Shown here: positions 1 through 31,342 of the stretch, in pieces
How positions within the stretch are numbered: the first letter of the stretch is position 1
Layout of the letters: the number at the start of each line of letters is the position of its first letter
DNA from: a virus
Virus record (IMG/VR): IMGVR_UViG_3300024346_000324
Coordinates: 1 to 31,342 of that record
Direction: 5' to 3' (one strand)
Length of the DNA: 31,342 nucleotides
Position numbers and translations under genes: made by a program
Notes under the pieces: generated by a model
Seen by the model: the letters and a program-made list of their open reading frames with translations, nothing else
Told to the model about the DNA's origin: nothing
The model's database searches: none

Positions 1-952
1 TCGTTTTCGTAGTAGTGGGCGTAACATCCGCAGGCTTGTCGCCAAATGCGCCAATAGTAGAGCGTGTACCGCCACCGATCAGACCACCTGCAATGGCAGC
101 TTCACGATATTCCGCAATAGCTTCTTCGCTGTCGATAGGCAGGCCAGCTTGTGACCGCTCCAGCATTTGCTGACCGACTTCGGTTAGTCCTTCAGAAGTA
201 GCACCGCCACCGGCACGGGATATTGTGCGGGTAAATATGGACTTGCCGATGGGTTTAAGAACACCACCTAGCAACAACTTGTCAGCTACACCTTCGAGTG
301 CCGCTTGGCCGAAAGTAGCGACGAGCGCATCGCTCACATCAACTCGATCTTTTTTGCCCGCTGCGACTTCGTCTTCCTGCCGTTGGATGTTGTTACCAAA
401 CAGGATCGGCGCAGTTACAACACCGGCAGCGCCAGCACCGATAAGGAACGGAGCGGCCACACCTGTAGCACCAGCTAGAACAGGAGCAGCGACAGCAGCG
501 CCGAGACCCAAACCGAGTTGTGGTATTTGCTCACCAACAAGTTCACCCGCGTAAGTCAACGCCGAGCCAATACTATCGACGTCAGTAGACTGCATGCGTT
601 CAGGTTGGGTTAAAGATAAGCGCCCTAGCTCTTGCCCGGCGCGTTCTTCTACACCTTGACCATAATTCGCAAGGAACCCAAGACCAGTCTGCTCCCCAAG
701 AGTGCCGACTGTTTCACCAACAGCTTGCTTGATTTGCTGCGTACCACGATCAAAACCACGACCAAGAGCAGTGCCATCGTCAAATTCTATCTCGGTACCA
801 TACCGCGCTTCGTAATCTTCAAGAAACGCGGTTCTATCCTGCCGGATTTGGCCCGCCAGTCTAGCAAACTCTTCCTCTGTTGGAACGTCTCCAACAATAC
901 GCAGGTCATATCCTTGCCCGGTTTTAGGATCGTCGTATTGATAAACGCCCAT
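1..952 (-). CDS. Large internal virion/ejection-type protein, N-terminal part (runs off left edge)
   Basis: An open frame of 317 codons begins at an ATG at 952 and has no stop before the window edge, so the C-terminus is missing. The start is well supported: AGAAGGTGATCC lies directly upstream, close to an ideal Shine-Dalgarno (SD) site, and the preceding gene stops at 971. The visible part begins MGVYQYDDPKTGQGY, followed by an acidic helical region (about 24-60). Residues 144-186 are a long hydrophobic Gly/Ala-rich segment, and 210-235 and 283-300 are weaker ones. No catalytic motif is visible. Its position last in the structural cluster, after other virion-interior candidates, and its mix of soluble and membrane-seeking segments suit a protein ejected into the host envelope or a large multi-domain polypeptide. 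That is inference; transglycosylase or other domains could lie in the missing part. Confidence 0.75.
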   Translation of the reverse strand, partial: MGVYQYDDPKTGQGYDLRIVGDVPTEEEFARLAGQIRQDRTAFLEDYEARYGTEIEFDDGTALGRGFDRGTQQIKQAVGETVGTLGEQTGLGFLANYGQGVEERAGQELGRLSLTQPERMQSTDVDSIGSALTYAGELVGEQIPQLGLGLGAAVAAPVLAGATGVAAPFLIGAGAAGVVTAPILFGNNIQRQEDEVAAGKKDRVDVSDALVATFGQAALEGVADKLLLGGVLKPIGKSIFTRTISRAGGGATSEGLTEVGQQMLERSQAGLPIDSEEAIAEYREAAIAGGLIGGGTRSTIGAFGDKPADVTPTTTKT

Positions 953-970
953 GGATCACCTTCTTGTAAA

Positions 971-3679
971 TTAGATTACCTTGCGGCTCGCGGCATTAGG
1001 AACAGAAGCACCAAGACCATATTGACTATACATTCGATTTATCCGCGCGTTAACTACATCCAACTCATTTTGGAGCCGTGTACGTACCGCCGCATCGGGG
1101 TCTTGGGCAGCGCCGTAAATCTTTCCGGCTGGTACTGGAGGTCTAAGCCCTGCCAACTTCGATTGTATGTCTTCTTTATCCTTTTGCAAACTTGTAAGGT
1201 ACCCTGCAGGTATGGGTTTCGCTGCAGGTCCACGACCGGCTTTAGCCATCTGTGCCTGTCTAAGCAGTAGTTCAGCATCCAGCTTACGCTCTTCACGAGC
1301 ACCTTTTTGGGCCTCTCGGTACGCCGCTAGGCCCGCTGATCCTGCTTTGCCGAAATCACCAGTGCTTATCAGCGTAAAGCCAGCTTGTGCCAGAGCCAAC
1401 CACTTGTCTTGGTCCATCTTGCTCTTCTCAGCCGCAATACCGCTCTTCTTGCCAGTGCCAGTGCCAGTGCCAGTGCCGCCAGTGCCTGATTTTATTGCAG
1501 GGGGCATAGCAGCTGGATCAGTAACGGTTTTTAAGGCGGCGGCTATTTCTTTCTTCGCTGCAGGCTTTACGTCCTCTGCAGGCTTTACGCCCTCTGCAGG
1601 CTTTACGTCCTCTGCAGGCTTTACGTCCTCTGCAGCCTCGGCAGCACTATTGATAGCGGCTATACCTTCGGGGCTAGGTACCGTCGTTGCGCCACCTACA
1701 ATAGCTCTTATTTTTGCCTCTCGTGCTCTTTCTGCGGCAGTAGCAGCGCCTCTGTCAGCGTCGATAGCGTTAATCCTAGCCGCTGCTTCTTGAGGGTTTG
1801 TAAGCCCTAAACCGGGAGCAACATACTGCTGAATTGCGCGATCCACCGTTGCAGGGATATCAGATAAGTACTCTCCGGTATCAGTTTGAGCCTCTGCAAT
1901 TTGTAGTTGCCTAACTAACCCATTTTTGCGGCGGCTTAAAAGATCAACCAGAACTTCGTCATCAGAAGAGGCGATCTGCGCGTTAAGACTTGCAATTTCT
2001 GCCTCTATTTTTTCTTCTGGAGTAGAGACTGAACCTATAGGCAAAAGCCCGTAGTCTTGTGCAGTATATTTTGGCGCTGTCGCCGTTTGCGCCGCTGCAG
2101 CTACCGGGTTTAAGTCGGGGACGTATAGTTCAGAAACACTGGACGGCCTGCCGTTTAACTCTGAAAGCCTTGGGGTCTCGCTCGGTCGAACACCGGGTGT
2201 GGGTACGTTGTTAAACCTAGTGTCTGTTACGTCAGCGGCTGTAGAAGTTTCCCCTGTACCTGTCGGGGTTTGGGGCTTCGAGCCTACACTAAAATAGGCA
2301 CTTAAATCGCCCGCTTTAGCCGCTGCGTTTCTTGCAGCGTCCTCGGAACGAATCTCTTTAAGCCTGTCTACAAGAGGATCAAACACGCCAAAGGATGCGA
2401 TGCCTTCGGCTTGGGGTCTTCTTGGGACCGTTACGTCACTGCTCTGTGGGATAGGAACCGCCATCGCTGCGTCTTCTTGAGCAATACGCTGACGTAAATC
2501 CTCTGCAGCGGATATCGCTGACAACTCCGATCCGCGAGGCTGCGCGGCTACATTTTCTGGGGCAGTCCTATCGAACATCCCAGCATTAAAAAAGAATTCG
2601 TCTTCTTCGTCTCGTTTCTGCTGCGCAATCGCCTCGGTTAACTCGTAGCCGGGAGCAAGGGTAATTAGGTTGCCCGCGGCATCGCGCCGTGCGCCGTAGT
2701 CGAACGGCTGTTCGGGAGCAACGGGGAGCAGATTACCCGCAGGATCGCGCTCTGCGCCTGTAGAATACCGTTTTATAGCCGCTTGGGCTTCAGCCAAGAT
2801 TTCTGCGTCTGTCCTGCCGTCCCGAGACACCCCACTAGATTCAGAAAGTACAAACGGCATCCCCGATTGTGTCGGCATATCAACAGTAGCTACAGGGAAC
2901 GAGCGGAAATCATCTCTAGGTACAGGCACAGCCATAGCCATGTCTTCTTCAGATATACGGCGACGAGCTGCCGCGTCTAGTGGTGCACCGCGTCGTCCAC
3001 TACCTAAAGGAGCGTTGATACCCAACATGCGGTCGATTTCTCTTTGCTGTGCAGCTTCAGATGCCATACGGGCCTGATTTCCTACTTCCGCCGCTGAGGT
3101 GCGCTGCGCCAACCCTTGAGGTCCGTAAGGGTCTACATATGGAGCCTCTAAGGACTCTAGCCCAGTCCTTTCCGAGTCAGTGGCAGGGAAGGAGAAGTAT
3201 TCTGCGGCCATTGCCAGCATTTCTGGGTCGTCTTTATATTCTTCGTAAACGTCAGGGCGGTTTACTTTTAAACTTGCAATAGCACTGATAGTACCACCCG
3301 ATAGTCCTCCCGCTTCAGCCATCCGCACAACACCACCGTCGGCCATACGTTGTGGCTGATTCGGCTGTGCAGGTAGACTCGCGGCTTGAGCGTTAGGCAC
3401 TCCGGTGTTCTGTGTCATGTCAGTCTTCGGCGCGAGAGACTTTGCAACTTGTGCGATGCCCTGCTGTGGTACACCCGCTGCCGACACAGCTTCTTGCGCT
3501 ACAGTCGGCTGCATTAACCCTTGTTGTTTCTGCGTATCTGCGCGCATACGCTTGCGGCGCTCGATCTCACCCAAAACCATGAACTGCGGTGCAGACCCGG
3601 AAGGCTGCTGCATCTCTTGGATAAGCTGCTGCTCAGAAAAGTTTTTGAGCTTGTCTTGAGTGTCGATCATATTAAGCAT
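971..3679 (-). CDS. 902-aa low-complexity virion protein (probable internal/ejection protein)
   Basis: Acidic, Ala/Pro-rich protein of 902 aa. Its ATG overlaps the stop of the preceding gene as TAATG, with AAGGCG about ten bases upstream. The N-terminus (about 10-50) holds a helical motif, FSEQQLIQEMQQPSGSAP then a run ending in EIERRKRMR, which I recall from structural proteins of marine podovirus-like phages. Residues about 111-130 carry MADGG and AEAGG motifs. The centre is mostly disordered-looking sequence with repeated phrases such as RRISEEDMAMAVPVPR. Near residues 680-710 four copies of a six-residue A-E-(D/G)-V-K-P unit precede a GTGTGTG run. The region after about 755 is alpha-helical and charged. 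There is no enzyme motif. Its neighbours are the MCGGG proteins upstream and the membrane-seeking left-edge protein downstream. A role inside the virion is inferred from context. Confidence 0.8.
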   Translation of the reverse strand: MLNMIDTQDKLKNFSEQQLIQEMQQPSGSAPQFMVLGEIERRKRMRADTQKQQGLMQPTVAQEAVSAAGVPQQGIAQVAKSLAPKTDMTQNTGVPNAQAASLPAQPNQPQRMADGGVVRMAEAGGLSGGTISAIASLKVNRPDVYEEYKDDPEMLAMAAEYFSFPATDSERTGLESLEAPYVDPYGPQGLAQRTSAAEVGNQARMASEAAQQREIDRMLGINAPLGSGRRGAPLDAAARRRISEEDMAMAVPVPRDDFRSFPVATVDMPTQSGMPFVLSESSGVSRDGRTDAEILAEAQAAIKRYSTGAERDPAGNLLPVAPEQPFDYGARRDAAGNLITLAPGYELTEAIAQQKRDEEDEFFFNAGMFDRTAPENVAAQPRGSELSAISAAEDLRQRIAQEDAAMAVPIPQSSDVTVPRRPQAEGIASFGVFDPLVDRLKEIRSEDAARNAAAKAGDLSAYFSVGSKPQTPTGTGETSTAADVTDTRFNNVPTPGVRPSETPRLSELNGRPSSVSELYVPDLNPVAAAAQTATAPKYTAQDYGLLPIGSVSTPEEKIEAEIASLNAQIASSDDEVLVDLLSRRKNGLVRQLQIAEAQTDTGEYLSDIPATVDRAIQQYVAPGLGLTNPQEAAARINAIDADRGAATAAERAREAKIRAIVGGATTVPSPEGIAAINSAAEAAEDVKPAEDVKPAEGVKPAEDVKPAAKKEIAAALKTVTDPAAMPPAIKSGTGGTGTGTGTGKKSGIAAEKSKMDQDKWLALAQAGFTLISTGDFGKAGSAGLAAYREAQKGAREERKLDAELLLRQAQMAKAGRGPAAKPIPAGYLTSLQKDKEDIQSKLAGLRPPVPAGKIYGAAQDPDAAVRTRLQNELDVVNARINRMYSQYGLGASVPNAASRKVI
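1451..1474 (-). repeat. Hexanucleotide tandem repeat (4 x GCCAGT on + strand)
   Basis: Four perfect tandem copies of the six-base unit GCCAGT (plus-strand sense) lie inside the 902-aa gene, with one further imperfect copy just after. On the coding strand they encode alternating Gly-Thr. The unit is a multiple of three, so slippage would change length without breaking the frame. Confidence 0.9.
1563..1634 (-). repeat. 18-bp tandem repeat, four copies, encoding A-E-D-V-K-P
   Basis: Four adjacent 18-base units, reading GGCTTTACGTCCTCTGCA on the plus strand, at 1563, 1581, 1599 and 1617. The second copy differs at one base (T to C), giving Gly instead of Asp. They encode the repeated hexapeptide in the 902-aa protein. 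There are no spacers, so this is not a CRISPR array; it is an in-frame coding minisatellite. Confidence 0.95.
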
Positions 3680-4734
3680 TATTGGAACGCCTTATACAGA
3701 GATAATCCAGAGAGGCCCGCGCCAGTCACCTGCGAAAGTGTGCTAGGGTTTTGTTGCGGACTAGTAGTTGTGCCTGAAGATGTAGTTGTGCCTGTTGCAG
3801 CGATAGGCTGACCTGAAAGGATGCCGGTCATGTTGCCGATCTGCTCACGAGTGTAACCTTGCTGTTCAAGGAAGTTAGCGTACTCTAAGTCTAGGCCCGC
3901 TTGGCCTTCCGTTTGTATATCTTTACCCACACCTTCGCGTAGTTGTTCGTTCTGGATATCTGTCTGACGGTCAAGCTCGCCGAGCCGAGTAAGGTCGCCT
4001 GCGATCCCTTGGCCAGTTTTAAGTGCTGCGAGACCTGCGTTTGTGCCAAACTGATTCGAGGCCTCAACACCTGTCTCTACTCGTCCAAGTTCAGCTGCGC
4101 GCCGCTGCTCTGTAGTCATCTGTGCAGCTCTATCGGCACCGAACTGCTTTGCGGCGGCGTCAAATGCACTCTGAGAGCCTTTGGCTTGGATATTCGCCAG
4201 TTGACCCAACAACCCTTCTTCTGCAAGACCCTGCTGCACTGCTTGGCGAGAACCGCCGAACGCACCGGCTTGCACTGCTTTCGCATCTCGAGCACCTTGC
4301 AAACGATTGAAGTCTGTGACCGCTGCTTCTTTTTGTTGGTCCGTAACCAGCTGTTGATACGGAGACATGTACTGAGAAACATTTTCACCAGTGAACATTG
4401 CGGGGTCGGAGTACCCAAACTCAGAGAAGTCACCGCCACCATACTGCCCAAGCGCAGTAGCGCGATCCATGCCTGCCTTGGCGTAATCCGTTGCTGCGCC
4501 TAACCCCGGAATACCAGTATCAGCTATGCCGAGCATGTTATTCCGTGCGGCTGTTACGTTAGGGTCGGTGCCTGCAATGCGCTCGCCTGTGTAGGCTTCG
4601 TAGGGCTTGTTAAACTCTGCCTCTGCCTTTGCAAGGTTCCGTTCAAAATACGGCTTGGCCCACTCTGGCAAATCTGCCTGAGCAGCGCTGTTAGTCGTTG
4701 TTGTATTATATGTTGTACCACCACCGCCACACAT
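3679..4734 (-). CDS. MCGGG-type internal virion protein, 351 aa
   Basis: The start is placed at the ATG at 4734 because AAGGAG sits six bases upstream; a longer frame to 4788 lacks such a site and would overlap the previous gene. The protein begins MCGGGGTTYN. It then has a motif with LPEWAKPYFERNLAKAEAEF (residues about 21-40), a helical body rich in Gln, Ala and Arg (about 130-290) containing the phrase QAGAFGGSRQAV, and a Ser/Thr/Gly-rich C-terminus. I recall the QAGAFGGSRQA motif from virion proteins of marine podovirus-like phages. The coiled helical body and position among late structural genes fit a protein stored in the head or short tail and delivered with DNA. It shares its first five residues with the gene just upstream. 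The exact function is unknown. Confidence 0.8.
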   Translation of the reverse strand: MCGGGGTTYNTTTTNSAAQADLPEWAKPYFERNLAKAEAEFNKPYEAYTGERIAGTDPNVTAARNNMLGIADTGIPGLGAATDYAKAGMDRATALGQYGGGDFSEFGYSDPAMFTGENVSQYMSPYQQLVTDQQKEAAVTDFNRLQGARDAKAVQAGAFGGSRQAVQQGLAEEGLLGQLANIQAKGSQSAFDAAAKQFGADRAAQMTTEQRRAAELGRVETGVEASNQFGTNAGLAALKTGQGIAGDLTRLGELDRQTDIQNEQLREGVGKDIQTEGQAGLDLEYANFLEQQGYTREQIGNMTGILSGQPIAATGTTTSSGTTTSPQQNPSTLSQVTGAGLSGLSLYKAFQ

Positions 4735-4744
4735 AATTAGCTCC

Positions 4745-6391
4745 TTACGCTTTCTTTGCCATGTACTCACGCATAGTGCGCGGTGCATCGTTTTCGGCTT
4801 CGTTTATAGCATCGAGGAACCCGCCTCCATACTTCTTTTCCAGTGCGTCTGCGGTCTTCTTGCGCAGTACAAACTCTCCATCGGCAAGTAATACATCTTG
4901 CTGACCTTCAAGGGATGCAGGAACTTTGTCATCCACGCCGGAACCATCGCCCGGTCCGTTGACTTCCCCCGCTTCACCGTTAGCGAAACGCTCTACTGTA
5001 TCATCCAGCTCACCAGACTGCACCTTGTCTACTAAATCTCGTAGCGCGTCTTCACCATAAGCCGCTAAAAACTGCCCCAATACAACCGCTGATTCCTCTT
5101 GAGACTTCTCACCTTTTACTGCACTGACCGCATCGGCGATCATAGTTTTCTCGTTATCGCCCGTTACTTCGCCGCCTTCGGCATAGCCCATGGCGGGGGC
5201 CGCAAGACTCGGGCCAAACGATAACAAATCTCGGGTGCTTGACCCAATGTAACCCTGCCCGGGAACACCCATACCGGGAAGCAGTATGGACTTTTCCCCC
5301 GCGCCTGATCGCGCCAAAGCGTCTTCCGCGGATGTGTACCCAGTTTCTAGCATAGGCTGTGTTCTGTTTTTAAAGAAGTCAAAACTTGGTTGTGAGGTAA
5401 GCCCAAAATCCGTACCCCCAAAAGTGGCTTTTTCTTTTTGGTGGACTTCATTCAGAAAAGTATCTCTTTTCCGGTCAAAGGTCGGGTCGCCGTACTTTTT
5501 CTCTATGTAGCTACGGTACAACTCTAGTGGCGGAGTACTACCAGACTGTTGTGATGGCGTCATCATCATGCTCGACATATACGCTGGTGATATCTGGCGA
5601 CGATCTAGCATGCCGCCCATAGCCATACCTGTAGCTTGACTCTGTTTATAGGCCAGCAGTTGCTCATAGGTTGGATTAACTAGGAAGCGCGGAGACATCG
5701 GATCGTTAGGATCATAGTCAGGATTAGGGACAGGCTGAAAAGCTCCTTCCGCTGCCGCTCCACTCATGTCCACTGTCGATGCCGGAAGCCCAGTAGTATC
5801 CCCAAGGGCCGTAGGTGTTAAAGGTACTGTAGCCGCAGGGATATCGTTGTTGTCGCTGGCCATCATCGACTCCATCGCCGCATCACGGCGCTCTGCCTGT
5901 GTTTTGCGATACGCCGCTTCTTCTGCCGAGCCAGCCTCAAAATCCGGTCCTCTGAGTAAACCTCTAAGGCCGCTAACCGCGTCCCCTACAGTGTCCGCAA
6001 TATTTAAACCGGCTTGACCCGTAGCCCCCTGCGTAATCTTGTTTGTAACTAGCCCGCCAATAAGACCGGGAAGCCCACCGGTAGCGGCACCAAAAAGAGC
6101 AGAAGCGTACTTCTGTTTATACGCATCGTTAGCATCTCTACGGATTTTTCGCTGCTTCCCGTCCACCATGATGTTGGCGTAACCGGGACCATCGTCATTG
6201 TTGTTACCGGCGCTATAATCATAAAACTTCTTGTCACGGCTATCGCTGTCCTCGGTCAGCTGACCGTCCACGTAAGACATGCCGTCACCCGGGGTGAAGA
6301 TGTTCGCAAGTGTCTCTTTAAAGCTGTTGCCAGAGCCTTTTTCGTCATCATTGCTGGAATCGTTTGCTGATCCTACACCGCCACCACACAT
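4745..6391 (-). CDS. MCGGG-type virion protein with C-terminal pore/tape-like motif, 548 aa
   Basis: 548 aa starting MCGGGVGSAND, with AAAGGG upstream of the ATG. Residues 1-90 are Gly/Asn/Asp-rich and polar. Residues about 95-145 contain a hydrophobic Gly-rich patch (LFGAATGGLPGLIGGLV), and about 255-275 a Met-rich stretch. The C-terminal 150 residues carry MGYAEGGEV, then GPGDGSGVDDKVPASL, DVLLADGEFVL, and a helical end. A motif of the form GPGTGTSDSIPAxLSDGEFV occurs in many phage tail and virion proteins, and this is a clear variant. It probably belongs to the ejection or internal virion module with its two downstream neighbours. What it does is not known. Confidence 0.8.
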   Translation of the reverse strand: MCGGGVGSANDSSNDDEKGSGNSFKETLANIFTPGDGMSYVDGQLTEDSDSRDKKFYDYSAGNNNDDGPGYANIMVDGKQRKIRRDANDAYKQKYASALFGAATGGLPGLIGGLVTNKITQGATGQAGLNIADTVGDAVSGLRGLLRGPDFEAGSAEEAAYRKTQAERRDAAMESMMASDNNDIPAATVPLTPTALGDTTGLPASTVDMSGAAAEGAFQPVPNPDYDPNDPMSPRFLVNPTYEQLLAYKQSQATGMAMGGMLDRRQISPAYMSSMMMTPSQQSGSTPPLELYRSYIEKKYGDPTFDRKRDTFLNEVHQKEKATFGGTDFGLTSQPSFDFFKNRTQPMLETGYTSAEDALARSGAGEKSILLPGMGVPGQGYIGSSTRDLLSFGPSLAAPAMGYAEGGEVTGDNEKTMIADAVSAVKGEKSQEESAVVLGQFLAAYGEDALRDLVDKVQSGELDDTVERFANGEAGEVNGPGDGSGVDDKVPASLEGQQDVLLADGEFVLRKKTADALEKKYGGGFLDAINEAENDAPRTMREYMAKKA

Positions 6392-6420
6392 ATGAAGACC
6401 CTTTTCATTAACTGGTTAAA

Positions 6421-6879
6421 CTATTGTACTACACGTTGCTTATAATTTCCACCCACAACATCGTACCCTAGCTTTTGTAGCATGGCTCCAGTCTTATCGG
6501 CGCTCAAACCACTAGAAATACCCATGTAAACTTCCGCAGCGCTACGCTCTTTCGCCCACTTTTCAAAGGCTCGTAACAGCTGTAGGCCTACTCGAGAACC
6601 TCTGCTTTGTGGAGAGACATACCACAGTGTGTCGGAGGCTATCAAGTCCGTACCGAAATAATGCTCACCGATAGACCCAAGAAGTACACTATTAAGAGTG
6701 CCGTTATGAGTTCCAACATAGGCAAAGTACGTGTCGGGGTTAGATATGAAGTGGTGGACCATTCGACCGCATTTACTTGGGTCGTAGTTAAAATGCCGAT
6801 ATACACTCTCTTGGTGCATCCAGAACCCGAGGTCGATAACCCCCGGTACGTCTTTAGGTTCTATGGGGCGTATCGGCAT
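6421..6879 (-). CDS. GNAT-family N-acetyltransferase
   Basis: 152-aa protein with the GNAT fold pattern: N-terminal IRPIEPKDVPGVIDL (strand-helix), central strands around YFAYVGTHNG and VLLGSIGEH, then motif A, LWYVSPQSRGSRVGLQLL, at about 85-102. The R93-G94-S95-R96-V97-G98 segment corresponds to the acetyl-CoA pyrophosphate-binding loop. The C-terminal SADKTGAMLQKLGYDVVGG is the usual final helix-strand. The length matches single-domain family members. The start lies two bases after the endolysin stop and has only a weak SD (TAGG), suggesting coupled translation. GNATs of this kind are common near structural genes of marine phages; the acceptor (a virion protein N-terminus, a lysine or a small molecule) cannot be read from the sequence. 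Confidence 0.85.
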   Translation of the reverse strand: MPIRPIEPKDVPGVIDLGFWMHQESVYRHFNYDPSKCGRMVHHFISNPDTYFAYVGTHNGTLNSVLLGSIGEHYFGTDLIASDTLWYVSPQSRGSRVGLQLLRAFEKWAKERSAAEVYMGISSGLSADKTGAMLQKLGYDVVGGNYKQRVVQ

Positions 6880-6880
6880 C

Positions 6881-7501
6881 CTACGTTAGCCACCCATGTA
6901 TTTTCTTAGTCTGCTCCACGCGATCGTCTAACCCGTGATACCCGCCGTTCACCTTGCGCGTGATCCGTTTAATGGTCTCGGCGTTTACACCGTCATCCGC
7001 AATAGCGAATAGCCCGTTCTTATGAAAAAACCATAGCGCAGTTTCAAACGCATACTTATTAGCTAGTAAATCGGGGTCATCTAACACTTCTGGTAAGTCC
7101 ATATCGTTTGCAAACGCGCGGACATTTGACTTGCCTGTGAGTTGAAGGAAGCCTTTTCCAGAAAATACAAACCCGTCATTTGATCCCTCTGAATTCCCCA
7201 TTCGACCATTGTAAACTTTGTTTGCGAGACCTTGCGGGTTTTTGGCATACGGCTTTGCGTCGTCAACCGTTGGAAAGCGCGAGGGCCAAACAGCTTGAAT
7301 GCGCTCAGGGGTTGAGTAATACAGACCCTCAGTCGTGCGCTTAAAGCCGCCGCTTTCGTGATGAGCCTGCCCAAGCAGGTGCGCGCCTCGTTCAGGAGGC
7401 AAGTTAAAATGCTTTGTGATGGCACGAGCTGTGTTCGGCCCAAAACTCCCATCAGCAGTAACGCCAACCCGCCCTTGAAGCACTTTCATTGCCTCGCTCA
7501 T
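6881..7501 (-). CDS. GH19 endolysin (chitinase-type muramidase)
   Basis: The start at 7501 (MSEAMKVLQ) is chosen over an upstream in-frame ATG at 7651 because AAGGAG lies seven bases before it and the longer form would overlap the holin gene. In the 206-aa form residues 8-28 resemble a short peptidoglycan-binding repeat (LQGRVGVTADGSFGPNTARA). The glycoside hydrolase 19 core follows: HHESGGF with Glu49 as probable general acid, TTEGLYYS with Glu58 as second catalytic Glu, then FSGKGFLQLTGKSN, matching the family GxGxxQLTG signature. GH19 phage lysins cleave the glycan backbone of peptidoglycan. There is no signal peptide or membrane helix, so release must depend on a holin, consistent with the holin-like gene immediately upstream. 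Confidence 0.93.
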   Translation of the reverse strand: MSEAMKVLQGRVGVTADGSFGPNTARAITKHFNLPPERGAHLLGQAHHESGGFKRTTEGLYYSTPERIQAVWPSRFPTVDDAKPYAKNPQGLANKVYNGRMGNSEGSNDGFVFSGKGFLQLTGKSNVRAFANDMDLPEVLDDPDLLANKYAFETALWFFHKNGLFAIADDGVNAETIKRITRKVNGGYHGLDDRVEQTKKIHGWLT

Positions 7502-7517
7502 TTCATGTCTCCTTCCA

Positions 7518-7907
7518 TCACTTCCGCTTGAATAAAGCCTGCGCGCCCCGAACACCGAAACTCGCTGAAATTGCAATTCCAAGGCTGTAAAAATACCAAT
7601 CCGGCGCTTTGTTGAGCTGCTCAAAGCCACGATCAACCCAACCTTCTGCACCGGGAATCCAACATAAAATCAATGGGATAGACAAAACAATTACGAACCA
7701 CTCGTCTTTCCAGCTTGACTTTGCGCCTTCTGCCATGATGCGTTCCCAATCGGCAACGCTAGTCTTCTCAGAAAGAAGTATCTGTGCTTTGGCCTTAGCC
7801 TCAGTCAACTTTAACTCTGCACTAGCGGCGTTCTTGTCAGCTTTACCCTGCAGCCACGAGCCTGCGAGGTTGGCTATTGGTCCCAGTGCGGCGGTGAATA
7901 TACTCAT
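7518..7907 (-). CDS. Holin-like protein, two or three membrane segments
   Basis: 129 aa. Residues 1-20 form a hydrophobic, probably amphipathic helix (FTAALGPIANLAGSWL). Residues 21-64 are a charged Ala/Lys helix. TM1 is about 70-84 (WFVIVLSIPLILCWI) and TM2 about 104-122 (WYFYSLGIAISASFGVRG), followed by a basic tail LFKRK. This architecture resembles the three-segment holins found beside lysins in many alphaproteobacterial phages and gene-transfer agents (GTA_holin_3TM type); the assignment is by pattern. Its ATG overlaps the upstream EF-hand gene by four bases (ATGA) and its stop is 17 bases before the endolysin start, so holin and lysin are translated as a pair. It would form inner-membrane lesions that release the GH19 enzyme. 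Confidence 0.8.
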   Translation of the reverse strand: MSIFTAALGPIANLAGSWLQGKADKNAASAELKLTEAKAKAQILLSEKTSVADWERIMAEGAKSSWKDEWFVIVLSIPLILCWIPGAEGWVDRGFEQLNKAPDWYFYSLGIAISASFGVRGAQALFKRK

Positions 7908-8218
7908 TTTCTACCCATCCATGCTGTTGCGCCCATGAAGGCACCGACGATCCCTGCACCTGAAATGTAGAACAAGTTGGAGATATCGCTCAGTGCCGTA
8001 ACACGGTCCAGAGGTATAAAGAACATTGTAGCCGTAAAGACGCCCATACCTACCAGTGTCCAACGGGCCATGCGCAGTTGGGCTAGGTGTTTGCGCAGTG
8101 CATCCTCAGTCTCTCTGATTTCTTTGGCCTTCGTCATCTCGGCATCAGATACAACGCCGTCGCCATCCATATCGTAAGCATCGTACTTCGATTGGTCTTC
8201 AAGTTTCTTTGCCGCCAT
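7904..8218 (-). CDS. EF-hand calcium-binding membrane protein, holin candidate
   Basis: 104 aa. A textbook EF-hand loop occupies residues 16-27: Asp16, Asp18, Asp20, Gly21, hydrophobic Val23 and Glu27, in the canonical 1-3-5-6-8-12 positions. A charged helix (28-52) follows, then two membrane segments, about 53-70 (WTLVGMGVFTATMFFIPL) and 82-101, ending in GRK. SD AAGGAG is present before the ATG. I recall similar EF-hand/two-TM proteins next to lysis genes in marine phages. Position directly before the holin and endolysin suggests an alternative holin, antiholin or membrane regulator; a calcium-gated function is a hypothesis. Only one EF-hand is visible, so pairing would need dimerisation. 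Confidence 0.82.
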   Translation of the reverse strand: MAAKKLEDQSKYDAYDMDGDGVVSDAEMTKAKEIRETEDALRKHLAQLRMARWTLVGMGVFTATMFFIPLDRVTALSDISNLFYISGAGIVGAFMGATAWMGRK

Positions 8219-8333
8219 CTTCTATACTCCTTGCGTACGCAATCGCGTACCTCTTGTGGTGCGTTATTATAACAACTTTTCCAGCTTTGTCATATACAAC
8301 GTAATCCCCGCGTTTATTCTGGTATAACCTCAA
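8199..8333 (-). CDS. Small 44-aa hypothetical protein (TTG start)
   Basis: Reading the gap between two genes reveals a 44-codon frame beginning at TTG (8333) and ending TGA at 8199: MRLYQNKRGDYVVYDKAGKV then VIITHHKRYAIAYARSIED and GGKET. It looks like a beta hairpin (GDYVVYD, KVVIIT) plus a helix with high protein-like quality. It overlaps the 54-aa gene upstream by 20 bases and the EF-hand gene downstream by 20 bases. A stop lies just upstream in frame, so only the TTG is available as start. No convincing SD precedes it; coupling to the overlapping upstream gene would be needed. I recall comparable GDYVVYD...VVIIT miniproteins in marine phages at this position. Function unknown. Confidence 0.6.
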   Translation of the reverse strand: MRLYQNKRGDYVVYDKAGKVVIITHHKRYAIAYARSIEDGGKET

Positions 8334-8478
8334 AGCAATACGTCACTATATTGGAGTTAGTGATAAGAACGCTTGCCTCATCTTTTGCACGCGCGCACGC
8401 ACTGCTGTCCCCAAATTGACCAAGCTCATAGTGCGTTACGTTGTTATTCATTATTTGGAACCAAACCAATATCCACAT
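8314..8478 (-). CDS. Small 54-aa hypothetical protein (MWILVWF type)
   Basis: The ATG immediately follows the TAA of the preceding gene (TAAATG), and AGGGG sits nine bases upstream. The protein starts MWILVWFQIMNNNVTHYELG, continues with a helical middle (CARAKDEASVLIT) and ends in a strand (NIVTYCFEVIPE). It has two cysteines. Too short for a signal peptide proper, the first nine residues are nevertheless strongly hydrophobic. I recall small phage proteins of the pattern W(I/V)LVWF...YQLG...A..LIT...CFE, so this is likely a conserved gene of unknown role located before the lysis genes. Confidence 0.78.
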   Translation of the reverse strand: MWILVWFQIMNNNVTHYELGQFGDSSACARAKDEASVLITNSNIVTYCFEVIPE

Positions 8479-8952
8479 TTACCATTTCCCCTGATATCTG
8501 CCTAAGTAATAAAAGCCTGTGACAACACCAGCAGAAGCAATCAAAAATATAACTGCACCAACAATAAAATTGATAGCGTTGTCGATTGCCTCTTGCTTCT
8601 TGTAAGCCTGTTCGCGCCTAATTCTTCGCATCTCGCCTTCAATGGCGAGGACTTCTTTCCAAGCACTTGGCCCGTAAGTCCATGATATATGGTCTTTTAT
8701 TTCCTTACGCATCGCCTCCATTTTCTTTTTCTGGGCGAAGATTTCGATAGCGTTGGCAGAATTATCGCTCATCATTTTGTAAAACGGAGGGTTCTTTGTC
8801 TTGTCCTCTGCGTATTGAAAGTCACTAAAAGCGCTACCCCATTTAGCTAGAGTACCGCTCATTTCTTGAATGTCCTTACCAGCGCTAATACCCTGCTTGA
8901 GAATATTGAAAGCGCTGGTGGCGAGGCCGACTGCTGTAACAGGATCAATCAT
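8479..8952 (-). CDS. 157-aa phage protein with C-terminal membrane helix
   Basis: Begins MIDPVTAVGLATSAFNILKQ, a helical N-terminus with small residues. A central charged, coiled-coil-prone helix spans about 70-122 (QKKKMEAMRKEIKDHI, GEMRRIRREQAYKKQEA). A single membrane segment lies near 128-150 (INFIVGAVIFLIASAGVV), followed by a basic-aromatic tail, GRYQGKW. SD GAGG lies about ten bases before the ATG. The topology fits a virion or lysis-module protein anchored in the inner membrane by its C-terminus. It lies among other membrane proteins. I do not recognise a named family. Confidence 0.75.
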   Translation of the reverse strand: MIDPVTAVGLATSAFNILKQGISAGKDIQEMSGTLAKWGSAFSDFQYAEDKTKNPPFYKMMSDNSANAIEIFAQKKKMEAMRKEIKDHISWTYGPSAWKEVLAIEGEMRRIRREQAYKKQEAIDNAINFIVGAVIFLIASAGVVTGFYYLGRYQGKW

Positions 8953-8977
8953 ACGTCCATATACCTCGCGGTGCGAC

Positions 8978-9217
8978 CTACCGCTCCATCAAGCGGTCTA
9001 TTTTTTCTTCAAGGCGGTCAAACTTATTCATAATTTGCGATAGCACTTCAGAGCTGTCAGCCTTTGTAACATACTCTTTAGCCATTTCCTCGCGAGTTCT
9101 ATTCAACAGAATAGTGACGCGCCTTATCTCATCGTGCTGGGATTTAATCCACCAACCCAAACCGCTTATTACTGCGGCGAATACCAAGTTCAAAATTGCG
9201 TCCATTTCTATTGCCAT
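8978..9217 (-). CDS. 79-aa membrane-anchored coiled-coil protein
   Basis: The N-terminal segment about 7-24 (AILNLVFAAVISGLGWWI) is a membrane anchor, followed by a long charged helix (27-79) ending FDRLEEKIDRLMER with heptad spacing of Leu/Ile. Its start overlaps the stop of a 27-aa ORF as TAATG. The layout, a short N-terminal anchor plus a coiled coil, resembles inner-membrane spanins or small holin-accessory proteins, but no partner outer-membrane lipoprotein with a lipobox is visible. Function therefore stays open. Confidence 0.72.
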   Translation of the reverse strand: MAIEMDAILNLVFAAVISGLGWWIKSQHDEIRRVTILLNRTREEMAKEYVTKADSSEVLSQIMNKFDRLEEKIDRLMER

Positions 9218-9300
9218 TAGAAGACACTACCACCTATAGGGGCAGGGGGCGTAATAGGTACGGAAACATCTTTACGCTCAGGAGTCTCTTTATCAGTCAT
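9217..9300 (-). CDS. 27-aa mini-gene
   Basis: A 27-codon frame, MTDKETPERKDVSVPITPPA then PIGGSVF, fills an otherwise empty 80-base gap. It is linked by overlap on both sides: ATGA with the upstream gene (stop at 9297) and TAATG with the downstream gene (start at 9217). GAGG lies nine bases upstream of the ATG. The peptide is charged then Pro/Gly-rich and probably extended. The exact start/stop couplings and the SD argue it is translated. No function can be assigned; it may be a small virion peptide or only a translational relay. Confidence 0.6.
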   Translation of the reverse strand: MTDKETPERKDVSVPITPPAPIGGSVF

Positions 9301-9551
9301 ATCACTATCCTCAATTCACCTGTTGAAGTTTTATATACATCATTTACGGTAAGTCCGCCAGTAAGAGCTGCGGCGTTGTTCGCAAATACAGAAAGCCCCG
9401 TCAAATTAAGTGTATTCGCTCTTACAGGTCCGGGGTTTGATATCTGCTGGGCGTACACAGAAAAAGATCGTGTAACCTGCGCCGTATAGGTTTGGCTATA
9501 CTCAGCTGGGGCTTGAGCAAAGAACGGTACAACAGCGTTACTTATTGACAT
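9297..9551 (-). CDS. 84-aa hypothetical virion protein
   Basis: The start is placed at 9551, where the ATG overlaps the stop of the nozzle gene (TAATG) and GGAGAAGG is directly upstream; a longer frame from 9602 has no site. The product, MSISNAVVPFFAQAPAEYSQ onward, has no charged clusters, alternates hydrophobic and Ser/Thr residues and ends TSTGELRIVI, suggesting beta structure. Translational coupling to the tail hub gene suggests a small tail-associated protein. No family recognised. Confidence 0.72.
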   Translation of the reverse strand: MSISNAVVPFFAQAPAEYSQTYTAQVTRSFSVYAQQISNPGPVRANTLNLTGLSVFANNAAALTGGLTVNDVYKTSTGELRIVI

Positions 9552-11416
9552 TACCTTCTCCCGTCGGGTCTTAGGTCGATGCGGGTCGTGCCAAGTCTCC
9601 ACTGAGTGTTTACTTGATTAGATTCAACTTTTATAGAAACCGCACGTCCCCGCATCCGAACGTCAAGCTGCTCAGTATACTGCGCTATCGGACTAGATAC
9701 AGTCCGTACGGCGCTCCCACTTTGGGTCTGTGTGGTTCCACTGCCGGGGTAAGTCCGTGCATTTAGCGTGAACGTGGCCAGTGGATTGCCAGTAGAGTTT
9801 CTAAATCCTATATCAGGTATAACTCGTTTAACGGACATGAATTGCTCTCCGTCGCCGATATCAACGCCACTGGACTCTATGTAACTGTTAAGCGGGCTTG
9901 GAGGGTTCGTACTTCCGTCTGAAAATCCAGTTTCATGGAAGTAAATGTTGCCGTCAGGAGATGCAGCGATAGGCAAACCAGAAACGCCACCCTGATCCCA
10001 AGCGGTGCGGTCAATAGTGCCATAAAACCATATCTTTTCGGCGTAGTTATATACAACGTAGCGGTCGTTATTTTGACTAGATGCGGAGGGATAGAACCAC
10101 CAAACTTCGTTAAATTCAGTGTTGCTGCCCGCCGTGACCTTACTAATCTGAGAAGTGTTTACATTATTAAAGACGTATTCTTCTACAGGGCACGGTATAA
10201 GGCTTACGTTACCATCGTAGCGATAGAATACATCGTTGCCCATCCAGTAAACGGCATCTCCGACGGCTACAGCAGCGTTCTGACTCAATATCGAAGTGTT
10301 GGTCGATACCTCACTTAGACCAAAGATAAACGGTGCCCCTATAAATTGCATGGCACTAACTGATCTATCAGTAAATACGACGACCTGTTGTTTTGTCTGC
10401 ACTGCAGCGACAATCTCAGAGCCAGTCCCGATACGTAGTTCTCCGGCGGTGTTTGTTGCTGTCGCCGCCCAATCAGTAAAACTCTCTTGATCCGAAAACC
10501 GTATAGTTAGCGGGTCTAGGACGCCCGGGTCTGCTTCAGGATCGCAACCAAAAGCGATAACATGCCGATCTCGTTCGGAAACCAGCACGATATTAGCCGC
10601 TTGGGGCTGGGCATTACCACTTATACTAGTAATGTTTACAGCGCGCGAGGATGTCCCCGCAGAGGTGTCCCAGTAGTAAATGCCCCCACCACGGGGGTTT
10701 GCCAAAAGGTCTTCACCAAAATTATCCATAGACCAAAGTCGGAGATTAGCCCCCGGGATAGTGACGGAAGCTGCAGAGTTCCAAGCCCCACGCCCCCAAA
10801 CACCCGCGCCCCAACCGCTACCTACAGCGGCGGAGTCTAGCCCAGTGTTGATCTGATACGCCGCAGCTACAGAAGCCCCACCACCTGTTGCAAGAGACGT
10901 GGCGGTCCCACCAGTATCTACAATGTATTTATTAGCGTCTACGACCTCAACAACTTGATGTTCTTTGTTTATTTGGGCCGCTGTTATACCGCCTACGGCA
11001 GTGGCTCCAGATAACGTCACATAATCCCCAAGAAAAACTTCGTTACTCGAATCAGTAATCTTTATATACCCATTGCCTGAAGGATTTCCTACATTTACTG
11101 TTACAATAGGATTTGCTCCGAGCGTGACAGAGCGACGAATGGGCGTAATGTCTATAGGTTGGGCACCATCTAAAACGTAGAGCTTTTGATTAGTTCCCGC
11201 ACCTACAAGTCTAGTCCCTATTAAATTTGTCCAAGGGTGGAGATCACGGCACGTTCCAAGCATCGGGGAAGACGTGAGTTTAGTCCATCCGCCGATTGTC
11301 TCCGGCATACCCAAACGAAATCTTATTTTGTCGCCGTCACGCCATCCGCCTTCGTTGGTGTAATCCGTAGCATCTCGCACGATACCCGGGCGAAACTGGA
11401 GCTTTTGTAGTGGCAT
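9551..11416 (-). CDS. Tail nozzle / P22 gp10-like tail hub protein
   Basis: Two adjacent ATGs occur; the second (11416) is preferred because GGAGG is six bases upstream of it and only three from the first. 621 aa. The N-terminus carries LQFRPGIVRDATDYTNEGGW and then DKIRFRLGMPETIGGW, a signature I associate with packaged-DNA stabilisation/tail hub proteins of P22 gp10 type in marine podovirus-like phages. The remainder is strand-rich with propeller-like phrases (RHVIAFGCDP, VVFTDRSVSAMQF, AVYWMGNDVFYRYDG, EVWWFYPSAS). The length is a little longer than P22 gp10 (472 aa) and below T7 gp12 (794 aa). It would assemble below the adaptor ring and close the head, with fibres attaching nearby. The gp10 versus gp12 comparison is by role and pattern only. 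Confidence 0.82.
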   Translation of the reverse strand: MPLQKLQFRPGIVRDATDYTNEGGWRDGDKIRFRLGMPETIGGWTKLTSSPMLGTCRDLHPWTNLIGTRLVGAGTNQKLYVLDGAQPIDITPIRRSVTLGANPIVTVNVGNPSGNGYIKITDSSNEVFLGDYVTLSGATAVGGITAAQINKEHQVVEVVDANKYIVDTGGTATSLATGGGASVAAAYQINTGLDSAAVGSGWGAGVWGRGAWNSAASVTIPGANLRLWSMDNFGEDLLANPRGGGIYYWDTSAGTSSRAVNITSISGNAQPQAANIVLVSERDRHVIAFGCDPEADPGVLDPLTIRFSDQESFTDWAATATNTAGELRIGTGSEIVAAVQTKQQVVVFTDRSVSAMQFIGAPFIFGLSEVSTNTSILSQNAAVAVGDAVYWMGNDVFYRYDGNVSLIPCPVEEYVFNNVNTSQISKVTAGSNTEFNEVWWFYPSASSQNNDRYVVYNYAEKIWFYGTIDRTAWDQGGVSGLPIAASPDGNIYFHETGFSDGSTNPPSPLNSYIESSGVDIGDGEQFMSVKRVIPDIGFRNSTGNPLATFTLNARTYPGSGTTQTQSGSAVRTVSSPIAQYTEQLDVRMRGRAVSIKVESNQVNTQWRLGTTRIDLRPDGRR

Positions 11417-11437
11417 CATAAACCTCCGACGGCATTC

Positions 11438-12292
11438 TTATGCAATAGTTCCGGCACTGGACACGTTACCCGTAACAGTCAGATTCCCTGACCCGTCTAT
11501 CCGCATGACATTTGTGCCGTTATAAGAAAAAGTTAAATTTACACCGGAAGCTGTAGCAACCCAGCTTTGAGTACCACCCGTAATTGTAATGGCCGACCCC
11601 AGCGTGGGGGTAGTAAGCGTGGGGCTTGCGGAAGGCGCTTTAGTATCGAGCTGCGTTTGAATAGCGGATGTAACACCATCTACATATCCAAGCTCTGTAG
11701 CCGTTAGTGTAGCAGGGATACCATCAAGAACATTTAACTCCGCAGTAGTCGAAGTCATGCTTGTCAACACATTCAACTCCGCCGTGGACGAGGTCATGTT
11801 GTCAAGAACATTTAACTCTGCCGCCGAAGCAGTGACTATGGTGCCACCTAATATCAAAGAACCCAGACTTAAATTTCCGGTAATGTCACTAACATTCGAA
11901 GTTGAACCGTCACCTGCGCAGGATACAATTTTAGTAGTATTCCCCGGGATATTAACCCGGGAACCGCCAGAGGCTCCTTGATTAATCTGCACCGTTACTG
12001 AGGTGTTATTCCGCATAATGTACACATGTTCAGCGTTGTCCGGCTCGACTGTAAGAACATGCCCGTTAGTAGGGCTACCAGACAACTCCAGTACTTTAAA
12101 ATGCCCTGTCGAAACCTGACCGTCTGAAATGGTAAGTGTGCTACTAGAACCCGAAAGCCCTAACTGTCCTACACCGTTAGTAATACGATCTAGAATCTCC
12201 ATATTGGTATTTACGGTGTTACCCCATGTAGCGGACTGTTCACCACTAGCAGGTAGTTCTATCCCGCCGTTGTCTGTATATGTGCTAGGCAT
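11438..12292 (-). CDS. Tail fibre-like protein with AELNVLD repeats, 284 aa
   Basis: SD GAGG stands seven bases before the ATG. The N-terminus, MPSTYTDNGGIELPASGEQS, with ATWGNTVNTNMEILDR, is a widespread attachment motif of phage fibre proteins. A beta-rich segment (40-135) follows, then 15-17-residue repeats of the type T-x-A-E-L-N-V-L-D/T-x-M-T-S, ending in a related ATELGYVDGVTSAIQTQLD. The C-terminal part (about 225-284) is a triple-beta-like Gly/Ser/Thr tail with LTFSYNGTNVMRIDGSGNLT. The build fits a trimeric fibre with a repeat shaft. It lacks an S74 chaperone. Probably a short fibre or adaptor for another fibre. Confidence 0.8.
   Translation of the reverse strand: MPSTYTDNGGIELPASGEQSATWGNTVNTNMEILDRITNGVGQLGLSGSSSTLTISDGQVSTGHFKVLELSGSPTNGHVLTVEPDNAEHVYIMRNNTSVTVQINQGASGGSRVNIPGNTTKIVSCAGDGSTSNVSDITGNLSLGSLILGGTIVTASAAELNVLDNMTSSTAELNVLTSMTSTTAELNVLDGIPATLTATELGYVDGVTSAIQTQLDTKAPSASPTLTTPTLGSAITITGGTQSWVATASGVNLTFSYNGTNVMRIDGSGNLTVTGNVSSAGTIA
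11700..11830 (-). repeat. Tandem AELNVLD-type coding repeats
   Basis: Three to four imperfect copies of a 45-51-base unit encode S/T-x-A-E-L-N-V-L-(D/T)-x-M-T inside the 284-aa fibre gene. The DNA phrase ACATTTAACTC (plus-strand sense) recurs at the same place in each copy with small changes. They form part of the fibre shaft. Confidence 0.8.
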
Positions 12293-12301
12293 TGGTCATC
12301 C

Positions 12302-13216
12302 TCATGCTGCTACCTTCGTCCAAACCGTGCTTGGAGTAGGATTTACATCCGTCCAAGTGTCCCCGGGATTAGGATTTACACCCGTCCAAGTGTTCCCGGT
12401 ATTTGGTATAATTGGCCCCCAGACAACAGCAACTCCTATATTACCCTGAGCTACCACACCTGTGGGTACAACTACCGCTGTCCCTGTTGTTACTACCGAC
12501 CCTACACTACCTGCAGCAGAAACTCCAGTTGCATCTACGCCAGCGCCCCCGTCTACCACAACGAAGTCGGCGTTTACTACCGCCGTGCCAGATACACCTG
12601 CTACACTGACCGTGGCGGTCCCTGTAATCGTCGGGCTTCCAATTTCGCCCGTACTCTGGACTCCATCGGGGAAGACGTTGGCCGTGCCCACAATACTAGA
12701 CGTGCCTATCGCACCCGACGCTGCAACATTAGTTACCGATACAACGACATTCTCTGTGGCAAATATTGTGACCTCGTCCACAGCGCCTGTAGCCGCAACG
12801 CCAGTAATAGCAAAAACAGCGTCGCCTTTTACTGTTGGAGAACCAAGAACGCCAGACAGCTGTGGTGATGTCACCGCTATATCGGCAGTGCCCACTACCG
12901 TAGTTGATCCGACCGCAGACGTAGCGGAAACCCCTGTAACTGCGAAACTTGCGTCAGCAGAGGCAGTTATTGAACCGACAAAACTGTTCAACTGATCTAT
13001 AGCAAACGTGCCTATCGCACCCGCGTCTACCACTACGATATCGGGATTAACTAGAGCGGTCCCCGCTACGGACCCAAGCGTTAGGCCATTCTGATCCCCG
13101 GTAACTGTAACCGTACCAATAGCGGTTGACCCCACAACCCCTGTAGGGACAAATATAAGCTCCCCGCTCCCCGTATCGGCGAGGGCCGCACCAGAAAAGG
13201 GAGCAAAGCCTAGCAT
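12302..13216 (-). CDS. 304-aa beta-repeat virion protein (fibre-like)
   Basis: SD AAGGA is six bases upstream. After a short N-terminus (MLGFAPFSGAALADTGSGEL) the protein consists of eight or more divergent units of about 23-30 residues, patterned V-x-G-V-x-A-x-(G/S)-x-(V/I)-G-(S/T)-x-T-V-x-G-T-A. The C-terminus has 11-residue repeats, NTWTGVNPNPG, DTWTDVNPTPS, TVWTKVAA. Nearly no Lys or Arg occurs except at the very end. This composition suggests a stacked beta solenoid or fibre shaft with a C-terminal tip. I recall Trp-Thr-x-(V/I) endings in marine phage fibre proteins. It lies between a fibre chaperone and another fibre gene. Receptor-binding role is inferred. Confidence 0.78.
   Translation of the reverse strand: MLGFAPFSGAALADTGSGELIFVPTGVVGSTAIGTVTVTGDQNGLTLGSVAGTALVNPDIVVVDAGAIGTFAIDQLNSFVGSITASADASFAVTGVSATSAVGSTTVVGTADIAVTSPQLSGVLGSPTVKGDAVFAITGVAATGAVDEVTIFATENVVVSVTNVAASGAIGTSSIVGTANVFPDGVQSTGEIGSPTITGTATVSVAGVSGTAVVNADFVVVDGGAGVDATGVSAAGSVGSVVTTGTAVVVPTGVVAQGNIGVAVVWGPIIPNTGNTWTGVNPNPGDTWTDVNPTPSTVWTKVAA
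12338..12399 (-). repeat. 33-bp direct repeat encoding the W-T-x-V-N-P-x-P units
   Basis: Two near-identical copies start at 12338 and 12371 (AGGATTTACA followed by CCGTCCAAGTGT in each), a period of 33 bases or 11 codons. They encode the C-terminal Trp repeats of the 304-aa protein; a more degenerate third copy follows at 12310-12335. Confidence 0.85.
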
Positions 13217-13225
13217 TGTAAGTCC

Positions 13226-13546
13226 TTATTCAGGTTTAGTGGGCCAAGTTACACTCGTTGGAAAGCCGGTTTGCTGCGGTACAGCTAACAAGGCAAGTCT
13301 ATACGCTTCCCACTCGGCTTGCTTTTCAGCAGAGAGAACGTCCCACCTTATAGGGTTGGTAATTATAGGGTCAGTTTCAGTCGTAAGCCTTCTATCACGT
13401 TCAATCCGTGTATCATCTATAATCTGCAGTCTAATTTCCTCCGCAGTCACAGCATCGCGCTCCGCTTGTTCCGCAGCTTCTTCCGCAGTGGGCTCTCTTT
13501 CGACTTCTCCGTCAAAAAACAAGGTTACTACTTCTTCTTCCGCCAT
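13226..13546 (-). CDS. Tail fibre assembly chaperone-like protein
   Basis: 106 aa, SD GGAG seven bases upstream. Residues 15-45 are an acidic Ala/Glu helix (EEAAEQAERDAVTAEEI). The C-terminal half follows the pattern of phage tail assembly chaperones (Phage_tail_APC-type): IERDRRLTTETDPII, then EKQAEWEAYRLALLAVPQQT and a Pro-Thr-rich end, FPTSVTWPTKPE. Such proteins are encoded next to the fibre whose folding they assist. This one follows the 1256-aa and 202-aa fibre genes and precedes two more fibre-like genes. The match is by recalled motif, not by search. Confidence 0.82.
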   Translation of the reverse strand: MAEEEVVTLFFDGEVEREPTAEEAAEQAERDAVTAEEIRLQIIDDTRIERDRRLTTETDPIITNPIRWDVLSAEKQAEWEAYRLALLAVPQQTGFPTSVTWPTKPE

Positions 13547-13556
13547 CTTACTACTC

Positions 13557-14165
13557 CTAAATTTCGTACATCACAAACCGTGAGCCATTGTATATAGTAG
13601 GCCCATAAGGATCGACTTTGATCTTAGCAAATTCAAGTCCTCCTTGATTAGTTACAAAAGTAGACCTAACTTGTATAAGTTCGTCGTTGTTGGAACTAAC
13701 ATAGTGCATAGTAAAATCTATCATAGGATAGTTACCTGTCGCACCACTATTTGCGCCCGTTATCAAACAAGTACACTGAACTTGATAATAGTCTCCGCTT
13801 ATGAAGTGAGTAGAGTTATACGCAATGTTTGAGCTGCTGCTAGTTATCAGGTTAGTACCATCTTTTGTATATATGCTTGACCCCGAGTCCCACCCCCGCC
13901 AATTTGTTTGGCCCGGGGCTTGCCAATACCAGCGCATGTATCCAGCGGTCCCCCCCAGCGTCACCTTATCCCAAACCAAAAGGTAGTTCTTATCTGTGTT
14001 AGGCGTAGCAAACTCTACAGACGCAACAGAAGACGTAGTCGTTACTGTTGAGCTAACACCCCCCGCTGCCGCAATAGTAGCAGTTGTCGTGGCATCCATA
14101 GACGCAATATTCTGCAATTGCCTACTGTTATTAATTACGGATGTACCGCTTATCTGTATAGCCAT
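13557..14165 (-). CDS. 202-aa fibre-associated / putative receptor-binding protein
   Basis: SD GAGGAG seven bases before the ATG. The N-terminus, MAIQISGTSVINNSRQLQNI, is a common start of phage fibre and tail-tip proteins. Residues about 24-50 are an Ala/Thr/Ser linker. From about 55 the protein is beta-rich and aromatic (YLLVWDKVTL, YMRWYWQAPGQTNWRGW, YYQVQCTCLI), suggesting a compact globular head domain. Short attachment segment plus globular domain suits a receptor-binding tip. It is placed between the S74 fibre and the assembly chaperone. Binding target unknown. Confidence 0.75.
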   Translation of the reverse strand: MAIQISGTSVINNSRQLQNIASMDATTTATIAAAGGVSSTVTTTSSVASVEFATPNTDKNYLLVWDKVTLGGTAGYMRWYWQAPGQTNWRGWDSGSSIYTKDGTNLITSSSSNIAYNSTHFISGDYYQVQCTCLITGANSGATGNYPMIDFTMHYVSSNNDELIQVRSTFVTNQGGLEFAKIKVDPYGPTIYNGSRFVMYEI

Positions 14166-14186
14166 CTTCGTTCTCCTCTTGAACTA

Positions 14187-17100
14187 TTAGCCGTTAAGTT
14201 GTGCTTTAAGCTCGTCAATCTGAGCTTGTTGTTCTTTGATTGCCTCAATCAGCAGGCCAACCATGTTGCCATATGCCACATTCTTCATGCCATCTTCGTT
14301 CTCACAGACTGCTTCTGGTAACACTTTCTCAACGTCCTGTGCGATTACGCCTGTAGCACGCGCTGTGAAGTTAGGCTTTTTGGTGTGTTCACCTTCTTTG
14401 AAGGCATCGTTATCCCAATCAAAGGTCACGCCCTTCAGTGACTTAACCTTGTCAAGAGCGCCATCAATGGCCTCAATATTCTTCTTGTAGCGAATGTCAG
14501 AGGTGCTATTTAAGTCACCCGTAACTGTTACACCTGCACTAGTCGTTTCAACCTTGGTAGACCCGTTATAGTACATTCTGGTTCCACCATTACGAGTGCC
14601 CCAAAAATACCATTCATTATCAATATCATTATAGATACCTGAGGTATTGCTGTTGTCGTGCATAAACACAACACGACCACCAATGCTGTAGCCTTCCCAG
14701 CCATTATGAGCACCGCCATCAATCTGAATAGAGCCATAGCTGCCAGAGACAGGCTGGAAGTATCCATTGCCACTGTCGCCTAGACGGACGCCTGTGGTAT
14801 TTACATATAGCTCAGTACTTCCACCTACAGCTATACTGACTTGGTCAGTGGCAAAGTTTATACCTGTGTTGGTGTCACCAGTGTGGATTATACTAGTAGC
14901 TACATTTAAATTGGTAACAGATGGAGATGCTGGCAAGCTGTAGTTGTTAGCACCATCAGCAACATTTATAAAACTTCTAACGGCAGCTGCACTTGCATGG
15001 CGCATAAAACCATCATTGCCACTCTCAGCAACAATTTTCGTTATGCTACCCGTAGCAATATCATTAGGTGTCGTATTGAAGTAGTTAGCATAAATATAGC
15101 CAGATGAATGCCGCTGAACGACTGTGCCGTTAAGTGCGCTAACAGAAACAGTATAAGGAAAGCTATAGTTGTTAGCGTTGGTGGCAATCGTATCTAGCTT
15201 TGTACCGTCTGCTGCAACGTCACGTCCATCTACTGTTCCTGTGGGCGTCACATTACCGCTATTATCAACCTTTAAAGACCAGCTGCCCGATTGATTTATA
15301 AAGCCAATCTCATTAGCGTGATTACCGTAAACAGCGCCATATGCATCCCCATCACTAGCCTCTAATTTTAGACTTACTGCCTGAGTAGTGCTGTTTGGTC
15401 TAAATCTAAAGGTTCCGCTTTCTTGATTGCGGAACAATAGAGCACCATCAGTATTCCATTGGATATACGCTTTATCAGCTGCACCTTCTCGCCAGCGAAT
15501 GTAAGGGTTTGATGAACCTTCTAATACTATTTTTTGGTCAACTGAACTATTAAATTGTAAACTACCACTACTCCAAAGACCGTTTTCACCCATAGCGGCT
15601 TTTGGAACGCCATTAGTACACCAGACCACTTGATGCCCACCAGCCATAGTGCCACCAGTAGTATTGTTAGTATGCTTGTAGGCTAGGCCATAGAGATTAC
15701 CAAAGTTAGCGCCGCTTGCATTGTTTTTGTAAGCAGTACCCATGCTCCATATCTGATCTGTCAAGGTGCTGTTATACGTTCCAAAGATGCCCTCATCTCT
15801 AGACGTGGACACCAACCCACCAGAGAAGCTATCATCTGCATCACTACGTAAGAAACTTGCAGCGTGGAGGCCATCAACAGTATCAGCTTCGTCTGCATTA
15901 GGGTGATAGCCATCGGTGAAAACACGGTTTTGGCCAGAACCCTCATCGGCATAAAGCGCTCCGTTTTTAACTTTTTTAAGATCCCAGCTGCCCCAATTTG
16001 CATCTAAGAAACCATAGTTAGTACCATCTGAATATAGTTGGTAGCCATGGCTTCCGTTACCAGCATAATGAGAGAGGCCAACGTCCGTGCTACTAGCTGA
16101 AGGCTGAAGCTTAAAGTTTCTAGGAACATTACTATTACTTTTAAGAGTAGTACCATTTACAGTCAAGTTACCACTAACAGTACCTCCAGCCAAGGGCAGC
16201 TTAGTGCTATCAGCTACAGTAATGTTAGCAGTGCCATTAAATGATACTCCGTTAATAGTACGGGCATTTTGTAGCGCGGTAGCCGTGGAGGCGTTGCCCG
16301 TTAGGGCCGCTGTAACTGTACCTGCAGAGAAGTTACTGGAGGAATCTCGAGCAACGACCTTAGAGGCTGTGTTAGCGGAGGTAGCATCTACGCCAAGGGT
16401 ATATGCTTTGTTCTCAGACGCAGACCCCCCACCAGTAAGGTAGGAGCCATTGGCGATGGAAGAGACATAATTGCCAGTAGTGTCGGTGCCCAAGGCCACA
16501 GAGTTTGCTTGTATCGTAGCAGTGCCAGTGACGTTACCAGAACCGTCAAACGAGGCGGAAGTCCAGACAACATCGCCTGTCATACCAATGGTACGCCCTG
16601 AAGCAAGAGACGTTGCAGTGGTGGCGTTGCCACTCAAAGCACCCGTAATTGTGCCCGCGCTAAAGTTACCCGAGCCATCTCGGGCAACAATGGTAGAGGC
16701 TGTGTTAGCGTTTGTCGCGTTGGATGTAACTGTAAAAGTCCCACCTTCGCCAGACAACGAGCCAGAAAGACCCGTGCCTGAAGTAGCGCCCGCACCGACA
16801 TAGCTGCCCGTAGTGTCCGTGCCCAAAGCAACGGAGTTAGGCTGGATTGTGGCTACACCTGTGACATTACCCGTACCGTCAAACGTCGCTGAAGTCCAAA
16901 CGACGTCGCCTGTCATACCAATCGTGCGGGCTGTAGCCAGTGCGGTAGCTGAAGTAACCGGCGTGACTAAAGAGAACTCAGTGCCCGAGATCGAAAGGCC
17001 TGCACCCGCAGTATATATCGGGGCGTCAGAGACCTGCGCAAAGACAATACCTGTTGTACCAAAAGTAATAACACCTGATGTGGTCATCACGTCAAGCTCA

Positions 17101-17957
17101 CCACCGTGAACCGTGCCCTCAGTAATGAAGAACGCATCGCCTTCACCCAAGGCGTCTGGGTCACTTGGGGAGTAAGAGTCAGCGTCTGTGGCACGGGTGA
17201 GTACCCAGTTTGTACTACCAGAACCTACTGTAGTGACAGTGTAGACGCCATTATGCGCTGTATTAGTCTGGTCTTGGACCATAACACGATCAGTCGCGAC
17301 AAGAGTAAAACAGTCCAAAACCAAAGCGGCTTGAGTGCCTGCGTTAGTTAGTGTCGCACCAACTCCACTCGACCCATTGCTATAAGTAGCGTTGAGGTTT
17401 GCGGTAGTTTCGGCTCGGCAAGCCTGATGATAGTGAATGCCCGCCGCAGCGATTGTGTCAACATACTGCTTGGTTGCGGATTGTAGTGCCGCGGTTGGGT
17501 CAGCGTTGAGGACGAGGTCTCCCGTCATCGTACCACCAGCTTTAGGTAGTGCCGCATTGGCAGTGGTGTTGAGGGTCTGTATATCTACGCCATCAACCGT
17601 ACCACCAACTACCAAGTTGTTGCCGATGGTTACATTGTTGCTAACGTCCTCAATAACTGCTTTATCCGCAGGGTAGGTCAGGAAGATGTTCTTCGTTCCG
17701 ACGCCCCAGCTTACGGCGTTATTAGAGTTTGAAGACGAAAAGACAGTCGTTCGGGATATTAAGTTCCCCGAACTAGCGTATGTGCCTAAACCAACTTCAA
17801 AGTCTACGTTATCCGTTACCGAGTAATAGACAGTGTCAGCGTTAGATACCTCGGAAGCAAATGTTTGGAAGCCCGGAACCGCGCCCCCCAGAGTATAGGC
17901 CCCGGTGCCCGTAGAATTTGTAGTTTCTTGTACGCGATCAGCGACAATTAGAGACAT
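14187..17957 (-). CDS. 1256-aa tail fibre with C-terminal S74 intramolecular chaperone
   Basis: SD GAGGGG is seven bases upstream. Residues 1-100 form a compact virion-attachment domain beginning MSLIVADRVQETTN. The shaft (about 110-620) is Gly/Ser/Thr/Asn-rich, with a 111-residue direct repeat built on RTIGMTGDVVWTSA(T/S)FDG and NSVALGTDTTG. Residues about 640-1140 are beta-rich with fibre motifs such as GNLTVNGT and WYFWGTRNGG. The last 106 residues match the Peptidase_S74 chaperone: STSDIRYKKNIEAID, FTARATGVIAQDV, and a C-terminal helix, MVGLLIEAIKEQQAQIDEL. Ser1153 and Lys1158, five apart in SDIRYK, match the Ser-Lys dyad of endosialidase-type chaperones, predicting self-cleavage before Ser1153 after trimer folding. 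This should be the main receptor-binding fibre. Confidence 0.93.
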   Translation of the reverse strand: MSLIVADRVQETTNSTGTGAYTLGGAVPGFQTFASEVSNADTVYYSVTDNVDFEVGLGTYASSGNLISRTTVFSSSNSNNAVSWGVGTKNIFLTYPADKAVIEDVSNNVTIGNNLVVGGTVDGVDIQTLNTTANAALPKAGGTMTGDLVLNADPTAALQSATKQYVDTIAAAGIHYHQACRAETTANLNATYSNGSSGVGATLTNAGTQAALVLDCFTLVATDRVMVQDQTNTAHNGVYTVTTVGSGSTNWVLTRATDADSYSPSDPDALGEGDAFFITEGTVHGGELDVMTTSGVITFGTTGIVFAQVSDAPIYTAGAGLSISGTEFSLVTPVTSATALATARTIGMTGDVVWTSATFDGTGNVTGVATIQPNSVALGTDTTGSYVGAGATSGTGLSGSLSGEGGTFTVTSNATNANTASTIVARDGSGNFSAGTITGALSGNATTATSLASGRTIGMTGDVVWTSASFDGSGNVTGTATIQANSVALGTDTTGNYVSSIANGSYLTGGGSASENKAYTLGVDATSANTASKVVARDSSSNFSAGTVTAALTGNASTATALQNARTINGVSFNGTANITVADSTKLPLAGGTVSGNLTVNGTTLKSNSNVPRNFKLQPSASSTDVGLSHYAGNGSHGYQLYSDGTNYGFLDANWGSWDLKKVKNGALYADEGSGQNRVFTDGYHPNADEADTVDGLHAASFLRSDADDSFSGGLVSTSRDEGIFGTYNSTLTDQIWSMGTAYKNNASGANFGNLYGLAYKHTNNTTGGTMAGGHQVVWCTNGVPKAAMGENGLWSSGSLQFNSSVDQKIVLEGSSNPYIRWREGAADKAYIQWNTDGALLFRNQESGTFRFRPNSTTQAVSLKLEASDGDAYGAVYGNHANEIGFINQSGSWSLKVDNSGNVTPTGTVDGRDVAADGTKLDTIATNANNYSFPYTVSVSALNGTVVQRHSSGYIYANYFNTTPNDIATGSITKIVAESGNDGFMRHASAAAVRSFINVADGANNYSLPASPSVTNLNVATSIIHTGDTNTGINFATDQVSIAVGGSTELYVNTTGVRLGDSGNGYFQPVSGSYGSIQIDGGAHNGWEGYSIGGRVVFMHDNSNTSGIYNDIDNEWYFWGTRNGGTRMYYNGSTKVETTSAGVTVTGDLNSTSDIRYKKNIEAIDGALDKVKSLKGVTFDWDNDAFKEGEHTKKPNFTARATGVIAQDVEKVLPEAVCENEDGMKNVAYGNMVGLLIEAIKEQQAQIDELKAQLNG
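16260..16950 (-). repeat. 333-bp direct repeat in the fibre shaft
   Basis: Two long imperfect copies, 333 bases (111 codons) apart: for example GAAGTCC(A)AAC/GAC followed by TCGCCTGTCATACCAAT occurs at 16558 and 16891. Shorter related units (AAxTASxxVARDxSxNFSAGT) extend the array. The repeat length is a multiple of three, so recombination between copies would change shaft length in frame. Confidence 0.85.
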
Positions 17958-17974
17958 AGGGCAACCCCTCTATT

Positions 17975-18421
17975 TTAAGCAATGCGGATGATAGCGTTCG
18001 ATGCATCACCTGTCGGGAACTGGATAGTAAAGGTACCGGTAGTAGAAGTTTTATCGGAGCCAAAATCCAGAACTGCTACCGCAGGATTGCCCGCCGCTGA
18101 ACTGTTATAAATCACCGCGCCTCGAGCTGTTATCGTTGCAACTGTAAATTCAAGGTTTACAAAATCAACTATACCCGTTGTGCCGTCGGCTTTTGGGAAA
18201 GTAGCCGTTGTGGTAAGTGTACCACCGCCCGCGCTATAACTTCCTGAATTTCCAACCTCGTTGGCGGTTCTGTAAGTCGTAGTGCTTGCGTCAAACGCAG
18301 CGCCAGCGTTCGAATATAGCGCAAGTTTAAAAGTGCTACCCGTTGAGGGGGTAAAGTCGTGAATCCCTTTTAAGAGTTCCGACTTAAACGACGTGCACAT
18401 GAAATTACCGTTAAAAGACAT
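17975..18421 (-). CDS. 148-aa beta-rich virion protein
   Basis: AAGGAG precedes the ATG by about eight bases. Product begins MSFNGNFMCTSFKSELLKGI, then is rich in Ser, Thr, Gly and Ala with alternating hydrophobics (FKLALYSNAGAAFDAST, VDFVNLEFTVATITARGAVI, TTGTFTIQFP). I recall the same opening in proteins next to the adaptor gene of marine podovirus-like phages. The gene sits between the 213-aa adaptor and the major fibre, so it may be a tail or head-tail structural subunit that links fibres. Function is not established. Confidence 0.78.
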   Translation of the reverse strand: MSFNGNFMCTSFKSELLKGIHDFTPSTGSTFKLALYSNAGAAFDASTTTYRTANEVGNSGSYSAGGGTLTTTATFPKADGTTGIVDFVNLEFTVATITARGAVIYNSSAAGNPAVAVLDFGSDKTSTTGTFTIQFPTGDASNAIIRIA

Positions 18422-18454
18422 GCTAAATTCTCCTTGACCCGTTAACGCAAACTA

Positions 18455-18474
18455 GCAGATTTTGCCAAATCTGC
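18455..18474 (-). terminator. Perfect 8-bp hairpin between adaptor gene and next gene
   Basis: GCAGATTT, loop TGCC, AAATCTGC (plus-strand sense) is a perfect inverted repeat in the 58-base gap that begins right after the 18480 stop codon. Only TAGTTTG follows on the transcribed strand, so it is a weak or partial terminator, or an mRNA 3'-end stabiliser, rather than a classical intrinsic terminator. Confidence 0.55.
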
Positions 18475-18479
18475 AACAA

Positions 18480-19121
18480 TTATTGCTTTGCCCGCACAAC
18501 GCGGCCAACCCTGTAATCTTGAGTAGGCTCTTTAGCCTCACCAAGCATTCTCAAACCAACCATAGCTTCTGCAAACTTATCGTTATACATGGCCATTACG
18601 TCCTGTTCACCCTTCATAAATATATAGGCCTCAACGAGGCTTCCATACAACAACGCTAGCTCAGCGTTATTACTTAACCACGTAGTGCCTGTAGTTGCAC
18701 CAGCAGTAATACTCGCAGGGCGATACAAATAATGAAGCTCGCAGTCATAATTTGCATTAGGGGTAGGTGCCAAAACCATGTTGTTTACATCAAACTGTGC
18801 GTAGTATTGAGGCACCCCCTCGATAGAGGGGTCTGGGGCAAACGACTGGCAGAATGAAACGTCTTTAAACTCTACAAAGACTTTCTCGCCATTTACGTTA
18901 AAACTCAAGGAAAACGGAGCTAGGAAGTCCGTAGGGGAGGACAAATACTGCCCGCCTTTAGACATTGTAGCGCTGGCGTTCCTACGAAACAAATCCAGTT
19001 GGATACTCTTTAGAATACGTTCTTCTGTATTCCGAATAAACAAAGGAATATTAGCTACGAAAGTGGCTTCCGTATTGTCTGTGTAATCTTCTATCGCTGA
19101 TGTTAACGCCGCGTAGTCCAT
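18480..19121 (-). CDS. Head-tail adaptor protein (SU10-adaptor-like)
   Basis: 213 aa, predicted mainly helical at the N-terminus and beta in the middle. Key segments: NIPLFIRNTEERILKSIQLD (about 24-43), YLSSPTDFLAPFSL, YCAQF-like strand region around 105, the motif CELHYLYRPASI near 126-137, and a C-terminal helical stretch LALLYGSLVEAYIFMKGEQD (about 154-173). The opening with IxxTExRIxR and the YxxRPxSI-LxxxxPxxLLYGSLxEA pattern corresponds, as I recall it, to adaptor proteins of podoviruses such as SU10. The gene lies with the gp4-like protein, which is expected for portal-to-tail connectors. Only a weak GGGG site precedes the start, inside the previous gene's end. Confidence 0.8.
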   Translation of the reverse strand: MDYAALTSAIEDYTDNTEATFVANIPLFIRNTEERILKSIQLDLFRRNASATMSKGGQYLSSPTDFLAPFSLSFNVNGEKVFVEFKDVSFCQSFAPDPSIEGVPQYYAQFDVNNMVLAPTPNANYDCELHYLYRPASITAGATTGTTWLSNNAELALLYGSLVEAYIFMKGEQDVMAMYNDKFAEAMVGLRMLGEAKEPTQDYRVGRVVRAKQ

Positions 19122-19127
19122 CAGAAC

Positions 19128-19559
19128 TTACCCCATTTTATAATTGCCGCCGCGTGTAGCGGACCCCATACCACGGCACTTGCCGCCCATGTTCATCTTC
19201 TTGACTTTCTTCATCTTGCCACCGGAAGCCATCTTCTTGGCTTTCTTCATCTTGCCGCCGTAAGCCTTTTTATCCATTTCTGCGGCCCCGTCCATTAACA
19301 TGTTAAAGATGTCCTGCGACTCTTGCTCTTCTTTTTTCATGCGAGAAGAAGACGCGGCACTAGCATCCGAACCAATCTTTCTACCAGCGCGGCGAGCAGC
19401 CCGCCCTTCAAGGGCGTCTTTGCGTCGGGCTTCGTTGCGAGCCGCGGCCTCGCGCTCGGCTATAGTCATACCATCAGGGCTTTGGGTACTCTTCTCCCCG
19501 ACTCCATAGATAGATTTTTTACGGGCTTTAGGGCGCAAGGATTTTCTAGGGGCTAGCAT
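19128..19559 (-). CDS. Basic 143-aa protein with GGKMKK / CRGMGSATRGG tail
   Basis: The start at 19559 (MLAPRKSLRPKARK) is favoured over 19583 because GGAG lies six bases upstream and the ATG then follows the previous stop by one base. Residues 1-20 are strongly basic, about 35-100 form a charged helix (MTIAEREAAARNEARRKDAL), and the last 45 residues alternate Gly-Gly-Lys-Met-Lys-Lys units, ending in MGGKCRGMGSATRGG. I recall a C-terminal (K/R)CRGMGAATRGG peptide in many phage-encoded proteins from marine and freshwater metagenomes, always without known function. It sits between connector genes. DNA or RNA binding is plausible from charge alone. Confidence 0.8.
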   Translation of the reverse strand: MLAPRKSLRPKARKKSIYGVGEKSTQSPDGMTIAEREAAARNEARRKDALEGRAARRAGRKIGSDASAASSSRMKKEEQESQDIFNMLMDGAAEMDKKAYGGKMKKAKKMASGGKMKKVKKMNMGGKCRGMGSATRGGNYKMG

Positions 19560-19560
19560 C

Positions 19561-19881
19561 TTAATCTCCATCAGTTGTTGCAACGGTAACGCTTCCTACA
19601 GAGCTTACCATATATTGCGCTGGGTTCCAAACAGGGTTCCAGCCAAATAAGCCTCTACCCGGGTCCACATCTGGACGAGGGTTCAGCAAAGATTGCGGGT
19701 CAGATGTATTTACGTTGCCCAAGAAGTTCTGAGGTTGGTCAGGATCGAGAACATCTTTACCCACACGTAGGCCAGTCCTTACGCCGTGCTGAACTTCAAA
19801 CACTAGGTCTTCCAGTTTATAGCGAAACCCGGTCCGGTCACATATACCGTATGCGTGTTTGCCACTGGCGTAAGCAGGCAT
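19561..19881 (-). CDS. 106-aa connector-region protein, possible degenerate zinc ribbon
   Basis: Coupled to the previous gene by TAATG. Begins MPAYASGKHAYGICDRTGFR, then YKLEDLVFEVQHG, TGLRVGKDVLDPDQPQ, and a Pro/Asn/Gly/Trp-rich C-terminus (FGWNPVWNPAQYM). In homologues I recall, the positions around CDRxG and the GLRVxxDxxDPxxPQ segment carry paired cysteines in some phages; here only Cys14 remains, so metal binding looks lost. The gene lies between the gp4-like protein and the basic 143-aa protein. Role unknown, probably structural. Confidence 0.75.
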   Translation of the reverse strand: MPAYASGKHAYGICDRTGFRYKLEDLVFEVQHGVRTGLRVGKDVLDPDQPQNFLGNVNTSDPQSLLNPRPDVDPGRGLFGWNPVWNPAQYMVSSVGSVTVATTDGD

Positions 19882-20561
19882 TAGATAGCTCCTCGGAACG
19901 GAACTATCTGAAGAGCGGAACGATCTTGGTCTTCATTCGCCGCTAAAAGAAACTGGGCCTCGTACTCTTGCTTTAGAGGTGCAACACGGTCCGCTACTTC
20001 AGGTCTCTTCATCGCAATGTAGTACGCCAAACCGGCTACAAGTGCGGGTACAAAACGTGGAGGTACAGAAGTAGAGGCAGCGTTAATGCCGCTATCGCTG
20101 GCTACGCTATCTATACCTTTAAGACGGTAAAACGCCAAAGTATAAGTTTGCGCGCTGTCTGGTACAGGCCAAAGTGTTACCTGAACATCCGTAGCGTTAC
20201 GTTGCACGTATATTTGAGAGGGCCGACCTGCGCTATTTTTGTTGCCTTGTTGCGAGTAAGTGGAAACACTCATACGGTCTATGTACGCATCTAACTGTGA
20301 CACGCCTGTACCTGTACGTAGCTGGTGCTCTATTAGATCAATCGTGTCGGCGGGCATAGTGTACGTCGCCGTACCAGCAGTCAACGGTATTGTACCCGCT
20401 TCGATAGTGAACAAGTTCAGCCCACGGTTCTGCCACTCTAACGTCATAATGTTGAGACTACGGCGGGCCGACTTAATATCATACCCGGTACGCATTTCGA
20501 TACCCGCACGTTCGTACGCTTCTTCGAACAACTCGTTTAATACTGGTACAACTACTGCCAT
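19881..20561 (-). CDS. Head-completion / tail accessory protein (P22 gp4-like)
   Basis: The ATG at 20561 overlaps the previous stop (TGATG) and is preferred to the in-frame GTG just upstream. 226 aa. The N-terminal helical segment (ELFEEAYERAGIEMRTGYDI, then SARRSLNIMTLEWQNRGLNL) matches the pattern of P22 gp4-like tail accessory or packaged-DNA stabilisation proteins of podoviruses. The middle is beta-rich (AGTATYTMPADTIDLIE, QVTLWPVPDSAQTYTLAFYR). The C-terminal helices (PPRFVPALVAGLAYYIAMKRP) would pack against the portal. Expected role: a ring attached below the portal that holds packaged DNA and provides the site for the gp10-like hub. Assignment by recalled motif and context. Confidence 0.82.
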   Translation of the reverse strand: MAVVVPVLNELFEEAYERAGIEMRTGYDIKSARRSLNIMTLEWQNRGLNLFTIEAGTIPLTAGTATYTMPADTIDLIEHQLRTGTGVSQLDAYIDRMSVSTYSQQGNKNSAGRPSQIYVQRNATDVQVTLWPVPDSAQTYTLAFYRLKGIDSVASDSGINAASTSVPPRFVPALVAGLAYYIAMKRPEVADRVAPLKQEYEAQFLLAANEDQDRSALQIVPFRGAI

Positions 20562-20821
20562 CACTTAGCCTTCCTGTATTTCGCCGTCTTCTTGGCGATC
20601 TTCTTAGGCTGCTCGGCAACCTGCTTGCCCTTTTTAGTGGCCTCGCGCTTCTTCTTTGTAGTAGCGGCGTATTCCGCAGGCGTCAAAGCCTTGATAGCCT
20701 TCTCAGGGAGATACCGCTCCCCTGTGGCCTTTTTCCCTTGCGTAGATGGCTTACCAGACTTGGTCCGCCACTTCTGCTTGGTCCAAGATTTAAGACTTTT
20801 TTGGCTTGGTTTTAACGCCAT
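20561..20821 (-). CDS. Lysine-rich 86-aa protein (KPSQKSLKSWTKQKWRTKSG type)
   Basis: 86 aa with roughly one third Lys plus Arg. The N-terminal 45 residues contain KPSQKSLKSW, KQKWRTKSGKPSTQG, ATGERYLPEKAIKALTPAEY, a motif I recall as highly conserved in uncultured marine phages; the C-terminus is almost pure Lys/Ala/Gln. Its first 32 bases overlap the end of the previous gene in another frame. It directly precedes the gp4-like gene by TGATG overlap. The strong conservation of a basic motif suggests nucleic-acid or capsid-interior binding, but no function is known. Confidence 0.83.
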   Translation of the reverse strand: MALKPSQKSLKSWTKQKWRTKSGKPSTQGKKATGERYLPEKAIKALTPAEYAATTKKKREATKKGKQVAEQPKKIAKKTAKYRKAK

Positions 20822-20981
20822 CTGCTCTAGCCTTTGCTGCTTTACCTAAGTCCTTATAGTGCAGGAGCTTCGTGCTCGTCTTGCCGTGAGTCTTACCTGA
20901 GTGCAACTCACCGTTGGGCATCTTGTGCATGCCCCCTGTATAAAGAGTGCCATCTTTTTTAAAGTGCTTTACACCCTTCAT
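20790..20981 (-). CDS. Basic 63-aa protein (GVKHFKKDGTLYTGG type)
   Basis: 63 aa, basic, with His-rich content. Starts by ATGA overlap with the previous gene. The motif MKGVKHFKKDGTLYTGGMHK then MPNGELHSGKTH is reminiscent of small conserved phage proteins I have seen in marine viromes. The C-terminus is KAAKARADGVKTKPKKS. The last 32 bases also code for the start of the next gene in a different frame. Function unknown; part of the run of basic proteins between capsid and connector genes. Confidence 0.8.
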   Translation of the reverse strand: MKGVKHFKKDGTLYTGGMHKMPNGELHSGKTHGKTSTKLLHYKDLGKAAKARADGVKTKPKKS

Positions 20982-21250
20982 TTCCTATAACCCCCACCCT
21001 TGGCTTTATACTGTTTTGCGAGCATTTGGGCTTTACGGGCAGACCACTGCCCGGGTTTACCGCCCTTGCCTCCAGCCTTGATACTGTTGAATAATGACTT
21101 GCGCATTGTGGGCTTGGTATAATTGCCAGCCTCATTCACACGGCTCTTGGCCTTGCCGCCCTTGGCCATAGCCGCTACAGGTTTACGGGATATCGCTTTT
21201 TTAACGCGATTACCTGTAAGTTGTCTCCCCATAGAACTACGCCCCATCAT
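20978..21250 (-). CDS. Basic 90-aa protein (GKPGQWSARKAQ motif)
   Basis: 90 aa, Lys/Arg/Gly-rich. Residues about 38-60 read RVNEAGNYTKPTMRKSLFNS, followed by the motif GGKGGKPGQWSARKAQMLAK and KAKGGGYRK. The combination Y-T-x-P-x-x-R-x-x-x ... GxPGQWSARKAQxLAxxYxxxGGGY is a recognisable small domain of unknown function in phages and some algae-related viruses; I recall it but cannot verify the family number. Two ATGs in tandem (21250 and 21247) are possible starts. The gene is coupled to the next one by ATGA overlap. A nucleic-acid-linked role is only a guess from charge. Confidence 0.83.
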   Translation of the reverse strand: MMGRSSMGRQLTGNRVKKAISRKPVAAMAKGGKAKSRVNEAGNYTKPTMRKSLFNSIKAGGKGGKPGQWSARKAQMLAKQYKAKGGGYRK

Positions 21251-21251
21251 G

Positions 21252-21545
21252 TCAACATTTCCACCTTTTTCTGGCTTGCCGTAAACGGCTGTTGGGGTCT
21301 TTAGCAGCTTTAGGAAACTGCTTCATCTGTCCAGCAGAACGCGCGCAGTAGGACTTACGCCTCTTGGCGGCTGCGCTACCCTTCTTCACGGTGCCTGTAA
21401 CAGCTGTTTTTAGTTTGGACCCCGGATTGTCCTTACGGTACTTAGCCACACCTTTTTTGGTCATACCCGCACCGGACTTAGTGGGGCGCTTATGACCACC
21501 TTTGATGGTGTGGCCTTTCATTGTACCTTTCTTCTTAACGGCCAT
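21252..21545 (-). CDS. Basic 97-aa protein (NPGSKLKTAVTG / KRRKSYCAR type)
   Basis: 97 aa, extremely basic (Lys+Arg about a third). Motifs: GMTKKGVAKYRKDNPGSKLK (about 27-46), TGTVKKGSAAAKRRKSYCAR (about 50-69), and a C-terminal PNSRLRQARKRWKC. This is a well-conserved phage domain of unknown function that I recall from cyanophages and other marine phages. Cys68 and the terminal Cys97 are both part of the conserved pattern. The start has only a weak GAG site; coupling with the preceding gene, which ends three bases before, is likely. Probable virion-associated or DNA-interacting protein, unproven. Confidence 0.85.
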   Translation of the reverse strand: MAVKKKGTMKGHTIKGGHKRPTKSGAGMTKKGVAKYRKDNPGSKLKTAVTGTVKKGSAAAKRRKSYCARSAGQMKQFPKAAKDPNSRLRQARKRWKC

Positions 21546-21548
21546 AGG

Positions 21549-21833
21549 CTACTCTATGAGTAGGGTCATTACGTTCCCTGAGCCTGTAAAGGCGGAAACG
21601 TAACAACCGTCGTCAGCTAAAATACCGTCGTTTGGAAGGAATACGTCATTCCAACCAGTAGGTAGAGTTAGCTGTAGTATAATAGGACCAGTAGCTGACC
21701 CACTGCGAATAGTGAAAGCAGCGGCGGATGCGGCGTTTACTAGAACACCTTGCAGCCTGCCGCGCGATGGGCCTACAAGTGCGGCGCTATCGCTTGCCGC
21801 AAAGTTATAAGCTCGTACTTCCTGCCCAGCCAT
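21549..21833 (-). CDS. 94-aa beta-rich hypothetical virion protein
   Basis: SD AAGGG seven bases upstream. 94 aa, nearly uncharged: QEVRAYNFAASDSAALVGPS then GRLQGVLVNAASAAAFTIRS, SATGPIILQLTLPTGWND and GCYVSAFTGSGNVMTLLIE. The strand-rich pattern resembles small phage surface subunits. It lies just after the capsid block and before the basic proteins, so a capsid or neck accessory subunit is a reasonable but unproven reading. Confidence 0.75.
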   Translation of the reverse strand: MAGQEVRAYNFAASDSAALVGPSRGRLQGVLVNAASAAAFTIRSGSATGPIILQLTLPTGWNDVFLPNDGILADDGCYVSAFTGSGNVMTLLIE

Positions 21834-21836
21834 AAT

Positions 21837-22025
21837 CTAGCCCTTTTTCTTTGAGGGACGTACACGCTTGCTTTTGACAGGTTTCGCTTCCCAAGCCTCA
21901 TTTACATCAGGTGTGGAAGGGTCGTCAGCTTTGAGAGTGCCGTCCGTGTTTCGAGCGCGAACCTTGGTAGAGCCAATGCCCCGTGCCGCTAGTTCTTCTT
22001 CAGAGGGGGGTGTAAACCTACTCAT
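21837..22025 (-). CDS. 62-aa hypothetical protein with basic C-terminus
   Basis: SD AGGGG six bases upstream. MSRFTPPSEEELAARGIGST, then a likely disordered acidic/polar middle and KSKRVRPSKKKG at the end. The PPSEEEL(A/V)ARGI(G)S opening recurs, as I recall, in short phage proteins next to capsid genes. Probably an unstructured virion-associated peptide; function unknown. Confidence 0.75.
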   Translation of the reverse strand: MSRFTPPSEEELAARGIGSTKVRARNTDGTLKADDPSTPDVNEAWEAKPVKSKRVRPSKKKG

Positions 22026-22035
22026 AATTTGCCCC

Positions 22036-22260
22036 TTATGCTGCTGCGATTGTAGCGCCTGTGTCGGAACGCTTCCAGTTTGTTCCGTCAGAGAAAGCTA
22101 GAATAGCAGCGCCTGCGGCCCCGTTTGAAACGTATACGAGAGTGCCTGCGCCCGCTGTAGCAGCGGAAGGTGCATTTGCAACTGTGTATGTTGGCACAAT
22201 TATGTCACCGATAAAACCAGCGGTTGATGTCACTGGACCTGAAAATGTAGTAGAAGCCAT
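22036..22260 (-). CDS. 74-aa hypothetical virion protein (FSDGTNWKR motif)
   Basis: SD AAAGGG seven bases upstream; first gene after the terminator that follows the capsid gene. Sequence MASTTFSGPVTSTAGFIGDI, then TYTVANAPSAATAGAGTLVY and VSNGAAGAAILAFSDGTNWK, ending RSDTGATIAAA. The VYVSNGAxGxxxLAFSDGTNWKR end is a motif found at the ends of phage fibre and virion-surface proteins. Its small size suggests a stand-alone surface subunit. Role inferred. Confidence 0.78.
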   Translation of the reverse strand: MASTTFSGPVTSTAGFIGDIIVPTYTVANAPSAATAGAGTLVYVSNGAAGAAILAFSDGTNWKRSDTGATIAAA

Positions 22261-22336
22261 TTTAGTACCCTTTGCATAAGGATTCGCTCTGTAGTCTATG
22301 CAACGTCAGGCGGGTAGATACCTGTCTACAAAGCTA

Positions 22337-22367
22337 ATGTTGTACCCGTTGGCCAAGCATACAACAT
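22337..22367 (-). promoter_or_regulatory. 8-bp inverted repeat downstream of the capsid gene
   Basis: ATGTTGTA and TACAACAT (plus-strand sense) form a perfect 8-bp inverted repeat around a 15-base loop that itself contains TTGGCCAA. It lies downstream of the capsid terminator, in the leader of the 74-aa gene. A second smaller hairpin (GTAGA/TCTAC, 22314-22329) is next to it. It could be an operator, an RNA stability element or a processing site. Apart from these and the terminator, 22261-22436 holds no gene. Confidence 0.55.
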
Positions 22368-22374
22368 GTACTCA

Positions 22375-22405
22375 CAAAAAGAAAGCCCCGCCGAAGCGGA
22401 GCCTT
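22375..22405 (-). terminator. Intrinsic terminator after the major capsid gene
   Basis: On the transcribed strand AAGGCTCCGC, a TTCG tetraloop and GCGGGGCTTT form a 10-bp stem (with two G-T wobbles) followed by CTTTTT. A six-bp helper hairpin (CAAACC/GGTTTG, 22407-22424) lies between it and the capsid stop at 22437. This is the clearest terminator in the window and would lower expression of all genes beyond the capsid gene relative to the capsid. Confidence 0.9.
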
Positions 22406-22436
22406 CCAAACCGAAGTTGGTTTGAGTTCTAAGGGC

Positions 22437-23342
22437 TTACGCGCCTTGTGAACCGTAGATACCCAGTGGGTCGGAAACGCCGAAGCTGTAACGCTCACGC
22501 GCTTTGTAGCGCACGTTGCCAGTGTCGAAGTCGCCGTCCATGCCAGTAGCCATCGCAGAACGTACGAAATGCTTCATACCGTTCGGGATGTCTGTGGTCA
22601 GGAACCAAGCGTCAGCATCGGTTAGGTAGTGATTGACACCGTAACCACCGGGAACAGCGCCGTTTGTGCTGATCGCGTTGATGTCGTTGTCCGCTGTACC
22701 TACACGAAGGTCTGTTTGTAGTAAACGAGTTGCTACGAACTGCAGGGCAGACGGGATGACGAGCTTCTGGGCGCGAGCTGCGATCAAAAGGCCACGTTCG
22801 TCTACGTATGCTGCGATGTCGATAATCGCCTGCTCGAGAGAAGTCTCGTTAAGGTCAGCGCTAACCGCTGGACGGTTAGAGTTTGTACCACCACCAACTG
22901 TGGGGTGTGCGGTGCTGAACAGTGTTACACCGTCACCAGACTGGAAAGTGTCAAAGCCCGTGTTGAGCAATGAAGCAGCTTTAACTTGCTTGGTGTAGGC
23001 CATGGCGCGAGCCAAGGCTTTGGTGTAACGTGAGGACAACGAATCGTACAGGTTATCTTCCATCGCTTCTTCAGTGATGGCGAAACCCATAGCGATTGTC
23101 TCGTGGGTGTAGCGTGCTGTAAACGCTTCTTGTGCATTGTCATATGCAATAGAAGAACCTTCAGCTTTTGTTGGTGCTGCACCGAAACCAGACAGTTTGA
23201 CTTCCTCTTCAAAACTACGTTCTGAAGTCTCTGTCTCATAGATGTCTTCGTGCTCGTTATCGTACTTGCCGTATTCAAGACCAAAAAGGGCGTTGAGGCC
23301 GGGAAGTAGTTCTTTAAGCGCCTGTGCGCGTGAGATAGCCAT
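22437..23342 (-). CDS. Major capsid protein (HK97 fold)
   Basis: 301 aa. A very strong SD (AAGGAGG, eight bases from the ATG) fits the most abundant virion protein. The N-terminal region MAISRAQALKELLPGLNALF, then EYGKYDNEHEDIYETETSER and VKLSGFG, resembles the N-arm and E-loop start of Mu-gpT-like/HK97-type capsid proteins. Further features: THETIAMGFAITEEAMEDNL (spine helix region), the A-domain-like AAYVDERGLLIAARAQKLVI, and the C-terminal RYSFGVSDPLGIYGSQGA ending. No N-terminal delta domain is apparent, agreeing with a separate scaffold gene. Context: decoration and scaffold genes upstream, a strong terminator directly downstream. Confidence 0.9.
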   Translation of the reverse strand: MAISRAQALKELLPGLNALFGLEYGKYDNEHEDIYETETSERSFEEEVKLSGFGAAPTKAEGSSIAYDNAQEAFTARYTHETIAMGFAITEEAMEDNLYDSLSSRYTKALARAMAYTKQVKAASLLNTGFDTFQSGDGVTLFSTAHPTVGGGTNSNRPAVSADLNETSLEQAIIDIAAYVDERGLLIAARAQKLVIPSALQFVATRLLQTDLRVGTADNDINAISTNGAVPGGYGVNHYLTDADAWFLTTDIPNGMKHFVRSAMATGMDGDFDTGNVRYKARERYSFGVSDPLGIYGSQGA

Positions 23343-23355
23343 GTTTTATCCCTCC

Positions 23356-23970
23356 TTACAGGCCAACAGCGTTAGTCATGCTGCTGTAGCCGGGGTTAAG
23401 TTTAACCAAAAGATCAGGGAAAGCATCACCGATTGGAGATGCGGCACCCACGATGCGGAAGGCGGCGGTAGTAGTCACAGTTGTCGCATCGACGGCACTT
23501 GTGGAGTTACCAGTAGCAGTGTTGCCAGTAGATGTAGACTGAGCAGCTGCGAAGAAAGTGTTCGCACCTATATCAGACTGGTCCATAGCGCCGTCTGCTT
23601 GTACTTGGAATAGTACGTTTGGATCGTCCACAACATACGCTCTTATAGCGCCACCATTAGAAGTGCCAGAAGGGTAATATTGTGCGAACGTAGGTTGACC
23701 TTGGTCATTTACGTACTCACAACCCACAAACACACCAAGAGAACCGGTTAAGGTTGTACCTGTTGGTAATGCGTTAGTTGTGCCGTCGGCACCTGTTGCG
23801 GTTGATAGTGCGATGTAACCATCGGCACCAATATGAACGACTTGACCGTAGAAAAGGTTTGTGCCTTCTCCAGCAGGGTCGATCAGGTACTGGGATGTAG
23901 CCCCAGCGTAGGCCATACCGTCGGCACGTTTTACCGGCTTTAGGCCGTAGGGAGCAGCTGTAGTAGCCAT
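23356..23970 (-). CDS. Probable capsid decoration/stabilisation protein, 204 aa
   Basis: SD GGAGG nine bases upstream. 204 aa, begins MATTAAPYGLKPVKRADGMA, then YAGATSQYLIDP, and contains LFYGQVVHIGADGYIAL, GVFVGCEYVNDQGQPTFAQY, RAYVVDDPNVLFQVQADGAM. It is beta-rich with few charges. The opening MATTAAPYGLxPVK is recurrent in proteins encoded just before the capsid gene of marine phages. Position between scaffold and capsid and the fold pattern make a capsid cement protein the best reading; a minor capsid role is the alternative. Confidence 0.8.
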   Translation of the reverse strand: MATTAAPYGLKPVKRADGMAYAGATSQYLIDPAGEGTNLFYGQVVHIGADGYIALSTATGADGTTNALPTGTTLTGSLGVFVGCEYVNDQGQPTFAQYYPSGTSNGGAIRAYVVDDPNVLFQVQADGAMDQSDIGANTFFAAAQSTSTGNTATGNSTSAVDATTVTTTAAFRIVGAASPIGDAFPDLLVKLNPGYSSMTNAVGL

Positions 23971-24032
23971 AATGCTCTTCCTCCAGATTCATTTACTATA
24001 ACAGTAAAGAGCAGCCGCCCCTTACCAGATGA

Positions 24033-24461
24033 TTACCGCGAATTACGCTCGGATCGGAGCATAGGCATCCGCGGGTCAGACTCACGCATGTAGTTTCTAT
24101 CGACAGCTTCAGCCTGATTTTGTGCAGACTCAAGTTGACCATGGATGCGATCGTCTCGTAGCTCGGTCGGGATAGCGCAAAGCAATAACCCACCAACTTC
24201 GATATTGTCCTTAAAGCGGGAATCAATATCTGACATGATGTGTAGCTCAGGATAGTCCTCTGCCTTTACAGGCACATAGCCATCACGAAACCGTCCAGAC
24301 ACGTTTGTCATATCTGCATTACCCAAAGTAGATGTGCGAATCCAACGGAAATCGAGTCCGTCACGCGGTTCGGGGGTAGGCAGCATTGACGAACGCTTCC
24401 AAGGTTTGCGACGTTCACCCACTTCACGGGTTTCAGTTGTTCGTGGTTTACGATCAGCCAT
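24033..24461 (-). CDS. 142-aa head-region hypothetical protein
   Basis: Overlaps the scaffold stop by eight bases; SD AAAGGA is eight bases from the ATG. MADRKPRTTETREVGERRKP, then PWKRSSMLPTPEPRDGLDFR, WIRTSTLGNADMTNVSGRFR and GYVPVKAEDYPELHI. The N-terminus is basic and likely disordered, the rest compact. The DGxxFRWIRxxxxGxxDxxNVxxRxREGWxPV pattern is one I recall from head-cluster proteins of marine phages. It sits between scaffold and decoration genes. Its role in capsid assembly is inferred from position only. Confidence 0.8.
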   Translation of the reverse strand: MADRKPRTTETREVGERRKPWKRSSMLPTPEPRDGLDFRWIRTSTLGNADMTNVSGRFRDGYVPVKAEDYPELHIMSDIDSRFKDNIEVGGLLLCAIPTELRDDRIHGQLESAQNQAEAVDRNYMRESDPRMPMLRSERNSR

Positions 24462-25404
24462 TTTGCATATCCTTTAGCTTTTGCGCCGCATATTCCTTGA
24501 CGGATAATCCGAGGCGCTTGGCGATTGCGGCCTCCGATGAGGAGATGACAACTTTGTTGCGTGGTGCGGCGGTATTTCTACCCCCCGGGGCCACCACGGA
24601 GCCAGCCTTACGTTGTGGTTGTCGAACCTCGGGTTCCACGTCCGCAAAGCGATCTGGATAGCGAGACCTTACAGCCTCGTTTATCTTATCATAGTACACA
24701 TCCGACGTAGAATCAACGCCAGACTCTAATAGTTCTTCATGTACGAGCATAGCATACCGTGTCATGCCCGTATCCTTCTGGAACCAATCGTTCTCAGCAA
24801 CCCATTGTTGGGCTTTAGCATCGGGTTTAGGTACACGCGGTGCCGGTGGGCGTGCTGGGGCAGATTGGTCCTGTACCGCTTGCCTAGCAGGTTTCCAATG
24901 CTCAACACGGTCCGCCTCTAACTGCAGTTTAGACAGTTGCATCTGCGCTTCAAGAACCGCATCGGGATCACCAGCTTCGTAGGCCTCTTTATAAGCCCGT
25001 TTTGCGCTGTTAAGTTCTGAGGCTACTCGTGCCTTAGCTTCGTTAACCAGAACACCCTCACCCTCAGAAAGGTTTTTACGAAGTCGTTCGGCCTCTTTCT
25101 TCTGAGATTCAGCGTAGCTAACAGCGACTTCGCGTTCGCGTTCGGCTTCTTCCTTACGACGACGTTCTTCGTGGAATTCAAACTTCAGTTTTTTGATACG
25201 TTTTTGTACCGATTCACTGTGTTTTTCTAGTTCCTCGTCTTCGGGTATATCGGCTTCAACATCCGTAGCGCGGCGTGGGCGACCTTTATCTTGTTCAGGA
25301 GTATCGTCTTCGATCTCTACTTCAATCTCACCATCGGACATATCAATCTCAACGGCATCTTCGACTACGTCTTCCGCGACGACTTTTTCCAATTCTTCAC
25401 TCAT
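24454..25404 (-). CDS. Scaffolding protein
   Basis: 316 aa, start in ATGA overlap with the GroES gene. Strongly acidic N-terminus (residues 1-60, Glu/Asp-rich), then a long highly charged coiled coil, about 65-180 (KKLKFEFHEERRRKEEAERE, ASELNSAKRAYKEAYEAGDP), a Pro/Ala-rich linker (about 190-205) and a C-terminal region with EAAIAKRLGLSVKEYAAQKL that could contact the capsid. Such composition and the position immediately before the capsid genes are typical of internal scaffolds that guide procapsid assembly and then leave. No protease motif is visible, so expulsion or proteolysis by another factor would be needed. Confidence 0.85.
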   Translation of the reverse strand: MSEELEKVVAEDVVEDAVEIDMSDGEIEVEIEDDTPEQDKGRPRRATDVEADIPEDEELEKHSESVQKRIKKLKFEFHEERRRKEEAEREREVAVSYAESQKKEAERLRKNLSEGEGVLVNEAKARVASELNSAKRAYKEAYEAGDPDAVLEAQMQLSKLQLEADRVEHWKPARQAVQDQSAPARPPAPRVPKPDAKAQQWVAENDWFQKDTGMTRYAMLVHEELLESGVDSTSDVYYDKINEAVRSRYPDRFADVEPEVRQPQRKAGSVVAPGGRNTAAPRNKVVISSSEAAIAKRLGLSVKEYAAQKLKDMQNG

Positions 25405-25769
25405 ACTCTGCTATACCCCCGTGGGTCTTCAACTACAGCTTCGACAGTATCATCGTTGATAATGCGGAACTCTTTGTTATGTAATTTAAAACGCGTTCCT
25501 GAATACGATCGAAAGATGATGAAATCACCTTCCTCGCACCAAGGCCCATTAGGGAATCGCTCTTTGTCAGTATAGGCTTCAGAGCCTACACTTATGACAT
25601 AACCAATAATGGTAGCAGTCTCTTCCATCTTAGTCAGTGAGTCCGGCATATACACGCCGCCCTCTGTCTTCCCTTCAAGTTCTGGTATAGCGATGAGGAT
25701 TTTGTAGCCTTTAGGCTCTGGCAGCTTTGCCAGTAACTGATCGTCATCGACTTTGTCGGTAGCGTACAT
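25401..25769 (-). CDS. Phage GroES-type co-chaperonin (Cpn10)
   Basis: 122 aa, SD AGGAG six bases upstream. Matches the 10-kDa chaperonin pattern across its length: PKGYKILIAIPELEGKTEGG (19-38), mobile-loop-like GGVYMPDSLTKMEETAT with V39-Y40-M41 at the place of the GroEL-binding Ile-Val-Leu of E. coli GroES, then TIIGYVISVGSEAY, WCEEGDFIIFRSYSGTRFKL and NDDTVEAVVE. E. coli GroES has 97 aa; the extra length is an 18-residue N-terminal extension, a longer roof loop (about 63-80) and a short C-terminal tail. It lies between portal and scaffold, overlapping the scaffold start. Like T4 gp31 it should cap host GroEL to fold capsid or other head proteins; the substrate is not shown. Confidence 0.9.
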   Translation of the reverse strand: MYATDKVDDDQLLAKLPEPKGYKILIAIPELEGKTEGGVYMPDSLTKMEETATIIGYVISVGSEAYTDKERFPNGPWCEEGDFIIFRSYSGTRFKLHNKEFRIINDDTVEAVVEDPRGYSRV

Positions 25770-25810
25770 TTTAGTCTCCTGCAGTGATTAAAGGCTCACA
25801 GCGCCCTTTG

Positions 25811-25826
25811 CGTGGATTAGTCCACG
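25811..25826 (-). promoter_or_regulatory. Hairpin upstream of the GroES gene
   Basis: CGTGGA, TTAG, TCCACG (plus-strand sense) is a perfect 6-bp hairpin in the 85-base gap before the co-chaperonin gene, the longest gap inside the head operon apart from those at 28.5 kb and 22.3 kb. No T-tract follows. It could be a leader element setting GroES expression or an RNA-processing site. Confidence 0.4.
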
Positions 25827-25854
25827 TTATGTCGTATATCTACACGTATGTTCA

Positions 25855-26043
25855 CTAAGCATCAACATATCTTTGTTCGATGTCTTTAACGTCGCCACGT
25901 ATAATAGTAAGAGCTTCGTACTTCCCAACGAGCCTCCAGTAAGTTTCTTGGTCCTTTGCGCCGCCTTCGGCGAGGTGTTCCGCTATTGCAGTGCGGCTTT
26001 CGTCAAGCCGTGTTAGCATTGTATGGAAGATACTATCAGCCAT
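25855..26043 (-). CDS. 62-aa hypothetical protein downstream of portal
   Basis: Start overlaps the portal stop by eight bases (ATGGCTGA). MADSIFHTMLTRLDESRTAI, then AEHLAEGGAKDQETYWRLVG and KYEALTIIRGDVKDIEQRYV. All-helical and charged, no cysteine. The phrase SYxxYxxLxGKYxALxxIxxDVKDIEQRYxD is a pattern I recall from small phage proteins next to the portal gene. May contribute to portal assembly; function unknown. Confidence 0.8.
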   Translation of the reverse strand: MADSIFHTMLTRLDESRTAIAEHLAEGGAKDQETYWRLVGKYEALTIIRGDVKDIEQRYVDA

Positions 26044-28465
26044 CTAAGTCTACTCTCTCTGCGACTTCCATAGCCAAACGAACTGCTGACTCTTTCTGGT
26101 CTGTTTCAAGCTCTGCAACCTTGATTGCAATACGCGCCGCCTCTTTTTCTTCCTCGGAGGTAATACGCTCCTGCTGTAATCTAGCGTTCTCTTTCTTGGA
26201 CATAGAGTCAATGTTGACCTTTAGCTTATCCATCTCAATTTTATGCTTCAACTCAGTCTCTTTAATCATCAGCTCACGCTGTTGAATTTGAGTGAGTGGA
26301 TCAGCCTGTTGCGCAGCGGCCTTTTCTGCGGCGGCTTCGGATTGGCCCTTCTGGAACAACTTGTCTGCGGCCTGTGCGGCTAAGCGGGACACCTGAAGTT
26401 CAATATCTTCTGGCAACGGCGCTTCTGGGTCTGGAAGTTCCACGCCGAGCTGTTTCTGTATCTCTACGCGATACTGCAGTGCGACATGCTCTGTGATGTG
26501 GGACATCATCGCGGATTGGATGGCGCTGGCGAACGGTGATTGCCCCACAATCTGCATGATCTTAGGGTCTTGCATCGCCATCATGTGCGTCTGAATATGT
26601 GCCTCGTGGTCCTGATAAGCGAAGGCTTTGACTGGCTCTTGCTTGAGAATGGCCATATTCTCAGTCACTGGGTCAGCAGGTTTAATATCTTCGGGCAGTT
26701 TGATGATGTCTTCAGCATCTTTAATACCCAGAACCTCAAGCATCTGACGGTGTAACTTACCCATGTCATACATTTGCGGAGCTTGTTGAGCCAACTGTAG
26801 TGCAGCTTGATACTGCATAATACGCTGGGCCATTGTAGCTGCGTTAGGATCAGACACCGGAATAACATCCACACGACCGTCAAAATCAGAGATGCGATCT
26901 GCAGGTTCATCCATCTCGTAGGCGTACTCAGCGGGCATATAATCGTGCACAATCCGTGCCAAGATGCGAAGCTCTTGCTTCATTGCTGCGTGTAGGCGGG
27001 CTTGGATGCCCGACATCACCTGCATAGACCGCTCCATAAGCGCCAGAGTCGTCCCTACAGGAGCCTGAGCGTTGATGTCACCCACTTGGATGTCACCTAC
27101 TGCTCCTATACGTCTTCCCTCGTCTACGACGTTCCCTAGCAGGCTGTAGAGTACGCTCGATGGTTCTTTGTAAGGCAGCGGAACAATCGCGTCCTTAATA
27201 GTACCTGCTGGAACGTCCACATCCCGAAACTCGCCGGGCATAATGGGCGTGGTATCTCCGGTGATACGCATGCCTCGGGCTTTGAAGCCCGCTGGGAGAT
27301 TAGACAACGTACCAGCGTCAATAAGTTGGCGCATGATGGAGGTGGCGGACTTAGTAAGGCCACCGAGCGTATGTATAAGCCCTGTGCCGTAGAAGCCCAT
27401 ACCGGGCAAATAGGGATAATGTACGACGTGCATACGCTTCTCGCGCTTACGGTCGTCTTCATACCAATTACGACGGATAGCCAAAACGATGCTAGAGGAC
27501 TTGTCGATTGTCACCACGTATGGGAGAGCAACGCCATCCACATCATCAAAAGGCTCAGGCAAATTCAAGTCTACGTGCATCTCTAAAATGGTGTGCCGTG
27601 GGTCGTCGGAGAAAGTAGGCTCAGAACCTTCTAACTCGTTGTACTTTTCCTCGATGTCGGTGACATCTCTAGTCGCTTCAGGGAGTTCAACATCACGATA
27701 AAACCCATTTACCTGAAGTTTTAGTACTTCTTCAGGTGTCTTCTTCATAACATGTGTAAATCTTGGTGAAGTGCGCAGGTTCGACGCCCCATAGGACACG
27801 ACTAAGTCTTCTGCGGGCACAAACTGGGACACAGGGCGCTCTGAAATAGGGTCAAAGTATATTTTCTTGAACGCAGAGCCTGCCATCGGCAGTTTAAAGA
27901 GCATCTGCTCCATCTCGTCACGATAATCTGGCATTTTCTCAGTGATGAGGTAGTTAAGTTCAGTTTCTACGCGCTGCGCCTGCTCGAACTTCTCAGTCGT
28001 TAGTTTGCCAACGATCTTACTGCGTACCGGCCCTGACGCAGGGAGTAGCTCTCCCATCGCCTGCGCTTGGAATTTAACCACTGCTTCGGTCATCATAGGG
28101 TGGTACACCCCGGAAGCACCGTTCCACGGCTCAGTGCGCTCCTCAACCTTCATACCGAGTAAGTCCATACCCTTGATGTAGGCGTTGGCCCATTCACCAC
28201 GAGAGTCACGGTCAGAGGCAAAATGGTCGATCAGCTCGTTCGCTACACTCTCTAGCTCGGCGTCATCTATATATTCGGCAAGATTAGAGTCATGGGAAAC
28301 CTCTTCGTTCGTTTCGGCATTGTCACCAAATTCAACGACAACGGACCCATCGTCCATAACAACTTCGATCGCCTCGGGTTCTTCAACTATAATGGCGAGA
28401 TCAGGGGCCATGTCATCCCCTTCAAGGAGAATGTCGCTGGGTTCCATAGACTTTTCAACTGCCAT
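26036..28465 (-). CDS. Portal protein
   Basis: The ATG at 28465 is chosen over an in-frame GTG at 28477 because GAGTGAGG lies six bases upstream. 809 aa. An acidic N-terminus (1-60) is followed by the portal core: GASGVYHPMMTEAVVKFQAQ, FKLPMAGSAFKKIYFDPISE (clip/wing region), GFYGTGLIHTLGGLTKSATS, and MERSMQVMSGIQARLHAAMK. The C-terminal 120 residues are a long charged coiled coil (QREL..KETELKHKIEMDKL, EEEKEAARIAIKVAELETDQ) that may form a barrel as in the P22 portal. The length is close to podovirus-type portals of this kind. Gene order terL-portal-scaffold-capsid confirms. Dodecameric ring at the vertex through which DNA is packaged and ejected. Confidence 0.93.
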   Translation of the reverse strand: MAVEKSMEPSDILLEGDDMAPDLAIIVEEPEAIEVVMDDGSVVVEFGDNAETNEEVSHDSNLAEYIDDAELESVANELIDHFASDRDSRGEWANAYIKGMDLLGMKVEERTEPWNGASGVYHPMMTEAVVKFQAQAMGELLPASGPVRSKIVGKLTTEKFEQAQRVETELNYLITEKMPDYRDEMEQMLFKLPMAGSAFKKIYFDPISERPVSQFVPAEDLVVSYGASNLRTSPRFTHVMKKTPEEVLKLQVNGFYRDVELPEATRDVTDIEEKYNELEGSEPTFSDDPRHTILEMHVDLNLPEPFDDVDGVALPYVVTIDKSSSIVLAIRRNWYEDDRKREKRMHVVHYPYLPGMGFYGTGLIHTLGGLTKSATSIMRQLIDAGTLSNLPAGFKARGMRITGDTTPIMPGEFRDVDVPAGTIKDAIVPLPYKEPSSVLYSLLGNVVDEGRRIGAVGDIQVGDINAQAPVGTTLALMERSMQVMSGIQARLHAAMKQELRILARIVHDYMPAEYAYEMDEPADRISDFDGRVDVIPVSDPNAATMAQRIMQYQAALQLAQQAPQMYDMGKLHRQMLEVLGIKDAEDIIKLPEDIKPADPVTENMAILKQEPVKAFAYQDHEAHIQTHMMAMQDPKIMQIVGQSPFASAIQSAMMSHITEHVALQYRVEIQKQLGVELPDPEAPLPEDIELQVSRLAAQAADKLFQKGQSEAAAEKAAAQQADPLTQIQQRELMIKETELKHKIEMDKLKVNIDSMSKKENARLQQERITSEEEKEAARIAIKVAELETDQKESAVRLAMEVAERVDLDG

Positions 28466-28473
28466 AATATGCC

Positions 28474-28626
28474 TCACTCTGCGCGTTTGACGACACTATA
28501 GCAGATATAATGCCAAAATAGAAACCCATCATAGAGTGAGGGCACGACGAACGAGGGAGTGCCGATGCGAAGTGCCCCCACGGACGCTACCAACGTCCTG
28601 TAAACAGTCATACTACACCTGTACAT
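28474..28626 (-). CDS. Possible 50-aa ORF between terminase and portal
   Basis: An ATG at 28626 preceded eight bases upstream by AGGAG opens a 50-codon frame, MYRCSMTVYRTLVASVGALR then IGTPSFVVPSLYDGFLFWHY and ICYSVVKRAE, whose stop lies nine bases before the portal ATG. The SD is convincing. The protein is mildly basic with a hydrophobic C-terminal half (FLFWHYICYSVV). Against it: the DNA includes a long inverted repeat and a promoter-like element, so the region may instead be a structured untranslated leader. Both remain open. Confidence 0.4.
   Translation of the reverse strand: MYRCSMTVYRTLVASVGALRIGTPSFVVPSLYDGFLFWHYICYSVVKRAE
28495..28503 (-). promoter_or_regulatory. Extended -10 promoter candidate for portal operon
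   Basis: On the minus strand TGCTATAGT matches the extended -10 consensus TGnTATAAT at all but one base. There is no good -35 at 17 bases (TTCTAT). It lies 30 bases before the portal ATG in a 160-base gap, a sensible place for a head-operon promoter recognised by host sigma-70. Confidence 0.45.
28536..28581 (-). promoter_or_regulatory. Long inverted repeat in terminase-portal gap
   Basis: GTGAGGGCAC (28536) and GTGCCCCCAC (28572) pair at nine of ten positions around a 26-base loop; a second 5-bp hairpin, GGACG/CGTCC, lies at 28582-28598. No T-run follows on either strand, so this is not an intrinsic terminator. It may be an RNA structure affecting portal expression, or a site recognised during packaging or transcription. 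Confidence 0.5.
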
Positions 28627-28640
28627 GTATGTCACTCCTG

Positions 28641-30221
28641 TCAATAATACGCCGCTCTACGATGTAAATACGAGTCGTCGTCCTCCATATCCGTGGGCAA
28701 ACGGATAAAACCACCCTGACGGAACCGGAGCAGTGCCATAACTGTACTGTCTACCAAGTCATCGTTCGACATGAATGGAAACCCAGCCACTTCCTCGACC
28801 AGCTCGTCTGCCCAGCGGGTCGCCGGTACCCAAACCATACCCGAGGATATGATGTCGGACACGGAGTTTAGCCGCGCGAGCTTGTCACCGGTTCCCCTGT
28901 GGGGGGTGTATTCGGTCACAGGCAGGCCCATACGCCGCATTTCTTGGTAAAGCGCCACACCTGAACTCTTCTTTTCAACGATAAACGCGTCAGGTTCCCA
29001 GTGATTATACTGGTCCATAGCCAGCTCTTTCAGCTCAGGGAACTCCAACCGCTCTTTTATGCTGTCAAGCAAAATAATGTTGTGCGAACTCGTCTCTTCG
29101 TGCAAGAAAACACCCCACGTTGTAAGTGCGGTGTAATCGGCGCGGTTATGCTTCTCTGCCGCGGCATCGAGGGACATGATTACATACTCAACACTTGGCA
29201 TCCGGTCGCTCTCCCAGATGTTCCACCACTCACGCTTCACGATTGAGGCTTCTTCGGAAGTTGGCTGCTGCTGATACTGCGAGTTCCACTGAAACGCAGG
29301 CATCGAGGCTTTGGTCCGTTCTAACGCCGCCAGATCAAAGAACTCAGGCCATAGAGGTTTCTGTATCGGCTTACCGCTTTCGTCCTCAGAGTCTAAAATC
29401 GCTGGAAATTCAACGATTTCGTACTGGTCAGCCATCTCGTTCTTGACCATGTCGTTTGTCACACGGCCTGTAAGATCGTCCATATGCCATCTAGTTTGCA
29501 CGATAGCCACGCGTCCGCCGGGCATTAGTCGAGTTCGAGCACCGAAGGTGAACCACTCGTAGGCCTTTTCGAAGACAGAAAAGTTTCCGTTGATGACGTC
29601 TTGTTCAGAGTGTGGGTCATCCACAAGCAGCAGATCAGCACCGCGCCCAGCCAAGGCAGAACCGATACCACACGCGAAGTACTCACCACCAAAGTTGGTG
29701 TTCCATCTCCCCGCTGACTTACTGTCCACCGCGAGAGAAACCTCGGGAAATATCGTTTTATACTCATCTAAGGCGATAAGATTACGAACTTTACGCCCAA
29801 AGTCTACCGCTAAATCGGTTGTGTGCGAGACCATCATCACTTTTTTATCTGGATTCCGCCCTAAAAACCAAGCTGGGTAGAATATTGACACGAGTTGAGA
29901 CTTACCGTGCCGGGGTGGGATGTTCACGCACACCCTATCCTTGCCATCCTCGGCTGTGGGGCCACGCTCGACGTCCATGAGCATGTTTGCGAGGATTCTG
30001 TGGTGTCGCCCAACCTTGTAATCGGGCTGCATCCGCTTGCAGAACTCAATTAGATCGTCGTATGCGGCTTTATTTGTCTCCCGCGCGGACAATTCCCCTA
30101 CGATTGAGTCGATCTCGGACAACTCTTCAGGGCTAAACGAGTCCAAATTGTCCAGTATGTGCTGTATGTCCTCCTGCGAGAAGTCCATATCCTTCGCAAG
30201 TGAGGACAGATTAATCGACAT
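28641..30221 (-). CDS. terL: Terminase large subunit
   Basis: The ATG at 30221 is preferred over 30248: AAGGAG lies ten bases upstream and the start overlaps the small-subunit stop. 526 aa. ATPase domain: Walker A-like PPRHGKS (about 102-108), motor motif SHTTDLAVDFGRKVRN, Walker B LLLVDD (197-202), and coupling motif QTRWHMDDLTG (about 242-252). Nuclease domain: SLDAA with Asp352, FIVEKKSSG with Glu416, and NDDLVDSTVMAL with Asp491, the acidic triad of RNase H-like terminase nucleases. It cuts concatemeric DNA and drives it into the procapsid through the portal. Full length and intact motifs. Confidence 0.97.
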   Translation of the reverse strand: MSINLSSLAKDMDFSQEDIQHILDNLDSFSPEELSEIDSIVGELSARETNKAAYDDLIEFCKRMQPDYKVGRHHRILANMLMDVERGPTAEDGKDRVCVNIPPRHGKSQLVSIFYPAWFLGRNPDKKVMMVSHTTDLAVDFGRKVRNLIALDEYKTIFPEVSLAVDSKSAGRWNTNFGGEYFACGIGSALAGRGADLLLVDDPHSEQDVINGNFSVFEKAYEWFTFGARTRLMPGGRVAIVQTRWHMDDLTGRVTNDMVKNEMADQYEIVEFPAILDSEDESGKPIQKPLWPEFFDLAALERTKASMPAFQWNSQYQQQPTSEEASIVKREWWNIWESDRMPSVEYVIMSLDAAAEKHNRADYTALTTWGVFLHEETSSHNIILLDSIKERLEFPELKELAMDQYNHWEPDAFIVEKKSSGVALYQEMRRMGLPVTEYTPHRGTGDKLARLNSVSDIISSGMVWVPATRWADELVEEVAGFPFMSNDDLVDSTVMALLRFRQGGFIRLPTDMEDDDSYLHRRAAYY

Positions 30222-30804
30222 CGAGTCCCAACTCCTTATCCACGTCAATAATATCGCCGTCTATTGTGATGGCATCCTCAATTTCTGACTCTGGATTTAC
30301 CAACCGAGCGAGCTTTTCGCGCAATTTGTCCTTTAAGTCATCCGATGTCTGGTGCGTTATTGTCACCTCGGACTTCTCCGCGAACAACCCAACGTCTGAT
30401 ATCTTACCCAGCAGCTCCAACGCCCGTATGCGTATGCGTGGATCAGGGTTTTCTGTCTCTTCGATGAGCTTATTTGTCACCATATGACGTACTTGCGCTG
30501 CACTTTTTACCACAGAGTGCCCGAAGTCCTTCAGGATTCTATCCGTCAGCAGCAGGGTTGCCGGAGTCAGCTGGGCCACCCGTTTCGGCGTTGCAGCCTT
30601 GGACGTTTTGTGGGGGTTTTCGGCGTAGGATACCGCCAGAGCAGCGGCGATATCCTTGTCTTCGTTGTTAGCTTCGACCTCTAACCCGTTGGCATGCAAG
30701 TATTCTACCGTTTTTGCAGCGGCTGATGTCTTAGTTGCAAGGTCTTTCATCTCCGGGGCTTTGCGGGTCGGTACTCCGCGCTCCGGTTCGATATGTACTG
30801 TCAT
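30211..30804 (-). CDS. terS: Terminase small subunit (putative)
   Basis: 197 aa, directly before and overlapping terL by 11 bases; SD GAGGG precedes the ATG. Residues 1-100 are helical and charged. A conserved-looking helical stretch follows, TPATLLLTDRILKDFGHSVV, then RHMVTNKLIEETENPDPRIR and ALELLGKISDVGLFAEKSEV, and an acidic C-terminus, GDIIDVDKELGLDVD. The segment LGKxxDVxxFxxxxEVxxxH is one I recall from putative small terminases of marine podovirus-like phages. Small subunits recognise the packaging site and regulate TerL. Position is decisive; no clear helix-turn-helix can be seen. Confidence 0.82.
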   Translation of the reverse strand: MTVHIEPERGVPTRKAPEMKDLATKTSAAAKTVEYLHANGLEVEANNEDKDIAAALAVSYAENPHKTSKAATPKRVAQLTPATLLLTDRILKDFGHSVVKSAAQVRHMVTNKLIEETENPDPRIRIRALELLGKISDVGLFAEKSEVTITHQTSDDLKDKLREKLARLVNPESEIEDAITIDGDIIDVDKELGLDVD

Positions 30805-30824
30805 GTCTCGCCCTCGTTTGATGC

Positions 30825-30853
30825 AGTGTACAAAATTTTTCGAGGTATTTCAA
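30825..30853 (-). promoter_or_regulatory. Sigma-70-like promoter upstream of terminase small subunit
   Basis: Minus strand: TTGAAA (30853-30848), a 17-base spacer, TACACT (30830-30825). -35 matches five of six, -10 four of six with the key A and final T conserved. It sits 20 bases before the terS ATG in the 125-base gap 30805-30929, which otherwise holds no gene. The leader would be very short, starting close to the GAGGG SD. Confidence 0.6.
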
Positions 30854-30929
30854 TCCAGCTGTACTCTGCCGATTTCTATATACGAGGGGGTGGGGTAGTC
30901 ACGGGCATCAAAAAAGCTAGGTAGGGGGG

Positions 30930-31160
30930 TCAGTGTATTTTACTTTCTTCGCTACCTTCTTCCCAGATAGCCGCGGCTTGCAACTCTCTTAGAAGTTCGC
31001 CCATAGCTCCATAGATTCGCTCCATGTATGTGTGTTGGAACTCGTAAGAGTTACCTTTGAACTCGGGGTCGAAGTCGAATTGGACGGTTATTAGTGGTTC
31101 ACCACGCTCTGTGGTAAGCGCCGTATTTACCTTTACCGTCTCACGAAAATTAGTATTCAT
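30930..31160 (-). CDS. 76-aa hypothetical protein before terminase
   Basis: The ATG at 31160 (MNTNFRETVKVNTALTTERG) is chosen over 31190 because AAAGGAG lies eight bases upstream. 76 aa: an N-terminal beta part (EPLITVQFDFDPEFKG) and a helical C-terminus (MERIYGAMGELLRELQAAAI) ending in charged residues. No cysteine and no family recognised. It is the last gene before the terminase promoter and may be a small head or packaging accessory, or an early protein from the upstream operon. Confidence 0.75.
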   Translation of the reverse strand: MNTNFRETVKVNTALTTERGEPLITVQFDFDPEFKGNSYEFQHTYMERIYGAMGELLRELQAAAIWEEGSEESKIH

Positions 31161-31342
31161 GTCTGTCTCTCCTTTATTGAGAACTTCCAAATACGGGGTG
31201 TCTCACCCCCCGCCAAGAGGTTTTTTACCTGTTTTGTAGCTCTGATACCCGTGACTAAATGTGGTGGTGTGGCCCCGTTTTTGGGGAAACGTAAAATATT
31301 TGTGCGGAATAGTATTATAAGAGATGCGCGACACGCGGGTGT
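31157..31342 (-). CDS. Possible C-terminal fragment of a gene cut by the right edge
   Basis: One minus-strand frame is open from the window edge for 61 codons and ends TGA at 31157, overlapping the next ATG as ATGA: the last residues read PKNGATPPHLVTGIRATKQV then KNLLAGGETPRIW and KFSIKERQT. The precise ATGA coupling supports a real gene end. Against it, a TATAAT at 31314-31319 and a GGGGTG/CACCCC hairpin at 31195-31209 would also suit an intergenic leader. No family recognised. Confidence 0.35.
   Translation of the reverse strand, partial: TPACRASLIILFRTNILRFPKNGATPPHLVTGIRATKQVKNLLAGGETPRIWKFSIKERQT

Follow-up and report, generated by a model that had tools for sequence, protein, structure and literature searches.

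Within the window, the whole stretch of 31,342 nucleotides analysed here (IMG/VR virus record IMGVR_UViG_3300024346_000324), a GroES-like gene is surrounded by genes for head assembly, which raises the question of why a phage would keep a co-chaperonin of its own at such a place. The reading that we favour, at a probability of about 80%, is that the phage GroES is a dedicated lid for host GroEL that serves the folding of a head protein, most likely the major capsid protein (MCP). The gene in question is the following:

25401..25769, minus strand: phage GroES/Cpn10, 122 aa, ATG start (Pfam, PHROG, AlphaFold and PDB Cpn10 matches)

Judged by its sequence and its predicted structure, the gene product is a GroES-fold co-chaperonin of the Cpn10 family. 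It matches the Pfam family Cpn10 (PF00166) with 48.9 bits (E-value, 7e-13; curated cut-off, 21.1 bits) over positions 4–93 of the 93-position profile, as well as phrog_3188, "co-chaperonin GroES" (E-value, 5e-14), and a sequence search with the 122-aa protein led to solved Cpn10s. The Cpn10 pattern pointed out in the sequence-only reading of this DNA is therefore borne out, as is the N-terminal extension, which amounts to about 14 residues relative to E. coli GroES. From 42 close sequences, AlphaFold gave a poor model (pLDDT 64.5), which was replaced by one based on 101 sequences (pLDDT 86.8, pTM 0.79). The top PDB rows of the Foldseek search with this model are all Cpn10s (M. tuberculosis Cpn10; E-value, 2e-6), and VIA gave Z 9.8 (2.9 Å, 91 residues) against GroES of the football complex (8wuc), Z 9.7 against M. 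tuberculosis Cpn10 and Z 7.3 to 7.9 against T4 gp31, with the first non-Cpn10 rows at Z ~6. The structural check proposed earlier, against GroES and gp31, thus came out in favour of a predicted GroES beta-barrel, with Cpn10s as the best solved matches and gp31 matched as well. The best match in the viral structure library was the GroES of an uncultured virus (A0A221S3B8; UniProt, BFVD), with a TM-score of 0.89 and 43% identity. We know of no functional tests of this or other uncultured-virus GroES proteins, which are metagenomic; these BFVD entries presumably stem from Marine et al. 2017 (ISME J), who reportedly dealt with viral chaperonins in virioplankton.

In the 31-kb virus record, the genes around GroES follow one another on the minus strand in the order TerL, portal, 62-aa ORF, GroES, 316 aa, 142 aa, 204 aa and MCP:

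28641..30248, minus strand: terminase large subunit, TerL (Terminase_6C/6N, phrog_38)
26036..28477, minus strand: portal protein, 813 aa (phrog_1216; E-value, 4e-35)
25855..26043, minus strand: 62-aa ORF between portal and GroES (lineage-conserved, 58/86 loci)
25401..25404, minus strand: ATGA stop/start overlap of GroES and the 316-aa gene (sequence)
24454..25404, minus strand: 316-aa highly charged protein, candidate scaffold by position (phrog_28737, a family of unknown function)
24033..24461, minus strand: 142-aa conserved head-block protein (phrog_36003)
23356..23970, minus strand: 204-aa head-block protein, just upstream of MCP (weak phrog_37556)
22437..23342, minus strand: major capsid protein, 301 aa, ~33 kDa, Mu gpT-like (Phage_capsid_4 at 50.9 bits, Mu-like_gpT, phrog_371)

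GroES thus lies between portal and MCP, within a head-assembly cluster as first proposed, and several details of that proposal need adjusting. The portal gene is near, but the 62-aa ORF intervenes; the ATGA link to the following gene is a real overlap, also found in 68/86 relatives, but not a translational fusion; and the neighbour that had been called a scaffold does adjoin GroES, but bears this label by position only. No solved homologues of the MCP or the portal protein were found by sequence search. The 204-aa protein shows 30–40% identity in loci whose neighbours share 80–95%, and ~80% at L043, L057 and L058, loci that are more distant; from these sequences, it looks as if this gene alone had been swapped between loci.

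The arrangement is not peculiar to the window. At the 86 loci found via GroES, the neighbours and their order are repeated, save for a few exceptions, as far as the flanking sequence extends, and a homologue of the 316-aa gene occupies the same place in 85 of them. The order TerL-portal-(62 aa)-GroES-316-142-204-MCP, with few variations, was seen in phages of Pelagibacter, Roseobacter, Caulobacter, Alcaligenes and Synechococcus/Planktothrix, and lake and spring phages share the TerL-to-MCP order with GroES. To avoid circularity, a second search was made by MCP only, and those loci were counted in which the capsid gene has 3.2 kb or more of sequence upstream. A Cpn10 ORF was present 2.1–2.9 kb upstream of the MCP in 92 of the 93 loci picked in this way, some of which are near-duplicates, so that the count does not represent 92 independent events. 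The GroES gene is nearly obligatory in this MCP lineage. In annotated phage records with this MCP, GroES is present down to ~38% capsid identity; it is missing in vir526 and ct7ZZ929, whose capsid proteins are 25–30% identical, and in contig L237 (40%). Of these three, only vir526 has a host named, a methanogen, by its assignment to Methanomicrobiales.

A search of the window and of eight complete relatives revealed no Cpn60/GroEL gene, so any partner is most likely the GroEL of the host. Naming this host by matches to genome contigs was given up, as the 12 matches are all metagenome bins of scattered phyla, one of them with 11 Cpn10 matches. Most of the eleven in this bin (G002, the genome of L184, a Maricaulis bin) are phage-like, and the bin seems full of phage contigs; metagenome-assembled contigs that carry such GroES genes are probably misbinned phage.

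The part of the protein that is expected to contact GroEL, and the roof of the dome, were located as follows:

25647..25655, minus strand: putative GroEL-binding triad V39-Y40-M41, after G37-G38 (sequence, triad survey)
25599..25646, minus strand: mobile loop after the triad, residues 42–57, 16 residues (alignment, other phage GroES)
25530..25583, minus strand: roof region, residues 63–80, 18 residues, full length unlike T4 gp31 (alignment)

The mobile loop of the window protein reads K-T-E-G-G-V-Y-M, with P-D next, and thus has the G-G and hydrophobic triad of Cpn10s; the Val-Tyr-Met named in the earlier reading stands at the expected site, directly after G-G. For comparison of the loops, 188 distinct head-block phage sequences, 32 cellular Pseudomonadota Cpn10s, E. 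coli GroES and gp31 were aligned. The post-triad part of the loop has 16 residues in 184 of the 188 phage sequences (window included) and 12 in all 32 cellular ones; four additional residues are therefore found in 184/188 phage relatives versus 0/32 cellular sequences. In the GroES of jumbo phages, and in that encoded beside the major tail protein of siphophages, the loop has the cellular length or one residue less. Since the four extra residues occur in head-block phages and in neither the cellular nor the other checked phage GroES, they mark the head-block family. The enlarged roof loop that had been suggested is contradicted by the alignment: between VG and GD, the window protein and 158/188 relatives have 18 residues versus 17 in 32/32 cellular Cpn10s, and what is enlarged is the mobile loop. 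A missing roof, as in gp31 (10 residues), was likewise ruled out.

These comparisons bear on a simpler explanation, namely that the protein is a general GroES booster without a special client, of use when infected cells have too little host GroES or no longer make it. The GroES genes of jumbo phages, with about the cellular loop length and annotated outside head blocks in the stretches seen, would suit such a role. For the present family we regard it as quite unlikely, since the gene keeps an almost constant position in the head block, accompanies one MCP lineage in 92/93 loci and encodes a loop four residues longer than that of cellular or other phage GroES.

A survey of the triad in 185 relatives revealed about 40 different triads, the commonest being Val-Tyr-Met (19/185). 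The first position is hydrophobic in all 185 and G38 is nearly invariant. The second position is aromatic (F, Y, W or H) in 68/185 relatives versus 0/32 cellular sequences, which indicates that the difference between phage and cellular proteins is real, and the third is basic (Lys/Arg) in 63/185 versus 0/32, with at least nine hydrophobic/basic changes on a poorly resolved tree. The cellular triads are III, IVI or ILL in 32/32. The altered GroEL affinity that the earlier reading derived from the aromatic/Met change is conceivable, and could be a gain as well as a loss. The variety of the triads, together with the switches between hydrophobic and basic residues, suggests that the contact with GroEL has been repeatedly retuned in the head-block GroES family. 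In the GroES of Alcaligenes phage QDWS535 (L089, 3531-3872), the mobile loop is altered and lacks G-G, and the place in the head block is kept. Given this degenerate loop and the basic third residue of so many relatives, some members of the family may dock onto GroEL in another way or no longer do so.

Carried further, the same observations could mean a GroES-fold protein that no longer binds GroEL and contributes to the prohead instead, either structurally or in its assembly, and it fits this idea that the mobile loop is less conserved than the C-terminal half of the family. It is nevertheless very improbable for the window protein, whose loop retains K-T-x-G-G-V-Y-M-P-D; the loop length and the first triad residue are conserved across the family, and no report of GroES in virions was found in the literature.

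If the phage protein is a lid for host GroEL, seven copies would form a dome that docks by its mobile loops onto the apical domains of GroEL, and the head protein, most likely the MCP, would be enclosed in the complex during folding. The ATGA overlap would probably couple the translation of GroES to that of the following head gene. The four extra residues of the mobile loop, compared with cellular GroES, may raise or loosen the seat of the dome on GroEL; the roof is kept. By analogy, the MCP is the most likely client, because phage lids have their classical client in gp23 of T4, which has the HK97 fold (PMC3012670), and because the GroES gene follows the MCP lineage; the latter argument is one of linkage, and the portal and the 316-aa protein are equally tightly linked.

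It is thus conceivable, though unlikely, that the protein acts as a GroES for the portal or the 316-aa candidate scaffold and not for the MCP. The GroES gene lies between these two genes and overlaps the latter, and in other phages (Shewanella 1/44, Vibrio 1.049.O) GroES is encoded beside the major tail protein, so that the place of the gene may track the client. Against this, the portal protein (813 aa, ~90 kDa) is too big for the GroEL cage once closed, the high charge of the 316-aa protein makes it atypical as a GroEL client, and the precedent of gp23 favours the MCP. In the Shewanella and Vibrio/Shewanella siphophages (L311, 2992-3297; L314, 3016-3291), the GroES gene, with a loop of cellular length, is directly upstream of that for the major tail protein, and the client there is possibly a tail protein.

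The earlier proposal of a head-protein client reached via host GroEL is probable, given a GroES fold within a head block, but the analogy with gp31 and a large capsid protein is not supported. gp31 enlarges the cage by ~8% for the 56-kDa gp23 (PMC6318259; PMC3012670), whereas the MCP of the window has 301 aa and only ~33 kDa; the argument from cage size is inapplicable. No experiments on the head-block GroES family were found in the literature, and the available parts of the Dishui Lake and Roseobacter phage papers contain no functional GroES test.

With gp31 and CocO of RB49, of which only gp31 was compared, the window protein shares the likeness of a phage lid for host GroEL tied to capsid folding. 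The mobile-loop segment has 32 residues in both the window protein and gp31, and 28 in E. coli GroES, but the extra residues of gp31 are mostly placed before the triad and those of the window protein after it; in the literature, the mobile loop is given as 22 residues in gp31 versus 16 in GroES (PMC6318259). The two proteins are 11–16% identical, gp31 is without the roof loop, and its gene does not have head genes as neighbours. With cellular GroES, the window protein has in common the fold, the G-G-hydrophobic loop and about the length of the roof; it differs in the longer mobile loop, the N-terminal extension, a C-terminal tail and the variable triad.

In the phylogenetic tree, phage and cellular Cpn10s are found on opposite sides of one branch, which has a weak support of 54 and a cellular side of Pseudomonadota only. 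A single phage clade is compatible with the tree test (p-AU 0.96), and T4 gp31 sits at the end of a long branch among the phage sequences, a placement that is not trusted. Capture from a host groES was set aside on this tree, at the limited support given. The gene has the appearance of a morphogenesis factor dedicated to the MCP lineage and inherited vertically, not of a recent copy of a host gene.

Phages with a GroES gene are known among myo-, podo- and siphoviruses (PMC4294664). The gene is one of the 13 core genes of 82 HTVC023P-type pelagiphage genomes (PMC9599517), appears by name on published maps of CRP-901-type phages (PMC10149686), and is annotated at the same place in MinM2, DSL-LC04, Caulobacter RW and other cultured relatives. 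GroES at this place of the head block is thus already on record, and the window gene is a further example. HTVC023P-type pelagiphages, MinM2, Pag-Yong1, DSL-LC04, CRP-901/902 and Caulobacter RW likewise have the gene between portal and MCP, flanked as it is in the window. The proteins of these HTVC023P-type relatives share the 16-residue post-triad loop and are 28–49% identical to the window GroES, but carry VIL, IIR, IVL, ILL or IIL in place of VYM.

No paper stating the four-residue loop extension, the near-obligatory tie to the MCP or the basic triads was found in a search that covered few subscription papers. Taken together, these features may, as a tentative proposal to which we give somewhat less than even odds, define the head-block Cpn10s as one old phage family with a longer mobile loop, a retained roof, a recurrently basic contact and a near-exceptionless tie to a small-MCP lineage, in which a private lid is kept for reasons other than cage size and the gene is lost where the host has no GroEL. 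If this is true, a capsid protein may need a private lid for the timing of release or for GroEL affinity. T4's possession of its own GroES has been explained by cage size, which is perhaps not the whole answer (PMC3012670), and an aquatic lineage that almost always pairs a dedicated lid with a small MCP is a clean second system for this question. For annotation, the Cpn10-MCP pair is also a marker of this head module.

Several other ORFs on the minus strand of the window were assigned. Two different ORFs (18480-19121 and 19881-20564), ~760 bases apart, match the SU10 adaptor family PF24175 with 70 and 62 bits, and may by sequence be a head-tail adaptor pair or a duplicated adaptor. The ORF at 14187-17957 encodes a probable tail fibre or spike of 1256 aa with a C-terminal Peptidase_S74 intramolecular chaperone. 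The product of 6881-7651, a likely endolysin, resembles glycoside hydrolase family 19 weakly, at 19.2 bits and under the cut-off, and a GH19 gene is annotated near the terminase in MinM2.
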